64,000 nucleotides of DNA from Novipirellula galeiformis (GTDB taxonomy: Bacteria > Planctomycetota > Planctomycetia > Pirellulales > Pirellulaceae). Shown one piece after another: positions 1 to 64,000 of this stretch. Below the pieces are notes generated by a model. The model made no database searches, was not told the origin of the DNA, and was given only the letters and a program-made list of their open reading frames with translations. The first letter of the stretch is position 1, and every line of letters starts with the position of its first letter. Made by a program: the position numbers and the translations under genes. The stretch spans positions 744,001-808,000 of the forward strand of contig NZ_SJPT01000002.1 in the NCBI RefSeq assembly GCF_007860095.1, read 5' to 3'.

Positions 1-547
1 GATCCAATTACACGATCAAGTCGCCGGTCGATGGGACGCAATCGAGCGGATTCGGATTGAAACGCAGGAATCAGCGATGCGAATCATCAACAAAACGGGC
101 CCCCTCTCCAACGCCGCCGATCGTGACCATTGCCTCCAATACATTGTCGCGGTGGCGCTGCGAAAGGGACGACTTGATTCGGATCACTACGAACAAGCCA
201 CAGCCGACGATCCCGCCATCGACGCGATGCGCGATCGAATGGAGGTCGTCGAGAAACCCCGGTATTCGACCGATTACCTCGATCCCGATAAACGCTCGAT
301 CGCAAATGCGGTCCAAGTCTATTTCTCCGATGGAACAGCGACGGAGCGAATCGAAGTCGAATACCCCCTCGGCCACCGCCGCCGTCGCGCAGAAGCGTTA
401 CCGAAGCTACGTGACAAATTCCGAGTCAACGTCGGGTCTCGATTCGCTCCGGGACGCGTCTCATCGCTCGAGCAATTTTTTGATGCCGGAGACGACTTCA
501 ACGACATGCCGGTCCGCAACTTCATGAACGAGTTTGCCCAGACATGA
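1..547 (+). CDS. prpD: MmgE/PrpD family protein (2-methylcitrate dehydratase-like), C-terminal part
   Basis: The 5' end lies outside the window; the frame is open from base 2 and gives the last ~181 residues. The family dehydrates 2-methylcitrate or related hydroxy acids in propionate catabolism. Visible C-terminal signatures are NAADRDHCLQYIVAVAL, the DYLDPDKRSIANAVQV block and the basic GHRRRRAEALPKL block. An in-frame ATG at 77 is internal to the conserved domain, so it is not the start. It stands 47 bp upstream of the carboxyltransferase gene and is probably cotranscribed. Substrate cannot be told from this fragment, and cis-aconitate-decarboxylase-like members share the fold. Confidence 0.88.
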   Translation, partial: IQLHDQVAGRWDAIERIRIETQESAMRIINKTGPLSNAADRDHCLQYIVAVALRKGRLDSDHYEQATADDPAIDAMRDRMEVVEKPRYSTDYLDPDKRSIANAVQVYFSDGTATERIEVEYPLGHRRRRAEALPKLRDKFRVNVGSRFAPGRVSSLEQFFDAGDDFNDMPVRNFMNEFAQT

Positions 548-594
548 AAAAGAATCAACTAAGTATGCCCGCACGGTCCTATTCCTAGGAGAGA

Positions 595-2181
595 TTGGTG
601 GCAACATTGCGTAACCTCACTGACGAATTGCTTCACCAAGAGGCGACGCTGCGGCAAGGTGGAGGTGCGGACGGTCAGCAACGACAACGACGCCATGGTC
701 GATTGCCGGTGCGTGAGCGAATTGCGTTGCTGTTGGACAAAGATTGTCCCTTTTTTGAATTGGGCGTGTGGGCCGCATACGGGATGTACGAATCGTGGGG
801 TGGCGTTCCCGCGGCCGGGATTGTGACAGGCATCGGAACGGTCAAAGGGCGAGCCGTCTTAGTCGCCGCCAACGACGCGACGGTCAAGGCAGGGGCGATG
901 TTTCCTCAGTCGGTAAAGAAGTTGCTCCGCGCGCAAAAGATTGCCAATCAGTTTCGTTTGCCGGTGATCTATTTAGTCGATTCGGCCGGGGTGTTCCTGC
1001 CGTTGCAAGATGAAGTGTTTCCGGACGAGGACGATTTCGGTCGCATCTTTCGCAACAACGCCGTGCTCTCGGCGGCGGGGATCCCGCAATACGCCGCCGT
1101 GATGGGCAATTGCATCGCCGGTGGGGCGTACCTGCCTGTGTTGTGCGACAAAATGCTGATGACCGACGGCAGTCAGCTCTGTTTGGCTGGCCCCGCTTTG
1201 GTCAAAGCTGCGATTGGACAAACGGTCGATCCTGAGGACTTGGGGGGGGCGGCGATGCACGCAGCGATCAGCGGCACGGTCGATTTCCATGAGCCCGACG
1301 ACCCTTCCTGCCTAAAGCGATTACGTGCTTTGGTGGACCTGTTACCGAAACCGGCGGAGACTCATCTCGAGCAACAACCGGTAATCGGTGACCGCCTCTA
1401 CGATCTCGTCTCAGCAGACGGTCGAGGCGAATACGATGTGCGTGAGGTGCTCCGATGTATCGTCGACTCCGATTCGTTGCAGGAATATAAGGCCGAGTTT
1501 GGGAAGACGATAGTGACCACGTTTGCCAAAATCGGTGGGCACGCGATCGGGGTGGTCGCCAACCAAAAAGTTCGTTGTCGAACCGCCAGCGGCGAGATTC
1601 AAATCGGCGGCGTGATCTATCCCGATGCAGCGGACAAGGCCGCACGGTTCGTGATGGATTGTAACCAAACGCGAATCCCCTTGGTGTTCGTTCAGGATGT
1701 CCAAGGATTTATGGTCGGCAAACAAGCTGAACAAGCGGGAATCATTCGCGCCGGCGCGAAGCTGGTCAATGTCGTTAGCAACTCGATCGTCCCCAAATTG
1801 ACCGTCATCATCGGAGGTTCATTTGGTGCGGGTCATTATGCAATGTGCGGCAAAGCCTACGACCCGGCCCTGATCCTCGCCTGGCCGTCAGCGAAATACG
1901 CCGTCATGGGAGGCAATCAAGCGGCCGACACCTTGCTCGCTCTACAACTACGCGAAGCCCAACGCAATGGGCGTGTACTTGCGGAACAGGAAGTCGGCGA
2001 TTTGCGTCAATCGATCCTGCAACGATACCAGCAGCAGACGGATATCCGGTACGGTGCCGCCCGCGGTTGGGTCGACGCCATCATTCAACCCCACGAAACG
2101 AGACTGTGGCTATCGGCCGCCTTGGATCAATTGCCTGCTACCATCGGCCGTGATTTTCGCACCGGAGTGTTGCAGGTTTAG
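595..2181 (+). CDS. acyl-CoA carboxylase, carboxyltransferase (beta) subunit
   Basis: This 528-residue protein has the usual length and two crotonase-like halves of biotin-dependent carboxyltransferases of the methylcrotonyl/geranyl/propionyl-CoA carboxylase group. The N-terminal half carries YLVDSAGVFLPLQDEVFPDE and MGNCIAGGAYLPVLCDK; the C-terminal half carries FVQDVQGFMVGKQAE and IIGGSFGAGHYAMCGKAYDP. These fit methylcrotonyl-CoA-type (LiuB/AtuC/MCCC2) better than acetyl-CoA carboxylase. The start is TTG at 595 or GTG at 598; an AGGAGA at 587-592 is better spaced for GTG 598. No biotin carboxylase/biotin carrier subunit is in the window, so the alpha subunit must be encoded elsewhere. Exact acyl-CoA substrate is unknown. 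Confidence 0.88.
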   Translation: MVATLRNLTDELLHQEATLRQGGGADGQQRQRRHGRLPVRERIALLLDKDCPFFELGVWAAYGMYESWGGVPAAGIVTGIGTVKGRAVLVAANDATVKAGAMFPQSVKKLLRAQKIANQFRLPVIYLVDSAGVFLPLQDEVFPDEDDFGRIFRNNAVLSAAGIPQYAAVMGNCIAGGAYLPVLCDKMLMTDGSQLCLAGPALVKAAIGQTVDPEDLGGAAMHAAISGTVDFHEPDDPSCLKRLRALVDLLPKPAETHLEQQPVIGDRLYDLVSADGRGEYDVREVLRCIVDSDSLQEYKAEFGKTIVTTFAKIGGHAIGVVANQKVRCRTASGEIQIGGVIYPDAADKAARFVMDCNQTRIPLVFVQDVQGFMVGKQAEQAGIIRAGAKLVNVVSNSIVPKLTVIIGGSFGAGHYAMCGKAYDPALILAWPSAKYAVMGGNQAADTLLALQLREAQRNGRVLAEQEVGDLRQSILQRYQQQTDIRYGAARGWVDAIIQPHETRLWLSAALDQLPATIGRDFRTGVLQV

Positions 2182-2319
2182 TTGGGAACGGGTGCAAAGC
2201 AGTGTTCAACGGGCATCGCATTGACGGCCGTGCATGGCGGAAAGTTCGATTGCGGTTTTTGTAGGTTCAGCTCACGCAGGAGCGTTGGATCCAACTCATC
2301 ATAACAGGGCATTGTCGGC

Positions 2320-4194
2320 ATGTCGCAAACGATTCGAATCGGGAATGCACAAGCGTTTTGGGGTGACCGAACCGCGGCGGCAATGGAGATGCTGACGCGT
2401 GAGCCAGAGCTCGATTTTCTGACGCTTGATTACCTTGCCGAAGTTTCGATGTCGATTCTTGCCTACCAACGTCAACGGGATCCGCAAGCGGGTTATGCAC
2501 GAGACTTTGTTGATCTCGTGAAATCGTTAGTGCCCTATTGGTCGGCGGGCGGTCGATGCCGTTTGATCGCCAATGCCGGCGGATTGAACCCTATCGGTTG
2601 TGCGGAGGCATGTCGCCGCGTGCTTGAGGCAGCGGGGTGCCCTCCGCTGCGGATCGGCATCGTCAGCGGCGATGACGTGCTTGATTTAGTGCGTTCCGCT
2701 GCGTTGGAGAATCAAAGCAACGAGTTTCGCAACCTGGAAAGCGGCGAGTCGTTGGGCGAAGCAGCGACTCGGCTGGTCACCGCTAACGCCTATCTCGGGG
2801 CCAGACCGATCGTCAACGCATTGGCCGAAGGAGCCGAGATTGTGATCACCGGCCGCGTGGCCGACCCGTCCTTGGTCGTCGCGGCATGTCAGCATGATTT
2901 TGGCTGGACCGACGCGGAATTCGATCGTTTAGCCGGCGCGACGGTGGCGGGGCATTTGATCGAATGTGGTACTCAGGTCACCGGCGGCATCAGCACCGAT
3001 TGGCTCAATGTCCCCGACCCGGCGCACATCGGATTTCCGATTGTGGAGGTCAGCGACGACGGGAGCTGCGTGGTCACGAAACCCAACGGCAGCGGCGGTT
3101 GCGTGACCCCGTGGACGGTCAAGGAACAACTCGTTTACGAAATCGGCGATCCCGCAAACTACCTTAGCCCTGACGTGACCGTTTCCTTTTCGTCGCTACG
3201 CGTTGAAGCGATCGGACTCGATCGTGTCCGGGTGAGCGGCGCGCTCGGTAAACCGCCCCCTCCTCAATATAAAGTCAGTGCCACGGTTCGCGACGGCTAT
3301 CGCGCCGCGGGGACGCTCTTGATTGTGGGACGCGATGCCACTGAAAAGGCAACTCGATGCGGCGAAATGGTGCTGCAACGGGTGCGTGAGGCGGGACACG
3401 ATCTGCGCGAACGCGTGATTGAATGTTTGGGTTCCCCAGGCAACTGCATTGGGATGCCCCACTCGGCGCCGCCCGTCGACCGAGCGTCATTTCATGAGGT
3501 CGTGCTGCGGGTTGCGGTCGAATCCGAATCGCGCGACGCGGTGGAATGTTTTACCCGTGAGATGATGCCATTGATCACGGGGGGGCCGCAGGGCACGACC
3601 GGATACGCCGAAGGCCGACCGCGTATCCATCCTGTGATTCGCTATTGGCCCTGCTTAATCGACCGCAATGCGATCCTACCAAACGTCGAGCCAATGGGAA
3701 CAACGGAAACGACTCCCCGATCAACTTCGATGGCGGGGAGTAACGTGATCGAGACGCAGGGGATTATCGAGGAGTGTGCTACACCGGACATGCTCCCTCC
3801 CGATCAATTCTCGTCCTCCATCGGCACGGCGGTTAAAGCCGATAACGGGCCATTGGCATCGCAATTGCACGACATTGCCTTGGCCCGTAGCGGCGACAAA
3901 GGCACATCGGCGAATCTGGGGGTCCTGGCCCGCAGCCCGGATGACTGGGATTTTCTGAAACAATGGTTGACTGCCGAGCGTGTGTGGGAGTTTTTAAAGC
4001 CGCGGGGATGCGACACCGTGGAACGCTTTGAACTCGATAATCTGCAAGCTTTGAACTTTGTGGTCCGGGGCATATTGCGTCAACCATTACGAAGCGATGC
4101 ACAGGGAAAAGCGTTGGGCCAAATGCTATTGGAAATGCCGCTACCCGCAGATCAGAAGCGTAGAATAACTCGTAGGGAAGACAGGGGAAAATGA
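2320..4194 (+). CDS. atuA: acyclic terpene utilisation AtuA-like protein (DUF1446)
   Basis: This 624-residue protein matches the AtuA/DUF1446 layout. It starts with IRIGNAQAFWGD and the TLDYLAEVSMSILA block, has the LIANAGGLNPIGCAEACRRV and IVITGRVADPSLVVAAC segments in the large domain (~1-460), and ends with the small AtuA-like domain (~510-600) marked by LHDIALARSGDKGTSANLGV. In Pseudomonas the family belongs to the citronellol/geraniol degradation locus, but its reaction is not settled. It lies between a carboxyltransferase and an enoyl-CoA hydratase, the same company as in atu clusters. Its stop overlaps the next start (ATGA, 4191-4194). The 138-bp gap before it holds no gene. Confidence 0.85.
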   Translation: MSQTIRIGNAQAFWGDRTAAAMEMLTREPELDFLTLDYLAEVSMSILAYQRQRDPQAGYARDFVDLVKSLVPYWSAGGRCRLIANAGGLNPIGCAEACRRVLEAAGCPPLRIGIVSGDDVLDLVRSAALENQSNEFRNLESGESLGEAATRLVTANAYLGARPIVNALAEGAEIVITGRVADPSLVVAACQHDFGWTDAEFDRLAGATVAGHLIECGTQVTGGISTDWLNVPDPAHIGFPIVEVSDDGSCVVTKPNGSGGCVTPWTVKEQLVYEIGDPANYLSPDVTVSFSSLRVEAIGLDRVRVSGALGKPPPPQYKVSATVRDGYRAAGTLLIVGRDATEKATRCGEMVLQRVREAGHDLRERVIECLGSPGNCIGMPHSAPPVDRASFHEVVLRVAVESESRDAVECFTREMMPLITGGPQGTTGYAEGRPRIHPVIRYWPCLIDRNAILPNVEPMGTTETTPRSTSMAGSNVIETQGIIEECATPDMLPPDQFSSSIGTAVKADNGPLASQLHDIALARSGDKGTSANLGVLARSPDDWDFLKQWLTAERVWEFLKPRGCDTVERFELDNLQALNFVVRGILRQPLRSDAQGKALGQMLLEMPLPADQKRRITRREDRGK

Positions 4195-4958
4195 TGGACA
4201 ATCTCACTCTGGTGGAGACGCTTGAGCCAGGAATCGTATCGCTGACTCTAAATCGCTCTCATCGTCGTAACGCCCTTAACATCGCCTTGCTAGAACAACT
4301 CAATCACGAGATCCAAAAAATCGAAGGGGATCGCGGCAATCGTGTGGTGATCCTTGGCGGTGCCGGACCGGTATTCTCAGCGGGATTGGATTTAAAGGAA
4401 GCGTCCGACGTTTCGCTGGTAGAACGTTCAGCCATCGCGGTCGAGCGCGCGCTGTATCGCTTGCAGCGGACGTCGCTGATTGTGATCGCGGCGGTGCACG
4501 GCGGAGCGTATGCGGGAGGGGCGGGGTTGATGGCAGCGTGTGATGTCGTGATTGCGGCCGAAGATGCACAGTTCGCGTTCCCCGAAGCACGGCGGGGGCT
4601 GCTGCCTGCACTGATTTGCAATGTGCTTCGACACAAAGTGGGCGAAGGGGATCTCCGCGATCTATTTTTGGTGGGCGATCCGATCGATGCCCAGCGTGCA
4701 TTGCGGATCGGTCTGGTGCAACGGATCGTCCCCGTGTCGCAGTTGCGTGACGCAGCGCGTGAATTAGCCAAGTCGGTGATTTCAGGGGGTCCCTACACGA
4801 TTCGCCAAACCAAAGAATTGATCAACGAAGCGTTTGCTGACGCCATCCAAAGCAGCGGAACCCATATGGTCAAAGAACATCTCGCGGCTCGTCATAGCGA
4901 AGAAGCGCGAGAGGGGTTGGCGGCATTCATTGAAAAGCGAGAACCAAAATGGGATTAG
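4191..4958 (+). CDS. enoyl-CoA hydratase/isomerase family protein
   Basis: This 255-residue crotonase-fold protein is of normal length. The oxyanion-hole segments are FSAGLDLKEASD and AAVHGGAYAGGAGLMAACD; FAFPEARRGLLPA carries the Glu expected at the catalytic position, and the C-terminal helices end in EGLAAFIEKREP. By context it is the hydratase of a branched-chain acyl-CoA route (methylglutaconyl- or isohexenylglutaconyl-CoA type, LiuC/AtuE). It is translationally coupled: its ATG overlaps the AtuA stop by 4 bp, behind AGGGGA at 4183-4188, and its own stop overlaps the next start by 10 bp. A second ATG two codons in (4194) is also possible. Confidence 0.88.
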   Translation: MMDNLTLVETLEPGIVSLTLNRSHRRNALNIALLEQLNHEIQKIEGDRGNRVVILGGAGPVFSAGLDLKEASDVSLVERSAIAVERALYRLQRTSLIVIAAVHGGAYAGGAGLMAACDVVIAAEDAQFAFPEARRGLLPALICNVLRHKVGEGDLRDLFLVGDPIDAQRALRIGLVQRIVPVSQLRDAARELAKSVISGGPYTIRQTKELINEAFADAIQSSGTHMVKEHLAARHSEEAREGLAAFIEKREPKWD

Positions 4959-6727
4959 TCGATTCAACATCGCATGCCGACCGGATGGAGCAACGCGAGC
5001 AACAAATCCGGCAAGCCGAAGAACTACTTGGTTCGCTACCACAGGCGAGCGGCGTCGCCAAAGGAATGTTCGCGGGGCGGTTCGTCGACGATTGGGTGTT
5101 CCCCTACCCCGACTTGACGGGCATCGAGCGGGCGGAGGTGGAAGCGGCGGTCGTGGCACTGAGTCATTTCTGTGACGAACACCTCGACCCCACGCGGATC
5201 GATCGCGAGGCCGACATCCCACGGGACGTCATCGACGGACTCGCCGAACTAGGGCTGCTAGGGATGACCGCGCCCGCGGAATTCGGCGGCAGCGGGTTTT
5301 CACAAATGGGTTATTGCCGACTGCTTGAGGTGATTGGCGGCCGTTGTAGTTCGACCTCCATTTTCGTCAACGCTCATCATTCGATCGGGATGCGTGGGTT
5401 GCTGTTGTTCGGCAGTGAATCGCAGAAAAAAAAGTGGCTGCCCGATTTGGTCCGTGGCAAAAAGCTGGCCGCCTTTGCACTCACCGAACCCGAGGCCGGA
5501 TCGGACGCTTCCAACGTGCAAACGATGGCGATTCCGTCGGCCGATGGCAGCCACTTCGTCCTGCATGGACAGAAGCGTTACATCACCAACGGAGCGATCG
5601 CGGATGTGTTGACGGTGATGGCACGCACCCCGATCGAAGATAGTCGTGAAACAGCGATCACCGCCTTTCTGGTCACCCCCGACATGCCTGGCTTCCAAGT
5701 CACCGAACCGCGGATGGAGAAGTTGGGCATTCGCGGCACCGCGACGGCACGGTTGGCGTTTGACAATCTGCATGTGCCGCGAGAGAACATTCTCGGCCCA
5801 ATCGGCAAGGGACTCAAGGTGGCGTTGACGGTGTTGGACTTTGGCCGCACCACCTTCGGTGCCTGCTGTACCGGAGCCGCGAAGACATGTTTGCGTTTAG
5901 CCACCGATCACGCCCGCTCGCGACGTCAATTCGGCCGCCCGCTCGCCGAGTTTGAACTCGTGCAAGAAAAACTGGCTCGGATGTCCGCCTGGACCTACGC
6001 CATGGAAGCAACGACCAACGTCACCGCCGGCTTGATTGACCGTGGACTCGAAGACTACATGCTCGAGACCGCGATGCTCAAGGTCTGGAGTACGGAACGT
6101 CTGTGGACGATCGTTAACGATGCCTTCCAAATATTTGGTGGCGCCGCCTATTTTACGGATTTGCCACTCGAACGCATGCTACGCGATCATCGCATCAATC
6201 AAATCGGCGAAGGGGCCAATGAAGTACTGATGTCGTTCATTGCACTAACGGGCATGCGCGGTCCAGGAATGCGTATGAAAGAGGTGAGCGAGGCTTGGAG
6301 ACATCCTTGGGCAGGAGTCGGGACAGTGGGCCACTTTACCAGCGACACATTAAGAATGCGTTTTCGATCCCCCGCCGTCCCCGTACGAGCCCCCGAACTC
6401 CGCTCTGACGCTCGCCGCTTGGGGAAAGCCATCCGGCGACTCGGCACAACCGTCCAGTGGACGTTGGTCCGACATCGCGAAGAGGTGCTGGAGAGACAAC
6501 TCGTGTTGCAACGGATCGCTTGGATCGCGATGGAATTGTACGCGACCGCCTGCACACTGAGTCGCTGGGACCACGAATTAGCAGACAACAATCACACGCA
6601 TGACGCTGTCGCCAGGCTGTTCGTGGCCGATTCGCTGCGACACGTCGACGCTTGTTTTCAAGGCATGCGTGACAATCACGATCCGCTGCTGTTAGCAGCC
6701 GCCAGCCCACAAGACGTGCCGTCTTGA
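4949..6727 (+). CDS. acyl-CoA dehydrogenase, VLCAD/ACAD9-like long form
   Basis: This 592-residue FAD enzyme has an N-terminal helical domain (~60-180), a beta domain with LTEPEAGSDASNVQTMA and GQKRYITNGA, and a C-terminal domain with RSRRQFGRPLAEFELVQEKL and FQIFGGAAYFTDLPLERML. DHRINQIGEGANEVL carries the candidate catalytic Glu. A further ~160-residue C-terminal helical region (RRLGTTVQWTLVRHREEVLE) is typical of the VLCAD/ACAD9 group and exceeds a short-chain ACAD. It is the last gene of the operon and would oxidise the acyl-CoA entering the AtuA/carboxylase route. Chain-length preference is inferred only. Confidence 0.9.
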   Translation: MGLVDSTSHADRMEQREQQIRQAEELLGSLPQASGVAKGMFAGRFVDDWVFPYPDLTGIERAEVEAAVVALSHFCDEHLDPTRIDREADIPRDVIDGLAELGLLGMTAPAEFGGSGFSQMGYCRLLEVIGGRCSSTSIFVNAHHSIGMRGLLLFGSESQKKKWLPDLVRGKKLAAFALTEPEAGSDASNVQTMAIPSADGSHFVLHGQKRYITNGAIADVLTVMARTPIEDSRETAITAFLVTPDMPGFQVTEPRMEKLGIRGTATARLAFDNLHVPRENILGPIGKGLKVALTVLDFGRTTFGACCTGAAKTCLRLATDHARSRRQFGRPLAEFELVQEKLARMSAWTYAMEATTNVTAGLIDRGLEDYMLETAMLKVWSTERLWTIVNDAFQIFGGAAYFTDLPLERMLRDHRINQIGEGANEVLMSFIALTGMRGPGMRMKEVSEAWRHPWAGVGTVGHFTSDTLRMRFRSPAVPVRAPELRSDARRLGKAIRRLGTTVQWTLVRHREEVLERQLVLQRIAWIAMELYATACTLSRWDHELADNNHTHDAVARLFVADSLRHVDACFQGMRDNHDPLLLAAASPQDVPS

Positions 6728-6849
6728 TATTGCCCTACATTATGTGTTTCGGGCCGAAGACACCGTAATTTGCCTAGAGCATTGTTTTAATCGACGTGGG
6801 ATCCCATCCGCAGCTGCGTTCGCAAGAACGCGGTCCACCGCTTAGCAAC

Positions 6850-7075
6850 ACGGAAAGCGTCACAATAATGGTCGTAAGTACAGACCGGTTCGATGGAACG
6901 TTTTGCGGTCGTTTCGCACCAAATTCGGCACGATCCACAGCGTTCCACACTCGAGCGTGCGAGAGTGCTGTTTTGGAGGTTCGGACAACGGATCGTAGAT
7001 GCGGTTTTCACGACCTCGATTCTATCCGATGGCGCGGCGGTTGGTGCCAGTACGAACGCCAAAAAGTTTTTTCGT
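6850..7075 (-). repeat. leader repeat copy C, without RHS tip
   Basis: This stretch is a diverged copy of the leaders at 8555-8790 and 10143-10354. Shared blocks on the plus strand are GGATCGTAGATGCGGTTTTC and ATCCGATGGCGCGGCGGTTG, plus a short palindromic segment around 6950-6970 (CTCGAGCGTGCGAGAGTG). Read on the minus strand it stays open through the shared TASTIR and AKR positions, then departs where the other copies enter the RHS DPIGY motif. No tip follows; the acyl-CoA dehydrogenase end lies beyond. Apart from this leader and its flank, 6728-7311 shows no convincing gene. Confidence 0.7.
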
Positions 7076-7311
7076 TGGCTGCCAGTCCACGCACCTTCAC
7101 GACGCACGGGGCGAAGGTACGAGCAGCAAGTATTCGGCAATCGAGCTCTATCCAAGGCTGGCGGCATCGTGCCGAAGATGGCGACGACATCCTGTCGTCG
7201 CTGGTCATTTCGCGCCGGTGCGATCAAGCGTGCGCGGGTCGATGCCCGCGTTCGACATCCTGCCCGCCAAGACGCAAAGCCGCCTCGCGGCGGCCGCATG
7301 AAAGCGAAGGT

Positions 7312-7884
7312 TCACTCCGGTGCATTGGGCGTGTCATTCCGCGAAGAAGCCTGACCCGTTTGATTTCTCCCCTCATTCTGCCATGCTTCAATTGAATCCA
7401 GAACTGCTTGAACTTTCGGCGGTAGCTCTTGACCATCAGAAATTGAGAGTTCCTTTCTAACCCACTGATCTAGTCGGAAATCAATTGCTAGGCCTTCCCG
7501 GGATGCGATCAGATTTCTAATAAAAACTGCGGCAAGCAACATTTCCTGGTCCGTCGGAAGCCCGCCAGTCAGTACGGATGCTTTTTGATTTGTGTCAACA
7601 ATAAGACAGAGGCCGAAACGTTCATGTAAACGATAGCCACGCAAGTCAATGCCAGCAGTCGGACTAAAGCGAAACATGCTTTTCTCTGCTGAACCTAAGA
7701 CCTTTGTCGAATCCAATGTATCTTCTCGAAGCGGGACAGCGGCGGAAAAAGTTCGTTCGGCAACCTGTTGCTTTGCTCCGACTTCATCTGCAACCGACCA
7801 GCCAACGAGCAGCGTTGCAGAATATAGAAACGAACCGATCAGCAAAAAAACACCACAACGCTGAAAACTAAACTTCCGAATCAT
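7312..7884 (-). CDS. small secreted or membrane-anchored protein downstream of an RHS tip
   Basis: This is an unrecognised 190-residue protein. From ATG 7884 it begins MIRKFSFQRCGVFLLIGSF and has a long hydrophobic segment (~10-30) that looks like a signal peptide or anchor; longer in-frame starts up to 7977 would bury this signal. The body is soluble and mixed, with a GLCLIVDTNQKASVL strand-like stretch and a polar tail. It starts 19 bp after the RHS tip reading frame ends, the place an immunity gene would occupy. Immunity is inferred from position only. The last ~17 codons (NQTGQASSRND...) run through a REP-like sequence at 7343-7364, so the 3' end may have been overwritten by the repeat. 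Confidence 0.55.
   Translation of the reverse strand: MIRKFSFQRCGVFLLIGSFLYSATLLVGWSVADEVGAKQQVAERTFSAAVPLREDTLDSTKVLGSAEKSMFRFSPTAGIDLRGYRLHERFGLCLIVDTNQKASVLTGGLPTDQEMLLAAVFIRNLIASREGLAIDFRLDQWVRKELSISDGQELPPKVQAVLDSIEAWQNEGRNQTGQASSRNDTPNAPE
7343..7364. repeat. degenerate REP-like terminus (GACCCGTTTGAT type)
   Basis: The core TGACCCGTTTGAT resembles the TTGACCCATTTG core of the perfect inverted repeats that bracket the RAYT gene at 10355-11116. It lies inside the 3' end of the 7312-7884 coding region. Confidence 0.5.
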
Positions 7885-7903
7885 CTTATTGCCAAAAATC
7901 AGG

Positions 7904-8829
7904 TTAACGCATTCCAGGAAATGGGCTGGGTAGCGGATTGCGAGGTGGCGGCACGTGATCGAAAGGAGGGTACTCATTGTCCACCTCTGGCGGTCTTCCA
8001 GGTTGATGCCCCGCTTGATTCGCCAGGATATTGGTCAACAGTTTATCCTTACTTTTCAGGTCGCTGCAATGACTTTCGCAGCTCGCTTTACCCGCCTCGC
8101 CCTCACCAAAATTTTTGCCGCTTTGAGGATTCAAGATATCAAGGAGGAGAGATTTTGCCTCTTCGATAATCAGTCGCACATGATGTTGCTCATGACCGTA
8201 AGCTCCCGAAACCGATAGCCCATCCGTTCCATCAAATAACCATCCGCCGCCATCGTCTCGAATCTGCTGAACATCAATGAATAAGAAAATCTTAACTTCA
8301 ATGTTCACATGTTCGAGAACCCAGTTTCCACAACTCTCCTCACAGCTAATGCGTACGCCTGGCAAGTCAGGCCGTAACGGATGCCCCCCAGAGGAGTGCC
8401 AATCCAGCCCATTCCAGGAATGCCATCTTCGTCGATCAATGTTTCAATAGTGACACCCTTCCAATACTCCAGCCCGTAGGGATCCAAAAAACGAAGAGGG
8501 TTACCATCTAGGCCCTCGAACAGATTCCAACGACTTCCCTCGAAGCCGATAGGATATTTGGAGCAAGACTCCAATCGTCGGCAACTGTCGTAAATGCAAG
8601 TGGATTTGCCGGTGCGTTTTGCGAGAGTTTCGACGCAAACTCGGCGCGATCGACGGCGCTCAACTCTCGCGTGCGCGCGAGTGCGGTTTTTCGGTGTCGG
8701 ACGGCGGATCGTAGATGCGGTTTCCACGCCTCTGATTGTATCCGATGGCGCGGCGGTTGGAGCCAGTACGATACCGAAAAGCTTAGTCTTTAGCTGACCG
8801 ATCAGCAAAGGCTGGTTGATGGATGGCAC
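7904..8829 (-). pseudogene. orphan RHS-family C-terminal tip B, frameshifted
   Basis: An open frame begins in leader B (8829), enters the RHS core end as RRLESCSKYPIGFEG...FLDPYGLEYW, and stops at 8305. The sequence continues in another frame from about 8365 to 7904 (SCEESCGNWVLEHVNIEVK), so a frameshift near 8350 breaks the tip. Most of the RHS core is absent: only the ~40 residues around DPIGY/DPYG remain. The distal part holds GHEQHHVRLIIEEAK, and HEQHH fits the HExxH zinc-peptidase pattern, so a metallopeptidase toxin tip is possible. The tail is Pro-rich. It is likely silent unless recombined or reframed. Confidence 0.65.
8555..8790 (-). repeat. leader repeat copy B
   Basis: This leader shares GGAGCAAGACTCCAATCGTC (8560-8579) with copy A at 10157-10176. 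Further shared blocks are GCGGATCGTAGATGCGGTTT and ATCCGATGGCGCGGCGGTTG. A palindromic segment CTCTCGCGTGCGCGCGAG lies near 8667-8684. On the minus strand it runs straight into the RHS tip B frame. Diverged but colinear with copies A and C. Confidence 0.75.
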
Positions 8830-8975
8830 CGTTCAGTTCTCTCGCCCGGAAGAACCAACGCCTGGGCGGCTTCGTGCCGCAGGTGTGGCGGACTTCCTGT
8901 CCGCCAACGAAAAACGGCAGCCTATCGGCTACCGTTTCATTGTCGCTTCGCTCCGGTGCAACTCCTAGTTTACCC

Positions 8976-9000
8976 AACAAAGAGACCTGACCCATTTGAT
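8976..9000. repeat. degenerate REP-like terminus
   Basis: Sequence AACAAAGAGACCTGACCCAT followed by TTGAT resembles the RAYT-flanking inverted repeat at 11093-11116. A second GACCCATTTGATGGCT follows at about 9009-9024. It lies ~190 bp from leader B, mirroring the REP-like copy near leader C. Confidence 0.55.
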
Positions 9001-9066
9001 GGCTTCGACCCATTTGATGGCTTCTAGATGGATTTTTTTGACAGGACGGAAACGCTGCCATTTTCC

Positions 9067-9357
9067 TTAAGCACCGAACAGCATGAAGATCATCGCTCCT
9101 GACACCCCGATCACAATGCCAGCAAAAATAATAATACCCAACACTCGACGAAGGATTCCCGCTTCAGGCGGGATGGACCGAAAACCAATCGTTACGGCAA
9201 CTGTGACTGCTGTGATCGGCATCAATGCGCAAGCAATCCTAATTGCCGTGGTCGTGATTGGATGAGGCGAGGCAATCGTCCAACCAATAGCGACAACAAC
9301 GAACGATAGGAGCAGTATTTCAATTCTGACCAACCACCTGATCGGAATGCTATTCAT
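9067..9357 (-). CDS. small three-helix membrane protein coupled to RHS tip A
   Basis: This unrecognised 96-residue protein has three hydrophobic helices: IEILLLSFVVVAIGWTIA, a central one around ACALMPITAVTVAVTIGF, and VLGIIIFAGIVIGVSGAMIF. The ATG at 9357 overlaps the stop of RHS tip A in ATGAATAG, which argues for translational coupling and for this start over the upstream ATGs at 9372 and 9423. By position it is a candidate immunity protein for tip A. A membrane protein would be an unusual immunity partner for a cytoplasmic enzyme toxin, so this remains open. Confidence 0.6.
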   Translation of the reverse strand: MNSIPIRWLVRIEILLLSFVVVAIGWTIASPHPITTTAIRIACALMPITAVTVAVTIGFRSIPPEAGILRRVLGIIIFAGIVIGVSGAMIFMLFGA

Positions 9358-10366
9358 TGCTCTGGCATTCATTCGGCGTGTAGCAACCTGCTCCCGTTCC
9401 AATCGCACTGTTGATACCAACATCTACGCAAATCCAAGTAGCCAACTGCGAGTTTATTCCGGGATTAGTTATCACTCCGGTGGATAGGTTAATCGCACCA
9501 CTACCGGCAGACTGAAAACCAGCAGCAGCCCCATAGCCCGTCAAAGGGCCAACAGCTGGTACTGGACTAAATGCACCAGCCGCGGCCCCTGAGATTGGAA
9601 TGCCTGTACTGCCTGCTACGGTAGTGCCAGCTTGTCCACCCGTCGTAGCCCAGAGGCTCGAACCAGCCCCCGTTCCTAAGGTATTGCTCCCAGTAATTGC
9701 CGCCGCATTTCCCGGGGAAGTGAAGTGTGTTAATCCAGAGGAAGCGTTTCCGGCCGCAACACCCGCGCCGACACCTGCGAATACGCCAGAGACAGTCCCG
9801 CCAACTGCTCCCGCGATCGCTCCACCACTCGCAGCGTTGCCTGGATTGAAGCCGGTATTACCTGAGATGCCCATGCCTACACCCGCGGAAATACCACCGC
9901 CGATTGCACCTGAGATCGCCCCGGCTGCAGCACCTCCGCCAGCACCGGCTAAAGCACCAGCGGGTCCACCCACAACAAATCCGACGACTGCACCGGTGAT
10001 AGCCCCGGAGATTGCGCCGGTCACAGCGCCTGCACCCGCCCCAACCAGGATGTTTCCAACGCCGCCCCAAAAGCTCAGCCCATACGGATCGACCGTCAGC
10101 AATACAAAGTACGCATCGTATAGCGACGTCCCGTCAACATACCCGATAGGGTCTCTGGAGCAAGACTCCAATCGTCGGCAGTTGTCGTAACCGCAAGTCA
10201 GTTTTGTAGTGCGTTTTGCGGGGCTTTGGTACGAAGCTCGGCGCGAGCGACAGCCATTAACCCTCGCGCGTGCGCGAGTGTGGTTTTTGGGATTTCGGCG
10301 GCGGATCGTAGATGCGGTTTTCACGTCGTTGATTGTAGTCGATGGCGGAAAAAACAAATGGGTCAA
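9350..10366 (-). CDS. orphan RHS C-terminal tip A with Gly/Ala-rich linker
   Basis: The frame gives 338 residues. Residues ~5-85 come from leader A and are Arg-rich; the RHS core end follows (SRDPIGYVDGTSLYDA, TVDPYGLSFWGG). A ~130-residue Gly/Ala-rich glycine-zipper segment comes next, then the tip from ~205 (GLTHFTSPGNAAAITGS, SSLWATTGGQAGTTVAG). The LTHFT...AAI...SLWATT pattern recalls ADP-ribosyltransferase-like (HYD1-type) toxin tips; this is inference from a short pattern. The upstream RHS repeat core is missing, so this is a displaced tip, not a full toxin. No start or RBS can be chosen with confidence; the leader may not be translated. Confidence 0.6.
   Translation of the reverse strand: MTHLFFPPSTTINDVKTASTIRRRNPKNHTRARARVNGCRSRRASYQSPAKRTTKLTCGYDNCRRLESCSRDPIGYVDGTSLYDAYFVLLTVDPYGLSFWGGVGNILVGAGAGAVTGAISGAITGAVVGFVVGGPAGALAGAGGGAAAGAISGAIGGGISAGVGMGISGNTGFNPGNAASGGAIAGAVGGTVSGVFAGVGAGVAAGNASSGLTHFTSPGNAAAITGSNTLGTGAGSSLWATTGGQAGTTVAGSTGIPISGAAAGAFSPVPAVGPLTGYGAAAGFQSAGSGAINLSTGVITNPGINSQLATWICVDVGINSAIGTGAGCYTPNECQSNE
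10143..10354 (-). repeat. leader repeat copy A
   Basis: Colinear with leaders B and C. It holds GGAGCAAGACTCCAATCGTC at 10157-10176, a palindromic CCTCGCGCGTGCGCGAG near 10261-10277, and GCGGATCGTAGATGCGGTTT. Its distal edge directly abuts the left inverted repeat of the RAYT element at 10355. Confidence 0.75.
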
Positions 10367-11116
10367 ACCTCTTTGTTTTCATCAGGTGGTAATGGTCGCA
10401 CTCTTGGTCGTCCGCGAGGTCGCATTGTGGATTCAAGATCCAATCGTCGCGCGATGGATTCGACCCACCCTTCATCGCCAAGTGGTGCTCCACGCTGGGC
10501 GCAATTGCGGATGGCTTTGAGTTCATTGTTGGTAAGGGGTTCATTGACTCGTTCAACCCAGTTTGGCAGCCGTGCTATCGGCCATGGGGAGAGCAGCTTC
10601 GGTTCAGGGGCAGGGCTTTGCAACCAACGCCAGAGTGAACCCCAACGCCAATCCTCTGCGTGAGCGACCATCTCCGCACGCCGAGCATTGCGTTCTACGT
10701 AGCGGCAAACCACGAAGAAGTGTTCGTCATCTTGAATCGGAAAACTCTTGAAACGGCCCTGATAGAGATGACCTTTCCCTGTCGTGTGGTAATGAGCATT
10801 GTATCGCATCGTGTGCGTGCCACCCACCCACTTGCAAAATCGCCCCATTTCGCCATCGACAAGTGGTCGTAAGACCAAATGCCAATGCGTACTCATGATT
10901 TGGTACGCGAATAGTTGAACCTGGTAAAGCTGCAACGCTTCGCCAAGAACTTTCTCAAAAGCGGCGAAATCTCCCTCTTTGCGAAAGATCTTCGCACCTA
11001 AGTTAGCGCGGTTCAGGGCGTGATAAATCCCACCCGCTTCGTCGGCTCGTGGTGATCTAGGCATTTCAATAGCCTACCGCCTGCTCCCGCTGAAACAAAG
11101 AGGTTTGACCCATTTG
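10355..11116. mobile_element. RAYT element bounded by perfect 24-bp inverted repeats
   Basis: Bases 10355-10378 and 11093-11116 are exact reverse complements over 24 bp (left copy begins CAAATGGGTCAAACCTCTTT). They enclose a single transposase gene. This is the layout expected when REP-type termini flank a REP-associated tyrosine transposase. No target-site duplication was obvious. Confidence 0.8.
10363..11064 (-). CDS. REP-associated tyrosine transposase (RAYT, Y1/HUH family)
   Basis: This 233-residue single-strand DNA transposase of the IS200-like Y1 superfamily starts MPRSPRADEAGGIYHALNRA, typical of the family. It has the HUH-type metal site in QIMSTHWHLVLRPLVDGEM (HWH), and CRYVERNARRAEMV carries the candidate nucleophile Tyr. 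C-terminal SPWPIARLPNWVERVNEPLT is also family-like. The length is complete and no frameshift is seen, so it may be active. Its stop codon (10363-10365) lies inside the left inverted repeat. Such enzymes act on REP/REPIN sequences, which fits the degenerate termini at 7343 and 8976. Confidence 0.9.
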   Translation of the reverse strand: MPRSPRADEAGGIYHALNRANLGAKIFRKEGDFAAFEKVLGEALQLYQVQLFAYQIMSTHWHLVLRPLVDGEMGRFCKWVGGTHTMRYNAHYHTTGKGHLYQGRFKSFPIQDDEHFFVVCRYVERNARRAEMVAHAEDWRWGSLWRWLQSPAPEPKLLSPWPIARLPNWVERVNEPLTNNELKAIRNCAQRGAPLGDEGWVESIARRLDLESTMRPRGRPRVRPLPPDENKEV

Positions 11117-11183
11117 ATTCGTGCGCCGTGTCGAATCCGATGCTGACCTTTTTGCCCCCACGGGAGACGTGTTTCAATCACGC

Positions 11184-11735
11184 CTAGTCGACATGCACGA
11201 GTTCGACGATGAAGTGAAGGTGCGAGTGAGGAGGAATCGAGCCTGGGGAGCCGCGTTCGCCGTAGCCGAGTTTTGAAGGCACCCACAGTTCGATCATTCC
11301 GCCCTCGCCAACGAGTTGCAGTCCTTCGGTCCAACCGGCAATGACATTTCGCAAGGGAAAGGTGGTTGGTTCACCTCGCTCATAGGAGCTGTCAAACACT
11401 TTTCCACCATTGAGCCAGCCGCGATAGTGGACGGTCACCGTGTCGTCGGCCGTCGGCTTCTTACCGTCGGACTTTCGCAGAATGCGATACTTCAGTCCTG
11501 AATCGGTCGCCGAGAACTCGAGTGCGGCATCCGCATCCATTGCCCCCGTTCCGGCTTGAAGTTCAGGCCTGTCGACAAACGAGGTTGGTTTCCATTTCGC
11601 TTTTGGGGCATCCGGAGTGACCGGCTCGGAAGTAACCGGCTCGGAAGAAATGTTCGGACTGGATTTCGCGGTGGAGCGACATCCCGGAACCAGGAATACG
11701 ACGCTCAATAGACACCAAGGCAACCAACGCTTCAT
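11184..11735 (-). CDS. FKBP-type peptidyl-prolyl cis-trans isomerase lipoprotein
   Basis: This 183-residue exported isomerase catalyses proline cis-trans isomerisation. ATG 11735 gives MKRWLPWCLLSVVFLVPGC, a lipoprotein signal with Cys at ~19; the longer reading from 11801 would bury it. A Ser/Pro-rich linker follows, then the FKBP domain (~80-183) with VTVHYRGWLNGGKVFDSSYE, VIAGWTEGLQLVGEGG and LGYGERGSPGSIPPHSHLHF. It stands alone between the RAYT element and the plus-strand propeller gene. Family call is firm; client proteins are unknown. Confidence 0.9.
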   Translation of the reverse strand: MKRWLPWCLLSVVFLVPGCRSTAKSSPNISSEPVTSEPVTPDAPKAKWKPTSFVDRPELQAGTGAMDADAALEFSATDSGLKYRILRKSDGKKPTADDTVTVHYRGWLNGGKVFDSSYERGEPTTFPLRNVIAGWTEGLQLVGEGGMIELWVPSKLGYGERGSPGSIPPHSHLHFIVELVHVD

Positions 11736-11801
11736 TGTCGTTCCAACGCTCCAGTCTCGCATCAATCCAAACCGCCCACCGGAAGCGAACCTTGCCTCCA
11801 T

Positions 11802-12311
11802 TCATCACTGGGCCTCCATTCTCCGTTGGGGAGGTTAGCGAATACAGGCATTTCTTGAAAGTCCGTAATTCGGCAAGCGTTGCGTTCACACCGTAACTCA
11901 CTTGACAGGCGAGCTCGTTGAAAAGGCTGCGAAGTCGCACGTAAAAACTCGCCGCCAGCAGGTCAACGCTCTGGGAATCCCCCCCACAAAAGCAAGTCCA
12001 TCGTCGGTTCACGAACCAAAAACGAGACTATCGATCTCGTTTGTTGTCGCAGTCGCTGTCGCTGTCCATTTAGCATCACGGTTGTTTTGTTTTTCATAAT
12101 GGGGGCGGTTACTGATAAAGTATGCCGCAGTGCTGAGCCTCCCCCCTCCCCTGCGCCATCAGTCGTCTATACTGGATGCGGTGTAAGCTCCGAGCTTACG
12201 CCACTTCATTGCCCTTACGAAACTTGCTGCTGTGTGGCTGTGTCTGACTTGTTTACCCGGTCGATGCAATCAATTACTCGGTCGATGCAATTAGATGGAT
12301 GATGCCAAACT
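11802..12311. other. intergenic region with a short hairpin and a direct repeat
   Basis: No gene is supported here. A 7-bp stem with 3-base loop (GTAAGCTCCGAGCTTAC, 12183-12199) is the kind of small palindrome often scattered in planctomycete intergenic DNA. The motif CGGTCGATGCAAT occurs twice near 12259 and 12281, just upstream of the propeller gene start; a regulatory role is possible but unproven. Confidence 0.45.
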
Positions 12312-15300
12312 ATGTCCCCACCCAACGCTTCTGCCCCACCCAGTGTTTCTGTTCGTGGCAGCATTCGATTGTGGCTGCTGGTCGTAACGACTGCCCTTGC
12401 ACATGTTCCATTACCCACATTCGCCTCGGATGACTGGCCGATGTGGCGCAACGATGCGCAGCGTTCGGCAGCGACGACCAACACGGTTGCCGATTCGCTC
12501 AGCCCGCTATGGCAGCGAGAATTCGCACAGCGCGTGCCTGCCTGGGACGATCCGCTTAATCTTGACTTGATGACCTACGACCGGATCTTTGAACCGATCG
12601 TCGTCGATGGACGAATGTTCGTCGGGTTCAATGATCAAGACAAATTGCAGGCGCTCGATGCAGACACGGGTCGTGAACTGTGGTCGTTCGTCACGGAAGC
12701 TCCCGTGCGTTTACCACCGGTGGGATGGCAGAACAAAGTCTATTTTTGCAGCGACGATGGTTTCCTGTACTGCGTTAACGCCGAGGATGGATCGCTCGAG
12801 TGGAAATTCAGCGGCGCACCGAATGCCCAACATGTGATCGGTAACCGACGGCTCACGTCAGCATGGCCAGCTCGCGGCGGTCCCGTGGTGCGTGATAATC
12901 GAGTCTACTTCGCTGCCAGCATTTGGCCTTTCATGGGCACGTTCATCTATGCCCTCGATGCAGAGTCCGGCGAGATCCAATGGCTCAACGATAGCACCGG
13001 TGCTCAGTACATTAAACAGCCCCACAGCGCTCCATCCTTCGCCGGCGTGGCGCCTCAAGGTGCCCTGGTGGCGACGCAAGACGAATTGATCGTGCCGGGC
13101 GGCCGCTCGGTTCCCGCTGTCTTGGATCGGGCCACCGGCGAATTACGCTACTTCGAATTGAACGCAGGTGGCAAGGGAAGCGGCGGATCGTTTGTCGCTG
13201 CGGCGGACAATTTCTTCTATGTGCACACGCGCGGTAAAGGAACGCGAGCCTTTAATGTCACCACAGGAAAGAAAACGGCCTTCATGCCTAACGAACCCGT
13301 GTTGACGCCCGGTACCATCTATTCAGCAGAGATGGTCGACGATCAACCGATGGTCCGGGCTTATGGAACAGACGAAAAGTTAATCTGGGAAATCGCCGCC
13401 GATGGACGCGGCGATTTGATCCTAGCCGGCGACAAACTGATCGCTGCAGGCAGTGGCCACATCACTGCGATTCGCTTGCCCAGCCAAAACAAGCCGGCTG
13501 AGATCGTATTTGAATTGCCTTGCGAAGCGCAAGTAGAGCGGTTGCTAGTCGCTTCCGAAAAACTCTTTGCAGTCACGCTCGACGGCAAATTGCTGGCCTT
13601 TGGCGATAGCAAGACTTCCCCTGCTCGGGCGACCGAACCGTCTACTGAATTACCTGCCGATGGAAATGTCGTCGCACAACAGGACCAAACGCCGGGCGGA
13701 CAGAAAGCCGCCTGGGAAACCACCGCCGCAGACCTTCAGATCGTGCAGCAAATGCTCGCTAGCTCGTCGCCCGAAGGCTATGCTTTTTGGTATGGATCCA
13801 CCGATTCGGGCATTGCCCGCAGCTTGGCCAGCAAATCACCGTTTGTGCAACTGGCCATGGTCGATTCGGAAATGCAGCGCGTACACCGGATGCGCAGGCA
13901 GCTAGATTCACAAGGTATTCAAGGCGTCACGGTGCATCATGCCCAGGCTGCTGCGTTTCGTGCGCCGCAGTACGTGGGGCACATGGTGTTCATCGCGCCC
14001 GATTGTGTGGCAAAGATCGTCGATGAGATTAGCAGCACGGGGCGTCAATCAGAAACGCTAGCCAGCTTGTATCAAACGGTCCGCCCCTATGGAGGCACGC
14101 TGCATCTGTTGACTTCCGATAGCAGTAGCGATGAAAGTGCCGACGCGATAAATGCGGAGCGTTTGGCGACGCTCGTCGATGCGTTGGAGCTGGAAAAGGC
14201 AGAGGTCGAAGTTCGCGACTACGGGGTCTGTGTCCGCCGCGTCGGAGCGCTGCCCGGTTCCGCCGATTGGACGCACCAAAACGGGGACGTGGCCAATACG
14301 CTTAAGTCCAACGATAGCCGAGTCAAGCTACCGCTGGGCGTGCTGTGGTTCGGCGGCAATAGCAATATGGACATCCTGCCGCGGCATGGTCACGGACCAC
14401 CGGAGCAAGTTGTCGGAGGGCGATTGTATATTCAGGGTATGAACAGCCTCAGTTGCCGCGATGTCTACACGGGCCGCGACATCTGGAAACGAGACTTTGA
14501 CGATCTGGGAACGTTCGACGTCTATTTTGATACGACGTATGAAGATACGCCTCTGGATACGAAATACAACCAAGTCCACATTCCCGGCGCTAACGCACGA
14601 GGCACCAACTATGTCGTGACCGAGGATCGTGTTTACATGTTGGTCGGTAACGCCTGTTTGGCACTCGACCCGCTGACCGGAGAAACGCTGCATCAAATCG
14701 AACTGCCCCACGATGACAACGGCGATCAAGCCGAGTGGGGATATATCGGCATCTACGAAGACGTGCTGGTTGGCGGGTTGGGATTTGCCAAATATCGCGA
14801 GCGGCATGACTTGGAGTTCGAATCGGACAAAGGTCTGAGTGCGAACAAGGCTGGCTTCGGTTCGAAGAGTCTCGATCGGGCGGCGAGCGCAGGATTGATC
14901 GGTTTTGATCGCCATACGGGCAAGCAATTATGGCAGGTCATGGCCAAGCATAGCTTCTGGCACAACGGCATCGTGGCGGGGGGTGGCAAACTCTATTGTC
15001 TGGACAAAAACCCCAGTCACATCGAAGAGGCCTTGTTGCGCCGCGGCCAACCCGAGCCTGACGACTACCGTATCCTGACCATGGATTACCGAACCGGTCA
15101 GACGTTATGGGAAGTCGCGGAAGGCATCTTTGGAACTTGGCTTGGCTATTCGCCGCAATTCGATCTGCTGCTTCAAGCTGGCGCCAAGGCCAGCGATCGC
15201 TTGACGTCCGAAACCGGCCATGGCATGACCGTCTACCATGCGGCTGATGGTACGATCAAGTGGCAGAACCCAGACCTGGACTACTCGGGGCCCTGCGTTC

Positions 15301-16361
15301 TGCACAATGATTTGATTATCACCAACGCAAACTCTTACGCTGAATCTGCGGGTGCCTTTCACTTGCTGACCGGCAAGCAGCGAATGGTCAAGAACCCGTT
15401 GACGGGAGAGCTCCAGCCATGGAAGATCACGCGTGCATACGGATGTAACAGCATCATTGCCAGCGAAAACATGCTGACGTTCCGCTCCGGTGCCGCCGGG
15501 TATTACGACATGTTGACTGAAGGTGGCACGGGCAACTTGGGTGGTTTTAAATCGGGCTGTACTTCGAACCTCGTCGTGGCCAACGGCGTACTCAATGCGC
15601 CTGACTATACACGAACGTGTAGTTGCGCTTACCAGAATCAAACCTCGTTGGCATTGGTCCACATGCCCGACATCGATATGTGGACGATTGACTTGATTGC
15701 AAACAACGCTACGCCCGAGCAGTTGCTCGAGCGCATGGCGATCAATTTCGGCGCACCCGGGCATCGCCGACAACCCGATGGCCAATTGTGGATGGAGTAT
15801 CCCGTCATGGCTGCCGACTCTATTCCCATCGATATCCAAACCAATGCCGAGGCCAAGCCATTTCAGCATCACTCGTCGCTAGTCAAAGGCGTGGATCGGC
15901 CCTGGGTGCTGGCATCGGGCTTGGAGGATCTGACCGAATTGCGGATTGGCATGCGAGTCAAATCACCCCCGGCCAAGGCAGCCGCTAAAACATCCAAATT
16001 GAAAAAAGCAGACGCCACGGCAAAAACGGATACTGCGACGAGCCGGCGCCGTGAGCAGTTGGTCGCGACCACGGTGCCGGAGGTCGACGATCCGGTTCAC
16101 CACTACGATGTGCGGCTGCATTTCTCTAGTTCGCCCATTACCAGCCAAGGCCGACGAGTCTTCGATGTTTACGCGCAAGACAAATTGGTGATCAGCGACG
16201 TGACGATCGACCCGGCCGACGGTTCGGGCCAGCAGACTGCGGAGCATCTGCTTGAGCAAATTCCTATCGCTGGCAATCTGCGATTGCGGTTTGTGCCCAA
16301 ACAAGGCTCTGCTGTCCTGTCAGGCATCGAAATCGATAAACGTGAAACGGAGAAGAAGTAG
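12312..16361 (+). CDS. secreted PQQ-type double beta-propeller protein with Rossmann-like insert
   Basis: This 1349-residue protein is exported (signal around 16-38, RLWLLVVTTALAHVPLPTFA). Residues ~40-435 form a first PQQ/BamB-like propeller (DDWPMWRNDAQRSAATT; LDADTGRELWSF). Residues ~470-650 are different and resemble a degenerate SAM-methyltransferase fold (YGSTDSGIARSLA, LAMVDSEMQRVHRMRRQL), without the usual Gly-rich motif I. Residues ~655-1115 are a second propeller (ALDPLTGETLHQIELP). A Lys/Ala-rich linker (~1218-1245) leads to a malectin-like C-terminal domain. It heads the set that includes the secreted protein (5 bp downstream) and the E1/Ubl genes. No enzymatic role can be stated; ligand binding or scaffold is likely. 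Confidence 0.8.
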   Translation: MSPPNASAPPSVSVRGSIRLWLLVVTTALAHVPLPTFASDDWPMWRNDAQRSAATTNTVADSLSPLWQREFAQRVPAWDDPLNLDLMTYDRIFEPIVVDGRMFVGFNDQDKLQALDADTGRELWSFVTEAPVRLPPVGWQNKVYFCSDDGFLYCVNAEDGSLEWKFSGAPNAQHVIGNRRLTSAWPARGGPVVRDNRVYFAASIWPFMGTFIYALDAESGEIQWLNDSTGAQYIKQPHSAPSFAGVAPQGALVATQDELIVPGGRSVPAVLDRATGELRYFELNAGGKGSGGSFVAAADNFFYVHTRGKGTRAFNVTTGKKTAFMPNEPVLTPGTIYSAEMVDDQPMVRAYGTDEKLIWEIAADGRGDLILAGDKLIAAGSGHITAIRLPSQNKPAEIVFELPCEAQVERLLVASEKLFAVTLDGKLLAFGDSKTSPARATEPSTELPADGNVVAQQDQTPGGQKAAWETTAADLQIVQQMLASSSPEGYAFWYGSTDSGIARSLASKSPFVQLAMVDSEMQRVHRMRRQLDSQGIQGVTVHHAQAAAFRAPQYVGHMVFIAPDCVAKIVDEISSTGRQSETLASLYQTVRPYGGTLHLLTSDSSSDESADAINAERLATLVDALELEKAEVEVRDYGVCVRRVGALPGSADWTHQNGDVANTLKSNDSRVKLPLGVLWFGGNSNMDILPRHGHGPPEQVVGGRLYIQGMNSLSCRDVYTGRDIWKRDFDDLGTFDVYFDTTYEDTPLDTKYNQVHIPGANARGTNYVVTEDRVYMLVGNACLALDPLTGETLHQIELPHDDNGDQAEWGYIGIYEDVLVGGLGFAKYRERHDLEFESDKGLSANKAGFGSKSLDRAASAGLIGFDRHTGKQLWQVMAKHSFWHNGIVAGGGKLYCLDKNPSHIEEALLRRGQPEPDDYRILTMDYRTGQTLWEVAEGIFGTWLGYSPQFDLLLQAGAKASDRLTSETGHGMTVYHAADGTIKWQNPDLDYSGPCVLHNDLIITNANSYAESAGAFHLLTGKQRMVKNPLTGELQPWKITRAYGCNSIIASENMLTFRSGAAGYYDMLTEGGTGNLGGFKSGCTSNLVVANGVLNAPDYTRTCSCAYQNQTSLALVHMPDIDMWTIDLIANNATPEQLLERMAINFGAPGHRRQPDGQLWMEYPVMAADSIPIDIQTNAEAKPFQHHSSLVKGVDRPWVLASGLEDLTELRIGMRVKSPPAKAAAKTSKLKKADATAKTDTATSRRREQLVATTVPEVDDPVHHYDVRLHFSSSPITSQGRRVFDVYAQDKLVISDVTIDPADGSGQQTAEHLLEQIPIAGNLRLRFVPKQGSAVLSGIEIDKRETEKK

Positions 16362-16366
16362 TCAAG

Positions 16367-17341
16367 ATGAAAAAGCCTTTGCAAATTTTTCTATTGATCG
16401 CCACGGCGGTGGTCGCATCCGCCGCCGCTTCGATGGCTTGCCAAGTCCCGGTGTTTCGTTACGCACTGGAACGATGGTCGGCCGATAAGTACCAAGTCAT
16501 CGTGCTTTCCTCGGGCCCCCTCGAAGGAACTTCGCAGACCAACCTGCAGCGATTGCAAGCGTCAGCGGCGGAGCAGGGAGCCAATTTCGAGGTGGTGACA
16601 GCCGACGTGGCGACGATTGAGGACCGTCGTTTACTCGAGCTATGGCAGCAGCATCAGCCCCACGACTCGCCGCTCATGATCACGCTCTATCCGCGTTCGG
16701 CCGAACAGGTCCCGGACCGCGTGATCGAGGCAGGCGCACTCACCAGTGATGCTGTGTCACGTTTGCTGCATTCACCCGTGCGAAAGGAGGTTGCTCAGCG
16801 ATTGAGCAGTGGACAATCCGCAGTCTGGATTTTTGTCCCCAGTGGTGATGCGGACAAAGACCGCTTGGCGATGCGAGCCCTTGAGCAGCGTCTAACCGCT
16901 AATCAACAAATACTGAAGGTGCCCACCGCGGAAGAGCTGGATATCGCCCCGCTGCGTTTGGAAAACAACAAGATCCCGCTGCGGATTGAATTTTCGGTCG
17001 TGACGCTTGACCGCCAGGATCCGCAGGAAGCTTTCTTGTTAGCCGCACTGACACACAGCGAGGCTGGATTGCCGCAGACCGAACCGCAAGCGTTCCCAGT
17101 TTTCGGGCGTGGCCGAGTCTTGTATGCGTTAGTGGGTCGGGGAATAATGCCCACGACGATCGATACTGCCTGCAAGTTCATGGCTGGCCCCTGCTCGTGC
17201 CAGGTCAAGAATCTGAACCCGGGTTTCGATTTGCTGTTGTCGCATGGCTGGGACGACGTGGTAGCGGGATCGATGATTTCGGATGCCTTGCCCGCTGAGT
17301 CCGCTGAACCCGTCCTGCTGACCATTCCCCCAGGCCGCTAA
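16367..17341 (+). CDS. secreted protein with conserved-looking Cys motifs, function unknown
   Basis: Not assigned to a named family. The 324-residue product starts MKKPLQIFLLIATAVVASAA, a signal peptide, and mature sequence begins near ACQVPVFRYALERW, where a Cys lies next to the likely cleavage site. The first part looks thioredoxin-like in strand/helix pattern; near the C terminus MAGPCSCQVKNLNPGFDLLL has a Cys-x-Cys pair. Its start lies 5 bp after the propeller gene stop, so the two are almost surely cotranscribed. Cys residues at both ends make a redox or sulfur-handling role thinkable in view of the sulfur-carrier genes downstream, but that is inference. Confidence 0.65.
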   Translation: MKKPLQIFLLIATAVVASAAASMACQVPVFRYALERWSADKYQVIVLSSGPLEGTSQTNLQRLQASAAEQGANFEVVTADVATIEDRRLLELWQQHQPHDSPLMITLYPRSAEQVPDRVIEAGALTSDAVSRLLHSPVRKEVAQRLSSGQSAVWIFVPSGDADKDRLAMRALEQRLTANQQILKVPTAEELDIAPLRLENNKIPLRIEFSVVTLDRQDPQEAFLLAALTHSEAGLPQTEPQAFPVFGRGRVLYALVGRGIMPTTIDTACKFMAGPCSCQVKNLNPGFDLLLSHGWDDVVAGSMISDALPAESAEPVLLTIPPGR

Positions 17342-17427
17342 GAATCGCGTTGCTTGGGAGGTGGACGAGGCTCGGAATCACGCGATCCAATTTCACCTTG
17401 ACTCTCGCTTGCTCATTTGAATTCAAC

Positions 17428-18198
17428 ATGCACTCTCACCAGTCACTTACCGCCGAAGAACATGCCACCTACGAGTGGCAGATGTGGGTTTCCGATTTCG
17501 GCGCCGCAGGACAACAGAAACTCAAAAATGCATCAGTGATGATTTCACGCGTCGGCGGCGTCGGCAGCGTTGTGGCCTATGAACTGGCCGCTGCAGGTGT
17601 GGGCAAGTTGATTCTCGCCCACGCTGGAAACGTTAAACCGAGCGATTTGAATCGGCAATTGCTGATGACTCACGATTGGATCGGCAAGCCGAGGATCGAA
17701 TCCATCCGGCGACGCTTGCTAGAACTAAACCCACGTTTAGAGATCGTGGCGGTCGGTGAAAACGTCGGCCCTGAAAATGCTGCCCAACTAATCGAACAGT
17801 GTGACGTCGTCGTCGATTGTGCGCCGCTGTTCCCCGAACGTTTCCTCATGAACGAGCAAGCCGTTCGCCAAGGCAAACCGATGGTTGAATGTGCGATGTA
17901 CGAAATGGAAGCCCACATCACTACCATTATCCCGGGTCGGTCCCCCTGCCTGCGGTGCCTATTCCCTGAAGCTCCTCCGACTTGGAAACGTCAGTTCCCC
18001 GTGTTCGGCGCCGTCTCTGGGACTGTCGCCTGTATGGGCGCGGTCGAAGCGATCAAAGTCATCGCGGAAATCGGCACCCCCTTGGCCGGTCGGTTAGTAA
18101 AAATGGATCTGCGTGATATGAGCTTTCGCACCCTGAATTTTGCACGTCGCAGCGATTGCCCGGTGTGCGGCCAAACACAGCAATCCATAACCGAGTGA
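17428..18198 (+). CDS. ThiF/MoeB/HesA-family E1-like protein, divergent
   Basis: This 256-residue E1-like protein starts best at ATG 17428 (MHSHQSLTAEEH); an upstream in-frame start at 17350 adds an unlikely leader. It keeps the nucleotide-binding loop (SRVGGVGSVVAYELAAAGVG), SDLNRQLLMTHDWIGKPRIE, and the two zinc CxxC pairs (SPCLRCLF and CPVCGQT). It lacks key features of MoeB: the N-terminal RYxRH Arg motif is replaced by TYEWQMW, and the DGTDN block by VVVDCAPLF. It may bind nucleotide or the carrier without normal adenylation. It is 16 bp upstream of the MoaD/ThiS gene, which a canonical MoeB follows. Confidence 0.8.
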   Translation: MHSHQSLTAEEHATYEWQMWVSDFGAAGQQKLKNASVMISRVGGVGSVVAYELAAAGVGKLILAHAGNVKPSDLNRQLLMTHDWIGKPRIESIRRRLLELNPRLEIVAVGENVGPENAAQLIEQCDVVVDCAPLFPERFLMNEQAVRQGKPMVECAMYEMEAHITTIIPGRSPCLRCLFPEAPPTWKRQFPVFGAVSGTVACMGAVEAIKVIAEIGTPLAGRLVKMDLRDMSFRTLNFARRSDCPVCGQTQQSITE

Positions 18199-18214
18199 AA
18201 GGAGCTCCTAAGTT

Positions 18215-18484
18215 ATGAACGTCATCATTCCCACTTCCCTGCGTCAGCATACCGGCGGCCTTGGGATCATCGATGTCCAAGGCCAGTGCGTTGATGAAGC
18301 ACTGCTGTGCTTGGTCGAGTCGCATCCTGCGCTGAAACCGCAACTACTCGATGCGTCCGGAGGCCTGCTCTCTCACGTCAACGTGTTTGTGAACGATACG
18401 AACTCGCGAGATTTGGACGCGGGTGCCACCCCCCTTGCCGAATCCGACGAAATCTTGCTGGTGCCAGCGATCGCGGGTGGATAG
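18215..18484 (+). CDS. MoaD/ThiS-family ubiquitin-like sulfur carrier
   Basis: This 89-residue beta-grasp protein ends DEILLVPAIAGG, with the C-terminal Gly-Gly that is adenylated and thiocarboxylated in MoaD/ThiS. The N terminus MNVIIPTSLRQHTGG and VFVNDTNSRDLDAGATPLAE fit the fold. AAAGGAGCT at ~18198-18206 is a good RBS. It is sandwiched between two E1-like genes, and the next gene starts the base after its stop. It could serve molybdopterin, thiamine, cysteine or another sulfur product; no partner MoaE is visible. Confidence 0.88.
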   Translation: MNVIIPTSLRQHTGGLGIIDVQGQCVDEALLCLVESHPALKPQLLDASGGLLSHVNVFVNDTNSRDLDAGATPLAESDEILLVPAIAGG

Positions 18485-19642
18485 ATGAGCAAGGACAACA
18501 CGGCATTGTCGCCCGAGGAACTCCAGCGATACGCGCGGCATCTCAGTTTGCCGGAACTTGGCTTGGCGGGGCAAGCCAAACTGCGTGCCGCTTCGGTACT
18601 GATCGTGGGAACCGGTGGCTTGGGTTCACCGGTGGCAATGTACTTGGCCGCTGCCGGTGTCGGGCGACTGGGAATGATCGATTTTGATCGCGTGGAATAC
18701 TCGAACCTGCAGCGTCAAATCATTCATACGACTGATAGTGTTGGTCGCTCGAAGGTCGCGTCGGCAGCCGAGGCTGTTGCCAGGATCAATCCACTGATCA
18801 CGGTCGATGCGATCGACGCCGCACTGACAAGTGAAAATGCAATGAGTATCGCCGGTGACTATGACATCATCATCGACGGAACCGACAATTTTGCGACGCG
18901 GTACTTGGTGAACGATGTCTGTGTGCTGCTGAAAAAGCCGAACTGTTACGGTTCGATCTTTCGCTTCGAAGGCCAAGCGTCCGTGTTCGGTCACGCGGGC
19001 GGACCTTGTTACCGCTGCTTGTATCCTCAACCGCCCGCACCAGGAACCGTACCGAATTGTGCCGAGGGAGGTGTGCTGGGAATCCTGCCCGGAATCGTAG
19101 GTACAATTCAGGCCACTGAAGCGATCAAGTTGATCCTGGGAATCGGTAACTCATTGTCAGGCCGATTGCTGCTGATCGATGCCGCCGAGATGAGGTTTCG
19201 AGAGTTGAAAGTGCGACGCAGCGCCGATTGCCCCGTGTGTGGTGACGCGCCGACGATTACCGCGCCGATCGACTACGACCAGTTCTGCGGCTCGTCTCCG
19301 GCCAGCGAGGAAACGGACGTACAAAGCCGCTGGGATATTGAGGCGAGTGAGCTGAAGCAAATGCTCGATGACGGCACGGAGTTCGTTTTGGTTGACGTCC
19401 GCGAGCCCCACGAGCACGAGATCTGCAGCTTGGGAGGAACTCTAATCCCACTTGCCGAACTTACCGATCGCCAACACGAATTGCCAACCGACAAAACCAT
19501 CGTTGTGCACTGCAAACTCGGCGGTCGCAGCGCTCAGGCGGCCCATCAACTGCGAGAGCTTGGTTTCAAGGACGTCCGCAATTTGCGTGGCGGGATTGAT
19601 GCCTGGGCCACCCAGATCGATCCTTCGATGCCGCGATACTAA
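18485..19642 (+). CDS. moeB: MoeB-type adenylyltransferase with C-terminal rhodanese domain
   Basis: This 385-residue protein fuses an E1 domain (~1-255) to a rhodanese domain (~285-385), as in MoeZ/MOCS3. It adenylates the Gly-Gly end of a ubiquitin-like carrier, and the rhodanese passes sulfur. Visible: RYARHLSLPELGLAGQAKL, VGTGGLGSPVAMYLAAAGVG, DFDRVEYSNLQRQIIH, IDGTDNFATRYLVND, CxxC pairs (PCYRCLYP; CPVCGD), and the rhodanese loop IVVHCKLGGRSAQAA with its active-site Cys. It is abutted directly to the sulfur-carrier gene. Residues are intact, so full activity is likely. It is the last gene before the 139-bp repeats. Confidence 0.92.
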   Translation: MSKDNTALSPEELQRYARHLSLPELGLAGQAKLRAASVLIVGTGGLGSPVAMYLAAAGVGRLGMIDFDRVEYSNLQRQIIHTTDSVGRSKVASAAEAVARINPLITVDAIDAALTSENAMSIAGDYDIIIDGTDNFATRYLVNDVCVLLKKPNCYGSIFRFEGQASVFGHAGGPCYRCLYPQPPAPGTVPNCAEGGVLGILPGIVGTIQATEAIKLILGIGNSLSGRLLLIDAAEMRFRELKVRRSADCPVCGDAPTITAPIDYDQFCGSSPASEETDVQSRWDIEASELKQMLDDGTEFVLVDVREPHEHEICSLGGTLIPLAELTDRQHELPTDKTIVVHCKLGGRSAQAAHQLRELGFKDVRNLRGGIDAWATQIDPSMPRY

Positions 19643-19670
19643 TTCGCTACGCCGCGAAGCACTTAGAGAC

Positions 19671-20090
19671 GGCAAATTACAGCATTTGCGTTCCGTAGCT
19701 ACGCTCGCCAGAGCGTGGATGGTTGCCGGCCAATACGAATCACCACCTTCTGGCGAAGGTAGCTACGAGAATATGGTTCTTCGCTGCTGTTCGCTACGCT
19801 CAAACCACCGGCAAATTACGGCATTTGCGTTCCGTAGCTACGCTCGCCAGAGCGTGGATGGTTGCCGGCCAATACGAATCACCACCTTCTGGCGAAGGTA
19901 GCTACGAGAAAATCGTTTTTCGCTGCTGTTCGCTACGCTCAAACCACCGGCAAATTACGGCATTTGCATTCCGTAGCTACGCTCGCCAGAGCGTGGATGG
20001 TTGCCGGCCAACACTAATCACCACCTTCTGGCGAAGGTAGCTACGAGAAAATCGTTTTTCGCTGCTGTTCGCTACGCTCAAACCACCGGC
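19671..20090. repeat. 139-bp tandem repeat, three copies
   Basis: GGCAAATTAC recurs at 19671, 19810 and 19949, and a truncated GGCAAATTGC at 20088: an exact 139-bp period. Copies differ at few bases. Inside each unit, CGTAGCTACGCTCGCCAGAG and CTTCTGGCGAAGGTAGCTAC are inverted relatives, so each unit can form a long hairpin. It fills most of the gap between the convergent MoeB and ModC genes. The period is not a multiple of three, so it is not coding; it may act as a bidirectional terminator. Confidence 0.9.
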
Positions 20091-20157
20091 AAATTGCAAA
20101 AATCTCTATCGCGATTGCGGCGAAACCAATGTGCGACAGGAACGATCAAGGCAACGC

Positions 20158-20796
20158 TCATTCGGCGGTGATTTTGCCGTCATCGAGCACAAACCGGCGG
20201 TCGGCAAGCGCGGCCGCCTCTGCGCTGCTATGGGTGACATGCAGCGTCGTCACGCCGGTGGTTTCCTTGACCCGCCGCAGCAACTCACGCATCTCCAGTC
20301 GCGTCGATTCGTCCAGTGCGCTCAGCGGCTCATCGAGCAACAACACGCTGGGATGAAACGATAACGCTCTGCCGAGCGCCACACGCTGAGACTCTCCGCC
20401 ACTGAGTCCATCAATCTTGCGGCTTAGCAACGACGTGATACCCAGCATCTCGCTCAGCTCTTCAGATCGACGATTCATCTCGGCACGCGATTGGCCACGC
20501 AGCTTCAGAGCAAACGTCAAGTGTTCGGCGACGCTAAGCGTGGGAAACAACGCCAGGTCTTGCGGTACATATCCGATTTGTCGGTCGCCGGGCATCCAAT
20601 CGGTGACGTCCGTTCCCTCGATTAGTATTTGGCCATGATGAATTCGGCGGAGCCCGCAGATCGCTTCGAGGATCGTTGTTTTGCCACGTCCGGTGCGGCC
20701 CATCAATGCCACGTATTCGCCCGAGCGGATTTGAAACGATAGCTGCCTCAGTCGGAATTCACCCGCCCCAATGGTGATGTCACGTAGTTCAATCAT
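20158..20796 (-). CDS. modC: molybdate/tungstate-type ABC transporter ATP-binding protein
   Basis: The ATPase is 212 residues from ATG 20796 (MIELRDITIGAGEF). It shows Walker A GRTGRGKTT, Q-loop VPQDLALFPTLSV, signature LSGGESQRVALGRAL, Walker B VLLLDEPLSALDE and the switch His in LHVTHSSAEAAAL. It lacks the C-terminal Mop/TOBE domain of classic ModC, so it is a short form. Its ATG overlaps the permease stop (ATGA, 20793-20796). Phosphate, sulfate or tungstate importers have similar ATPases; the partner binding protein decides the substrate. Confidence 0.85.
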   Translation of the reverse strand: MIELRDITIGAGEFRLRQLSFQIRSGEYVALMGRTGRGKTTILEAICGLRRIHHGQILIEGTDVTDWMPGDRQIGYVPQDLALFPTLSVAEHLTFALKLRGQSRAEMNRRSEELSEMLGITSLLSRKIDGLSGGESQRVALGRALSFHPSVLLLDEPLSALDESTRLEMRELLRRVKETTGVTTLHVTHSSAEAAALADRRFVLDDGKITAE

Positions 20797-21659
20797 GCCG
20801 TCAATCCTGTTCCCAAAACTCGCAAGACCAGCAGCACGATGACCGCCATCGCGACCATCAGCAGAGACACCGCGACGGCGGCATCCAGCTGTCCGACACT
20901 GAGTTCTAAAAACACCGTCGTCGAGAGCACCTCCGTACGCATTCGTGTCGCGCCGGCAAAGACCAAGATCGGTCCGAATTCGCCCAACGCCCGTGCCCAC
21001 GCAATCGTGGTTGCCGCGATCATACCACGCCACGCCTGGGGGATCGCGATCTGCATGAACGCTTGGGCGCGGGTACAGCCGAGCGTGCGTGCGACGTCTT
21101 CGGCACGAGGGTCGATCTGATCGAACGTCACTCGCATCGTGCGCACGGCAAACGCACAGGCCACCGAAAACTGCGCCAGCACCACGGCGGGCCAGCGATA
21201 AGTCACGGGAAAACCGACACTGTCGCGAAGCCAGGCTTCGAGTTCCCAACCACCGACCGGAAGGTGAAATAGAATCAACAAACTAAGGCCCAGCACCAGC
21301 GGCGGCAGCACAATCGGGATGTCCACCAGCGTATCGATCATCCATCGTCCGGGAAAACGATAGCGAGAGAGCAGATACCCCAGCGGCGTGGCAACCCAAA
21401 TCGAAAGGATCGCAGCAGCGGTACAGGACAACATGGTCAGCCGAAACGCTACTTGGATTTCCGGCTTCGCCAGCGCCGCAGTAAAGTCAGAAAAGGATGT
21501 AAACAGGATATCGGCAGCCAACAGCAAAACAATCAGCAGCACAAAGAGAGCGGAAATCGCGCTCATGACGAAAAAGAACGGCACATCGCTTCGTCGGCGA
21601 CGAACTGCAAGTCCCTTCTTTGTTGTTACCGTTACGCTTGGTTCGACTTCGCTTGTCAT
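20793..21659 (-). CDS. modB: molybdate-type ABC transporter permease
   Basis: This 288-residue inner-membrane permease has about six helices after a charged ~25-residue N terminus. The ATPase-coupling loop is visible as EDVARTLGCTRAQAFMQIAI, then ARALGEFGPILVFAGATRM, a pattern shared by ModB/CysT-type permeases (the GEFG block is typical). It is coupled to the ATPase gene by a 4-bp overlap. The substrate-binding gene lies 217 bp upstream, with the 22-bp repeats between. Molybdate versus tungstate is not decided by sequence. Confidence 0.85.
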   Translation of the reverse strand: MTSEVEPSVTVTTKKGLAVRRRRSDVPFFFVMSAISALFVLLIVLLLAADILFTSFSDFTAALAKPEIQVAFRLTMLSCTAAAILSIWVATPLGYLLSRYRFPGRWMIDTLVDIPIVLPPLVLGLSLLILFHLPVGGWELEAWLRDSVGFPVTYRWPAVVLAQFSVACAFAVRTMRVTFDQIDPRAEDVARTLGCTRAQAFMQIAIPQAWRGMIAATTIAWARALGEFGPILVFAGATRMRTEVLSTTVFLELSVGQLDAAVAVSLLMVAMAVIVLLVLRVLGTGLTA

Positions 21660-21799
21660 TTCGTCAGAGCTGAAGAGTTGTAGTTTTTTGAAGCCGCAAG
21701 ATTGGTGATTGCTTTCTTAACCAAAGACCACCGCCATCGTAGCCTCGGGCTATGTCGAGTGCAGGACCTTGGCCATAAAACTCGGGGCGATATTATCCC

Positions 21800-21855
21800 G
21801 TGCCGTGGGCAAGGCTGTCCAGTGCCATGGGCAAGGTTGTCCAGTGCCGCGGGCA
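21800..21855. repeat. 22-bp tandem repeat, 2.5 copies
   Basis: Units GTGCCGTGGGCAAGGCTGTC..., starting at 21800 and 21822, and a partial at 21844 differ by single bases. They lie between the ModA-like and ModB genes and could separate their expression. Confidence 0.75.
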
Positions 21856-21876
21856 CATCAATGCCGCGCACGGCGG

Positions 21877-23385
21877 TCATTCTCCCTTGTTCGCATCCAA
21901 TTGCCAGCGGAAACCTTCGGCGGCGAATATCCCCTGTGATGACTGCGAACAGATTTGTTGGAACAACCGTCCGGCCAATTCTGGGTACTTTGACTCTTCC
22001 GCGACCGCCCAGGGTTGCGTTGCGACGCTACACGAGATGTCTTGGATTCGGATCGCATCCAACGACTCCGAGGCCCCCGCTGCGTTACTCAAATAAGCCA
22101 CGGCGGTGTCGAGTGAACCGGTCAGCAACTGATTCACCAACATATCGCCCGTCGGCGACTGGACCGTCACGTTGGGCATCACCTCTTGCTGAATACCACT
22201 TTCACGAAACGTGTTTTGAGTGACCCAGCCCATCGCACATTGCTTCTCGTGTCCAATCCCCACTCGCAAGTCCTTGCGAGTTAAATCCCGTAACGATCGG
22301 ATGTTTTTCGGATTGCCTTTTTGCACCAAAATCACCAGTTCGTTTTGGGAGACCGGAACCGGCTCGGGAAACAAATCGTGAACTTGGTTCATGAATTCCG
22401 AATCGCAGGCGAAATAGGCGTCCGGATGTTGCCCCGCCTTCATTTGAGCAACCAAGATTCCGCAGCCATTGTAAACCCGGTTGACCTTGATGCCCTCGCG
22501 TTTTTCAAACGCTGCGATCGTGTCCTCGATTGCGGGACGCAACATCGAGCCAGCAAAAATCGACAACTCCGGCACGTCGCTCCAAGTGTCTCCGCCTCGG
22601 GTGCGAAAACCGAACTCAGCGTAGTGCTTCAGTCCGCGGTCTCGCGCCGAAAGGTAGCGTGCGAAATGAAGTGCCGCCTGGGGTTGGTCCGTCGAAGCGA
22701 TCACGCCTACCGAAATTTGAGATGCGGCATCCGCCAACTCAGGCAACTCAATGTACTCGAGGTCGTCATAGGTATTCAGTACCGCGTCGTACACGATTCC
22801 AGCATCTGCGGCACCGATCGCAACATCATTGGCAACTTCGTTGACCGTTGCGCGTGACGCAGTCACGGACGACTCGATCAGCTCCCACTGGCCATCCGCA
22901 CTCAGAACCTCACGTACGACTTTGCCAATCGCGGCCGTATCGGGACTGGCCATGACCAACCGCACCTCATCGCGGAGCAGGTCCGAGAACTGCTCGATCG
23001 ACTTTGGGTTGTTCCGCTTGATAGCGACCACGGCCTGCATGCGAGCGATCGGCACCACCTCCGCGACCAATTGCTTGTCGCGAGCCATGTCGAGATAGCT
23101 GTCATCGGCTGGCAAGAACAAGTCTCCCGATCGAGTCACCTCAATGGACGACAGCAAGGTTTGTGACGGCCCGTACTGGATATCAACCTTGCGACCAAAC
23201 TCTTGTTCGTAGTCCTCGCGAATCGACTCCATCACTGCGCGATTGCTGGCGGCACAGTACAGCATTATCGATTGTGGTGGATCGTCCGAGGTCGCGTGAT
23301 TGCCAAGGTTCAAAATGGCAAAGATCCCAGCCAGCAAAATCACCGACCCGATGATGAGTAGTAAGATCCGATTCTTTGATGACAT
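21877..23385 (-). CDS. tandem double ModA-like substrate-binding protein
   Basis: About 502 residues, twice the usual ModA length. The N terminus (MSSKNRILLLIIGSVILLAG) is an anchor or signal; an ATG five codons upstream (23400) is an alternative. Two periplasmic-binding domains follow each other: domain 1 (~35-270) with SIMLYCAASNRAVMESIRED and SGDLFLPADDSYLDMA, domain 2 (~280-500) with LSIFAGSMLRPAIEDTIAAF and HPDAYFACDSEFMNQV. Each keeps the ModA order: opening strand, polar loop, and the NPKSI/NPKNI lobe crossover. The pair likely arose by duplication and fusion, then diverged. It delivers oxyanion to the permease downstream. Molybdate is the best guess; tungstate is possible. Confidence 0.85.
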   Translation of the reverse strand: MSSKNRILLLIIGSVILLAGIFAILNLGNHATSDDPPQSIMLYCAASNRAVMESIREDYEQEFGRKVDIQYGPSQTLLSSIEVTRSGDLFLPADDSYLDMARDKQLVAEVVPIARMQAVVAIKRNNPKSIEQFSDLLRDEVRLVMASPDTAAIGKVVREVLSADGQWELIESSVTASRATVNEVANDVAIGAADAGIVYDAVLNTYDDLEYIELPELADAASQISVGVIASTDQPQAALHFARYLSARDRGLKHYAEFGFRTRGGDTWSDVPELSIFAGSMLRPAIEDTIAAFEKREGIKVNRVYNGCGILVAQMKAGQHPDAYFACDSEFMNQVHDLFPEPVPVSQNELVILVQKGNPKNIRSLRDLTRKDLRVGIGHEKQCAMGWVTQNTFRESGIQQEVMPNVTVQSPTGDMLVNQLLTGSLDTAVAYLSNAAGASESLDAIRIQDISCSVATQPWAVAEESKYPELAGRLFQQICSQSSQGIFAAEGFRWQLDANKGE

Positions 23386-23713
23386 GTCTACCAATTCCAT
23401 GCTGTCGAACGAAAGGAATTAAGCCAGCATACCATGATCGATTTCCTGCATCGCCACCCTCTAAACCTTAAACAAGCGAGCTTCGCTTGTTTCCTTATGC
23501 TTAGGTTCCAACATCCATTTCACGTTCGTTCCAATCGGAACGCCTCTCGTGGTCGGTCACGATAGAAAGAATTGACCTGCCCCCACCCCCTACTCTCATA
23601 ACAGTGGACCATGAATTAGGGGCATTCCATAGCGGAGCGTCCCCTTGCCATAGCCATTCGGGGGTGAACCAATTCGTTTCGCTATGATTTATGCTTCTTC
23701 GTTTCCGTCGAGG

Positions 23714-23966
23714 GTTTCCGTCGAGGGGTTTCTTCGCCCCGGCGGTGGATGACTTTTTACGATTGAGGGTTTGCCCAAAGCCAAGCTCGACAAATCGTTG
23801 CCTGATAACCGACGGTCTTGGCACAAAAGAAAACAGCATTCGCAATCGGAGTGAGTGTCCATGCCGGCGCCTCTGCATCCGCCTTGAGCAATATTTGAGC
23901 ACGGCGAACTTTGGGGCCGGTCCACTTGAGCTTGCGAATTAACTCAGCGACGATTTCCCAATTGGA
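23714..23966 (-). pseudogene. IS630-family transposase remnant
   Basis: Two frames on the minus strand carry consecutive IS630 N-terminal pieces: WTGPKVRRAQILLKADAEA with TLTPIANAVFFCAKTV (~23966-23826), then VIRQRFVELGFGQTLNRKK and AKKPLDGN (~23811-23714). The switch of frame at KTV/VIRQ shows a frameshift. The catalytic DDE part is not found, so only the helix-turn-helix end survives. The rest of 23401-24027 shows no gene. Confidence 0.7.
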
Positions 23967-24027
23967 CACAACCCTAGCTTTCACGCATGACAAAGCACTC
24001 GATAAAAAAACGCAATGCCCATTGGCT

Positions 24028-24792
24028 CTAGCGAGGCCCCATCCGTACGGCGCCATCGAGTCGCAGCGTGCAACCATTGAGCATCGCATTGTTGAAGACG
24101 TGCGTCACCAGTGAAGCAAAATCGTCGGGCTCGCCCAACCGTTTGGGAAACAACGTTTGATCGATCAGCGACTGACGTACTTTGTCCGGGGCGGCTTGCA
24201 TCATCGGCGTATCGAAAATCCCAGGCGCAATCGAAACGACACGGATTCCATGCTGACTCAGTTCACGCGCCAATGGTAGCGTCAGTGAGGCAACGGCGCC
24301 TTTGGATGCAGCGTAGGCCGCTTGCCCGACCTGGCCTTCAAACGCCGCGACCGATGACGTCATGACCATCACGCCTCGTTCGCCATCCGTGTCCGGCTCG
24401 GACCGTGAAATCGCCTCGGCCGCCAACCGCATCGTGTTGAACGTCCCGTTTAGATTAATGTCGACGGCGCGGCGAAACGCATCGAGCGAAGCGACACCCT
24501 CGCGAGGCAACAAACGCTCCGCGTGCAACACCCCCGCACACGCAACCACGCCACGCAAGCTGCCAAAGGCTGCCTCACCCGCCGTGATCGCCGCTTGCAT
24601 GTCGGCTTCGCTCGTGACATCGGTTCGCACATAGAGCACACGATCGCCAAGCTCTTTTTGCACTTCCTCGCGTGGCGAAGCCAAGTCAGCGACGGTGACT
24701 CGGGCTCCTTGGCGAGCAAGAGAACGGACACACGCCGCTCCTAATCCGGAACTGCCACCGGTTACCAACAGATGCGATTGATCGATTTGCAT
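24028..24792 (-). CDS. short-chain dehydrogenase, HSD17B10/hydroxyacyl-CoA type
   Basis: This 254-residue SDR starts best at ATG 24792 (MQIDQSHLLVTGGSSGLGAA). It keeps the NAD loop TGGSSGLG, the VACAGV element in place of NNAG, the catalytic Ser (VMVMTSSVAAFEG) and the YAASKGAVASL motif. FDTPMMQAAPDKVRQSL and FPKRLGEPDDFASLV near the C terminus match type-II 3-hydroxyacyl-CoA (2-methyl-3-hydroxybutyryl-CoA) dehydrogenases. It lies downstream of the ligase gene on the same strand, 292 bp away, with no gene between. A role in beta-oxidation of branched acyl-CoA fits the neighbours. Confidence 0.85.
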   Translation of the reverse strand: MQIDQSHLLVTGGSSGLGAACVRSLARQGARVTVADLASPREEVQKELGDRVLYVRTDVTSEADMQAAITAGEAAFGSLRGVVACAGVLHAERLLPREGVASLDAFRRAVDINLNGTFNTMRLAAEAISRSEPDTDGERGVMVMTSSVAAFEGQVGQAAYAASKGAVASLTLPLARELSQHGIRVVSIAPGIFDTPMMQAAPDKVRQSLIDQTLFPKRLGEPDDFASLVTHVFNNAMLNGCTLRLDGAVRMGPR

Positions 24793-25084
24793 GAATGAAT
24801 TGACTCCAATCTTGATGTCCGAAGGCTCGCGGAACGAAGGAACGCGCGGCACTAAGCGCTACGTTATAACGATCCACCTGGAATCGTGTAGCGCGAGCGT
24901 CAAAAAAGCGGTTTGCAAACACCAGCCCGTCCCGATCAACGACGCCGAATATGCCGCTGCGACGATGATCGTTAAGTACGAGAGAGAGCGTTGAATTCCG
25001 CCCCCGAAGCTGATTCGTATCGCCCTGAGTTTCGTAGTCTCACGAATCCGAATGAAGTGAACGCCAGCGTGATTGGTGAGCGAC

Positions 25085-26785
25085 TCAGGCGGTTTCAATG
25101 TTCGCGATGTCGTGAAGGCCCAGTTCCGTGATCGCTTGTTCTCGGATCTTAAACTTTTGGATTTTGCCAGTCACGGTCGTTGGAAAACGTTCGACGAACT
25201 TCCAGTAGCGTGGCACCTTGAACCGCGACAACGATTCACCACAAAATTCACGCAACTCCGCTTCGGTTGCCGTGTCTCCGCGTTTCAATTTGACCCACGC
25301 CAAAACCTCTTCCCCAAATCGACGATCAGGCACTCCCACGACTTGCACGTCTTCGACCGCGGGATGTTCGTAGAGACGTTCTTCGATCTCTCGCGGGTAG
25401 ATATTTTCGCCGCCACGGATAATCATGTCGTGCAAACGCCCGGTGATGCGATAGTATCCGTTGGATTGCCGCATGCCGAGGTCTCCGGTATGCAGCCAAC
25501 CGTCGGCGTCAATCGCCGCGGCGGTTCGGTCCGGCATGTGATAATAACCGATCATCACACCATGCCCACGTCCACAGAATTCACCCTGCACGCCATCACC
25601 AAGTTCCTGGCCCGTGTCGGGATCGATAATCTTCGCCTCAAAACCCGGCAATGTCTGTCCCACAGTACCGACGCGAAGTTCGATGGGGTCGTCCGTACGC
25701 GTTTGAGTGATTAACGGCGAAGCTTCGGTTTGACCATACCCAATCGTGATCTCGTTGGCCCCCATCTCTTCGGTGACCCGTTTCATCAACTCGATCGGAC
25801 AGGGGCTTCCCGCCATGATGCCAGTACGCAATGAAGTCAGATTGCGTTGCGGATAGTCGGGGTGTTCAAGTTCCGCAATGAACATCGTCGGCACCCCATA
25901 TAGCGAGGTGCATCGTTCGTGTTCAATCGCACCGAGCGTTGCCTCGGCGCTAAAGCTTTCCGCCGGAAAAATCATCGCTGATCCGTGGACAACGCATACC
26001 ATCGTCCCCAACACGCAACCGAAACAATGGTACAGCGGAACCGGCAAACAAATTCGGTCACGGTGATCCAACCGCTGAGATCGCCCCGCGTAAAACGCGT
26101 TGAGCAGCACGTTACGATGCGACAACATCGCCCCTTTGGGATGTCCGGTGGTTCCGGAGGTGTACTGAATATTGATCGCGTCGGTGGGTCTTAAAGCGTT
26201 CGCGATGTCTTCAACTCGCTGTTGCGAAACAGACTCGCCACGCGAGTAAAGCTGGTCCCACATCAAGGCATAAGGTTGACGATTGCCACGTAGTGCAATG
26301 ATCCATTCCAATTTGGGGAAAGCCTTGCTCTGCAATTGACCGGGCGACGCAGACGCGAGTTCGGGACAAGTTTGGCAAAGCATGTCGAGAAAGTGCGATG
26401 ACTTATAGTGATCGATGAGTGCCAAGCCACGCACATCGGACTGTTGCAACGCATACGCTAACTCGCTGGCGCGATAGGACGGGTTGATGTTGACCAACAC
26501 GACGCCGATTCGCGCCGTGGCAAACTGTAGCAAAACCCACTGCGGAACGTTCGTCGCCCATACCCCAAAATGGTCTCCAGGGACAAACCCCAGACCCAAC
26601 AACCCTCGTGCGATACGGTTAACGTCCGCATCAAACTCAGCCCATGTCATGCGAGCACTGGCGGCGCAGAACACAAACGCATCATCGTCGGGAAACCGCC
26701 GCGCCGTGCTTTGCAACACTTGCCCGATCGTCAATCCATCGACCCACGGTACCGACGAATCACCCTCTTTTCTCGTGACGCCCAT
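25085..26785 (-). CDS. AMP-dependent acyl-CoA synthetase (ACSF2-like)
   Basis: This 566-residue adenylate-forming ligase activates a carboxylic acid to its CoA thioester. Motifs: IQYTSGTTGHPKGAMLSHRN (P-loop), ITIGYGQTEASPL, GWLHTGDLGM, ITGRLHDMIIRGGENIYPRE (hinge and A8), and VTGKIQKFKIRE with the A10 Lys. Length and motif order match medium-chain/branched fatty-acid ligases like ACSF2 and AtuH-type enzymes. It is divergent from the thiolase gene across a 215-bp intergenic stretch that must hold both promoters. Confidence 0.9.
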   Translation of the reverse strand: MGVTRKEGDSSVPWVDGLTIGQVLQSTARRFPDDDAFVFCAASARMTWAEFDADVNRIARGLLGLGFVPGDHFGVWATNVPQWVLLQFATARIGVVLVNINPSYRASELAYALQQSDVRGLALIDHYKSSHFLDMLCQTCPELASASPGQLQSKAFPKLEWIIALRGNRQPYALMWDQLYSRGESVSQQRVEDIANALRPTDAINIQYTSGTTGHPKGAMLSHRNVLLNAFYAGRSQRLDHRDRICLPVPLYHCFGCVLGTMVCVVHGSAMIFPAESFSAEATLGAIEHERCTSLYGVPTMFIAELEHPDYPQRNLTSLRTGIMAGSPCPIELMKRVTEEMGANEITIGYGQTEASPLITQTRTDDPIELRVGTVGQTLPGFEAKIIDPDTGQELGDGVQGEFCGRGHGVMIGYYHMPDRTAAAIDADGWLHTGDLGMRQSNGYYRITGRLHDMIIRGGENIYPREIEERLYEHPAVEDVQVVGVPDRRFGEEVLAWVKLKRGDTATEAELREFCGESLSRFKVPRYWKFVERFPTTVTGKIQKFKIREQAITELGLHDIANIETA

Positions 26786-27000
26786 TTTGTAACTCCCGAG
26801 TTCGAGTTCCTTCTATTTTAGGCTATGGGTGTCAAGACGAGCGTTTGAAAGTTGCCAAAAATAACTCGTCCCTCTAGCGGTGGTTGCATACAATAGAGGA
26901 ACGGTGGTTCTGAGTGGCAATTCGGGTTAGGTTGCTTACCAGATTGACTCCGTAATCCGTAAAACGCTGCACGCTGTTTTCGTTTTCAAAGGGTCATCCG

Positions 27001-28176
27001 ATGCAGGACGCCTTTATCCTTTCCGCCTGTCGTACGCCGATCGGACGGTTCCAGGGTGTGTTTGCGTCGGTCCCCGCAACTGAGCTTGCGGCGATTTCAA
27101 TCCATGAAGCGGTCACCCGAGCCCACTTGTCGTTCGCGGCAATCGACGAGGTGATTCTTGGTCACGTATTGACCACCGGGGTTGGCCAAGCGCCGGCACG
27201 CCAAGCAGCGCTCGCCGCGGGACTTCCCGTAACCGTCGCTGCCTATACCGTGAACAAGGTTTGTGGATCTGGGTTAAAAGCGGTAATGTTGGCGGTCCAG
27301 GCAATCCGCTGCGGCGAAGCGAATGTCATCGTGGCCGGAGGTATGGAGAACATGAGTCGATCGCCCTGGGTTCTCGCTCGTAATTCACCGCCGCTTGGAG
27401 ACCGCGTACTTGTCGATTCCCTCATGCACGACGCGCTCGTCTGTTCCTTCAGCGGATGTTCGATGGGAGCCATTGCAGAGCAACTCGCCGACAAAGCGGG
27501 CATCGGCCGATCCGACCAAGACCGCTATGCGTTGGAAAGTCATCGCCGTGCACTCGAGGCAACCCAAGCGGGTGTTTTTACATCGGAGATAGTGCCCGTT
27601 ACCACGGGACACGAATCAGCGCAGGTGACCATCCGATCCGATTCGGGGCCTCGTAGCGACAGCACACTGGAGCGGTTGTCCGCGTTATCGCCTGCGTTTC
27701 GCGATGACGGAACGATCACGGCGGGAAACGCCTCGATGCTTAGTGATGGCGCTGCGGCAGTGGTCGTTGGCAATCGTTCCGCCTGTGATCGATCGAGCCA
27801 AACCCCCTTGGGCCGCGTCGTGGCTGCTGCCACGTCAGGTGGCAAACCGAGCGACGTGTTCACCGCACCGGTCGAAGCAATCCTGGAAGTCGTTCACAAA
27901 TCGGGGCACGCGTTAAGCGATATTGATCTCTTCGAAATCAACGAAGCCTTCGCGGTCGAGATGATCGCGTGCATCGACCAGCTCGCGCTGCCCTCCGATC
28001 GCGTCAATATTCATGGAGGCGCGATTGCTTTAGGACACCCCATCGGCGCCAGTGGCGCTCGGGTGCTGGTAACGTTGCTACACGCGTTAAAACATCGTGG
28101 AGCCCGATTGGGCATTGCCGCGCTTTGTTTGGGCGGAGGTAACGCCGTGGCCATGCTCGTCGACAGGAACGTTTGA
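27001..28176 (+). CDS. acetyl-CoA acetyltransferase (thiolase)
   Basis: This 391-residue thiolase keeps the acyl-accepting Cys ([13 protein letters not shown]), [13 protein letters not shown], the [12 protein letters not shown] motif, the His in [17 protein letters not shown], and the second Cys in [14 protein letters not shown]. Length and motifs fit biosynthetic/degradative AtoB/PhbA-type enzymes that form or split acetoacetyl-CoA. Its stop is followed at once by the next ATG at 28177. The gene would close the beta-oxidation-like route of the neighbouring SDR and ligase. Confidence 0.92.
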
Positions 28177-29037
28177 ATGAGTGCCTGGATTCGGCTCGGC
28201 GAAATCGAATTGTTGCCCGTTAGTGGTGGGCGATTGTGGATCGATGGCGGCAATATGTTCGGCGTGATTCCACGCATGCTTTGGCAACAAGTCGCCGTTC
28301 CCGATGAACAACATCGCATCTTGGTCGAAACCAATTGTGTGCTGGTTCGCACGGGAACTTCACTTGGTTTGATTGATACCGGATACGGCAGCAAAGCAGC
28401 AGAGAAGATTCGCAACCGCTACTCCATGGAACCGGGACTGCCATTGCTGCGGAACCTCGCCCGCTGCGGCGTTGCCCCTGAGGATATCGATTGGCTGATT
28501 CTATCGCACTTGCATTTTGATCATGCCGGTGGCGCGACGTATCGCGATCCGACGGGGCAACTACGCCCGACATTCCCACGTGCTCGGCACTTCGTGCAAC
28601 AGCGTGAATGGGACGACGCCACCGGAGAATTACCCGAGTTAGCCGGCGCGTATTTTCTCGATGACTTCGTGCCGCTCTTGGATGCCGGGCAACTCGAACG
28701 AGTCCAGGATGCCGCAGAAATTGTCCCTGGAGTCTCGGTCGCTCTGACCGGTGGCCATACACGCGGGCACCAAATGGTGGTGTTGCACTCGGAAGACTCC
28801 TGGGCGGTCTACCCCGGCGACCTCGTCCCCACAGCGGCTCATCTGGAAACGTTCTGGACTTTGGCGTACGACCAATTTCCATTAACAGTCCGCCGTTTAA
28901 AACCGGAAATCATTCACGACATCGTCTCACAACACCGGATCATCCTCTTCTCGCACGATCCCTCCACTCCCGCTGGGCTACTCAACCACGCCGTGGACGG
29001 CAAACTCGAGATCACGACCCCTTGGGCTTCGAGATAG
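28177..29037 (+). CDS. metallo-beta-lactamase fold hydrolase
   Basis: This 286-residue MBL-fold protein has the zinc motif [13 protein letters not shown] (HxHxDH), a second ligand in [12 protein letters not shown], the Asp in [11 protein letters not shown], and a late His in LFSHDPSTP. It has no signal peptide. Its ATG begins the base after the thiolase stop. Cytosolic MBL hydrolases next to thiolases may act on thioesters or lactones, but the substrate is unknown. Confidence 0.85.
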
Positions 29038-29084
29038 CTTCCCCCATCATTCAAGCCGAGCGAGTGGGCCATTCTGCAAAAAGC

Positions 29085-30185
29085 TTACGTTGAAGCGCGG
29101 GCGGTGGATGCTTCCGCACGCAGTTGGCGATTTCGCTTGAACAAGCTGATAATTCCTGCGGTCAGCGAGCGTTCTTCGGTTTTGCGGTAGGGTGAGTCTG
29201 CGGGCAGCGATTCCATCAAACGGCGATGGGCTTCGGGCATGGCATGATAGGGCAATGATGGAAACAAGTGGTGCAACGCATGGAAACGCGTCCCCACGGG
29301 GCCCCATAATTCCGTGATCCAGGCGTGATGCGGATAATTCACCGAGTCGAGCATCTGATCCATGAATGCCATCTCCTCTCCGTCATTGGACCAGCGGTGA
29401 GACCCAATCGTACGCACCGAATTAATGAAGATGATGCACACCGAGAGCAGATACGCTTGGATCAAGAATGGCGTCGGCCATTGTCCGACCAAGATCGGTA
29501 CGACGACGATGATCGCCAGACTCCAAAGAAAGCAGAAGAACTCTTGAATGTAGATGATCTTCATCGTTTGCTTGTTCGGCAGGGGACGGATGTAGGTTGG
29601 ATCCATCACCATCGACGAAGCATGTCGGTGGACGAAAGCTCGGAATCCCGGAATGGTCCATGCCAACGGGGTGAGCAATAGAAAACGAACCACCGCGAAA
29701 ATGGGAATCACCAAGGACCAGGAAAGGTAGAACAAAATCTGCCACGTTTGTTGATGTTCCAAAGGCATGTACTCTCCGTCATGCTTCGTCCCATAGTGCT
29801 TGCGGCGATGATGATCAATATGCGTGTAGTAGACAAACGACGGAATCAAGAAGGGGATTCCACATAGTAGATTCCAGGTGATTCGAAACCATTTCAGTTG
29901 CCGAGTATTTCTCTGATGTACCACTTCATGAATGAACAACGAAGCTCGGTAAAACAGCAAACAAGAGGCAAAAAAGAAGGCGATTTGTTGGAAACTTCCC
30001 GTATATCCCTGGTGCCGTTGATAGATCGGCCCTCCATGAACCATGCTGTAGCAATACGCGCCCGCAGCGTACGTCAAGAGAAAGTCGGTCCAATAGATCC
30101 AAGCGCGCGGTCGCAAGAGATCTCCTATCTGGCGACGGCAATCGGCGAAAGAAAAATCAGAAGGAGTTGTCGAGGGTGATGACAT
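29085..30185 (-). CDS. fatty acid desaturase family membrane protein
   Basis: This 366-residue di-iron membrane enzyme introduces double bonds or hydroxyl groups into acyl chains. Start chosen at ATG 30185 (MSSPSTTPSDFSFADCRR). Three histidine boxes are present: IHEVVHQRN, HIDHHRRKHYG and RFHALHHLFPSLPYH. Hydrophobic segments flank them (YWTDFLLTYAAGAYC; ITWNLLCGIPFLIPSFVYY; IIVVVPILVGQW). It is transcribed towards the end of the MBL gene, so the two are convergent. Substrate (phospholipid or acyl carrier) is unknown. Confidence 0.88.
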   Translation of the reverse strand: MSSPSTTPSDFSFADCRRQIGDLLRPRAWIYWTDFLLTYAAGAYCYSMVHGGPIYQRHQGYTGSFQQIAFFFASCLLFYRASLFIHEVVHQRNTRQLKWFRITWNLLCGIPFLIPSFVYYTHIDHHRRKHYGTKHDGEYMPLEHQQTWQILFYLSWSLVIPIFAVVRFLLLTPLAWTIPGFRAFVHRHASSMVMDPTYIRPLPNKQTMKIIYIQEFFCFLWSLAIIVVVPILVGQWPTPFLIQAYLLSVCIIFINSVRTIGSHRWSNDGEEMAFMDQMLDSVNYPHHAWITELWGPVGTRFHALHHLFPSLPYHAMPEAHRRLMESLPADSPYRKTEERSLTAGIISLFKRNRQLRAEASTARAST

Positions 30186-30479
30186 GGCTACGTTGGCGAA
30201 GTAGAGAAATTGTCCATTGCGTATATTGTTCCGTCGGGACAACTATGTCAAAAGAAAAAAGGGATGTCAAAGCGGATCCAACCAAGAATTGACTCCAAAC
30301 CGTGGCACAAGACGCCTAACGTTTCCAATTCAAAGGAGTCAAATTGAGCCACGCGAATCAACGTCCTCCCGCCTCCTTGCCCATTTTACCCGCCAACGTT
30401 CAAACGACGGTCGCTAATGAGCCCTCCCGGCACTCCGTCGGCGAAGGTCGAACCTTGCCTTCTTACAATCCTAGACCGC

Positions 30480-31832
30480 CTAATTTTGGATGCAGTAGAT
30501 TCGTGACGCGGTGCGGATCAGCAATCGGTCTCCTGCGATTGCGGGCGACGCCATGCCCATGTCGTCATCGGACAACTCATTGCTGCCGATCACTTCGAAT
30601 TCGTTGCCCGCCTTAATCATCGTTGTTTTGCCATCCTCATTTAAGCAAAAAACTTTGCCATCGTATGCCCAAGGCGACGCAGTGTACCCGCCCCCTTGGG
30701 GGATTCGCTTTTTGGAATAAATTTCGGAACCGTCAACCGCGTCATACGCGGCGAAAAGGCCTCGATCGTAGAGCACGTAGACAATCCCGTCGTATGCCAA
30801 CGTCGATGGGTTATAGGGTGCTGCGGTCGGCTGGCTCCACACGATCGACGCATTGGAAGTTTCCGTACCCTCGAGTGAGATATCCCCTTTACCTCCTGGG
30901 CGAATCGCATACAGCGGGCGATAGGGATCACCGACATAGCCTGAACTGAGATACAACAGCCCTCGGTATTGATACGGCGTGGCGATCGTGATGGTAGACA
31001 TTCCCGTCAATGACCAGAGCAAATGCCCATCGAGATCGTAGGAGCGCACCTGCCCCGATCCCAGCGTGACAATCTCAGTCCGCAATTCGTTGTTCCAGAT
31101 GAAGGGGGTCGACCAATTGCTCTTTTCATCCCGCTCGGTCCGCCAAATCGACTGGCCAGTATGTTTGTCAAACGCCTGCAAATACGATTCTTCCTCGTTG
31201 TCGTTGACCACATACAAACGATCGCCATGCAAGACGGGCGAGGCCGCTGTTCCCCAACCGTAACGCGTTTTGCGTGGGGCGATATCTCGCATCCAAACCT
31301 CGTTCCCTTGCATGTCAAAGCAATAGATTCCGACGCCACCAAATAACACGTAGACGTGCTCTCCGTCGGTGACCGGCGTCTCTGATGCAAGGCTATTCTT
31401 TAGGTGGATTGAGCTTTGGGGCGTGGCCTTGCGAACTTGTTTCCTCCACAACGTGCCCCCATCTTTCAAATCAAGACACATCACGATCCATTCATGTTCC
31501 GACGATGGGGGTTCGGGACGATTACCACCAAAATAAAGTCCTTTCTTGGGCGTCTCTGCTTCGCCGAGGTTGACCACGGTCGTCACAAAGACACGGTCCC
31601 CCCACACGATCGGAGACGACCAACCACGCCCTGGAATGTCAGTCTTCCAGGCAACGTTTTCCGTTGCCGACCAAGTGTCGGGAAGCTGCCCCGGATCGTC
31701 GACGACTCCCGTCGCGTCGTGACCTCGGAATTGAGGCCAGTTTTCCACCGCCAAAGCCGACAGCGCCGGCAGGGCGAATGCAAACATGAGCGTGAACGAT
31801 TTCAGACTTCTTGCGTGCTGAGAAATGATCAT
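30480..31832 (-). CDS. secreted PQQ-binding-like beta-propeller protein
   Basis: This 450-residue protein has a signal peptide (SLKSFTLMFAFALPALSALA) and propeller repeats from residue ~30 on (NWPQFRGHDATGVVDDPGQL, SSPIVWGDRVFVTTVV, LQAFDKHTGQSIWRTERD, TASPWAYDGKVFCLNED). NWPQFRG is the usual planctomycete opening for this family. It has no recognisable catalytic residues; a PQQ-binding enzyme, a scaffold or a BamB-like role are all possible. The ~290-bp stretch before the desaturase has no supported gene. Confidence 0.88.
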   Translation of the reverse strand: MIISQHARSLKSFTLMFAFALPALSALAVENWPQFRGHDATGVVDDPGQLPDTWSATENVAWKTDIPGRGWSSPIVWGDRVFVTTVVNLGEAETPKKGLYFGGNRPEPPSSEHEWIVMCLDLKDGGTLWRKQVRKATPQSSIHLKNSLASETPVTDGEHVYVLFGGVGIYCFDMQGNEVWMRDIAPRKTRYGWGTAASPVLHGDRLYVVNDNEEESYLQAFDKHTGQSIWRTERDEKSNWSTPFIWNNELRTEIVTLGSGQVRSYDLDGHLLWSLTGMSTITIATPYQYRGLLYLSSGYVGDPYRPLYAIRPGGKGDISLEGTETSNASIVWSQPTAAPYNPSTLAYDGIVYVLYDRGLFAAYDAVDGSEIYSKKRIPQGGGYTASPWAYDGKVFCLNEDGKTTMIKAGNEFEVIGSNELSDDDMGMASPAIAGDRLLIRTASRIYCIQN

Positions 31833-32172
31833 AGAACGGATCGCGTGTGACTTTGATTAGTGGATCGAGCCACAATTGTACCGAATCAAATCACATCCGA
31901 CGAATGGCGCGATCCCCCAAGTACGCCAAACCGCTGCGCTGTGGATCGAAGCCACCGCGGCGAAACAAGGGAGCGGGCAAGTCCCATTGCAAGCAGGCAA
32001 GTCCCATTGCAAACGGATGGCCCATGTCGGGACGATCACAAAACACGCCCCGATGAAGCTCGACACGAAATCCTAACCATCAACGCATGCACCACGTCGG
32101 GGCCAGACCGAATCCACGATCGGCCCATGACGAAGTGACCATCGAAACCCTACGAATGGGATGATTTCGCGT
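31833..32172. other. intergenic region with a 17-bp direct repeat
   Basis: GGCAAGTCCCATTGCAA occurs at 31976-31992 and 31996-32012 (period 20). No gene, RNA or terminator is supported in these 340 bases. Confidence 0.6.
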
Positions 32173-34638
<2,466 letters not shown>

Positions 34639-35925
34639 ATGATTCGCCCCAATTTTGTTGTGCCTTTCGTCGTCGTCGTGGCCTGCGTCACGTCCCCATT
34701 CCACCCCGATATGGCATCGTCCCGTGCTGCGGCGAACGACGCCAAATCCGACGCGATGGTTCCCAGCCATCGGAAAGCGGCACTCGCGGGCGATGTTGTC
34801 CCGCAGCGAGTTAGGATTTCCCCGACACAAGTCAACCCAACTCATGACACCGAGTTCGTTTGTGTCGGCGAGCGTGCCTTCGCCTTCGAACGTGCCTTCG
34901 CCTTCGAACATGCCTTCGCTCTCGAATCTGACAACCGCATCCAACCGGAACACGGTCCTGGGGTGATCGAAGGCCGCTTACAGCGTCTCGAGACTCTCAC
35001 CACATTTACGCTTCCGCAAGCCCCGGTACCAGCCGAACCTCTCTCAGTGAGGAATGCGGGCATCCAACCGTTCACCGAACGTGATGACGCGTGGTCTGAA
35101 GCACCGCGTTTTCTGATGGCACGCTGTGGCGAAGCGGATGTAACGGCGGAAAAAGGGGGGAGCGAGAAGGCAAATCCTCGCACGCTGATTAGCCAGCCGT
35201 CGGCTAAAAATATCACCGAAATGTCCGAAGCGGAAAGTCAGCAAGGCTTTGTCGCCTTGTTCGATGGCGCGTCATTCGACGGATGGGAGCATGGCGGTAA
35301 CTGGAAAATTGAAGAGGGTGCGTTCTATCGAGCCTCCAAGGGCGGCGCGCTGACGTACAAACGCAAACCGGTTCCGGACGACTTTGAACTCCGCTTCGAG
35401 TGGAAAGTTTCCAAAGGCTGCAACAGCGGCGTGTATTACCGACCGGGACAAGTCGAGTACCAAGTGCTCGATAACGTGGACAGCCCCTATGGTGAGAACC
35501 CACGCCAAGCGGCCGCGTCCCTGTTTTTCTGTATGGCTCCGTCCAAAGACGCCACGCGGCCGGTGGGACAATGGAACACGGGGCGTGTCGTTTGCAAGGG
35601 ATCCGTGATCCAGCACTGGCTCAATGGTGAAAAGGTACTGGACTTTGATTACAGCGACCCGAAATGGGCGGCGATGGTGGAATTGTTAACGATTCGCGGC
35701 GGTGATTTGAGCGGACGCGGTGGCGAGCTTTGGTTACAAGATCACGGCCAACCGGTGTGGTATCGCAACCTGCGTTGGCGACAAATTCCCGCCGACGAGC
35801 AACTGACGCCGTCCGCTGAATTTCAGCCGATGCCTGTGCCCCCGGGGCCGCTCGCGAAAGAACAAGCCCGAGTGCAAAGAATGCTGGAACAGGCTAAAGC
35901 TAAAGCAAAGGGGAGTGGGAACTAG
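34639..35925 (+). CDS. DUF1080 (3-keto-disaccharide hydrolase) domain protein with long N-terminal extension
   Basis: From ATG 34639 the 428-residue product has a signal peptide (MIRPNFVVPFVVVVACVTS). Residues ~195-410 form the DUF1080 domain: FVALFDGASFDGWEHGGNW, FELRFEWKVSKGCNSGVYYR, QVEYQVLDNVD and GGELWLQDHGQPVWYRNLRW. Members act on keto-sugars or bind glycans outside the cytoplasm. The ~190 residues before the domain match nothing known to me and include a threefold in-frame RAFAFE/HAFALE repeat. A shorter form from ATG 35221 would lose the signal peptide. The frame is also open upstream to 34540. Confidence 0.8.
   Translation: MIRPNFVVPFVVVVACVTSPFHPDMASSRAAANDAKSDAMVPSHRKAALAGDVVPQRVRISPTQVNPTHDTEFVCVGERAFAFERAFAFEHAFALESDNRIQPEHGPGVIEGRLQRLETLTTFTLPQAPVPAEPLSVRNAGIQPFTERDDAWSEAPRFLMARCGEADVTAEKGGSEKANPRTLISQPSAKNITEMSEAESQQGFVALFDGASFDGWEHGGNWKIEEGAFYRASKGGALTYKRKPVPDDFELRFEWKVSKGCNSGVYYRPGQVEYQVLDNVDSPYGENPRQAAASLFFCMAPSKDATRPVGQWNTGRVVCKGSVIQHWLNGEKVLDFDYSDPKWAAMVELLTIRGGDLSGRGGELWLQDHGQPVWYRNLRWRQIPADEQLTPSAEFQPMPVPPGPLAKEQARVQRMLEQAKAKAKGSGN
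34873..34926 (+). repeat. in-frame 18-bp repeat, three copies
   Basis: CGTGCCTTCGCCTTCGAA occurs twice (34873, 34891) and a variant at 34909. It encodes three six-residue units within the DUF1080 protein extension. Unit length is a multiple of three, so copy-number change keeps the frame. Confidence 0.85.
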
Positions 35926-36021
35926 TCGCGTCAAAGAGAGAACGAGCTCCGAGGGAGCGACGACAATGTCCCCCCACGCGGCCGTTGCCGCGTCGCGGAT
36001 GTTCATTCCGGCAAGAGAGTC

Positions 36022-36996
36022 TTAGTGCCCCTTGCCGTCTTTGTTCGCGTGAATGCGTTCGAACCAATCAATCGCCGCCTGCGGAATGAGTTCGTGTTGG
36101 CCGTCAAAAATCGTCACGGTGGCGTTGCCCGAGGTGCGACGGAACAACGGTTTCCGGGCGCCGTAGCTTGGGTCCACAATGGGACTTTGGAGCGATTCGG
36201 GAACCTGTGCTTTCTCAACAAAGTAGCGAATATCGCCATCGGACAAGCGATCCTGAGGGCTCGCGACCTCGTTGAAGGCCAACAACGAATGGCTGATCGG
36301 CACGCTGCCATCGTGCCCGTCACGAATTCCTGCGTTCAGATGCAGCGTGACGCCTTTCGCATTAGCGAGATACGTCAGCGGAGATCGATCGCGATACTGT
36401 TGATCGATTGCGGTACTCTCGCCTGGTGCACCCCCACATGAAGCGGCAACGTTGCGGAAGTAATTGCGTCCGGCGAGTTTGCACTCTTGATACCACGCGC
36501 TCAGATCCGAGATGGGAACCCACACCGAAACCCCGGCCCAAATCGAAGGATGATGTCCCGCCATCACCAGCGCCGTATAGCCGCCGCCGGAGGTACCAAC
36601 GAGGTAAACGGAGTTGCTGTCGATGTTGACCGTCTTCTTTGCGTAATCAACGGCGCTGACGATGTCCTTGACCACCCACTCCGAACCTGTCGCCTCGGGG
36701 CGAACGTTCGGACCCCGGAAATTGGGATGGATGTACGCCCAGCCTTTCTCGATACACCAAGCTTCGATTGCTTTGTGACTCGTCTGTTTGTAATCCCCGG
36801 ACCAGGTGTGCAGGGCGACGACGAGAGGAACGGCAACATCCGACGCGGGAGCATAGAACATCGCAGGTTGCTGAGTCGCATCGGCCGAACTGAGATAGCG
36901 GATCTCCTGTGCCTGTTGCCCCTGGGCGATGCCGCCAGACGTTTCCAACGTGACCACCCCCAAGGCGAGGACTGCGTTTCGTATCCAAGTTCTCAT
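36022..36996 (-). CDS. secreted alpha/beta hydrolase (prolyl-oligopeptidase/esterase-like)
   Basis: This 324-residue protein begins with a signal peptide (MRTWIRNAVLALGVVTLETS). The nucleophile elbow is YLVGTSGGGYTALVMAGH (Ser in GTSGGG), and VTIFDGQHELIPQAAIDW carries the candidate His; AGIRDGHDGSVPISHS may hold the acid. The fold matches the prolyl-oligopeptidase/dienelactone family. It sits divergent from nothing and follows the beta-helix gene on the same strand, 32 bp downstream, so the two may form a transcript for polysaccharide breakdown. Substrate unknown. Confidence 0.85.
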   Translation of the reverse strand: MRTWIRNAVLALGVVTLETSGGIAQGQQAQEIRYLSSADATQQPAMFYAPASDVAVPLVVALHTWSGDYKQTSHKAIEAWCIEKGWAYIHPNFRGPNVRPEATGSEWVVKDIVSAVDYAKKTVNIDSNSVYLVGTSGGGYTALVMAGHHPSIWAGVSVWVPISDLSAWYQECKLAGRNYFRNVAASCGGAPGESTAIDQQYRDRSPLTYLANAKGVTLHLNAGIRDGHDGSVPISHSLLAFNEVASPQDRLSDGDIRYFVEKAQVPESLQSPIVDPSYGARKPLFRRTSGNATVTIFDGQHELIPQAAIDWFERIHANKDGKGH

Positions 36997-37028
36997 GATC
37001 CGATATTCCTGATCTATCTGAAGTATGA

Positions 37029-39728
37029 TTAACGTCGATTCTGCATCTTTATATCATCCAAGTAGAACTGGGACGCGTTGCGGGCAGCTGAAATAAACCC
37101 CACCCAGCGAGTTTCCATCCACTCGGGATCACATACCAAATCAGGGTGGTGATGGCGTTGTCCGTCCGCCAACACGAAGGTTGCACTCCAACGACCGTTG
37201 GATTTGCCCTGCGGCGCCTCCATCGTGACATCCACCCAAGTGTCAGCCGCAATGTCGAATAGTTTTTGGCCTCGGCTATGAACCGCTCGACCAGAGAAAT
37301 GCAAACTCGGACCAGTCCGGTAAGGCGCCCCACGGTCCCGCCACTCGCACACAACCTCCGATTCGGCATCCATGCGAATGCGGAAGGTCAACGTTGAGGT
37401 ACCTGCAACGTAATTGGGATCCCAATACAAATGGGGATTGTAACTTGCCTTCAAATCGGCTGCATCTTGAACCCTTAAACAATGCCCACTGAGATCCGGT
37501 GTCTCGACAACCGTGATCAACGATGCCCGCCCCTCGTGATGGAGTTTCGCCAAACGCAATAACGATATCGGACTGTCGCTCTCAAAGTCGTCCGTGATAT
37601 TGATCGGAGGCGATGTTGGGACCACAAACGGATCGCGAACCGGGGTCGCTGCGGCGAGTTGCTTCCAATCGGAATCGCCCTGCACTCCGGCCATGGAGAT
37701 ATCGAACGGCACGAATCCGATTTGGTTGGCGGGCGATCCAGGACGCAACCGGAAATCACGTTTCGCAGCATTGACGAACAATGGGTCGGCCACAATGGAA
37801 CCTTCGTCGTTTCCGGCTTCACGCCACTGCGCCCACGATTTGCCAGCGAAGTCAAACGGCTGGCCACCGGCACGCCAATACAAGTTGTGTTGTAAGTTGA
37901 CCTGGGCACCGTTCTTCCACCCCGAATAGCCCAACAAGTGTCCTTCGTCCCAAAAGACTAAGTTTCGTTCGAACGTGAACGAGAGGTGAGGCTCGGACCG
38001 CGTCACCGCGACCTGTCCCTCTTCGCTAAACGCCAAGATGTTGTTTCGCACGATGTTCTCGCGGCCATAGTGTTGATGAAAACCACCATCGCGGACGTCA
38101 TACACCAAGTTGTTCTCAAACAGGATCTGCGAACTGCCTTCATCCGGGTACAATCCCCACCCTCCATAACGAGTCGCGTACACGTCGTGGATCACATTAT
38201 TGCGAACTCGGGTCCCCTCGGACGGCCCCAACAAATAGACGCCGCCCATGTCGCTGAGGATGCGATATCCGATGTGGTGCAAGTGGTTGTACTCGATACG
38301 ATTGCGTTTTGCACCACTCTCGGCGTACCCCCAGCGCCATCCAACTGAAACGGCCGTGTAGAAGAAATCGGCGACATCACAATGCGTGATCGCATTATCG
38401 CTGCTATGACCAATCCAGACGCCAACGGCATGCGGCGTGATCCGCCCACCGCTCTGCAGAATACAGTTGTCGACGGTAATCCCACCGGTCCGCACCGCGG
38501 TGGGCACCAGTCCGGTTTCCCCAATCCGAACCGCGGTCACGCCAAGATCGAACACCCGTGTGCGTTCGACGCGGCAATCTCGGCACGCTTTGCGGAACCA
38601 AAACCCGCTGCCCCCGACATGTTCCACGCTACAGTCCGAAAAGCGAATGTCTTCGGCACCGTCGAGTTGGATCGCGGTGGCATCGACATTCATCGCCGCT
38701 TGCGCCGAGCGAATGCCGCCCGCGGGAATTGGAAACTCAGCGTGACGTAGATTCAGCCCCTCAAAGCGGAGATGTTTGACCCGTTGCTCGGCGTTGTCAA
38801 TTTCGCCCTGAAAATCAAACAAGCGGGAAACGACCGGGGCGATCACACTGGCCGTAGTCATGTCTTCATTTTCGCGCGGTCGATAGTACAACCAACCCTC
38901 GCGATCCAAGAACCATTCTCCTGGCGCGTCGAGCGCTTCACGGTAATTTTCAAGGAAGTACAAACAATCCCGTTTCATCGGATTGTGCCCCTTCATGACC
39001 TCGCCATGCGTGCTAAACAAACCTTGCTCGGGGGCGGCCGACTGTAACCATTCTCGCGTGGTGTCCCACTTGTGGTACACCACCACTTGAACGTCCTTTA
39101 ACGCAGCGGAATCAACATTCGCAAGCGTGGCGAGACCACCCTCTTGAACAGCAAACGTGTGTTTCAGCACACGCTTGGTTCCGGCAATGGGCGTCTCGCG
39201 AACCCCCAATAGCATGTGAAAGTCTCCGTCGTTGGGCGTTCTTGCCCGCACACCGCGGCGACCATTTACCCATAGTTGCTCGAACCGCCAATCGCCATGA
39301 TCGTCCCCAGGACGCGCTATGATGCGTGTTTTCCACAATCCAGGATGATCCGCGTCCGGTTTCCATTCACGGATCGCGCGCCCCCCAGATAACACGACCT
39401 CGCCATCGGCTTCACCTAGGTAACGCACCGGATTTGCAGCGGAATGTCCGGAGTCTTCGGGGGTAAAGACGATGGTTTGATCCAAAGTGTAATGGCCCGC
39501 GCGAATCTCGACCGTCACCGCGTTCTCAGGATGCTGCTTACGAGCTTCGCGGACGGCGCGTTGAGCGCGGGGCAACGTGGCAAATGGTTTTTCGGAGGTC
39601 CCAGCGTGGGTGTCCGAACCATCGGTTGCGACATGAAAGTGAATGGGATTAGCTGCATGCGCGAAAGCAGGGATCGCGAACGTCAAGCCAATCGCAACGG
39701 GAACAAGAAATCGTAGTGCATAGAACAT
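37029..39728 (-). CDS. secreted right-handed beta-helix protein
   Basis: This ~899-residue protein starts best at ATG 39728 (MFYALRFLVPVAIGLTFAIP), a signal peptide. The opening HFHVATDGSDTHAGTSEKPF and FATLPRAQRAVREARKQ are typical of pectate-lyase-like parallel beta-helix proteins; repeated short strands and turns follow up to ~700 (NRIEYNHLHHIGYRIL, RNNVIHDVYATRYGG). The C-terminal ~200 residues form a beta-sandwich-like module (ISLLRLAKLHHEGRASL). Members degrade or bind polysaccharides. It likely works with the downstream hydrolase. No catalytic residue can be named with confidence. Confidence 0.85.
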   Translation of the reverse strand: MFYALRFLVPVAIGLTFAIPAFAHAANPIHFHVATDGSDTHAGTSEKPFATLPRAQRAVREARKQHPENAVTVEIRAGHYTLDQTIVFTPEDSGHSAANPVRYLGEADGEVVLSGGRAIREWKPDADHPGLWKTRIIARPGDDHGDWRFEQLWVNGRRGVRARTPNDGDFHMLLGVRETPIAGTKRVLKHTFAVQEGGLATLANVDSAALKDVQVVVYHKWDTTREWLQSAAPEQGLFSTHGEVMKGHNPMKRDCLYFLENYREALDAPGEWFLDREGWLYYRPRENEDMTTASVIAPVVSRLFDFQGEIDNAEQRVKHLRFEGLNLRHAEFPIPAGGIRSAQAAMNVDATAIQLDGAEDIRFSDCSVEHVGGSGFWFRKACRDCRVERTRVFDLGVTAVRIGETGLVPTAVRTGGITVDNCILQSGGRITPHAVGVWIGHSSDNAITHCDVADFFYTAVSVGWRWGYAESGAKRNRIEYNHLHHIGYRILSDMGGVYLLGPSEGTRVRNNVIHDVYATRYGGWGLYPDEGSSQILFENNLVYDVRDGGFHQHYGRENIVRNNILAFSEEGQVAVTRSEPHLSFTFERNLVFWDEGHLLGYSGWKNGAQVNLQHNLYWRAGGQPFDFAGKSWAQWREAGNDEGSIVADPLFVNAAKRDFRLRPGSPANQIGFVPFDISMAGVQGDSDWKQLAAATPVRDPFVVPTSPPINITDDFESDSPISLLRLAKLHHEGRASLITVVETPDLSGHCLRVQDAADLKASYNPHLYWDPNYVAGTSTLTFRIRMDAESEVVCEWRDRGAPYRTGPSLHFSGRAVHSRGQKLFDIAADTWVDVTMEAPQGKSNGRWSATFVLADGQRHHHPDLVCDPEWMETRWVGFISAARNASQFYLDDIKMQNRR

Positions 39729-39847
39729 CAATCGCTCCGCATCGGGGATGATTTTAAAGCTCGAGACTGTGAAGTCGATCGCTACCGGCGCAGGCGTCAA
39801 CGACGCGCAAACGCAAACGCAGAGTGGAAACGCTCACTCTAACCGTC

Positions 39848-41263
39848 TCAGCTGATGATTTCGCTTACCACGCGACCATGAACATCGGTCAATCGGAAAT
39901 CGCGTCCAGCGTGTCGGTACGTCAACCGCTCGTGATCGAGTCCTAGCAAATGCAACATCGTGGCGTGCAGATCGTGGACGTGCATCTTGTTCTCGACAGC
40001 TTTAAAACCAAACTCATCGGTTTGACCGTAGGTCATGCCTCCCTTCACTCCTCCACCGGCCATCCACATCGAAAAACCATGGTGGTTGTGGTCACGCCCC
40101 GTCCCGCTCTCGGAGGTTGGCGTGCGACCGAACTCGCCGCCCCAAACGACCAAGGTGTCTTCGAGTAACCCACGCTGTTTTAGGTCGGTCATTAAGGCCG
40201 CGATCGGTTGATCGATTTGTTGACACAGTTTCGGCACCGTCTCATTGTGCTTGCTATGCGTATCCCAGGGTTGCCCGCTGCCATAGTAGACTTGGACGAA
40301 GCGAACACCGCGTTCGACCATTCGCCGTGCTAACAGACAACCGTTGGCAAAGTGTCCCGAACCATAAGCTTCCCGCGTTTGTTTCGTTTCACGAGCGAGG
40401 TCAAACGTTTCGCTCGCTTCGAACTGCATCCGATAGGCGGTTTCCATCGCTTCGATGCGCGCGTTGAGGACCGAATCGCCTCCCCGCGCGGCCACGTGAT
40501 CCTTATTGAGTTGTTGCAACAGATCGAGTTGACCGCGCTGGGTCGCATGATCCCACTGCGTGTTACTCAAATGCGGCAGCATTTTCTCGGGATTGACGGT
40601 GGAATGATTGATGTACGTGCCTTGATACTTCGAAGGCAGAAAGGCACTGTTCCAAAGGATCGAAAATCGAACCGGTCGTCCGGGACAGAGCACCACATAA
40701 CCAGGCAGATTCTGATTCTCGGTACCCAGCCCATACAAAAACCACGCCCCCATACTCGGCCGCGTGGGAATGATCGTGCCATTGTTCATCTGCAACAATG
40801 CTGGACCGTGGTTGGGATTGTCGGCGTGCATTGAATTCAGGACACAAATGTCATCGATATGCTGACTCAATTGCGGCAACAAATCACTGACTTGAACGCC
40901 GCTTTCGCCGCGTGGGCGAAACTTGAACGGCGATGGCATCAGTCCACCGGTAGGTCGCTCGGTGACAAGATCGGCGCCCGGGGGTCTGCTGCCCGCATAT
41001 TTTTCAAGTGCGGGCTTAGGATCAAACAAATCTCCCTGGTAGGGACCACCATTCATGAACAGGTGAATGACCCGTTTGGCCCGAGCCGGAAAATGGGGCA
41101 TCGACAGCAAGTTTTGCTGCGAGGCCATCGTCGGTTGCGCCGCCCCAAGAATACTTGCCGCTCCAAGCATTCCCACTCCGCCCCCGAATTGTTGAAGCAG
41201 CCCGCGACGGTCGACGGTTGCGGGCGATCGTGATGCATCATTGCGTGTTGGTTGCATATTCAT
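39848..41263 (-). CDS. DUF1501 domain protein, Tat-type export signal
   Basis: This ~471-residue sulfatase-like (DUF1501) protein has a twin-Arg signal (DRRGLLQQFGGGVGML). ATG 41263 gives MNMQPTRNDAS; the frame is open to 41332 but that would overlap the upstream gene. It shows KRVIHLFMNGGPYQGDLFDP near the start, GVRFVQVYYGSGQPWDTHSK, VVWGGEFGRTPTSESGTGRD, and HDLHATMLHLLGLDHERLTY. It is 11 bp downstream of the DUF1549/DUF1553 gene, the constant partner of this family in planctomycetes. The pair is thought to act in degradation of complex substrates, function undefined. Confidence 0.9.
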   Translation of the reverse strand: MNMQPTRNDASRSPATVDRRGLLQQFGGGVGMLGAASILGAAQPTMASQQNLLSMPHFPARAKRVIHLFMNGGPYQGDLFDPKPALEKYAGSRPPGADLVTERPTGGLMPSPFKFRPRGESGVQVSDLLPQLSQHIDDICVLNSMHADNPNHGPALLQMNNGTIIPTRPSMGAWFLYGLGTENQNLPGYVVLCPGRPVRFSILWNSAFLPSKYQGTYINHSTVNPEKMLPHLSNTQWDHATQRGQLDLLQQLNKDHVAARGGDSVLNARIEAMETAYRMQFEASETFDLARETKQTREAYGSGHFANGCLLARRMVERGVRFVQVYYGSGQPWDTHSKHNETVPKLCQQIDQPIAALMTDLKQRGLLEDTLVVWGGEFGRTPTSESGTGRDHNHHGFSMWMAGGGVKGGMTYGQTDEFGFKAVENKMHVHDLHATMLHLLGLDHERLTYRHAGRDFRLTDVHGRVVSEIIS

Positions 41264-41274
41264 TGAAAAGAATC

Positions 41275-43635
41275 TCAATCGATAAAGATGAATTCGTTCG
41301 AGGCCAAAAGCACGTGAGTGTATTGACGCCACCGCGCAAAATGGGCTTCGGACTTTGCGTCATTCACTGCCACGGGGCCCGCCAAATAAGCCAGTCCGAG
41401 TTCCAATTCGCGATCGCTGGGGTCTCGCGAAAACAACCGCAAGTAAGCTTCTTTGATCCGGCTACGATCATCGTCAAACTCCCCTTGTTGCAGCTCGGTT
41501 GCTAAGCGTTGCGATTGTTGGTTCAGCAGCGGGCTGTTGATCGCGAAGAGTCCCTGCAGCGGCGTGACCGTTGCCATTCGCATCGGACTATGTTGTGTCG
41601 GATCGGGGAAATCGTGAATCATAAACGTAGGCGACATATCTCGGCGGTCGATGGTTGCATACAGAGTGCGGCGATGATTGCTGGCGGTATCCAGTGGCAC
41701 CGAAGGACCACCCGCGGTTGGGTCCAGCACACCGCTGACGACTAACATCGCGTCCCGCCACTCTTCGAAGGAAAGCCGGCGGCGATTCGCACGTGAAAGC
41801 CACGTATTTTCGGGATCGGCATGGTTGTCATCGACCGCAACGGCCGATGATTGTTGCCAGGTTTCGGAGAGCAATATTTCACGGTGCAGCCGTTTAATCG
41901 ACCAACCTTCGGCGACGAAACGGGCGGCCAAGTCCTCGAGCAACTCGGGATGAGTGGGGCGATCGCCTTGTTGACCAAAGTTGCTGGGGGTGGCCACGAT
42001 TCCTTGGCCGAAATGAGCGAGCCAAACGCGATTGACGATCACGCGTGCGGTCAGCGCTTTCGCCTCCGTTGTGATCGACTGAGCCAACTCCAAACGCCCG
42101 CTGCCGTTCTGGTACGGTCGAGGTTCGTCGGTCAACACCGTCAGAAAGCGGCGCGGGATGACGGGCCCGGGGCGGTTGGGGTTTCCCCGGATAAACGAAG
42201 GTAGATCGCGTGGTTCAGGGCGGTATTCCAATCGTGTGCCCTGTTCAGGCGTCTTGCCGGCGCGGACCACGTACATCGATTCCTCGGAGAGCGCGTTGGC
42301 CATGGGCGTATCGTAGAGCGGCGTCGAGGTTTTCAGATCCTTGATCTTCGCAGCGAGTTCATCCATTTGTTCCTGGGGCAAAGGCTTCTGTCTTTTCAGC
42401 TTCGCCATCTTCGCTTCAAGCTTGGCGACCTCTTCCTTGGCGACGCGCACGGGTTCGTAGGCTTCGTCGCTAATCAACGGCCGCTCAATATGCCGGGTGC
42501 TGGCAAAGACGCCAGCCAAGCCGTAATAGTCGTCGGCGCTGATCGGATCAAATTTGTGATCGTGGCAACGGGCACAAGCGACCGTCAGCCCAAAGAAGGT
42601 GCGAGAAACCGCGTCCACCCGTTCCTCCCACTCATCGGCAACAATCACGTTGATCAGCTCGCATGGCAACTTCAGTTCTTTCCAATAAGTAGGGCTGAGA
42701 CTGAGGAACCCCAGCGCGGGCAGATCCTCGGGGCCGGTCTCTGACATCAGATCGGTAGCGAGTTGACGGTGAATGAATTCATCAAATGGAAGGTCGTCGT
42801 TGAACGCTTTGACGACCCAATCGCGATAGAGATGCGCCTGGGTCGTTTTCGGCAACCAGCTCGCCGTGCGGTCGGTATACCTCGCCATGTCCAACCACCA
42901 TCGTCCCCATTTCTCGCCGTACTGAGGTGATTCCAACAATTCGTCGACCAGCCGTTCGTACGCATCCGCGGAGTCGTCGTTGACAAACGCATCGAGCCGC
43001 TCGGGGGATGGCGGCAATCCGGTTAAATCGAAGCTCAACCGACGAATCAATGTCGCGCGGTCGGCGCGGGGTGAGGGCGTTAGTCCCGCGCGCTCGATCG
43101 CAGCCAAGACGAACCAGTCGACTCGGTTGCGTGGCCAGTTCGTGTTTGCGATTTCGGGCAGCGGCGGTTCGCGGAGCGGTTGAAACGACCAAAATTGACG
43201 GCCTTTCTCAAAATCGATTTTGCCGCTGGGACGAGCCACAACATCCGCGGATGGAGGAAATGGGGCGCCACGCTGCACCCAAAGGGTCAATTCGGCGATG
43301 TCCGCTGCGGCAAGTTTCCCCTTGGGGGGCATTTCGATGCCGTCGTAATGAAGCGTCTCGATCAGCAGACTTTCCTCCGGCTTTCCCGGCACGATCAACG
43401 TGCCGCTATCGCCACCGGCGGCGATTCCCGCGGCGGAATCGAGCAACAACCCGCCATGAACCGTTTTCGCCTGAGCCGAATGACATTCGAAACAATGTTC
43501 GCTTAACAAAGGGCGAATGCGTCGCTCGAAATATTCGAAATCCTCGGCGTGAAATTGGGCGTCGGTCGCGACCGCCGTGATCGTGCTTCCAATCAGACTT
43601 ACGAACAGCAGGGCAAAACGAATGAACATAAGCAT
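41275..43635 (-). CDS. planctomycete cytochrome C / DUF1549 / DUF1553 protein
   Basis: This 786-residue exported protein begins MLMFIRFALLFVSLIGSTIT. Its N-terminal PSCyt1 domain has a single heme motif CFECHS (residues ~48-53), and EMPPKGKLAAADIAELTLW follows. DUF1549 comes next (NRVDWFVLAAIERAGLTPSP, RRLSFDLTGLPPSPERLDAF), a helical coiled-coil-like linker (EVAKLEAKMAKLKRQKPL), and DUF1553 at the C terminus (LARVIVNRVWLAHFG-type, RLHREILLSETWQQSSA). It is cotranscribed with the DUF1501 gene. The heme suggests electron transfer; substrate is unknown. Confidence 0.9.
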   Translation of the reverse strand: MLMFIRFALLFVSLIGSTITAVATDAQFHAEDFEYFERRIRPLLSEHCFECHSAQAKTVHGGLLLDSAAGIAAGGDSGTLIVPGKPEESLLIETLHYDGIEMPPKGKLAAADIAELTLWVQRGAPFPPSADVVARPSGKIDFEKGRQFWSFQPLREPPLPEIANTNWPRNRVDWFVLAAIERAGLTPSPRADRATLIRRLSFDLTGLPPSPERLDAFVNDDSADAYERLVDELLESPQYGEKWGRWWLDMARYTDRTASWLPKTTQAHLYRDWVVKAFNDDLPFDEFIHRQLATDLMSETGPEDLPALGFLSLSPTYWKELKLPCELINVIVADEWEERVDAVSRTFFGLTVACARCHDHKFDPISADDYYGLAGVFASTRHIERPLISDEAYEPVRVAKEEVAKLEAKMAKLKRQKPLPQEQMDELAAKIKDLKTSTPLYDTPMANALSEESMYVVRAGKTPEQGTRLEYRPEPRDLPSFIRGNPNRPGPVIPRRFLTVLTDEPRPYQNGSGRLELAQSITTEAKALTARVIVNRVWLAHFGQGIVATPSNFGQQGDRPTHPELLEDLAARFVAEGWSIKRLHREILLSETWQQSSAVAVDDNHADPENTWLSRANRRRLSFEEWRDAMLVVSGVLDPTAGGPSVPLDTASNHRRTLYATIDRRDMSPTFMIHDFPDPTQHSPMRMATVTPLQGLFAINSPLLNQQSQRLATELQQGEFDDDRSRIKEAYLRLFSRDPSDRELELGLAYLAGPVAVNDAKSEAHFARWRQYTHVLLASNEFIFID

Positions 43636-44594
43636 TGCTGGAGGGTTGGGGTGGGACCGTAAAAAGAGGGGACGCTCATTCTAAACGAAACCGTAGCGGA
43701 TTGCACGGTCGATCGACCCTTGTCGCCCTCATGCCTTTCCAGCCGGGTAGGGTGAGCCGGAAACGGATGATCCGGCCAAGTTCGATGGAGGTGGCGATGC
43801 ATTTTTCAATGATGGCATCATCTTCGAGGCTGTCGTCGATTGTGGGTTTAACGCTACCCAATACCGGGCCTCAGGACGACGCGATCGATCGGCATCAACG
43901 CGACGATGTTGCGGCCGTCTTGATGTGGCGGGCCGTCTTGATGCAGCGGACAGGGGTGATGTAGCGGACGTGTTGATCTAGCGGACGTGTTGACTAGTGG
44001 ACGTGTTGACTAGTGGACGTGTCGATCTAGTGGACGTGTCAATCTAGCGGACTGCGATTCGCTTTTGCGAATCAAATGAATATCGACTTTGTCGCCCACG
44101 CCCCAAGACAGCATCTCGCGGCGGGTGACCAACGATGCCTCGACAGTGTGCGATCGATTGTTGAGAACCGCGCGCTTCGGCCCTCGACCGGCTTAGCTCG
44201 TTTGCAATCTTTTCAGAATCTTCGCGAGAAACTCCAGCCTCAGATTGGCTCTAACCCAATGGCTATTTCGGTTGCGACGATCGAGCACTAGGCGCCGCCG
44301 GAACTCAGGTCAGCCGCTGAAAGAATCACCACGTAACGCAGCGCATTAAGACGCATCGTGAACACCGAGTTCGCCTGAACTTCGTTTTGAGCGTTCCGAG
44401 GCACCGCATGCCAAACGCTTGCATCGCGTTCCAGTAGGAACGATTTGCATTCAATCAAGATTGGAAGAATTTTTCGCGTCCCTTCGGTACGCCGACAACG
44501 GTTGGGAACACCGCGTGCAGCATCAGTGTGATCGTTGGCCGCGACTTTGTTGTCGCGGCACTCAATTTTGAAATCGGCATTTAGGAGTGTTCCC
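43636..44594. other. intergenic region with a minisatellite
   Basis: About 960 bases without a supported gene. A 16-17-bp array lies at 43962-44044, preceded by looser relatives (CGTCTTGATG, near 43916 and 43934). Reading frames through the rest show no family motif. Confidence 0.6.
43962..44044. repeat. 16-17-bp minisatellite, five units
   Basis: Units begin at 43962, 43979, 43995, 44011 and 44028 and share TAG(C/T)GGACGTGT, ending TTGATC, TTGAC or CGATC. A degraded sixth follows at 44045. Mixed unit length means copy changes shift any frame. Its role is unknown. Confidence 0.85.
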
Positions 44595-45434
44595 ATGTCG
44601 AAATTACGTTTCGCTGCCGCTGTGTTGTCCATCGCGGTAATTCCCGGTCTTTCCAACGTCCAAGGACAAACGACGTCGGATCAACCCATTGTCAAACCTG
44701 CTCCACCGGCCGTCGAACCGGGACAACCTCCAACATCGCCGGGAGAGAGCACCGATCAACCAAAGGGAGCGCAAACCGACCAGGATGATCGTTATGAAGC
44801 GCGTCGAGTTTCGGCGAGTGCACAGAAGCAGCAACAAGGGGTGACGATAAAGCAAGCTTTGGTGCAACGATTGATCAAGGTCAACGATGCGGAAATCGAA
44901 TTGGCGAAGTTGGCACAGCAAAAAAGTGACAACGACGAGCTAAAGCAATTCGCTCAAATGATCGTCCAGGATCATCAAGCACTCAACCAAACGCTGCAGC
45001 AACACGCGGGCCATTCCGCTTCAACGCGGTCGCACAACGCGGAAGCAGACGCCTCGACACGTAATCAACCGCGGACAAGCGAGGACCGCAAGGGCAACGC
45101 ACAAGCCAAGCAGCAAGACCGTTGGGCTGATGCACAATCCAACAGAGTGCCGATGGAATTCTGTCAGATTGGCGAGCAAGCTTGTGACTTTGCGTTAAAA
45201 ATGACCAAGGACATGCTCAACCAGTACGAAGGCCAAGACTTCAACATGGCCTACCTTGGTCAGCAAACGGTCGCACACATCAACTTGCTTTCGGAATTGA
45301 AAGCGATTGAAAGTGCAGGTCCGCAAGAGCTGCAACCGATCGTGCAACAGGCCGCAACGAAGGTCCAAGCTCACCTCGAACAAGCCAAGCAGCTAGCCAA
45401 GAAACTCGAAAACGACCGCAAGTCGCGAAGCTAA
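44595..45434 (+). CDS. secreted DUF4142 domain protein
   Basis: This 279-residue protein begins with a signal peptide (MSKLRFAAAVLSIAVIPGLS) at ATG 44595, behind TTAGGAGTG at 44581-44589. A Pro/Gln-rich segment (~30-75) precedes the DUF4142 region (~95-270), a ferritin-like four-helix fold: RLIKVNDAEIELAKLAQQKS, LKQFAQMIVQDHQALNQTL, then CDFALKMTKDMLNQYEGQDF and HINLLSELKAIESAG. A Gln/Asn/Ser-rich insert splits the helices. The family is exported and of unknown role, often stress related. A strong terminator follows at 45488. Confidence 0.85.
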   Translation: MSKLRFAAAVLSIAVIPGLSNVQGQTTSDQPIVKPAPPAVEPGQPPTSPGESTDQPKGAQTDQDDRYEARRVSASAQKQQQGVTIKQALVQRLIKVNDAEIELAKLAQQKSDNDELKQFAQMIVQDHQALNQTLQQHAGHSASTRSHNAEADASTRNQPRTSEDRKGNAQAKQQDRWADAQSNRVPMEFCQIGEQACDFALKMTKDMLNQYEGQDFNMAYLGQQTVAHINLLSELKAIESAGPQELQPIVQQAATKVQAHLEQAKQLAKKLENDRKSRS

Positions 45435-45487
45435 CCCAAGTTATCCCTTGGACTGATTTCGCGAAGTTTTTCGATGGCATCCGATCA

Positions 45488-45541
45488 GCCGCGGAGCGTC
45501 AACGACCCGACGAGGGGTCCAACGCTCGGCGGCTTTTTTTC
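45488..45541 (+). terminator. rho-independent terminator
   Basis: Outer stem GCCGCGGAGCG (45488-45498) pairs with CGCTCGGCGGC (45523-45533) with one mismatch; an inner GACCC/GGGTC pair strengthens it; eight T follow (45534-45541). It ends transcription of the DUF4142 gene. Confidence 0.85.
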
Positions 45542-45664
45542 TAATGTTTTCTTTCCCCAAGCGATAGCAGAACAATTTCCCATGAGCCGGATGGAACGGA
45601 GTTTGCTACTGCTTTGCTACTACAAAGTCCATTTCGTTCCCAATCACCCTGATAAGGATCCACG

Positions 45665-45835
45665 ATGACCATCAAGAAGGAAGCTCCAAAAATTGGTGAC
45701 ATGTACCGCTGCGCAAAATGCAATCTTGAAATTCATGTGACCAACGGATGTGATTGTCAAGATTGTAAAGCGGAATTCAACTGTTGCGGTAAATCAATGG
45801 ATCGAGTGACTTCGCTGCCCGTTCAAAACGCCTAA
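45665..45835 (+). CDS. desulforedoxin-like Cys-rich miniprotein
   Basis: This 56-residue protein starts MTIKKEAPKIGDMYRCAKCN. It carries seven Cys: YRCAKCNLEIHV gives the first CxxC, GCDCQDC adds three more, and FNCCGKSM gives the adjacent CCGK pair. The CxxC...CCGxxM pattern is that of desulforedoxin and the N-terminal domain of desulfoferrodoxin (Fe(SCys)4 site); the extra Cys cluster in between is unusual. No signal peptide, so cytoplasmic. It starts ~120 bp after the terminator, so it has its own promoter. Function could be electron transfer or metal binding. Confidence 0.75.
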   Translation: MTIKKEAPKIGDMYRCAKCNLEIHVTNGCDCQDCKAEFNCCGKSMDRVTSLPVQNA

Positions 45836-45905
45836 TCGCAACGCCCCGTTCCTATTGGAATGGCCCTATCGGAATGGCGTCCCTCCATCGAGTTCAAATC
45901 AGGTA

Positions 45906-46127
45906 ATGAAGATGCGTGCCTTAATCGTAGTGGTTGTTTTACTCGTGATTCTCGGTCTTGTCGGTTGGGTGAGATACAGCTCGCCCAACGGCGACCCGAC
46001 GCTTCGGGTTGATACCGAAAAAGTCAAAGAGGACACGTCGGCGATCGTTGAGAAGTCGAAGCAAGCGGTAGACGACGCGGCTCGAAAGATCGACGCCAGC
46101 ATTGAGCAAACGCCCGCCGAGCAATAA
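45906..46127 (+). CDS. small single-pass membrane protein
   Basis: This 73-residue protein has one N-terminal membrane helix (LIVVVVLLVILGLVGW) after MKMRA. A charged, Lys/Glu/Asp-rich helix follows (VKEDTSAIVEKSKQAVDDAA), probably outside the cytoplasm and able to form a coiled coil. A frame open from 45855 would add an unlikely leader. It lies 70 bp after the Cys-rich gene. No family recognised. Confidence 0.6.
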   Translation: MKMRALIVVVVLLVILGLVGWVRYSSPNGDPTLRVDTEKVKEDTSAIVEKSKQAVDDAARKIDASIEQTPAEQ

Positions 46128-46521
46128 GACGACAACGTCACCGTGCAAAGGAATCAGTACGTCTTCGGATGCACCGATTCCCGCCGCGCCGAGCGGTCAT
46201 TGCTAAGAGCCAATCCGAAAATGGTAGCTCTAGATAATGGTTTCAGCGACATCCATTTCTTGAATACGTCCGAAGTGGCGTTTATGCGGCGTGCCTCGTT
46301 TTCTAATCGACGGCTCTAACCGTCTGCCCCCACCAACACCTCTTGTGTGTTTTCGCTAACGAAGCTGGCATCTGCCCAGTTCCCCGTTTTCACTTTAACA
46401 TCGCGAGCTACGATACTTTTTCGGTGTTCTCAGCGTGGTCCGTTTGACTTTGCAATCGCGAGACAGGATAGTGGACGACTAACCTCACCGTGGTGGCGAA
46501 CTTTGATTGGACAGCAGCTGG
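46128..46521. other. intergenic region, nothing recognised
   Basis: These 394 bases before the acyltransferase gene hold no gene, repeat or hairpin that I can support; they should contain its promoter. Confidence 0.5.
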
Positions 46522-47691
46522 ATGATGACCCCACGATCTCAAAGCGAAGCCGCCAACCACGGTGTAGCCGAACCGGTTTGGAAAAAAGGTTCACATCTAC
46601 CGGAACTCGACGGACTGCGTGGTTTCGCGATCCTAATCGTGACACTCTATCGGTTCGGGAAAGAGTTCCCTGTGGAAACGACCGCAGGCAAACTGATTGG
46701 GTTGTTGTTGAGCCAAGGGGATCGGGGCGTGGAGCTGTTCTTTGTCCTCTCTGGCTTTCTCATCACCGGCATCTTGATCGACGCAAAGAATCGTCCTCAC
46801 TACTTTCGTAATTTCATCGCCCGTCGCAGCCTGCGGATCTTTCCCCTCTACTTCTGCAGCTTGCTATTGATCGTTGTCGGCGCGGAACTGCTTCCGGAGC
46901 TGCATGAGATGTTTGCGACGCCGCTGGGGAATCAGTTCTATCTGTGGACGTATCTGGTCAACGTCAAGATGAGCATCGAAAATGAGTGGTGCTTTGGGTA
47001 CCTCGATCACTTTTGGTCACTCGCGGTGGAGGAGCATTTCTACTTTGTTTGGCCACTCGTTGTGCTTTGTATCCGCTCGACCTACCTACTTCGTGTTGCA
47101 GTCGGCCTGGCAATCCTTAGCGCTCTGTCACGGATCGCCTTCGTTCTGATAACCCACCATGGCATCGCCGCGGACGTGTTCACGATCTTCCGAATCGATG
47201 CGTTATTGGTTGGTTCGGTGATCGCATCACTGGCTCGAAGCCAGCGTGGGCTAGAACCACTTAGAAAATGGTTGCCGATCACCCTGGCGGGTTGTGCCAC
47301 GATCATCGTTTCTGGACTGGTGCTGAAGAAAGGATTATTCACCATTCCGCTCAGCGTTTGGCCAACGATTTGGGGATGCATCTTGGTTTGGTTGCTGACG
47401 GCGAATCGAAGTGACGCGTTGGCTCGATTATTTAACTCGGCTGCGCTGCGGTCACTCGGGAAGTACAGCTACGCGATGTACGTCTTCCAAAACCCATTGA
47501 TTCCGATGATGTCAGCGGTGTTAAGCGTCGCCGCGTTAACTTCATCGGTCGGCAACCCGGTCGTCGGACACCTACTCTATATTGCGTTGATGTCGTCGGT
47601 GACTTACATGGCGGCGATCGTCAGCTGGAATCTATTGGAACGACACTTTCTGAAGCTGAAAAAATACTTCCCAAGTCACCCGGCCGTTTGA
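46522..47691 (+). CDS. acyltransferase-3 family membrane protein with altered RX10H motif
   Basis: This ~389-residue protein has about ten hydrophobic helices. It belongs to the OafA/YrhL acyltransferase-3 family, which acylates surface sugars from the cytoplasmic side. LPELDGLRGFAIL and DHFWSLAVEEHFYFVWPLVV are typical. In the family, the Arg of DGLRG is followed ten residues later by a His that is needed for activity; here the position reads LIVTLYRFGKEF, so Arg replaces His. The enzyme may be inactive or use another residue. ATG 46522 is preferred over TTG 46507. No partner gene is adjacent. Confidence 0.85.
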   Translation: MMTPRSQSEAANHGVAEPVWKKGSHLPELDGLRGFAILIVTLYRFGKEFPVETTAGKLIGLLLSQGDRGVELFFVLSGFLITGILIDAKNRPHYFRNFIARRSLRIFPLYFCSLLLIVVGAELLPELHEMFATPLGNQFYLWTYLVNVKMSIENEWCFGYLDHFWSLAVEEHFYFVWPLVVLCIRSTYLLRVAVGLAILSALSRIAFVLITHHGIAADVFTIFRIDALLVGSVIASLARSQRGLEPLRKWLPITLAGCATIIVSGLVLKKGLFTIPLSVWPTIWGCILVWLLTANRSDALARLFNSAALRSLGKYSYAMYVFQNPLIPMMSAVLSVAALTSSVGNPVVGHLLYIALMSSVTYMAAIVSWNLLERHFLKLKKYFPSHPAV

Positions 47692-47989
47692 CTATCCCAA
47701 AGGGCCAGCAGCGAATCGTGTTGTCCACCGCTCGTTTCGCAATCTTTTTTACTCGTCCTCTCGCGGCTTCTGGCTTCTGGCTTCGCAAGCGTTCTAAGCA
47801 CATGGGGAGGCAGTGAGAAAGGGGTGCAAGCATGGAGCAAGCGATGCTCGACCTCGCGCGGGGTAGTCAACCATGTTCGCGTTACGCTTCTTGCATTTTG
47901 CGCACAGGAACCCTCCGATCGCGAGTTCAGTGCGACGCATTCCACGCCAAGTCTAGATACGCATCGTAGCTCGACCCTATGACTGCAAC

Positions 47990-48925
47990 TCAGTTTTCCA
48001 CGACATTTGAGTTTTCGGCGTGACCCAAATGCGGTTGGACTCGTTTCACATTCTCCTGCAACTTGTTTGCCCAATGCGCCGCTTCGCCTGGGCCGTATGA
48101 GTAGAAGCCTTGACCGCTAGCCGCGCCACATGCCCCCTGCTGAACTAAATCCTGAATCAATTGAGGTGGCTGGGTCGCCTGGCTGAGCTCAGGAAAGAGT
48201 CGTTTCATGACTTCGGCATAGGCAGCCAGTCCAGTCAGGTCCATCCACCGAAAGGGCCCCGCGACATCCGCCCAAACCGAAATCGCATTGACGAACGATC
48301 GATCGATTGTCTCGATATCGGCAACCCCGTTCTCTAACAACCAAAAAGCCTCGCGGTACATCGCATAAGCCAACCGATTCACAATGAACCCTGGTACATC
48401 GCGGCGGACCAAACTCGGGTCTTTACCCAACCGTTTACCCAATTCCATGGTGATATCGGTCGTCGCATCATTGGTCTGTTCCCCGCGAATCACCTCAAGG
48501 AACCGCGTCAAATGGCAGGGCTCGGCCCAGTGCATTCCGATCACTCGCTCTGGATTTTCAAGCGGCTGTTGAATCACCGTGATCGGCAGCGCCGAAGTAT
48601 TGCTGGCGATCGGAGTCGTCACAGGAACCAATGACTCCAGCTCTTTCAACACACGTTGCTTGAGCTGCAAATCTTCCGGCAAACTCTCCACAACGTAGTC
48701 GCAGTCCGCCAAGGCCTCCAAGGTCGACGCCCAATGAAAGTGATTCCGCCAATGCGCCGAGTTCTTCATTTCACGCAGCGCGGTCTCGATATGTGATTCG
48801 ACCTCCGTCGTAATGTCCGTTCGGGTATCAAACGCGATGACGGGTATTCCACGCGAGAGGAGGGCCGCGCAGATACCGCGTCCCATCAATCCGAGACCGA
48901 TCACGCCAACAAGTTGCACGTTCAT
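47990..48925 (-). CDS. 3-hydroxyacyl-CoA dehydrogenase family protein
   Basis: This 311-residue NAD enzyme has the Rossmann loop VGVIGLGLMGRGICAAL, the ESLPEDLQLKQRVLKELE helix, ASNTSALPIT, and the His motif VIGMHWAEPCHLTRFLEVI. C-terminal DVPGFIVNRLAYAMYREAFW and GQGFYSYGPGEAA are usual. The HWAEP string replaces the common HFFNP, as in carnitine/gulonate-type members, so the substrate need not be a fatty acyl-CoA. It is the last of six genes on the minus strand, 14 bp behind the amidohydrolase gene. Confidence 0.88.
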   Translation of the reverse strand: MNVQLVGVIGLGLMGRGICAALLSRGIPVIAFDTRTDITTEVESHIETALREMKNSAHWRNHFHWASTLEALADCDYVVESLPEDLQLKQRVLKELESLVPVTTPIASNTSALPITVIQQPLENPERVIGMHWAEPCHLTRFLEVIRGEQTNDATTDITMELGKRLGKDPSLVRRDVPGFIVNRLAYAMYREAFWLLENGVADIETIDRSFVNAISVWADVAGPFRWMDLTGLAAYAEVMKRLFPELSQATQPPQLIQDLVQQGACGAASGQGFYSYGPGEAAHWANKLQENVKRVQPHLGHAENSNVVEN

Positions 48926-48939
48926 GTACTTGGTTCCGC

Positions 48940-49782
48940 TTAAAGGTTCAATCGTTTCAAAGAGTCACGATGAATCATGTCATGTAGACACTTCTCGTTG
49001 AGTCGCGGGAGCGCCGTGCCTTCTAACATCGAGTTCAGATTGCAAAGTCCCGCAATCGAATCGTTGACGTTGGTGAACGGGTAATCGGTGCCGAACATCA
49101 ATTTGTCCCATACACCGTATTCTTGCACCAACATCAGTGATTGATAAAGTTGGAACGGACGATAGTACAACGCCGAAATATCCGCGTAGACGTGTTGGTG
49201 TTTACGAATCACCGCCACACACTCGCCTTCATAAGGATGCCCCAGATGGGCCAGGATCATACGTTGTTCGGGAAATCGCATGGCTACCCGATCCAACAGT
49301 CGCGGCAGGGTAAATTCCAGCGGCGCCTGGGCGATAAAGGTCGTCCCGGTGTGCAACAAAACCGGCAACCCATGCTTGGACGTGTATTGCCAGAACGGTT
49401 CGAGCGCTTCGCTATCGGGCGCAAACCCGGAATACATGGGCATCAGTTTGACCCCACGTAGCCCCAGCGTTTGGTGCCCATGCCGGAGTTCGTCCATCCA
49501 GCCGGATTGTGTGGGATCGACCGACAAAAATCCAATCAAGCGATCGGGATGTTTCGCCACATAATTGGCAACCGTCTCGTCGTCCACCCACAACCCCGAG
49601 CGTCTCGCCTTGCCGCCGAAAACAATCGTGGTCACGTCGTCAGGCGCAGTCGCTTGGTAATCCTCAAATCGAACGGTCAAATCGACTTCATCGCCACCGC
49701 GTGCCCGCGCCGCTTGTTGTCGGAAAATATCGTCGAAGTGGGTTGGATATTCCCACACATGACTATGTACGTCGATGATCAT
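48940..49782 (-). CDS. amidohydrolase family protein (amidohydrolase 2 type)
   Basis: This 280-residue TIM-barrel metal hydrolase or decarboxylase starts MIIDVHSHVWEYPTHF with the metal HxH motif (HSH), and has GLPVLLHTGTTFIAQAP, RMILAHLGHPYEGECVAVI with the later His, and KLMFGTDYPFTNVNDSI with the metal Asp. The family (AIM/ACMS decarboxylase-like) handles small organic acids. Its start overlaps the DapA-like stop (ATGA, 49779-49782), so they are coupled. Confidence 0.88.
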   Translation of the reverse strand: MIIDVHSHVWEYPTHFDDIFRQQAARARGGDEVDLTVRFEDYQATAPDDVTTIVFGGKARRSGLWVDDETVANYVAKHPDRLIGFLSVDPTQSGWMDELRHGHQTLGLRGVKLMPMYSGFAPDSEALEPFWQYTSKHGLPVLLHTGTTFIAQAPLEFTLPRLLDRVAMRFPEQRMILAHLGHPYEGECVAVIRKHQHVYADISALYYRPFQLYQSLMLVQEYGVWDKLMFGTDYPFTNVNDSIAGLCNLNSMLEGTALPRLNEKCLHDMIHRDSLKRLNL

Positions 49783-50696
49783 TTGTTCTCCAAAGTGTCA
49801 CAGAGTAAATCGAACAGACGGTCAACCTCAGCGATCGTTTCCGCATCGAGGCGGTAAGCCTGCGGACCGCGGACGATCGTATTGCGAAACACGCCTTGTC
49901 GTACCAACAAATGTTTTTCAATCGCCAGAAAGGCATCCAAGCTGTGCTGCGCCGCCACAATCGCCGAGATCGGTAGCGATAACTGATAAATACGCTGGTG
50001 ATCACCGCTTTGGAGCGCTCGATACAACGCGACCACACCGCGAATCAAATCCGAGCCGGGCATGGTTCCGACAATTCCGCGACGATAGCTGTCGACTAAT
50101 GCGATGCCGCCGGTCCCCTCGAAAATCCGAGCTTGAGAATCAGTCGCGTCGCGAAGTTGCGAAAGCCGTTGTCCGATCGGTGGGGCTTCTGGTTTGAAGT
50201 AGATCTTCTCGGGACCCAATCGCTGCAGCAGTTCCGCCTGCAGTTCGATGGACAGCGGCTTGCCCACGTAACCGCTGGCGTCCTGTACGATCACGGGCAG
50301 CGAAGTGGACTGGGCGATCGCTTCATAATACTTCAACAGCTCGTCGCCCAACGCACCCACCGCAACCGGTGGAATGGCCATCATCGCGGTCGCTCCTACT
50401 TCCTCGGCATGGACCGCGTTCTCTCGAGCAATGTTCGTCGACTCGCCACCAACACTGAGTACAACGGGCCCTCGTCGGTCCATCACTCGACAAACAAAGG
50501 CAGCAAGTTCTCGGTTTTCGGTATGGCTCAACCTCAGGACTTCCGAGACCATCGCGACGACGATCCCATCGGAACCACATTCGAGCAACCACTCAATCTC
50601 TCGCTCAAGTGTGTCAAAGTCGATTTCACCTGATTCAAAATAGGGCGTTTGTAGGACAGGCAACACGCCCTGAAGTGGATGTTGATGATCGTTCAT
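49779..50696 (-). CDS. dihydrodipicolinate synthase family aldolase
   Basis: This 305-residue class-I aldolase of the DapA/NanA family shows VLPVLQTPYFESGEIDFDTL, ECGSDGIVVAMVSEVLRLSH, IVQDASGYVGKPLSIE, and the Schiff-base Lys in GPEKIYFKPEAPPIGQ. The residue pattern differs from true DapA (SEVLRLS in place of GTTGE), so it likely splits or forms a keto acid. Its start overlaps the D-threonine-aldolase-like stop by 4 bp (50693-50696). It belongs to the catabolic operon. Confidence 0.85.
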   Translation of the reverse strand: MNDHQHPLQGVLPVLQTPYFESGEIDFDTLEREIEWLLECGSDGIVVAMVSEVLRLSHTENRELAAFVCRVMDRRGPVVLSVGGESTNIARENAVHAEEVGATAMMAIPPVAVGALGDELLKYYEAIAQSTSLPVIVQDASGYVGKPLSIELQAELLQRLGPEKIYFKPEAPPIGQRLSQLRDATDSQARIFEGTGGIALVDSYRRGIVGTMPGSDLIRGVVALYRALQSGDHQRIYQLSLPISAIVAAQHSLDAFLAIEKHLLVRQGVFRNTIVRGPQAYRLDAETIAEVDRLFDLLCDTLENK

Positions 50697-51808
50697 GATG
50701 TCATGCCGCGAGTGTCAATCTCCATCGCGGTCAAGCTGCCATCCAACGTCTGGAATTGCATTTGGGTTTGCAAATTGACACAGGGACAAATATGGTTTGG
50801 GATGATCGTAACCCGTTCACCAAGGGCGGGCGGATTTGCGCAATCGCTTAGATCGAGTTCACCGTGTTCTTCGCTCAGGCGTGTAATGCGTGCCGCTGGG
50901 TACTCCAGACAGTGGCCGAACCCGGAGTCCGGCTGTGTCACATTCCGGTCATTCGTTAAGGTCTTCGAGCCGGCATCAATCACGGCCTTCCCAGAAACCG
51001 CCGTACTGACGATGGTGCACACGATGGCAGCGCCGCAATCGCGCAAGTCACAGAAGCCCGCCCGAACCGTGTTCATGTCGTTGAGTATATGGGTGCCGGG
51101 CCGAATTTCTGTTTGTGAAGAAACCCAGTGAGATTGGTACGCCGTCGGCGTGGAGCCCCCCGAAACAATCGATGCTTGGAGCCCAGCGGAACGCCACAAT
51201 TCAATCACCTCGCCCAGACGCTCGTCCACTTCCTGCAACGGAGCCTGCTGCTCCTGGGCAGGTTCCCAGATATGTCCCGGATAGAAAAAGATGCCATCGA
51301 GCCGAAGCGGCCCCTCGTAGCGAGCCACCGCGGTTGCAAGTGCCAACGCCTCTTGCGCTGTCGATACCCCGGTACGATTCATGCCCACGTTGACATCAAC
51401 CAAGACGCCCACGCACGAGCCTGCCGCCGTCGCAGATTCTGCCAGCGAATCGATCCCCTGCAAGGAGTCCAACGCAACTCGCATGGTGTGATTTCGTGCG
51501 AGTTCCGCAATCCTAGTTCGGCGTGACAAATCGATCGCCGGGTAAGCGATTAGAATGTCATCACAGACCTCGGACATTACCGCCGCCTCGCCGACCTTGG
51601 CCACGGTCAAACCACGGCACCCCGACTCGAGTTGCATGCGAGCGAGTTGTTGCGACTTATGCGTCTTGGTGTGCGGGCGAATGGCAATCTTGTGAGAATC
51701 GGCATACGTTTGCAGGCGACTCAAGTTTTGACGAACGGTATGCTCGTCGATCACCAAGCTTGGTGTTTGTGTAACGCGTTCTTTGGCATTCTCGAAAGTG
51801 TTTACCAT
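50693..51808 (-). CDS. D-threonine aldolase-like PLP enzyme
   Basis: This ~371-residue protein pairs an alanine-racemase-type N-terminal barrel with a D-serine dehydratase-like C-terminal domain. The PLP Lys lies in AIRPHTKTHKSQQLAR; VDVNVGMNRTGV and IVSGGSTPTAYQSH follow; the metal site is the His/Cys pair in IIPNHICPCVNLQTQM. The family cleaves D-threonine or related hydroxy-amino acids to glycine plus aldehyde, or dehydrates them. ATG 51808 (MVNTFENAKERV) overlaps the SDR stop by 7 bp; an ATG at 51817 is also possible. Confidence 0.85.
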   Translation of the reverse strand: MVNTFENAKERVTQTPSLVIDEHTVRQNLSRLQTYADSHKIAIRPHTKTHKSQQLARMQLESGCRGLTVAKVGEAAVMSEVCDDILIAYPAIDLSRRTRIAELARNHTMRVALDSLQGIDSLAESATAAGSCVGVLVDVNVGMNRTGVSTAQEALALATAVARYEGPLRLDGIFFYPGHIWEPAQEQQAPLQEVDERLGEVIELWRSAGLQASIVSGGSTPTAYQSHWVSSQTEIRPGTHILNDMNTVRAGFCDLRDCGAAIVCTIVSTAVSGKAVIDAGSKTLTNDRNVTQPDSGFGHCLEYPAARITRLSEEHGELDLSDCANPPALGERVTIIPNHICPCVNLQTQMQFQTLDGSLTAMEIDTRGMTS

Positions 51809-52596
51809 GCGGTCCATCCTCCATCGACGACGAGATTATGTCCGGTGACATAGCTCGACGCATTACTAGCCAAAAAGACCGCTGGGCCGACAAGCTCCTC
51901 CGCCCGCCCCATCCTGCCCATTGGCGAATGCTGCGATAGATTTGAAACCAGTTCATCGGCAACCGTGGGTGCCGGGAACGGCCCCGGAGAAAGACAATTC
52001 ACCCGTACTTTGTCAGCGGCCCAATAGACCGCCAAGTGCCGCGTCATGTGAATGATCCCGCCTTTGAGCGCATGATATGCCACCGGACTGGCCGGTCCGA
52101 TTCCCGCATAGGCATCGGGATAAGAGCCAACCAAACCATACATTGATCCGAGAAAGATGACGTTGCCGCTCGCGGAGCGAGACACGACGTGCTCTCGCAA
52201 CAGCCGCGCCAACATGAAATACCCTGTCGCATTTCGCATCTGTTGATTGAACTCATCGTCGGTCACTGATTTCCAGTCCGATGCCGTTGGTTGATGTCCA
52301 TTGGCAATCAACACATCGAGCGTTCCTACTTCGGCGACCGCCCGCTCGAAGCCGTTTTGCAACGAGTCCTGATCGAGATGATCAATCTGGGCCGCCACAT
52401 GCCGCGCGCCGGATGGCGATGGCAATTCGTCGGCAACAGATTTCGCCGCAGCCATTGTCCGGCTGCTGACAACCAATCTGGCCCCGGCTTCGGCCAGTCC
52501 ATGGGCCAACGCACGGCCCAGGTGTCCGGTGGCCCCCGTCAGTAACACAGTCAAACCGCTGAGATCGAAGAGTTTGGTTTCCGCTTGCATGATCAT
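51802..52596 (-). CDS. SDR family oxidoreductase
   Basis: This 264-residue NAD(P) enzyme keeps GLTVLLTGATGHLGRALAHG, IANGHQ, FLGSMYG (Ser), YHALKGGIIHMTRHLA (Tyr and Lys) and LSPGPFPAPTVADELVSN. It lies between the Gfo/Idh/MocA gene (4-bp overlap, 52593-52596) and the aldolase-like gene. It probably oxidises a hydroxy acid or polyol in the same pathway. Alternative start one ATG further (52590). Confidence 0.88.
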   Translation of the reverse strand: MIMQAETKLFDLSGLTVLLTGATGHLGRALAHGLAEAGARLVVSSRTMAAAKSVADELPSPSGARHVAAQIDHLDQDSLQNGFERAVAEVGTLDVLIANGHQPTASDWKSVTDDEFNQQMRNATGYFMLARLLREHVVSRSASGNVIFLGSMYGLVGSYPDAYAGIGPASPVAYHALKGGIIHMTRHLAVYWAADKVRVNCLSPGPFPAPTVADELVSNLSQHSPMGRMGRAEELVGPAVFLASNASSYVTGHNLVVDGGWTAW

Positions 52597-53618
52597 TTCT
52601 CACATTGGTGGTTGATTGCTTCCCACTGGCCGCCCCGCCAGCTCGAAATCGCTGCGACATTCATGCGTAAGGTTTGCAGTCCTTCCTGCAAATCACACAG
52701 TGGTGCTGCTTTGCCTTCGATCGCATCCAAAAAAGCATCTGCCTGACGCACAAACAACTCATCTCGCAGCAAAGGTACTGGCAGAGAAAAATCACGCCAA
52801 TCGGTATCCGGTGCGGTGCAAACTCGCCATCGTTCACGATGATTTTCCATTCGCAACTGGCCTCGTTCACAAACAACCGTCATCGTCATCTCATTCGCTG
52901 GCTGATGTTGATTCAAAACATAACTGGCCATGACTCCATCGCGATGCCGGGCGAGGGCGTGCACCGTATCCTCGACTTCCACTCCATCGAGTACTTGATG
53001 ATCCGCATCGACGACAATTTTCTCCATCGGTCCTACGAGAAACTGCCCGACATTGAACACATGTGTCAAGGCATCCTGAATGGCACCTCCACCCGATTCA
53101 TGGCTGCGATAATAGGTCTCGCGATAGGCGGGGCGGTACGTGGGAAAGTGCTGACCCCCATACGCAATGAACTCCAACGGCTTACCGTATTCGCCCGATC
53201 GAATTGCATCTCGCATTTGCACTAGCAATGGATTGGCTCGATAAACATAGGCCACCGCAATGACCTTGCCATGTGCTTCGGCAGTGCGTGAAAACGCCTC
53301 TGCCTCTGCGACATCAACCGCCAACGGTTTCTCGATCAACACGTTTATTCCACGTTCCAGCATCGCTTGGGCATGAGTCAGGTGCTGTGGCGCCGTCGTT
53401 GCAATCACCGCTGCATCGAACTGATCCCAGTCAGAAATCTCATCCAACGACGCGAACGAACGAACGTTGGGATAGAGCGATTCGATTTCTCGTCGGATCT
53501 CTTCACGAGGTTCGACAAACGAAACCGCGGTCCGTTTGGTATCTCCGAAGCAACGGATATGGCGATGGCCAATCGAGCCGGCACCTATGACGATGACATG
53601 GTGTTTCATCTGTGTCAC
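52593..53618 (-). CDS. Gfo/Idh/MocA family oxidoreductase
   Basis: This 341-residue NAD(P) enzyme begins HVIVIGAGSIGHRHIRCFG, then VLIEKPLAVDVAEAEAFS with the EKP motif and YRANPLLVQMRDAIRSGEYG; GGAIQDALTHVFNVGQFLVG is the family's substrate loop with Asp and His. Members oxidise sugars, inositols or related polyols. The GTG start (53618) overlaps the stop of the deleted aldolase reading frame (GTGA); ATG 53609 is an alternative. It is the first intact gene of the six-gene operon. Confidence 0.88.
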   Translation of the reverse strand: MTQMKHHVIVIGAGSIGHRHIRCFGDTKRTAVSFVEPREEIRREIESLYPNVRSFASLDEISDWDQFDAAVIATTAPQHLTHAQAMLERGINVLIEKPLAVDVAEAEAFSRTAEAHGKVIAVAYVYRANPLLVQMRDAIRSGEYGKPLEFIAYGGQHFPTYRPAYRETYYRSHESGGGAIQDALTHVFNVGQFLVGPMEKIVVDADHQVLDGVEVEDTVHALARHRDGVMASYVLNQHQPANEMTMTVVCERGQLRMENHRERWRVCTAPDTDWRDFSLPVPLLRDELFVRQADAFLDAIEGKAAPLCDLQEGLQTLRMNVAAISSWRGGQWEAINHQCEK

Positions 53619-53914
53619 GAGACCACCTCGCAGTCTTGCGCCGCTGGCTGTCCGTTGTGCTCACCGGAACCCTGTTTGGAAAACGTTTCGGCAATATCCG
53701 CGTGGGCGATCGCCCCCGTGGTGGCCGCCCGTGATACCCGCACCCATTGAGATGCTTTTTCGAGACCGCTCGAGTGATGTTTCAGGTCCATCCAAATGGC
53801 ATTGAATCTCATCCAACTGGCCATCTCAAACAAACGGGAAGAACCAAGATGCAGAGGCCCCCTGAAAACGGGTCTGCTAGGTCGGATCGTATCAAGTAGT
53901 TTACGGTCGCGCAT
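53615..53914 (-). pseudogene. HpcH/HpaI aldolase with internal deletion
   Basis: The 99-codon frame starts MRDRKLLDTIRPSRPVFRG and runs PLHLGSSRLFEMASWMRF, NAIWMDLKHHSSGLEKASQW and VSRAATT, which is the N-terminal third of the HpcH/HpaI aldolase family. The central ~150 residues with the metal ligands and Arg are missing; the frame resumes with AHADIAETFSKQG, similar to the family's end. The stop overlaps the next gene as in a normal operon, so the deletion kept the frame and the coupling. Non-functional as an aldolase. Confidence 0.65.
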
Positions 53915-53931
53915 TGAATATGCTGTTCTCG

Positions 53932-54448
53932 TTAAGAGTTAAGTTGTGCCGACAAGTTGAAATGATACCGAGCGATACTGAGGGCAACCAGCCTGATCGC
54001 CACCCACGTCGCCGTGGGAGCAACCCACAACCTCGACGCTGACAAAAATGCGACGAACCAACCGGCCACCGTGCCCGCCAACATACCAATCATGACCGAG
54101 GCTCTGCGTGCGAACGACCATTTTTTGCGATGTGCATCGTTCGGCTTCCATCGTCCTACGAAATCCATCGTCAAGCATCCTACGAGTGAGTTGATCCTAC
54201 TGGTCATACTGCTCATGGTGGCTGCTAAGATCGCAGCAAAAAAAAATCCCTGGTGCACCAACAGGAAAGTACGTTGCGACAAAAGTGGAAAACACACGAT
54301 CTGCGTTCGTAGGCGGTGCTTGGTCAACGACCATCTCATACCAAACGGACAAGGCGAGCCCCGGCAATATCAAGAGGGTCAAAACAAGCATCACGCTGCA
54401 CAAATCCAAAATGAACGACCGTCGTGCACTTCGTTCCTCTTCGGACAC
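53932..54448 (-). pseudogene. sodium:solute symporter (SSS) remnant, frameshifted
   Basis: Two frames on the minus strand join into the C-terminal half of an SSS transporter. The first (54448-54240) has a helix DLCSVMLVLTLLILPGLAL, then DRVFSTFVATYFPVGAPGIF. The second (from ~54240) has FFAAILAATMSSMTSRINSL, VGCLTMDFVGRW, and a helix MIGMLAGTVAGWFVAFLSAS. Both match the family's AAIxAAxMSSxxSxxNS region. The N-terminal half is absent, and a frame shift lies within FF/AAI. It likely once imported the operon's substrate. Confidence 0.7.
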
Positions 54449-54453
54449 TCAGT

Positions 54454-54487
54454 AACGCTAATACGACATCAACGCTAATACGACATC
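54454..54487. repeat. 17-bp direct repeat, two copies
   Basis: AACGCTAATACGACATC occurs at 54454-54470 and 54471-54487, at the broken 5' edge of the symporter remnant. It may mark the deletion junction. Confidence 0.75.
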
Positions 54488-54610
54488 GGGTCCGCAGTAT
54501 CCAGTGCTAGATTTGCCGTTAGCATGCCCGCCAATATCGACCAAACCGTAAACGTCGTCGGCGGATCCATTGCACCCACGCTAGGCTGGGTGGTGAACTC
54601 AATCGAAACG

Positions 54611-55774
54611 TCATCGTGCACAACCCACTTTTGGAACACAGCCCAAGGTATTCCCAGTGCTGAACGCCAAGGTCAGTTCCCGCACCTCGCGTGAATCGAT
54701 CGCTAACTCATTGCGCCGCATGCGGGTTAACAATTCGATCGCCTGTTTACCGAGCGAAAGCTCATCAACCGTGACCGACGCCAAATGACGCGACAGCCCG
54801 CCGCCGCGAAAGACACCGCCGACACCGACGACCGAAATGTCCTGAGGAACGCGTAGTCCACGCTGAGCTAACAACACGTAAAGGCTTTCGGCCAACGAGT
54901 CGAACGAACAAAAAATCGCAGTCGGCGGCTGTTCGGACGCGAGCATCTTGTCCAGCGCGGTGGCACTTTGCTCCGTCACGCTTTGATAGTCTGTCGCTGC
55001 GCAGCCTGACGCCGTGAAAACGGTGATCGTAGCATCGCTGCCGAGTGACTTTCGCAAGCCTGTCTCATAAGCCGCCGACGCTTCGGTGACCCCGTTACTA
55101 AAAAACGCCACCCTGCGATGTCCAGCCTTGCGTATCTCCTTACCAGCGAGTCCCCCCACCTTTTCAAACGGGATTGAAATCAAGGGTGATTCCGTGCCCA
55201 GCACCGGACGCGAACAACACACCACAGGAATGTTATGCTTTTGCAATTGCCGGATGTGGAACGCAGGCGTTGCCGCGGAGGTCGTTGGCACGATCGCGAC
55301 CCCGGCGACTTTAAGATCGATCAACTGCAAGACAATGCTGGCCTGCTTGTCCAAATTATTGTTCGAGTTACAGACGATCACTTGATTGTGAAACGCTGCG
55401 GCCGCTTGCTCAAAACTCCGCTGCAGCGATGGATAGAAAGCCGTCTCCGTCTCAGGAACTACGAGCGCGAACAACTCCCGCGGCTTGCGCAGACGCTGCG
55501 ACGCCTCCTCGTGAATGAAGGTCCCTTTGCCATGAATCCGCCGCACCAAGCCATCTCGTTCCAAGGCGGCCAAGGCTTGCCTGACCGTGCTACGAGCCAC
55601 CTGCAGAGTCTCTGAAAGACGCATCTCCGATGGCAACGCAGCCCCGGCTTGGAGTTCACCGGACTGGATCTGCGAAATAATCAAGTCGCGAGTCTGTTCG
55701 TGTTTGGGTGGCGTCCCCCCCGCCACACCGGAGTCGTCCATCGAACTGCCACCTGAACTCGTAAACTTTGCCAT
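54611..55774 (-). CDS. GntR-type regulator with LacI-type sensor domain
   Basis: This 387-residue regulator has a GntR winged helix (~25-90: HEQTRDLIISQIQSGELQAG, LPSEMRLSETLQVARSTVRQ) and a LacI/periplasmic-binding-like sensor (~95-380: LFALVVPETETAFYPSLQRS, DISVVGVGGVFRGGG). This AraR-type architecture is typical of sugar-responsive repressors. It is upstream on the same strand as the broken symporter and the six-gene operon, which it probably controls. Start ATG 55774; 55741 is an alternative. A perfect 6-6-6 palindrome lies just before its ATG. Confidence 0.88.
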   Translation of the reverse strand: MAKFTSSGGSSMDDSGVAGGTPPKHEQTRDLIISQIQSGELQAGAALPSEMRLSETLQVARSTVRQALAALERDGLVRRIHGKGTFIHEEASQRLRKPRELFALVVPETETAFYPSLQRSFEQAAAAFHNQVIVCNSNNNLDKQASIVLQLIDLKVAGVAIVPTTSAATPAFHIRQLQKHNIPVVCCSRPVLGTESPLISIPFEKVGGLAGKEIRKAGHRRVAFFSNGVTEASAAYETGLRKSLGSDATITVFTASGCAATDYQSVTEQSATALDKMLASEQPPTAIFCSFDSLAESLYVLLAQRGLRVPQDISVVGVGGVFRGGGLSRHLASVTVDELSLGKQAIELLTRMRRNELAIDSREVRELTLAFSTGNTLGCVPKVGCAR

Positions 55775-55780
55775 GACGAT

Positions 55781-55798
55781 CTAATTGACCTGAATTAG
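55781..55798. promoter_or_regulatory. candidate operator palindrome upstream of the GntR gene
   Basis: CTAATTGACCTGAATTAG has exact 6-bp arms (CTAATT/AATTAG) and a 6-bp spacer, 7 bases before the regulator's ATG. Position suggests autoregulation. Confidence 0.5.
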
Positions 55799-55989
55799 GG
55801 TACGCACCTTTGCGGTACTGTACCTGGGTTTCTCACCAACGCCTATCTGGATAGCGTTCGAAGAGTCGACGTCCCGACGAACTGGCGTAGCGGATCTCAC
55901 GAAAGATTCCCGAACACGAGAGTTCTCGCCAGACACGCTACCCCTTTGGGAGTTTTGCTCTTGCGTGGCTCCCTAATGTGCGCGTCTCC

Positions 55990-57402
55990 CTATTGACTCG
56001 CCGCCCGTCCGAACTGAATCGAGTAGAGATCCGCGTTCTTCATCGAGAAACGCAATCGAACGGTGCGGCCCTGAAGTGCGTCGAGGCCAGTCCCCGCCTG
56101 CCATGGCACCGGATGAGCAATCTCGTCCCCTGTGATCCATGCGGATTCGGCCAACATCTCCCCGCTAGGCGACTCCAAACGCACGCGAATCTGTCCCCCC
56201 TCTCCTGTCTTGAAGTTAAGATTCAACGGCATGCCACTCAGCGTCAGAGGCTTGGTCAGCAAATCACCGCCCTCCTCACCAGCGCGAACCGACACGAGTC
56301 CATCGACGCGGTACGTAAACCGACGCAGTCGACTATCGGGCCCCTGGTAATACGCTTCAGTCGCGTAAACCGACCACTCACGGTCATTGGCGTTCATCGA
56401 AACCAATCCATTGGCCATGTAGTTACTACGATTGCCCATGCGATCCTCGGGAGCCGTCCCCGGAATAACCGGCTCATCCCAACGATTAAAACGAACTCCA
56501 TCGCGACTGGACATGAACAGCGGTTCGACACGTTGCCCTTCGTGCGGAAGATAGCGAGTCGGGAAACCAATGCGAATGTGGTCCGCTCTCGGATAAAGTC
56601 GAATCGCGTTGGTATACAACTCCTGCACGGGTGAACCTGGATATGTTAGCGGCACCGGATCGGACCAATGGACATAATCCGTCGAGTGACACATTACGAT
56701 CGTTCGCTTCCCCTTGGTGAATGTGCGGTGGTAATCGACATAACGTTTGTGGAACGAATCCCAAAACGCGAGATTCTGGGAATCGAAAGCTCCCTGCGTA
56801 ATCACCGCATGGTCTTCCATCAACGTCCAGTGAATCGCATCCGCAGATTCAAACACGTACAACCCATGTTTTCCTCCCGGTTTGCCTTGCGAGATATGAC
56901 CGCGCGAGATCCCTTTGTATTTTGATTCGGGCGGACAGTCGGGGTTCGTATCTTTGAAAGCGACAAAACAGTGAGTGCCGAGGCCCTCTAAGATGATGTT
57001 GTTGTGCTTGGATCCCTGGAATTCAACGATACCGAGATCAGGTTTTGTCCAATGGATGCCATCGGTACTCTCGGCATAACAGGTGAACTCGGGATGCTCG
57101 GCATTCCCATTCCCTTTGCCCGAGTGCGATCCCCGGTAGTACATCCGATACCGATCATCGTCTTGGAAAATGGTGTAGTACGCACTAGTGTTTCCCTCCC
57201 ACGGCTGATCGGTGACCAGCACGACTTCGCGTGGCGTCGGTTGCTGCAATTGCTGATGCACATCGCCACTCATTTCCGAGATCAGGAAATCGTCGATCAA
57301 CGGCTCAAGACGCGACCCGATCGCTATCGGCTCCGCAGCGTTAGAGGCGGTGACGAAGCCGATCACCAGAACCAGCGTGAGACAACGAACTAAGAACACC
57401 AT
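55990..57402 (-). CDS. secreted five-bladed propeller, glycosidase-like protein
   Basis: This ~470-residue protein starts best at ATG 57402 (MVFLVRCLTLVLVIGFVTAS), a signal peptide. The body has GH32/43/68-like repeated strands: LEPLIDDFLISEMSGDVHQQ, YYTIFQDDDRYRMYYRG, YAESTDGIHWTKPDLGIVEF, FWDSFHKRYVDYHRTFTKG, MSSRDGVRFNRWDEPVIPG. The C-terminal ~110 residues are a separate beta-sandwich (LNLNFKTGEGGQIRVRLESP). Catalytic acids cannot be assigned. It is the last of four minus-strand genes. Confidence 0.75.
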   Translation of the reverse strand: MVFLVRCLTLVLVIGFVTASNAAEPIAIGSRLEPLIDDFLISEMSGDVHQQLQQPTPREVVLVTDQPWEGNTSAYYTIFQDDDRYRMYYRGSHSGKGNGNAEHPEFTCYAESTDGIHWTKPDLGIVEFQGSKHNNIILEGLGTHCFVAFKDTNPDCPPESKYKGISRGHISQGKPGGKHGLYVFESADAIHWTLMEDHAVITQGAFDSQNLAFWDSFHKRYVDYHRTFTKGKRTIVMCHSTDYVHWSDPVPLTYPGSPVQELYTNAIRLYPRADHIRIGFPTRYLPHEGQRVEPLFMSSRDGVRFNRWDEPVIPGTAPEDRMGNRSNYMANGLVSMNANDREWSVYATEAYYQGPDSRLRRFTYRVDGLVSVRAGEEGGDLLTKPLTLSGMPLNLNFKTGEGGQIRVRLESPSGEMLAESAWITGDEIAHPVPWQAGTGLDALQGRTVRLRFSMKNADLYSIQFGRAASQ

Positions 57403-57499
57403 AGGTACCACCGGCAGCGTTAGAGAAAAGGACAAGTGACCATCGAAACCCTTGACGAGATCCATTACGACAACGACCTATCAAGCGGTCCTTATCAGC

Positions 57500-58537
57500 T
57501 TACGAACCATTATCGTTCACAGCATCCGAGGCGTCGCTTCCAGGGATCTTCACCTTGGCAAGGTAGATGCTTGATTTACCCTCGTGCGACGAATAGTAAC
57601 TGACATACAAGGTGTCCCCCTGGATCACAAAACCGGGATAAGAAGTGTCACCTCCTGAGGGCAGCTTGAGGGCTTCGCTTAACTCCGCCGTCTCGGGATC
57701 AACCCAAAACAGCGACGTTCGCACTTTGCCGTCGTACAAACGTCCGCCAGCAAGCAGTCGGCCATCGGGCACTTGGATCATTTCAGGACCACCGATGGCG
57801 CGATCGGCGACTTTCCACTGCCAATTGTCATAAGGCGGCGTGGCGACTCCCAATTGGGCCGGTCCTTTGCAGCGCAACAAACAGTAGGCTTTGTCGCTGT
57901 CCCGATCAAAGACAATCACACTCTCATTGGGATAGGGGTCCTTCACCCCCAGGTTCTCGACGAGAGTATCAAAGTCCGTCCCCTGCTGGGTCGAGTACAG
58001 CCTGACATACCTCGGATTTTTAGTGCGATAGCCGATCGAGTAGCCGACATCCTCATGAAACACGATCCCCCATGCCCAGATATCCGCATCGCCGACATCG
58101 TGCGGTCCATCCCAACTCTTTAAGTCCTTGGTAAACCAAGCGTGTGACTGATGACTTTGCTTGGACTTGTCAAACAACTGAGTCGCGGTCAACAGCATCA
58201 ATCGACCGTCGGGCATCAAGGCAAACTTGGCGTCGCGAATGTCTCCGCGCTTCTGGTCATCGATCACGCCCGCCGATTCCCACTGTTGTGCGTCGCCGGA
58301 GACAATCACGCGAATCCGAGAGTCCTTCACACCGCCCGTGTGCGATGGTGCCTCGCGAAATCCACAAACCCATTTTCCCTGATAGCGGACCAAATCGGTA
58401 AACGCGTTGTGTGGCCCCGCATCCCAGATCTTACGCGTTTCGACTAATTCCAAATCGCCACCCGATGCACCACTGCCCACTGAAGTCGCGAGCAGCATCG
58501 CTAGCGCGCAAACGGGAATCAAAGTTGCTCGATACAT
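57500..58537 (-). CDS. secreted sialidase-like propeller protein
   Basis: This 345-residue protein has a signal peptide (MYRATLIPVCALAMLLATSV). It has repeated propeller strands with WxxD-type turns (YQGKWVCGFREAPSHTGGVK, HAWFTKDLKSWDGPHDVG, GWGIVFHEDV-like, YNAFTDL-like). FRE near the start is the position of an Arg triad in sialidases. It probably acts on glycan ends outside the cell; activity is unproven. It follows the small lipoprotein gene, 57 bp away. Confidence 0.75.
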   Translation of the reverse strand: MYRATLIPVCALAMLLATSVGSGASGGDLELVETRKIWDAGPHNAFTDLVRYQGKWVCGFREAPSHTGGVKDSRIRVIVSGDAQQWESAGVIDDQKRGDIRDAKFALMPDGRLMLLTATQLFDKSKQSHQSHAWFTKDLKSWDGPHDVGDADIWAWGIVFHEDVGYSIGYRTKNPRYVRLYSTQQGTDFDTLVENLGVKDPYPNESVIVFDRDSDKAYCLLRCKGPAQLGVATPPYDNWQWKVADRAIGGPEMIQVPDGRLLAGGRLYDGKVRTSLFWVDPETAELSEALKLPSGGDTSYPGFVIQGDTLYVSYYSSHEGKSSIYLAKVKIPGSDASDAVNDNGS

Positions 58538-58594
58538 TCCATTAGATCCTTATCAAAGTTGTCAATTTAAAATTACGAAGCTAGCCTAAGTCCT

Positions 58595-59041
58595 TCACTT
58601 CTCGATCACCAATTCCAGCGTGTCATCGCCACCTTCGGGGATGGTCACCTTCAGTGGCGATGTATCAACATTTGCATATTTGGCGGGTATCGTAGCCGCC
58701 TGGCTGCTGTCTTCACCGTCGAGCGGCGGCGGAACGTCAATCGTCACCACGTGCTCTCCGATGACGGCGCCGTCGTCGCTTCCGTAGGTCGACAATGAAA
58801 AACGCCCTTCGGTGTCCAATCGACTTACGCCGGGGTTCCCTTCACCGCTCGGATGAAACGTGACCGTCCCCTGAGTGAAGGGCTGGCCGTTGTACAGCAC
58901 TTGCCCACGAACCGTCGCAGTCGCAGGTAAATTTGGATCCCGCGATGGACCGCAACCAACCATCAAGCAGCCCAAAATCATGGGCAAGAAAGCCGATGCG
59001 CCTCGCGACGTGGGCGTCATTCTCGAGATTGTCTTAATCAT
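58595..59041 (-). CDS. small lipoprotein with transthyretin-like fold
   Basis: This 148-residue protein has a lipoprotein signal (SAFLPMILGCLMVGCGPS) and one carboxypeptidase-regulatory-like domain (TATVRGQVLYNGQPFTQGTV, GRFSLSTYGSDDGAVIGEHV). Planctomycetes often pair it with DUF1559 genes, as here: its ATG overlaps the DUF1559 stop (59038-59041). An internal ATG (59020) gives the cleaner signal. Function unknown. Confidence 0.85.
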   Translation of the reverse strand: MIKTISRMTPTSRGASAFLPMILGCLMVGCGPSRDPNLPATATVRGQVLYNGQPFTQGTVTFHPSGEGNPGVSRLDTEGRFSLSTYGSDDGAVIGEHVVTIDVPPPLDGEDSSQAATIPAKYANVDTSPLKVTIPEGGDDTLELVIEK

Positions 59042-60012
59042 AGCGCAAACCCTCCGATCGGCTTACTGTCTTGGGGATGCCCCAGGTTTTGGTAAAGCAC
59101 GAGATCGATCGATTCAGTGACAAACTGAACACTTGCGTCGACCATCAAGAAATGAGCGCCGCCAGGGTGGCGACTATTGGCGGTGAGGTTATCTGACCAC
59201 CCATGTTCGGCCGCCGTCCGCTGGCTGCCCCCGCTGTAAACACGATGAACATAGTTGACGCCACGCTGGGTACTCATCGGACTGGACCAAGCCATCCAAG
59301 TCGGCCAAGCATACCATTCGGGGGAAATCTCCCCGACGAACAGGACGTTTGTGGTCCCATCGAGGACATCTCGTATTTTTAGCGGAGCTCCCTCCCGACG
59401 ATCGAACATTCCGTGCGGATAACTGCTCGTCGAGAACGGGATATCAAACCCGTTGCCTTGAACCCCTTTGTAGTGCGTTACGCCAACTGGTTGATCCCGA
59501 GGATTCGAGGAGTGTGGATACGCCCAGTTGCTCCACAGATACTGATTGCCTGACTTGGTTACCCCACCGTAAGGATCACTAGGGCAGAGGTACGCTGACA
59601 TCGGTTGGCGAGCGAGATCCAAATTTGATGGCGTGCCGACCGCGCTACTAACCGGTCGGCTGAAGTCAATCTGCTCATACACAGCGGACTGCTCAATGTA
59701 TGGCAAAATTGCCGCCCGCCAACTGATCGAACTCGATGCATTCGGGCTACTGACACTTTGATTGGGGTTGGCTCCCTTAGTCACCCACGCTTGGTTCTGC
59801 GGGAACGAGCCAAAACTATCGTGGTAGTTGTGCAACGCTAGCCCCATCTGCTTGAGCTGATTGGAGCATTGCATCCGCCGAGCGGCTTCACGAGCGGCCT
59901 GCACCGCCGGCAGTAATAAACCAACCAAGACGCCGATGATGGCGATGACGACCAACAATTCAACCAATGTAAATCCGCGGTGAACAACTCGGCGATTAAG
60001 AAAACAACGCAT
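59038..60012 (-). CDS. DUF1559 pseudopilin-like protein
   Basis: This 324-residue protein begins RGFTLVELLVVIAIIGVLVG, a type IV pilin/pseudopilin N-methylation signal and helix, then LLPAVQAAREAARRMQCSNQ and LKQMGLALHNYHDSFGSFP, the DUF1559 (SBP_bac_10) hallmark. The C-terminal domain ends GGAHFLMVDASVQFVTESID. Planctomycete genomes carry many such genes. It heads a four-gene unit with the lipoprotein and two propeller genes, so it may present or assemble them at the surface. Confidence 0.93.
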   Translation of the reverse strand: MRCFLNRRVVHRGFTLVELLVVIAIIGVLVGLLLPAVQAAREAARRMQCSNQLKQMGLALHNYHDSFGSFPQNQAWVTKGANPNQSVSSPNASSSISWRAAILPYIEQSAVYEQIDFSRPVSSAVGTPSNLDLARQPMSAYLCPSDPYGGVTKSGNQYLWSNWAYPHSSNPRDQPVGVTHYKGVQGNGFDIPFSTSSYPHGMFDRREGAPLKIRDVLDGTTNVLFVGEISPEWYAWPTWMAWSSPMSTQRGVNYVHRVYSGGSQRTAAEHGWSDNLTANSRHPGGAHFLMVDASVQFVTESIDLVLYQNLGHPQDSKPIGGFAL

Positions 60013-60566
60013 AACGGCTCTCCTATGTACCTAGGAACAGATTGACGTCGCAGACGGTCACGCTAACGAGCTTAACGGCCCCCCACCAGCAGGTCAACAA
60101 GTTCGCACCAATCCCAGGCCACTTTATCCAATTGTTGCGGTTATCGTCTCCTTTCGAACACGTGGCACCGATCGCTTAGTGGCAAAACCACACCGTGAAA
60201 GAACCTCCGGTTCTTACGGATTGTCGATTCATGAAACCGACGCGAACGCTTTGAATCCGTGTGCATCGCAAATCGAGTACGTTGAGATCCACGCAATAAA
60301 TTGCAGTGTTTTTCCCAGGAGCGCATCGAATAACGCGACTTCAAAACGTTCGCGTCGGGCAGGGACTTGCGAGCTGAAGAACGCTCGCAGATCGCCCCCT
60401 CCCCTAAGCGAGGTAAGTTGAATCATTCAAGGCTATTGGACAAACAACCTTCGCTGTTGTCCGTACCTATTCCGTGCGTCTTCGCCTGCCGTTGGGATCC
60501 AGCGGGAGCAATCAACGCATTGTCATGACGTTTTCCTGGCTTCGACAAGGGTGTCCGCATGTGCCG

Positions 60567-60750
60567 GTGGGACGCCCGAAACGTGCTGACGAAGCGGGTG
60601 GGATCGCTCACGCTCTGAACCGTGGCCCACGCCAGGGACGGTCTCTTTCGCAAGCCGCAGGACGACCACGCCTTTGATTCGCCCTGGCCGATTCCCAGGT
60701 TGCCGAATGGGTCGGAGCGCGCCCACGGATCACTCAAGGACGATGAATGA
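60567..60750 (+). pseudogene. RAYT transposase remnant with internal deletion
   Basis: From GTG 60567 the frame reads VGRPKRADEAGGIAHALNRG, the family N terminus (compare the intact RAYT at 10363-11064). In another frame the DNA then gives DSPWPIPRLPNGSERAHGS and LKDDE to a TGA at 60748-60750, matching the intact protein's SPWPIARLPNWVERVNE. The HUH site and the Tyr are gone. No clear inverted repeats were found. The remaining parts of 60013-61019 show no gene. Confidence 0.75.
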
Positions 60751-61019
60751 AAAGCGGTTCGCGGGAGTGTCGAACCGAGTTCGCCCTACGGTCATGAATC
60801 TTGCGCCGAGTCATTCGCCAGACGTCTGGAACACGTTCTGGCGAACGAAGGTGCATCTCTCGAGCCTACCTAAAGACTAAAAATGCTTGCATGTGCGGTG
60901 TTTCATGAACAGCTAGGAGGCTGTTGAAAAACGAAGCTCTCCGCACAGGTGCACCCGCCCACGTAAGATTGGTAATGGTAAACGCAGCGAAAGGCATCGA
61001 TCGAGCAACCGCCGCCCCC

Positions 61020-63572
61020 TCATCTCAATTCGTCCCGTAACAGTTGGAGCGTCAGGAACTGCTGCATATCGGTACCGCCGGTTTTACGATCGCCTCGATA
61101 GCGCAGCTCCGACTCGACTCCGAGTGACTGCAACTTTCGTTGCAGCATGAGGCCGGACACCGCTGAATGCGTGGGGTCAGCCTGGCTTTCGCCAGCAATG
61201 GGATCTTTGTCCTGTTCCGGGAATTCCATAAAGATTGGAGGGTCGTCATTGCTGACGTGCTCGATCGGAGAATAACGTCGGATGTGCGGAAGAAGCGAGT
61301 CTCGTGCGGCCAGGAACGGCGCGAACGCATCCGGCCGGGTCGCACCCGGAAACCCAAACGCTCTGCCCCCGTACTCGTAGTTCGGAATCCATTCTTTCAA
61401 CTGCAGTGGGTCGAGAGACGTTTGCGGTGCTTTTCCCGCGGCACACCAAAGTCGCGTTGATTCGCGGGCAATGAGATCGTCACTGTTCGCCTCGGCCATG
61501 TCGTCATGCAGGGCTAACCACAGCGAGCTGCACCCGCCAGCACTGACGCCGCAGGCACCAATGCGTGCTTTGTCGATCCTCCACTGGCTGGCGTTGGAAC
61601 GCACAAACTGCAGTGCTCGTGCGGCATCATTCAATGGCCATTGCACAGGCGGGCTGACGTCTGCGGCACTGGCATCCTGCAACAGTCGGTAGTTCACCGA
61701 GGCGACGGAAATGCCCGCGTTTAAAAGGGCACGCACATCGAGGTGTTGATGAATATCGGTCTTGTCCTGTGCTGCCCAGCCACCGCCGTGGAGATAAAAT
61801 ACAAGCGGTGTGGGGTTTGGGACTGGCGCCAACCAGAGATCCATCGTTTGACGAAAATGTTCTCCGTAGGGCATGTCGGTGAATGTGGCGGGTGTGGCAT
61901 CGGCCTTGGCCGTTGCAAATCGTTGCTGTACGGCGGCCGGCGGCATCCATCCGTTGGGGCGGACTTCGTTCGGTTCGTAGCCGCAGGTGATGAAATAAAG
62001 TTCCGTCTTGCTGGCCTTCGTAGGGGGCACGTTCACGTGCACTTGCGTGAAGCCATCGGCGAACCAAGTTTCATAACCATCCGTGGCGCTGGGTTTCAGG
62101 GCTTGTCCATTTAGCTGTACGTCGAGCTGAGATGGATTACGGTACGGCAGTCGCAGACGGAAGCTGATACCGTTTTCAATCCTCACATCGTCGGTATCTG
62201 TTGCGGCCAGCAGCTGCGAGCGCGGGGTGCCCATGCCCAATTTGAACTCCGGGCCCGCTTCGATGAAATTCCTAATGTTCCCCGCGTCAGCACCGAAATG
62301 GTCGTGCAGATTAAGCTGCAACTCGCGAAAATCAGCGGCGGCAACGGCCCGTTTCGCCGCAGCCGTGGTCGTACAAACCAGGCTCTCGCGCCCCACAGTC
62401 TGCGGATACAGGAATCCGAGCGAGAATTGGGCTTGTTTGGACCACAGTTCAACGCGGCTCTTGCGGCGCTGGGCCGCCGTGTTTCCATACGCGGTCACAA
62501 AGTGCCCGACGAAATTCTTTATTCGATTGACCGGATAGCTTGGCTGTCGCTCGTCATTCCAGACATTGTTTCCAATGCTTAGCAGTCCCTTCATTCGTGC
62601 GACGATGCTTTGCTCCCACGCCACCTCATGAGTGCTGAGCATCGTGTGGTATTTGGCATAGGAATAGTGCTGGGAATAGAACATTGGCTTTCCTTGCCAC
62701 AATCGTTTCGACAATGGATCGAGTTCCGTTCCCCAGAAGGTGCGCTGCGCATCGGCCTCAAATCGATCCGAGGGGAATCCGGCTGCGTTGCCCGCTTCGA
62801 TCATGGCTTCGGTGACCCGCCAATCCCAGGGCCGCAATGCATTGTTGGAATAAGCGCTTCCCGTAATCTCAGTCATAATTTGACCGTGATAGGTTCGCCG
62901 CGTGCCAAGTTGATCAGGCGAGTATTCCTGAAGCCCGGTGCCATGAAAATCAGCGTGAACCTCCGGTTGATATTCGTCGACCACGGAAAGCACGGCCATC
63001 AGTTCCGGTGCATCCTGCGGATTGCGTATCGTGAGCGTTTTCACATCCCAGAGTTTGCCCTTTCGATCCAGTCCGGCATACGGCTCGACGCCGTGTTCAT
63101 TACGCCAGCGGTCGGTGTGAAACAACGATAGAGGGTTCACAACCGGCATGACGAGAATGATCTGTCGGCGGCGAGTCTCCGCTGCGAGTGGGTCACCGCT
63201 CAACATCCACTCGACAAACGCCATGGCTCCCGAGGCCCCGGTTCGCTCCGGTCCGCAATGTAAAGTGGTGATCAGGCAAATTTGTTTGTCTTCATCGGAC
63301 ACGTCACGATCCGTAATTTTGACCAGATAGACAGGCAAGTTCTGCCCGCTGAGCCCCCGCGACTCAAGCGTGACCCACTGCGGGTAGGTGGTTTGCCAAA
63401 ATCGCAGGGTGCCTTCATATTCATCCATCGTCAATCGATGCATTGGTGCATAGCGAATCTGCTTGTCCTGAGCCTCGGCGGTCGTCATACAGAACACGAC
63501 GAGAAACGGGATCCCCGCCGTCAGCAGCCGCGGCACGAAGCGTGGCTTTTGCACAGAATCGTTCGAACTCAT
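61020..63572 (-). CDS. secreted M14-type peptidase fused to an alpha/beta esterase
   Basis: This ~850-residue protein has a signal peptide from ATG 63572 (LLTAGIPFLVVFCMTTAEAQ). Residues ~35-330 resemble zinc carboxypeptidase M14: TTLHCGPERTGASGAMAFVE has His and Glu three residues apart, not two as in the standard HxxE, and HADFHGTGLQEYSPDQ has the next His. Residues ~580-850 are an esterase/lipase: VFYLHGGGWAAQDKTDIHQH (HGGG oxyanion hole), IGACGVSAGGCSSLWLALH (Ser), and PTHSAVSGLML with a late His. A linker of beta type joins them (FRLRLPYRNPSQLDVQL). A double-function enzyme acting on modified peptides or glycopeptides is possible. Confidence 0.8.
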   Translation of the reverse strand: MSSNDSVQKPRFVPRLLTAGIPFLVVFCMTTAEAQDKQIRYAPMHRLTMDEYEGTLRFWQTTYPQWVTLESRGLSGQNLPVYLVKITDRDVSDEDKQICLITTLHCGPERTGASGAMAFVEWMLSGDPLAAETRRRQIILVMPVVNPLSLFHTDRWRNEHGVEPYAGLDRKGKLWDVKTLTIRNPQDAPELMAVLSVVDEYQPEVHADFHGTGLQEYSPDQLGTRRTYHGQIMTEITGSAYSNNALRPWDWRVTEAMIEAGNAAGFPSDRFEADAQRTFWGTELDPLSKRLWQGKPMFYSQHYSYAKYHTMLSTHEVAWEQSIVARMKGLLSIGNNVWNDERQPSYPVNRIKNFVGHFVTAYGNTAAQRRKSRVELWSKQAQFSLGFLYPQTVGRESLVCTTTAAAKRAVAAADFRELQLNLHDHFGADAGNIRNFIEAGPEFKLGMGTPRSQLLAATDTDDVRIENGISFRLRLPYRNPSQLDVQLNGQALKPSATDGYETWFADGFTQVHVNVPPTKASKTELYFITCGYEPNEVRPNGWMPPAAVQQRFATAKADATPATFTDMPYGEHFRQTMDLWLAPVPNPTPLVFYLHGGGWAAQDKTDIHQHLDVRALLNAGISVASVNYRLLQDASAADVSPPVQWPLNDAARALQFVRSNASQWRIDKARIGACGVSAGGCSSLWLALHDDMAEANSDDLIARESTRLWCAAGKAPQTSLDPLQLKEWIPNYEYGGRAFGFPGATRPDAFAPFLAARDSLLPHIRRYSPIEHVSNDDPPIFMEFPEQDKDPIAGESQADPTHSAVSGLMLQRKLQSLGVESELRYRGDRKTGGTDMQQFLTLQLLRDELR

Positions 63573-63613
63573 ACTGATGCCTTCTTTCCTGGGAGCGACC
63601 AAAGGTGTCAGAG

Positions 63614-63692
63614 CGCTCAATGGAATCGCTCAATGGAATCGCTCAATGGAATCGCTCAATGGAATCAACGCTCAATGGAATCAACGCTCAAT
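63614..63692. repeat. 13-bp tandem repeat, six units
   Basis: CGCTCAATGGAAT occurs four times back to back (63614, 63627, 63640, 63653), then at 63669 and truncated at 63685, each after CAA. It lies 42 bp upstream of the peptidase-esterase start, where the promoter or RBS spacing should be. Copy number may vary. Confidence 0.92.
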
Positions 63693-63813
63693 AACGAGTA
63701 TTCCGCCCGCGGTACCAGATTAAAACGACGCGGAAGGCAACACAGGTTTCAGGAGCGAATAGCGTTGGCCACCGCGTTTCAGCTATTTTCTGCGCATTGC
63801 GTTGCAGATCGCG

Positions 63814-64000
63814 TTACGATTTGATCTCACTCCACTTCAATTCGTGCGGCATGAGCTGCTTCTGGATCGAGACCGCAGCGGCCAATCCCGCCGCCTCGCC
63901 CATCGGGACGGAGTTACCGGTCACTCGGTAACTGGAGTGGGCAATGAAGTCGCCGCTAATGCAGCGACCGGCCAGCAGCAGTCCATCAACATCCTCGGCA
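63814..64000 (-). CDS. FAD-dependent oxidoreductase, C-terminal end
   Basis: Only the last ~61 residues are in the window; the 5' part lies beyond 64000. The minus strand reads DVDGLLLAGRCISGDFIAHS, then SYRVTGNSVPMGEAAGLAAA, the FAD-binding end of planctomycete FAD-dependent oxidoreductases (FAD_oxidored type). It ends KWSEIKS at TAA 63814-63816. It is upstream of the peptidase-esterase on the same strand, separated by ~240 bp with the 13-bp repeat. Confidence 0.85.
   Translation of the reverse strand, partial: AEDVDGLLLAGRCISGDFIAHSSYRVTGNSVPMGEAAGLAAAVSIQKQLMPHELKWSEIKS

Follow-up and report, generated by a model that had tools for sequence, protein, structure and literature searches.

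What ties genes for a cytoplasmic sulfur-carrier machinery to genes for exported proteins is the question raised by a locus of the planctomycete Novipirellula galeiformis (genome G000). In the window, the whole stretch of 64,000 nucleotides analyzed here (GCF_007860095.1, contig NZ_SJPT01000002.1, positions 744,001 to 808,000), five ORFs follow each other on the plus strand, all located where a first-pass annotation had placed them, and a set of transporter genes (modC, modB and the tandem modA, 20158-23400, minus strand) is convergent to them:

12312..16361, plus: PROP, putatively exported double-propeller protein of 1349 aa, with PQQ_2/BamB-type propeller repeats
16367..17341, plus: CYS, putatively exported 324-aa protein with two predicted thioredoxin-like domains without CxxC
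17425..18198, plus: E1a, HesA-type protein of the ThiF family (ATG 17425 preferred; the ORF opens with TTG 17350)
18215..18484, plus: carrier, ThiS/MoaD/SAMP1-like, with C-terminal Gly-Gly
18485..19642, plus: E1b, MoeB-type adenylyltransferase with a C-terminal rhodanese domain
20158..20850, minus: modC, transporter ATPase (overlaps modB; start provisional)
20793..21659, minus: modB, molybdate-type permease (TIGR01581, 197 bits against a cut-off of 210)
21877..23400, minus: tandem-domain ModA (TIGR01256, 122 bits against a cut-off of 62.5)

PROP and CYS are probably exported, judging from their N termini. CYS starts 5 bp downstream of the end of PROP, as annotated, and E1a, the carrier and E1b follow closely (18198/18215, 18484/18485). 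For E1a, homologues suggest the ATG at 17425 rather than the TTG at 17350 as the start, which leaves a gap of 83 bp after CYS. MoaE is absent from the window, as had been claimed, and hence from any shared operon there; the single copy of this genome lies on another contig (G000:C4:322684). A promoter scan returned fewer sites than in shuffles and is uninformative on transcription. We consider the link between these neighbors to be more than chance because they are kept together in other genomes.

Gene order and co-occurrence in related genomes

What the window contains is one version of a conserved system that occurs mainly in Planctomycetota and Verrucomicrobiota. It is composed of PROP, CYS, a tandem Cys-containing ModA with ModB and ModC, and a HesA-type E1; the Gly-Gly carrier and the MoeB-rhodanese are present in some genomes, and a LolCE/MacB-type CxC permease with a LolD-type ATPase in others. 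Contiguous runs are found in distant members, being CYS-permease-LolD-modA-modB-modC-HesA in one (L142) and PROP-CYS-modA-modB-modC-HesA in another (L154). The strongest partner of the gene set is the molybdate-type transporter, which the first-pass annotation had overlooked.

That annotation had grouped PROP-CYS-E1-carrier-E1 into one set, and named beforehand, as refuting it, relatives in which the carrier and E1 genes lie apart from PROP. Such relatives are common, and the five-gene order on one strand was found in none of 80 loci. A second E1 (E1b) is present in 2 of the 80, convergent to PROP-CYS in both, and a ThiS carrier in 4; these are the least frequent members, which counts against the assembly of a metal site that we favor below. 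The E1-carrier-E1 trio of G013 is convergent too. The closest relative found (L034; CYS 68% and PROP 75% identical) has neither E1 type within its 17.7-kb stretch and shows a CsrA-like ORF, recognized by eye, after CYS. With no one-strand instance in 80 loci and no E1 near CYS in L034, a strict five-gene operon was rejected. In 13 of the 80 loci, the stretch covered contains no PROP, ModA, ModB, permease or HesA. All these counts were obtained by tblastn, because an ORF-based synteny table dropped CYS at L077, L079, L082 and L100.

From 40 related genomes, G000 included, a full-length tandem ModA was found in 17, as one match per genome and, within this sample, only in system genomes: all 15 with CYS, plus G014 and G026. 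CYS and the permease profile (12 genomes) fall entirely within these 17. PROP was detected by profile (E 1e-60) in 14 genomes, 13 of the 15 with CYS plus G026; G013 and G028 gave no match at this threshold, and G013 has a divergent PROP. HesA-type E1s (best match of at least 146 bits) occur in 17 genomes, 14 of the 15 with CYS plus G014, G019 and G026, that is, 16 of the 17 tandem-ModA genomes and one other; G016 has CYS and no HesA match. Fisher p values over the 40 genomes, which ignore relatedness, are 3e-9 for CYS/ModA, 4e-9 for HesA/ModA and 3e-8 for ModA/PROP. Among 118 genomes sampled from the phylum, CYS is present in 18 and a strong HesA (at least 316 bits, which omits the partial G107 and any divergent forms) in 20, both being found in 16 (p 3e-14, relatedness again ignored). 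Co-occurrence and adjacency in other genomes bear out the proposed tie between the carrier machinery, above all the HesA-type E1, and the exported pair.

The distribution of the system genes does not follow that of the molybdopterin enzymes tested. Members of the XDH family were found in 9 of 17 system genomes against 15 of 23 others, and AOR in 9 of 17 against 6 of 23, with G038 left out as below cut-off. MoaE is present in all 40 genomes, so ModABC may also feed Moco. PF00384 was uninformative, being found in 38 of 40 genomes.

The HesA-type E1 and its nif-cluster relatives

E1a scores 190 bits against PF00899, is 46-48% identical to HesA of Nostoc and Pseudanabaena and shares the HesA motifs. 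In the trees, whose MoeB side has five or six rows only, it groups with cyanobacterial HesA, apart from MoeB-type rows, at 100/99 in a tree that has a long MoeB branch and a bootstrap that had not settled; the grouping reaches 100/100 once the long-branch MoeB row is left out. Eight of the 17 HesA-positive genomes (G009, G010, G011, G015, G017, G020, G023 and G032, placed by tree) contain a divergent form, 34-39% identical to E1a and no closer to it in score than the MoeB-type E1b; this divergent form makes up a single clade on the HesA side (100/100), on a long branch. E1b itself has ThiF (279 bits) and Rhodanese (62 bits) domains and exceeds the curated models PRK05690.1 (307 against 266 bits) and PRK08762.1 (454 against 449). 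The carrier, ending in GG, is above the cut-off for PF02597 (33.4 against 22.5 bits) and below that for SAMP1 (52.6 against 60 bits).

The E1 proteins of nif clusters are of the HesA type, which is genetically linked to the entry of Mo and S into FeMo-co; a Paenibacillus hesA mutant almost lost nitrogenase activity, kept nitrate reductase, and was partially rescued by molybdate or cystine (PMC6361004). Among the nif-cluster HesA proteins, found in cyanobacteria, Paenibacillus and Frankia, those of Nostoc and Pseudanabaena have family, motifs and tree position in common with E1a and are encoded together with nif genes and modA/modB. However, nif-cluster HesA neighbors nitrogenase genes, whereas E1a of the window neighbors exported proteins. 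An E1-carrier-E1 trio was found within a nif cluster in G019 (nifK, nifE, nifN, nifX and nifV by curated models). NifB was detected in 5 of 40 genomes and is missing from 13 of the 17 system genomes; G000, where E1a is not encoded with nitrogenase genes, gave no match. A nitrogenase context for the window was rejected on these NifB counts.

Conserved cysteines in the propeller, CYS and transporter proteins

Four cysteines of PROP are near-invariant (1045, 1083, 1103 and 1105; codons 15444-15446, 15558-15560, 15618-15620 and 15624-15626), being present in 66, 66, 66 and 61 of 68 aligned rows, respectively, with two rows gapped and both halves of one split gene (L116) counted. Three histidines are also conserved (655, 692 and 884; codons starting at 14274, 14385 and 14961). 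The alignment A3 was built from the window protein and 45 of 53 relatives, after removal of near-duplicates or overlong rows. Up to 13 matches to PROP, some partial, were found per genome (G011), from 31 candidates scored with the profile in most genomes. All four cysteines, H655 and H692 are preserved in 20 of 20 further copies, and H884 in 19. For 19 of these copies, no other system gene was found in the surrounding stretch examined; by eye, the neighbors of the 20 show no recurring partner and indicate no reaction. PQQ dehydrogenases and BamB share propeller repeats and fold with PROP, which differs by its own Cys/His set and remains below the curated PQQ enzyme models (35.3 against 480 bits for the alcohol dehydrogenase model TIGR03075; 43 against 650 for TIGR04528). 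A search of the PROP profile against the PDB gave only weak propeller matches.

In CYS, C25, C276 and C278 (codons 16439-16441, 17192-17194 and 17198-17200) are invariant in 68 of 68 rows of the alignment A2, composed of 67 of 77 relatives plus the window, with near-duplicates or overlong rows omitted. They are found at the N terminus of the mature protein and beyond the second domain, and CxxC is missing both from the window protein and from the conserved columns. The window CYS is without the C-terminal membrane helix seen in many relatives. We found only sub-threshold matches in Pfam, none in NCBIfam, and none up to E 1 in a profile search of PDB sequences. The structural model (pLDDT 90.6) predicts two thioredoxin-like domains, the second of which aligns with thioredoxins at Z 8.8 (2.6 A over 102), barely above common arrangements; the best Foldseek matches are PDI-family proteins or complexes (E 1e-4, TM 0.2 over the whole chain).

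The tandem ModA exceeds the NCBIfam cut-off for molybdate-binding proteins. It differs from the ModABC molybdate transporter in having two SBP domains in one chain and three conserved cysteines: 313 and 332 (codons 22462-22464 and 22405-22407) in 37 of 37 rows, and 49 (codon 23254-23256) in 35 of 37. This Cys-bearing relative may bind another ligand. The permease has a Cys pair in all 28 aligned rows, strictly CxC in 27; by genome, CxC is present in 10 of the 12 permease-positive ones, CxxC in G026 and Cx4C in G014, and a second, weak match in G011 is without the pair. With 62 bits for FtsX (PF02687) and 45.5 for LolCE (cut-off 362) in a relative, it is of the FtsX/MacB_PCD type and resembles LolCE weakly, and LolD is the best match of its partner ATPase. 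It differs from LolCDE/MacB by the CxC between membrane segments and by being tied to genomes with CYS and ModA. Profile searches did not find the permease in G000, G010, G013, G024 and G028. This leaves the outward route unexplained in these genomes and also counts against the assembly of a metal site.

A putative metal-sulfur site and competing explanations

We tentatively favor, as possible but short of probable, that the system builds, in the exported propellers, a Mo (or W)-sulfur site held by thiolates. Molybdate (or tungstate) would be imported by the tandem ModA, ModB and ModC. Inside the cytoplasm, HesA would combine the metal with sulfur, in the window's genome with the aid of the carrier and the MoeB-rhodanese. 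The metal-sulfur species would then go to a thiolate/His site in the exported propellers, with CYS acting as an exported thiol carrier that passes the cargo from CxC to CxC, and the permease-LolD pair, where present, powering the transfer outside. The PROP paralogues would be the client enzymes. The conserved cysteines may instead form disulfides, which counts against a metal site. Such an assembly would parallel that of NosDFY, NosL and NosZ, with unrelated parts and no molybdopterin. In Nos maturation, a propeller enzyme receives a metal-sulfur site outside the cytoplasm via a carrier and an ABC transporter (PMC6530538). By contrast, the permease here is of the FtsX/MacB_PCD type, the carrier is predicted to be thioredoxin-like and the propeller is of the PQQ/BamB type; the Nos system has nothing that corresponds to ModABC and HesA, and no Nos family is among the matches listed in the Pfam and NCBIfam scans.

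Two biological uses of molybdenum are known, in pterin cofactors and in FeMo-co. A third use of Mo (or W), as a pterin-free and nitrogenase-free metal-sulfur site held by Cys/His in exported propeller enzymes and made by HesA, ModABC and a thiol carrier, seems doubtful, if conceivable. The gene system is apparently undescribed, since no description of it was found in searches of open-licence papers, with matches judged by title. It ties molybdate-type transport and HesA to exported proteins in genomes mostly without NifB. If the propellers hold a metal-sulfur site, a large uncharacterized exported family would gain a cofactor and HesA would be open to study outside nitrogenase; even if the metal is wrongly guessed, a conserved multi-gene system with exocytoplasmic Cys motifs is delimited.

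The metal could also move the other way, PROP and CYS capturing thiol-bound or thio-form Mo/W (or another soft metal) and passing it to the tandem ModA, for import by ModBC and release or conversion by HesA. ModA is exocytoplasmic by family and has three conserved cysteines, no permease was found in the window's genome, and the action of HesA on Mo and S is intracellular (PMC6361004). On the other hand, up to 13 PROP matches against one tandem ModA look like many clients rather than one chain. The FtsX/MacB family, in which the permease falls, is not known to include importers. We regard uptake as unlikely. It is unlikely, too, that CYS is a PDI-like chaperone making or guarding disulfides of the propellers, with mod and hesA linked otherwise. 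The predicted tandem thioredoxin-like domains and the PDI-family and thioredoxin matches fit this role, but the protein has no CxxC, its invariant cysteines occupy the mature N terminus and the part that follows the second domain, and the co-occurrence with tandem ModA and HesA would be unaccounted for.

The sulfur-transfer system proposed by the first-pass annotation retains the link of carrier machinery to the exported pair, but omits the molybdate-type transporter and the tie of HesA to Mo. In its strict form, where the carrier thiocarboxylate feeds a sulfur-containing exported product and Mo is incidental, it is improbable: carrier and MoeB-rhodanese are a standard sulfur-loading pair by family, and yet occur in 4 and 2 of 80 loci, whereas ModA and HesA track the system. 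MoaD-, MoeB- and ModABC-like genes, with MoaE elsewhere in every genome, could compose an ordinary second Moco or W-cofactor set beside an unrelated propeller pair. We hold this very unlikely given the adjacency and co-occurrence with exported genes, the failure of AOR and XDH families to track the system, and the HesA type of the E1 that does track it. Just as remote is a PROP acting as a tetrathionate-hydrolase-like enzyme on sulfur compounds, with the thiol relay moving sulfane sulfur rather than metal. Tetrathionate hydrolase is the top Foldseek match of the second propeller (E 1e-13), but the TM of 0.39 of query is low, scores for PQQ and BamB-type propellers are similar, the first places in VIA-align go to YxaL and BamB-type chains (Z 25-23), and ModABC would be left unaccounted for. 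Residues 465-645 of PROP, its middle domain, have a single sub-threshold Pfam match and may, as judged by eye, be Rossmann-like.

Genes of the window and their surroundings

The five genes that the first-pass annotation had joined into one set were confirmed on one strand at the coordinates below, with concordant ORFs and domain scans. The next genes after them, absent from that description, encode molybdate-type ModC, ModB and ModA.

Features of the window
12312-16361, +, predicted exported double-propeller protein, PROP (ORF and domain scans)
16367-17341, +, predicted exported Cys protein, CYS (ORF)
17425-18198, +, ThiF-family E1, E1a (ORF and domain scans)
18215-18484, +, ThiS/MoaD-like carrier with a Gly-Gly end (ORF and domain scans)
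18485-19642, +, MoeB-rhodanese, E1b (ORF and domain scans)
20158-23400, opposite strand, convergent to the five genes, modC, modB and ModA (domain scans)

ModA contains two substrate-binding domains in a single chain. CYS had no Pfam match above the cut-off and no NCBIfam match. MoaE is present in this genome, at another place than the five genes. A 139-bp tandem repeat in three copies lies between E1b and modC (19670-20095), where the - strand also has matches to terminator-like hairpins, and an IS200-like (Y1_Tnp) transposase was found upstream of PROP (10363-11064).

Gene order and co-occurrence in relatives

By a pattern scan of named genomes, at least 577 CYS relatives were confirmed among 592 pattern matches, and the best 80 loci were kept, mostly from Planctomycetota and Verrucomicrobiota as judged from record titles. 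Using tblastn on the stretch around CYS in these best 80 of at least 577, where many contigs are short, PROP was found in 54 loci, the tandem ModA in 19, a LolCE/MacB-type permease with a Cys motif in 19, ModB in 15, HesA-type E1 in 8, the carrier in 4 and MoeB-rhodanese in 2; in 13 loci PROP, ModA, ModB, permease and HesA were all unseen within the stretch covered. Of the 55 loci that have a PROP match at a looser score than that used for the 54, 41 have PROP and CYS less than 500 bp apart. The five-gene order was not borne out as a conserved unit: in G013, L057 and L064 the trio E1a-carrier-E1b and PROP-CYS converge, and L034, the closest among the relatives listed, has no E1 within the stretch covered around CYS. 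Contiguous runs occur in three distant members: CYS-permease-LolD-modA-modB-modC-HesA (L142), PROP-CYS-modA-modB-modC-HesA (L154) and HesA-CYS-permease-LolD (L147).

In 11 loci (L040, L044, L045, L046, L048, L049, L051, L061, L062, L063 and L067), the next gene after CYS in the synteny table encodes a protein family of about 1060 aa (incomplete in L040). A CxxCH motif in the L067 representative suggests a possible redox partner of cytochrome type.

From 40 related genomes, CYS was found in 15 and the full-length tandem ModA in 17, these being all the CYS genomes plus G014 and G026 (hereafter, the system genomes). HesA-type E1 was also found in 17: 14 of the 15 CYS genomes (G016 has CYS and no HesA match), G014, G026 and G019, the last in a nif cluster. 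The profile of the PROP C-terminal propeller (E 1e-60; 31 candidates scored in most genomes) was detected in 14 genomes and the permease profile in 12, every one a system genome, several permeases being on a contig other than that of CYS. At this threshold the PROP profile was not found in G013 and G028. Fisher tests on nine pairs among CYS, ModA, HesA, PROP and permease gave p from 3e-9 to 2e-4 over the 40 genomes, relatedness being ignored. Across 118 genomes drawn phylum-wide, 18 have CYS, 20 have strong HesA and 16 have both. The four genomes with HesA and no CYS are the nif case, G019, and three with the same neighbourhood (G061, G154 and G132). G154, G132 and, from the 40-genome sample, G014 encode a distantly CYS-like protein that carries a CxC of its own and, at the C terminus, a hydrophobic segment; the G154 protein matches CYS with an hhalign probability of 90% (E 1.5e-6). 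We are highly confident that the gene set is a real conserved system, of which no description was found by title in open-licence papers.

The permease profile was not found in five system genomes (G000, that of the window, G010, G013, G024 and G028), and the CYS proteins of G000, G013 and G024 do not have the C-terminal membrane helix seen in the others, which suggests two forms of the system.

Conserved residues, predicted folds and the HesA assignment

In CYS, C25 and the C276-x-C278 pair are invariant (68/68 rows), C25 being, in our reading, the probable start of the mature protein. The corresponding alignment of PROP, with two rows gapped, conserves C1045, C1083 and C1103 in 66/68 rows each and C1105 in 61/68. 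In 20 further PROP copies, 19 without another system gene in the stretch fetched and one beside a tandem modA, the four Cys are present in 20/20, as are H655 and H692, with H884 in 19/20. The permease Cys pair occurs in 28/28 aligned rows (strict CxC in 27); by genome, CxC is found in 10 of the 12 permease-positive ones, with CxxC in G026 and Cx4C in G014. The tandem ModA conserves C313 and C332 (37/37 each) and C49 (35/37).

The CYS model is confident (mean pLDDT 90.6). Foldseek matches it best to PDI-family chains (E 1e-4, with a whole-chain TM of just 0.2), and thioredoxins align to the second domain at Z 8.8, with 2.6 A over 102 residues. We read the model as two probable thioredoxin-like domains, the first one less tested; there is no CxxC. 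In the model of the C-terminal half of PROP (pLDDT 81.4), a beta domain comes after a propeller of PQQ/BamB type.

Among plasmid proteins, E1a best matches those annotated as HesA in Nostoc and Pseudanabaena (46-48% identity), which have motifs in common with it and whose genes neighbour nif genes and modA/modB. In the tree, E1a groups with HesA apart from MoeB-type proteins (support 100/99, the MoeB branch being long and the bootstrap unsettled), and the grouping reaches 100/100 without the long-branch MoeB row. Judged by sequence, E1a is a HesA. A divergent form in 8 of the 17 HesA-positive genomes, with 34-39% identity and scores against E1a no higher than that of E1b, forms one long-branched clade on the HesA side and is assigned by the tree alone. 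In E1a (17425-18198), the GxGGxG loop has Arg for its first Gly, and the acidic residue that usually follows the second strand is missing; adenylation may not proceed in the standard way.

In G019, the entire trio E1a-carrier-E1b lies inside a nif cluster (nifK, nifE, nifN, nifX and nifV by curated models, nifX below cut-off). According to PMC6361004, a Paenibacillus hesA mutant loses nearly all nitrogenase activity, is partly rescued when high molybdate or cystine is supplied, and still has nitrate reductase activity; the authors connect HesA with the entry of Mo and S into FeMo-co, not with Moco. NifB was not found in the genome of the window; the system genomes G009, G011 and G013 have matches to it, of about 313-336 bits in the best stretch.

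A possible route to a metal-sulfur site

Molybdate or tungstate would be taken up via ModABC, and HesA, in the window together with the carrier and MoeB-rhodanese, would couple the metal to sulfur. The resulting metal-sulfur species would pass through CYS to a putative Cys/His site in exported propellers. The permease, with the LolD-type ATPase where linked, would drive the outer step in the 12 system genomes, of 17, that have it. The sulfur transfer proposed in the first-pass annotation is supported in part, the finding widening into a conserved system with ModABC. That the system builds a metal-sulfur site into exported propellers seems to us possible, somewhat short of an even chance; Mo or W as the metal, at a site of a new, pterin-free kind, is rather unlikely. 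The Mo enzyme families examined are not distributed with the system: the XDH family occurs in 9/17 system genomes versus 15/23 others, AOR in 9/17 versus 6/23.

The flow could be inward, as in scavenging, as well as outward, and the conserved Cys may have redox or structural roles. The minority status of the carrier and MoeB-rhodanese, the missing HesA match in G016, the missing PROP profile in G013 and G028 and the tree-based assignment of the divergent HesA count against the proposed route. The route resembles Nos maturation in working principle, not in membership; there, according to PMC6530538, a propeller houses CuZ, with NosDFY as the presumed source of sulfide. PROP reaches up to 13 matches (G011, some partial) versus a single tandem ModA match per genome, which fits propellers as clients of one maturation system.
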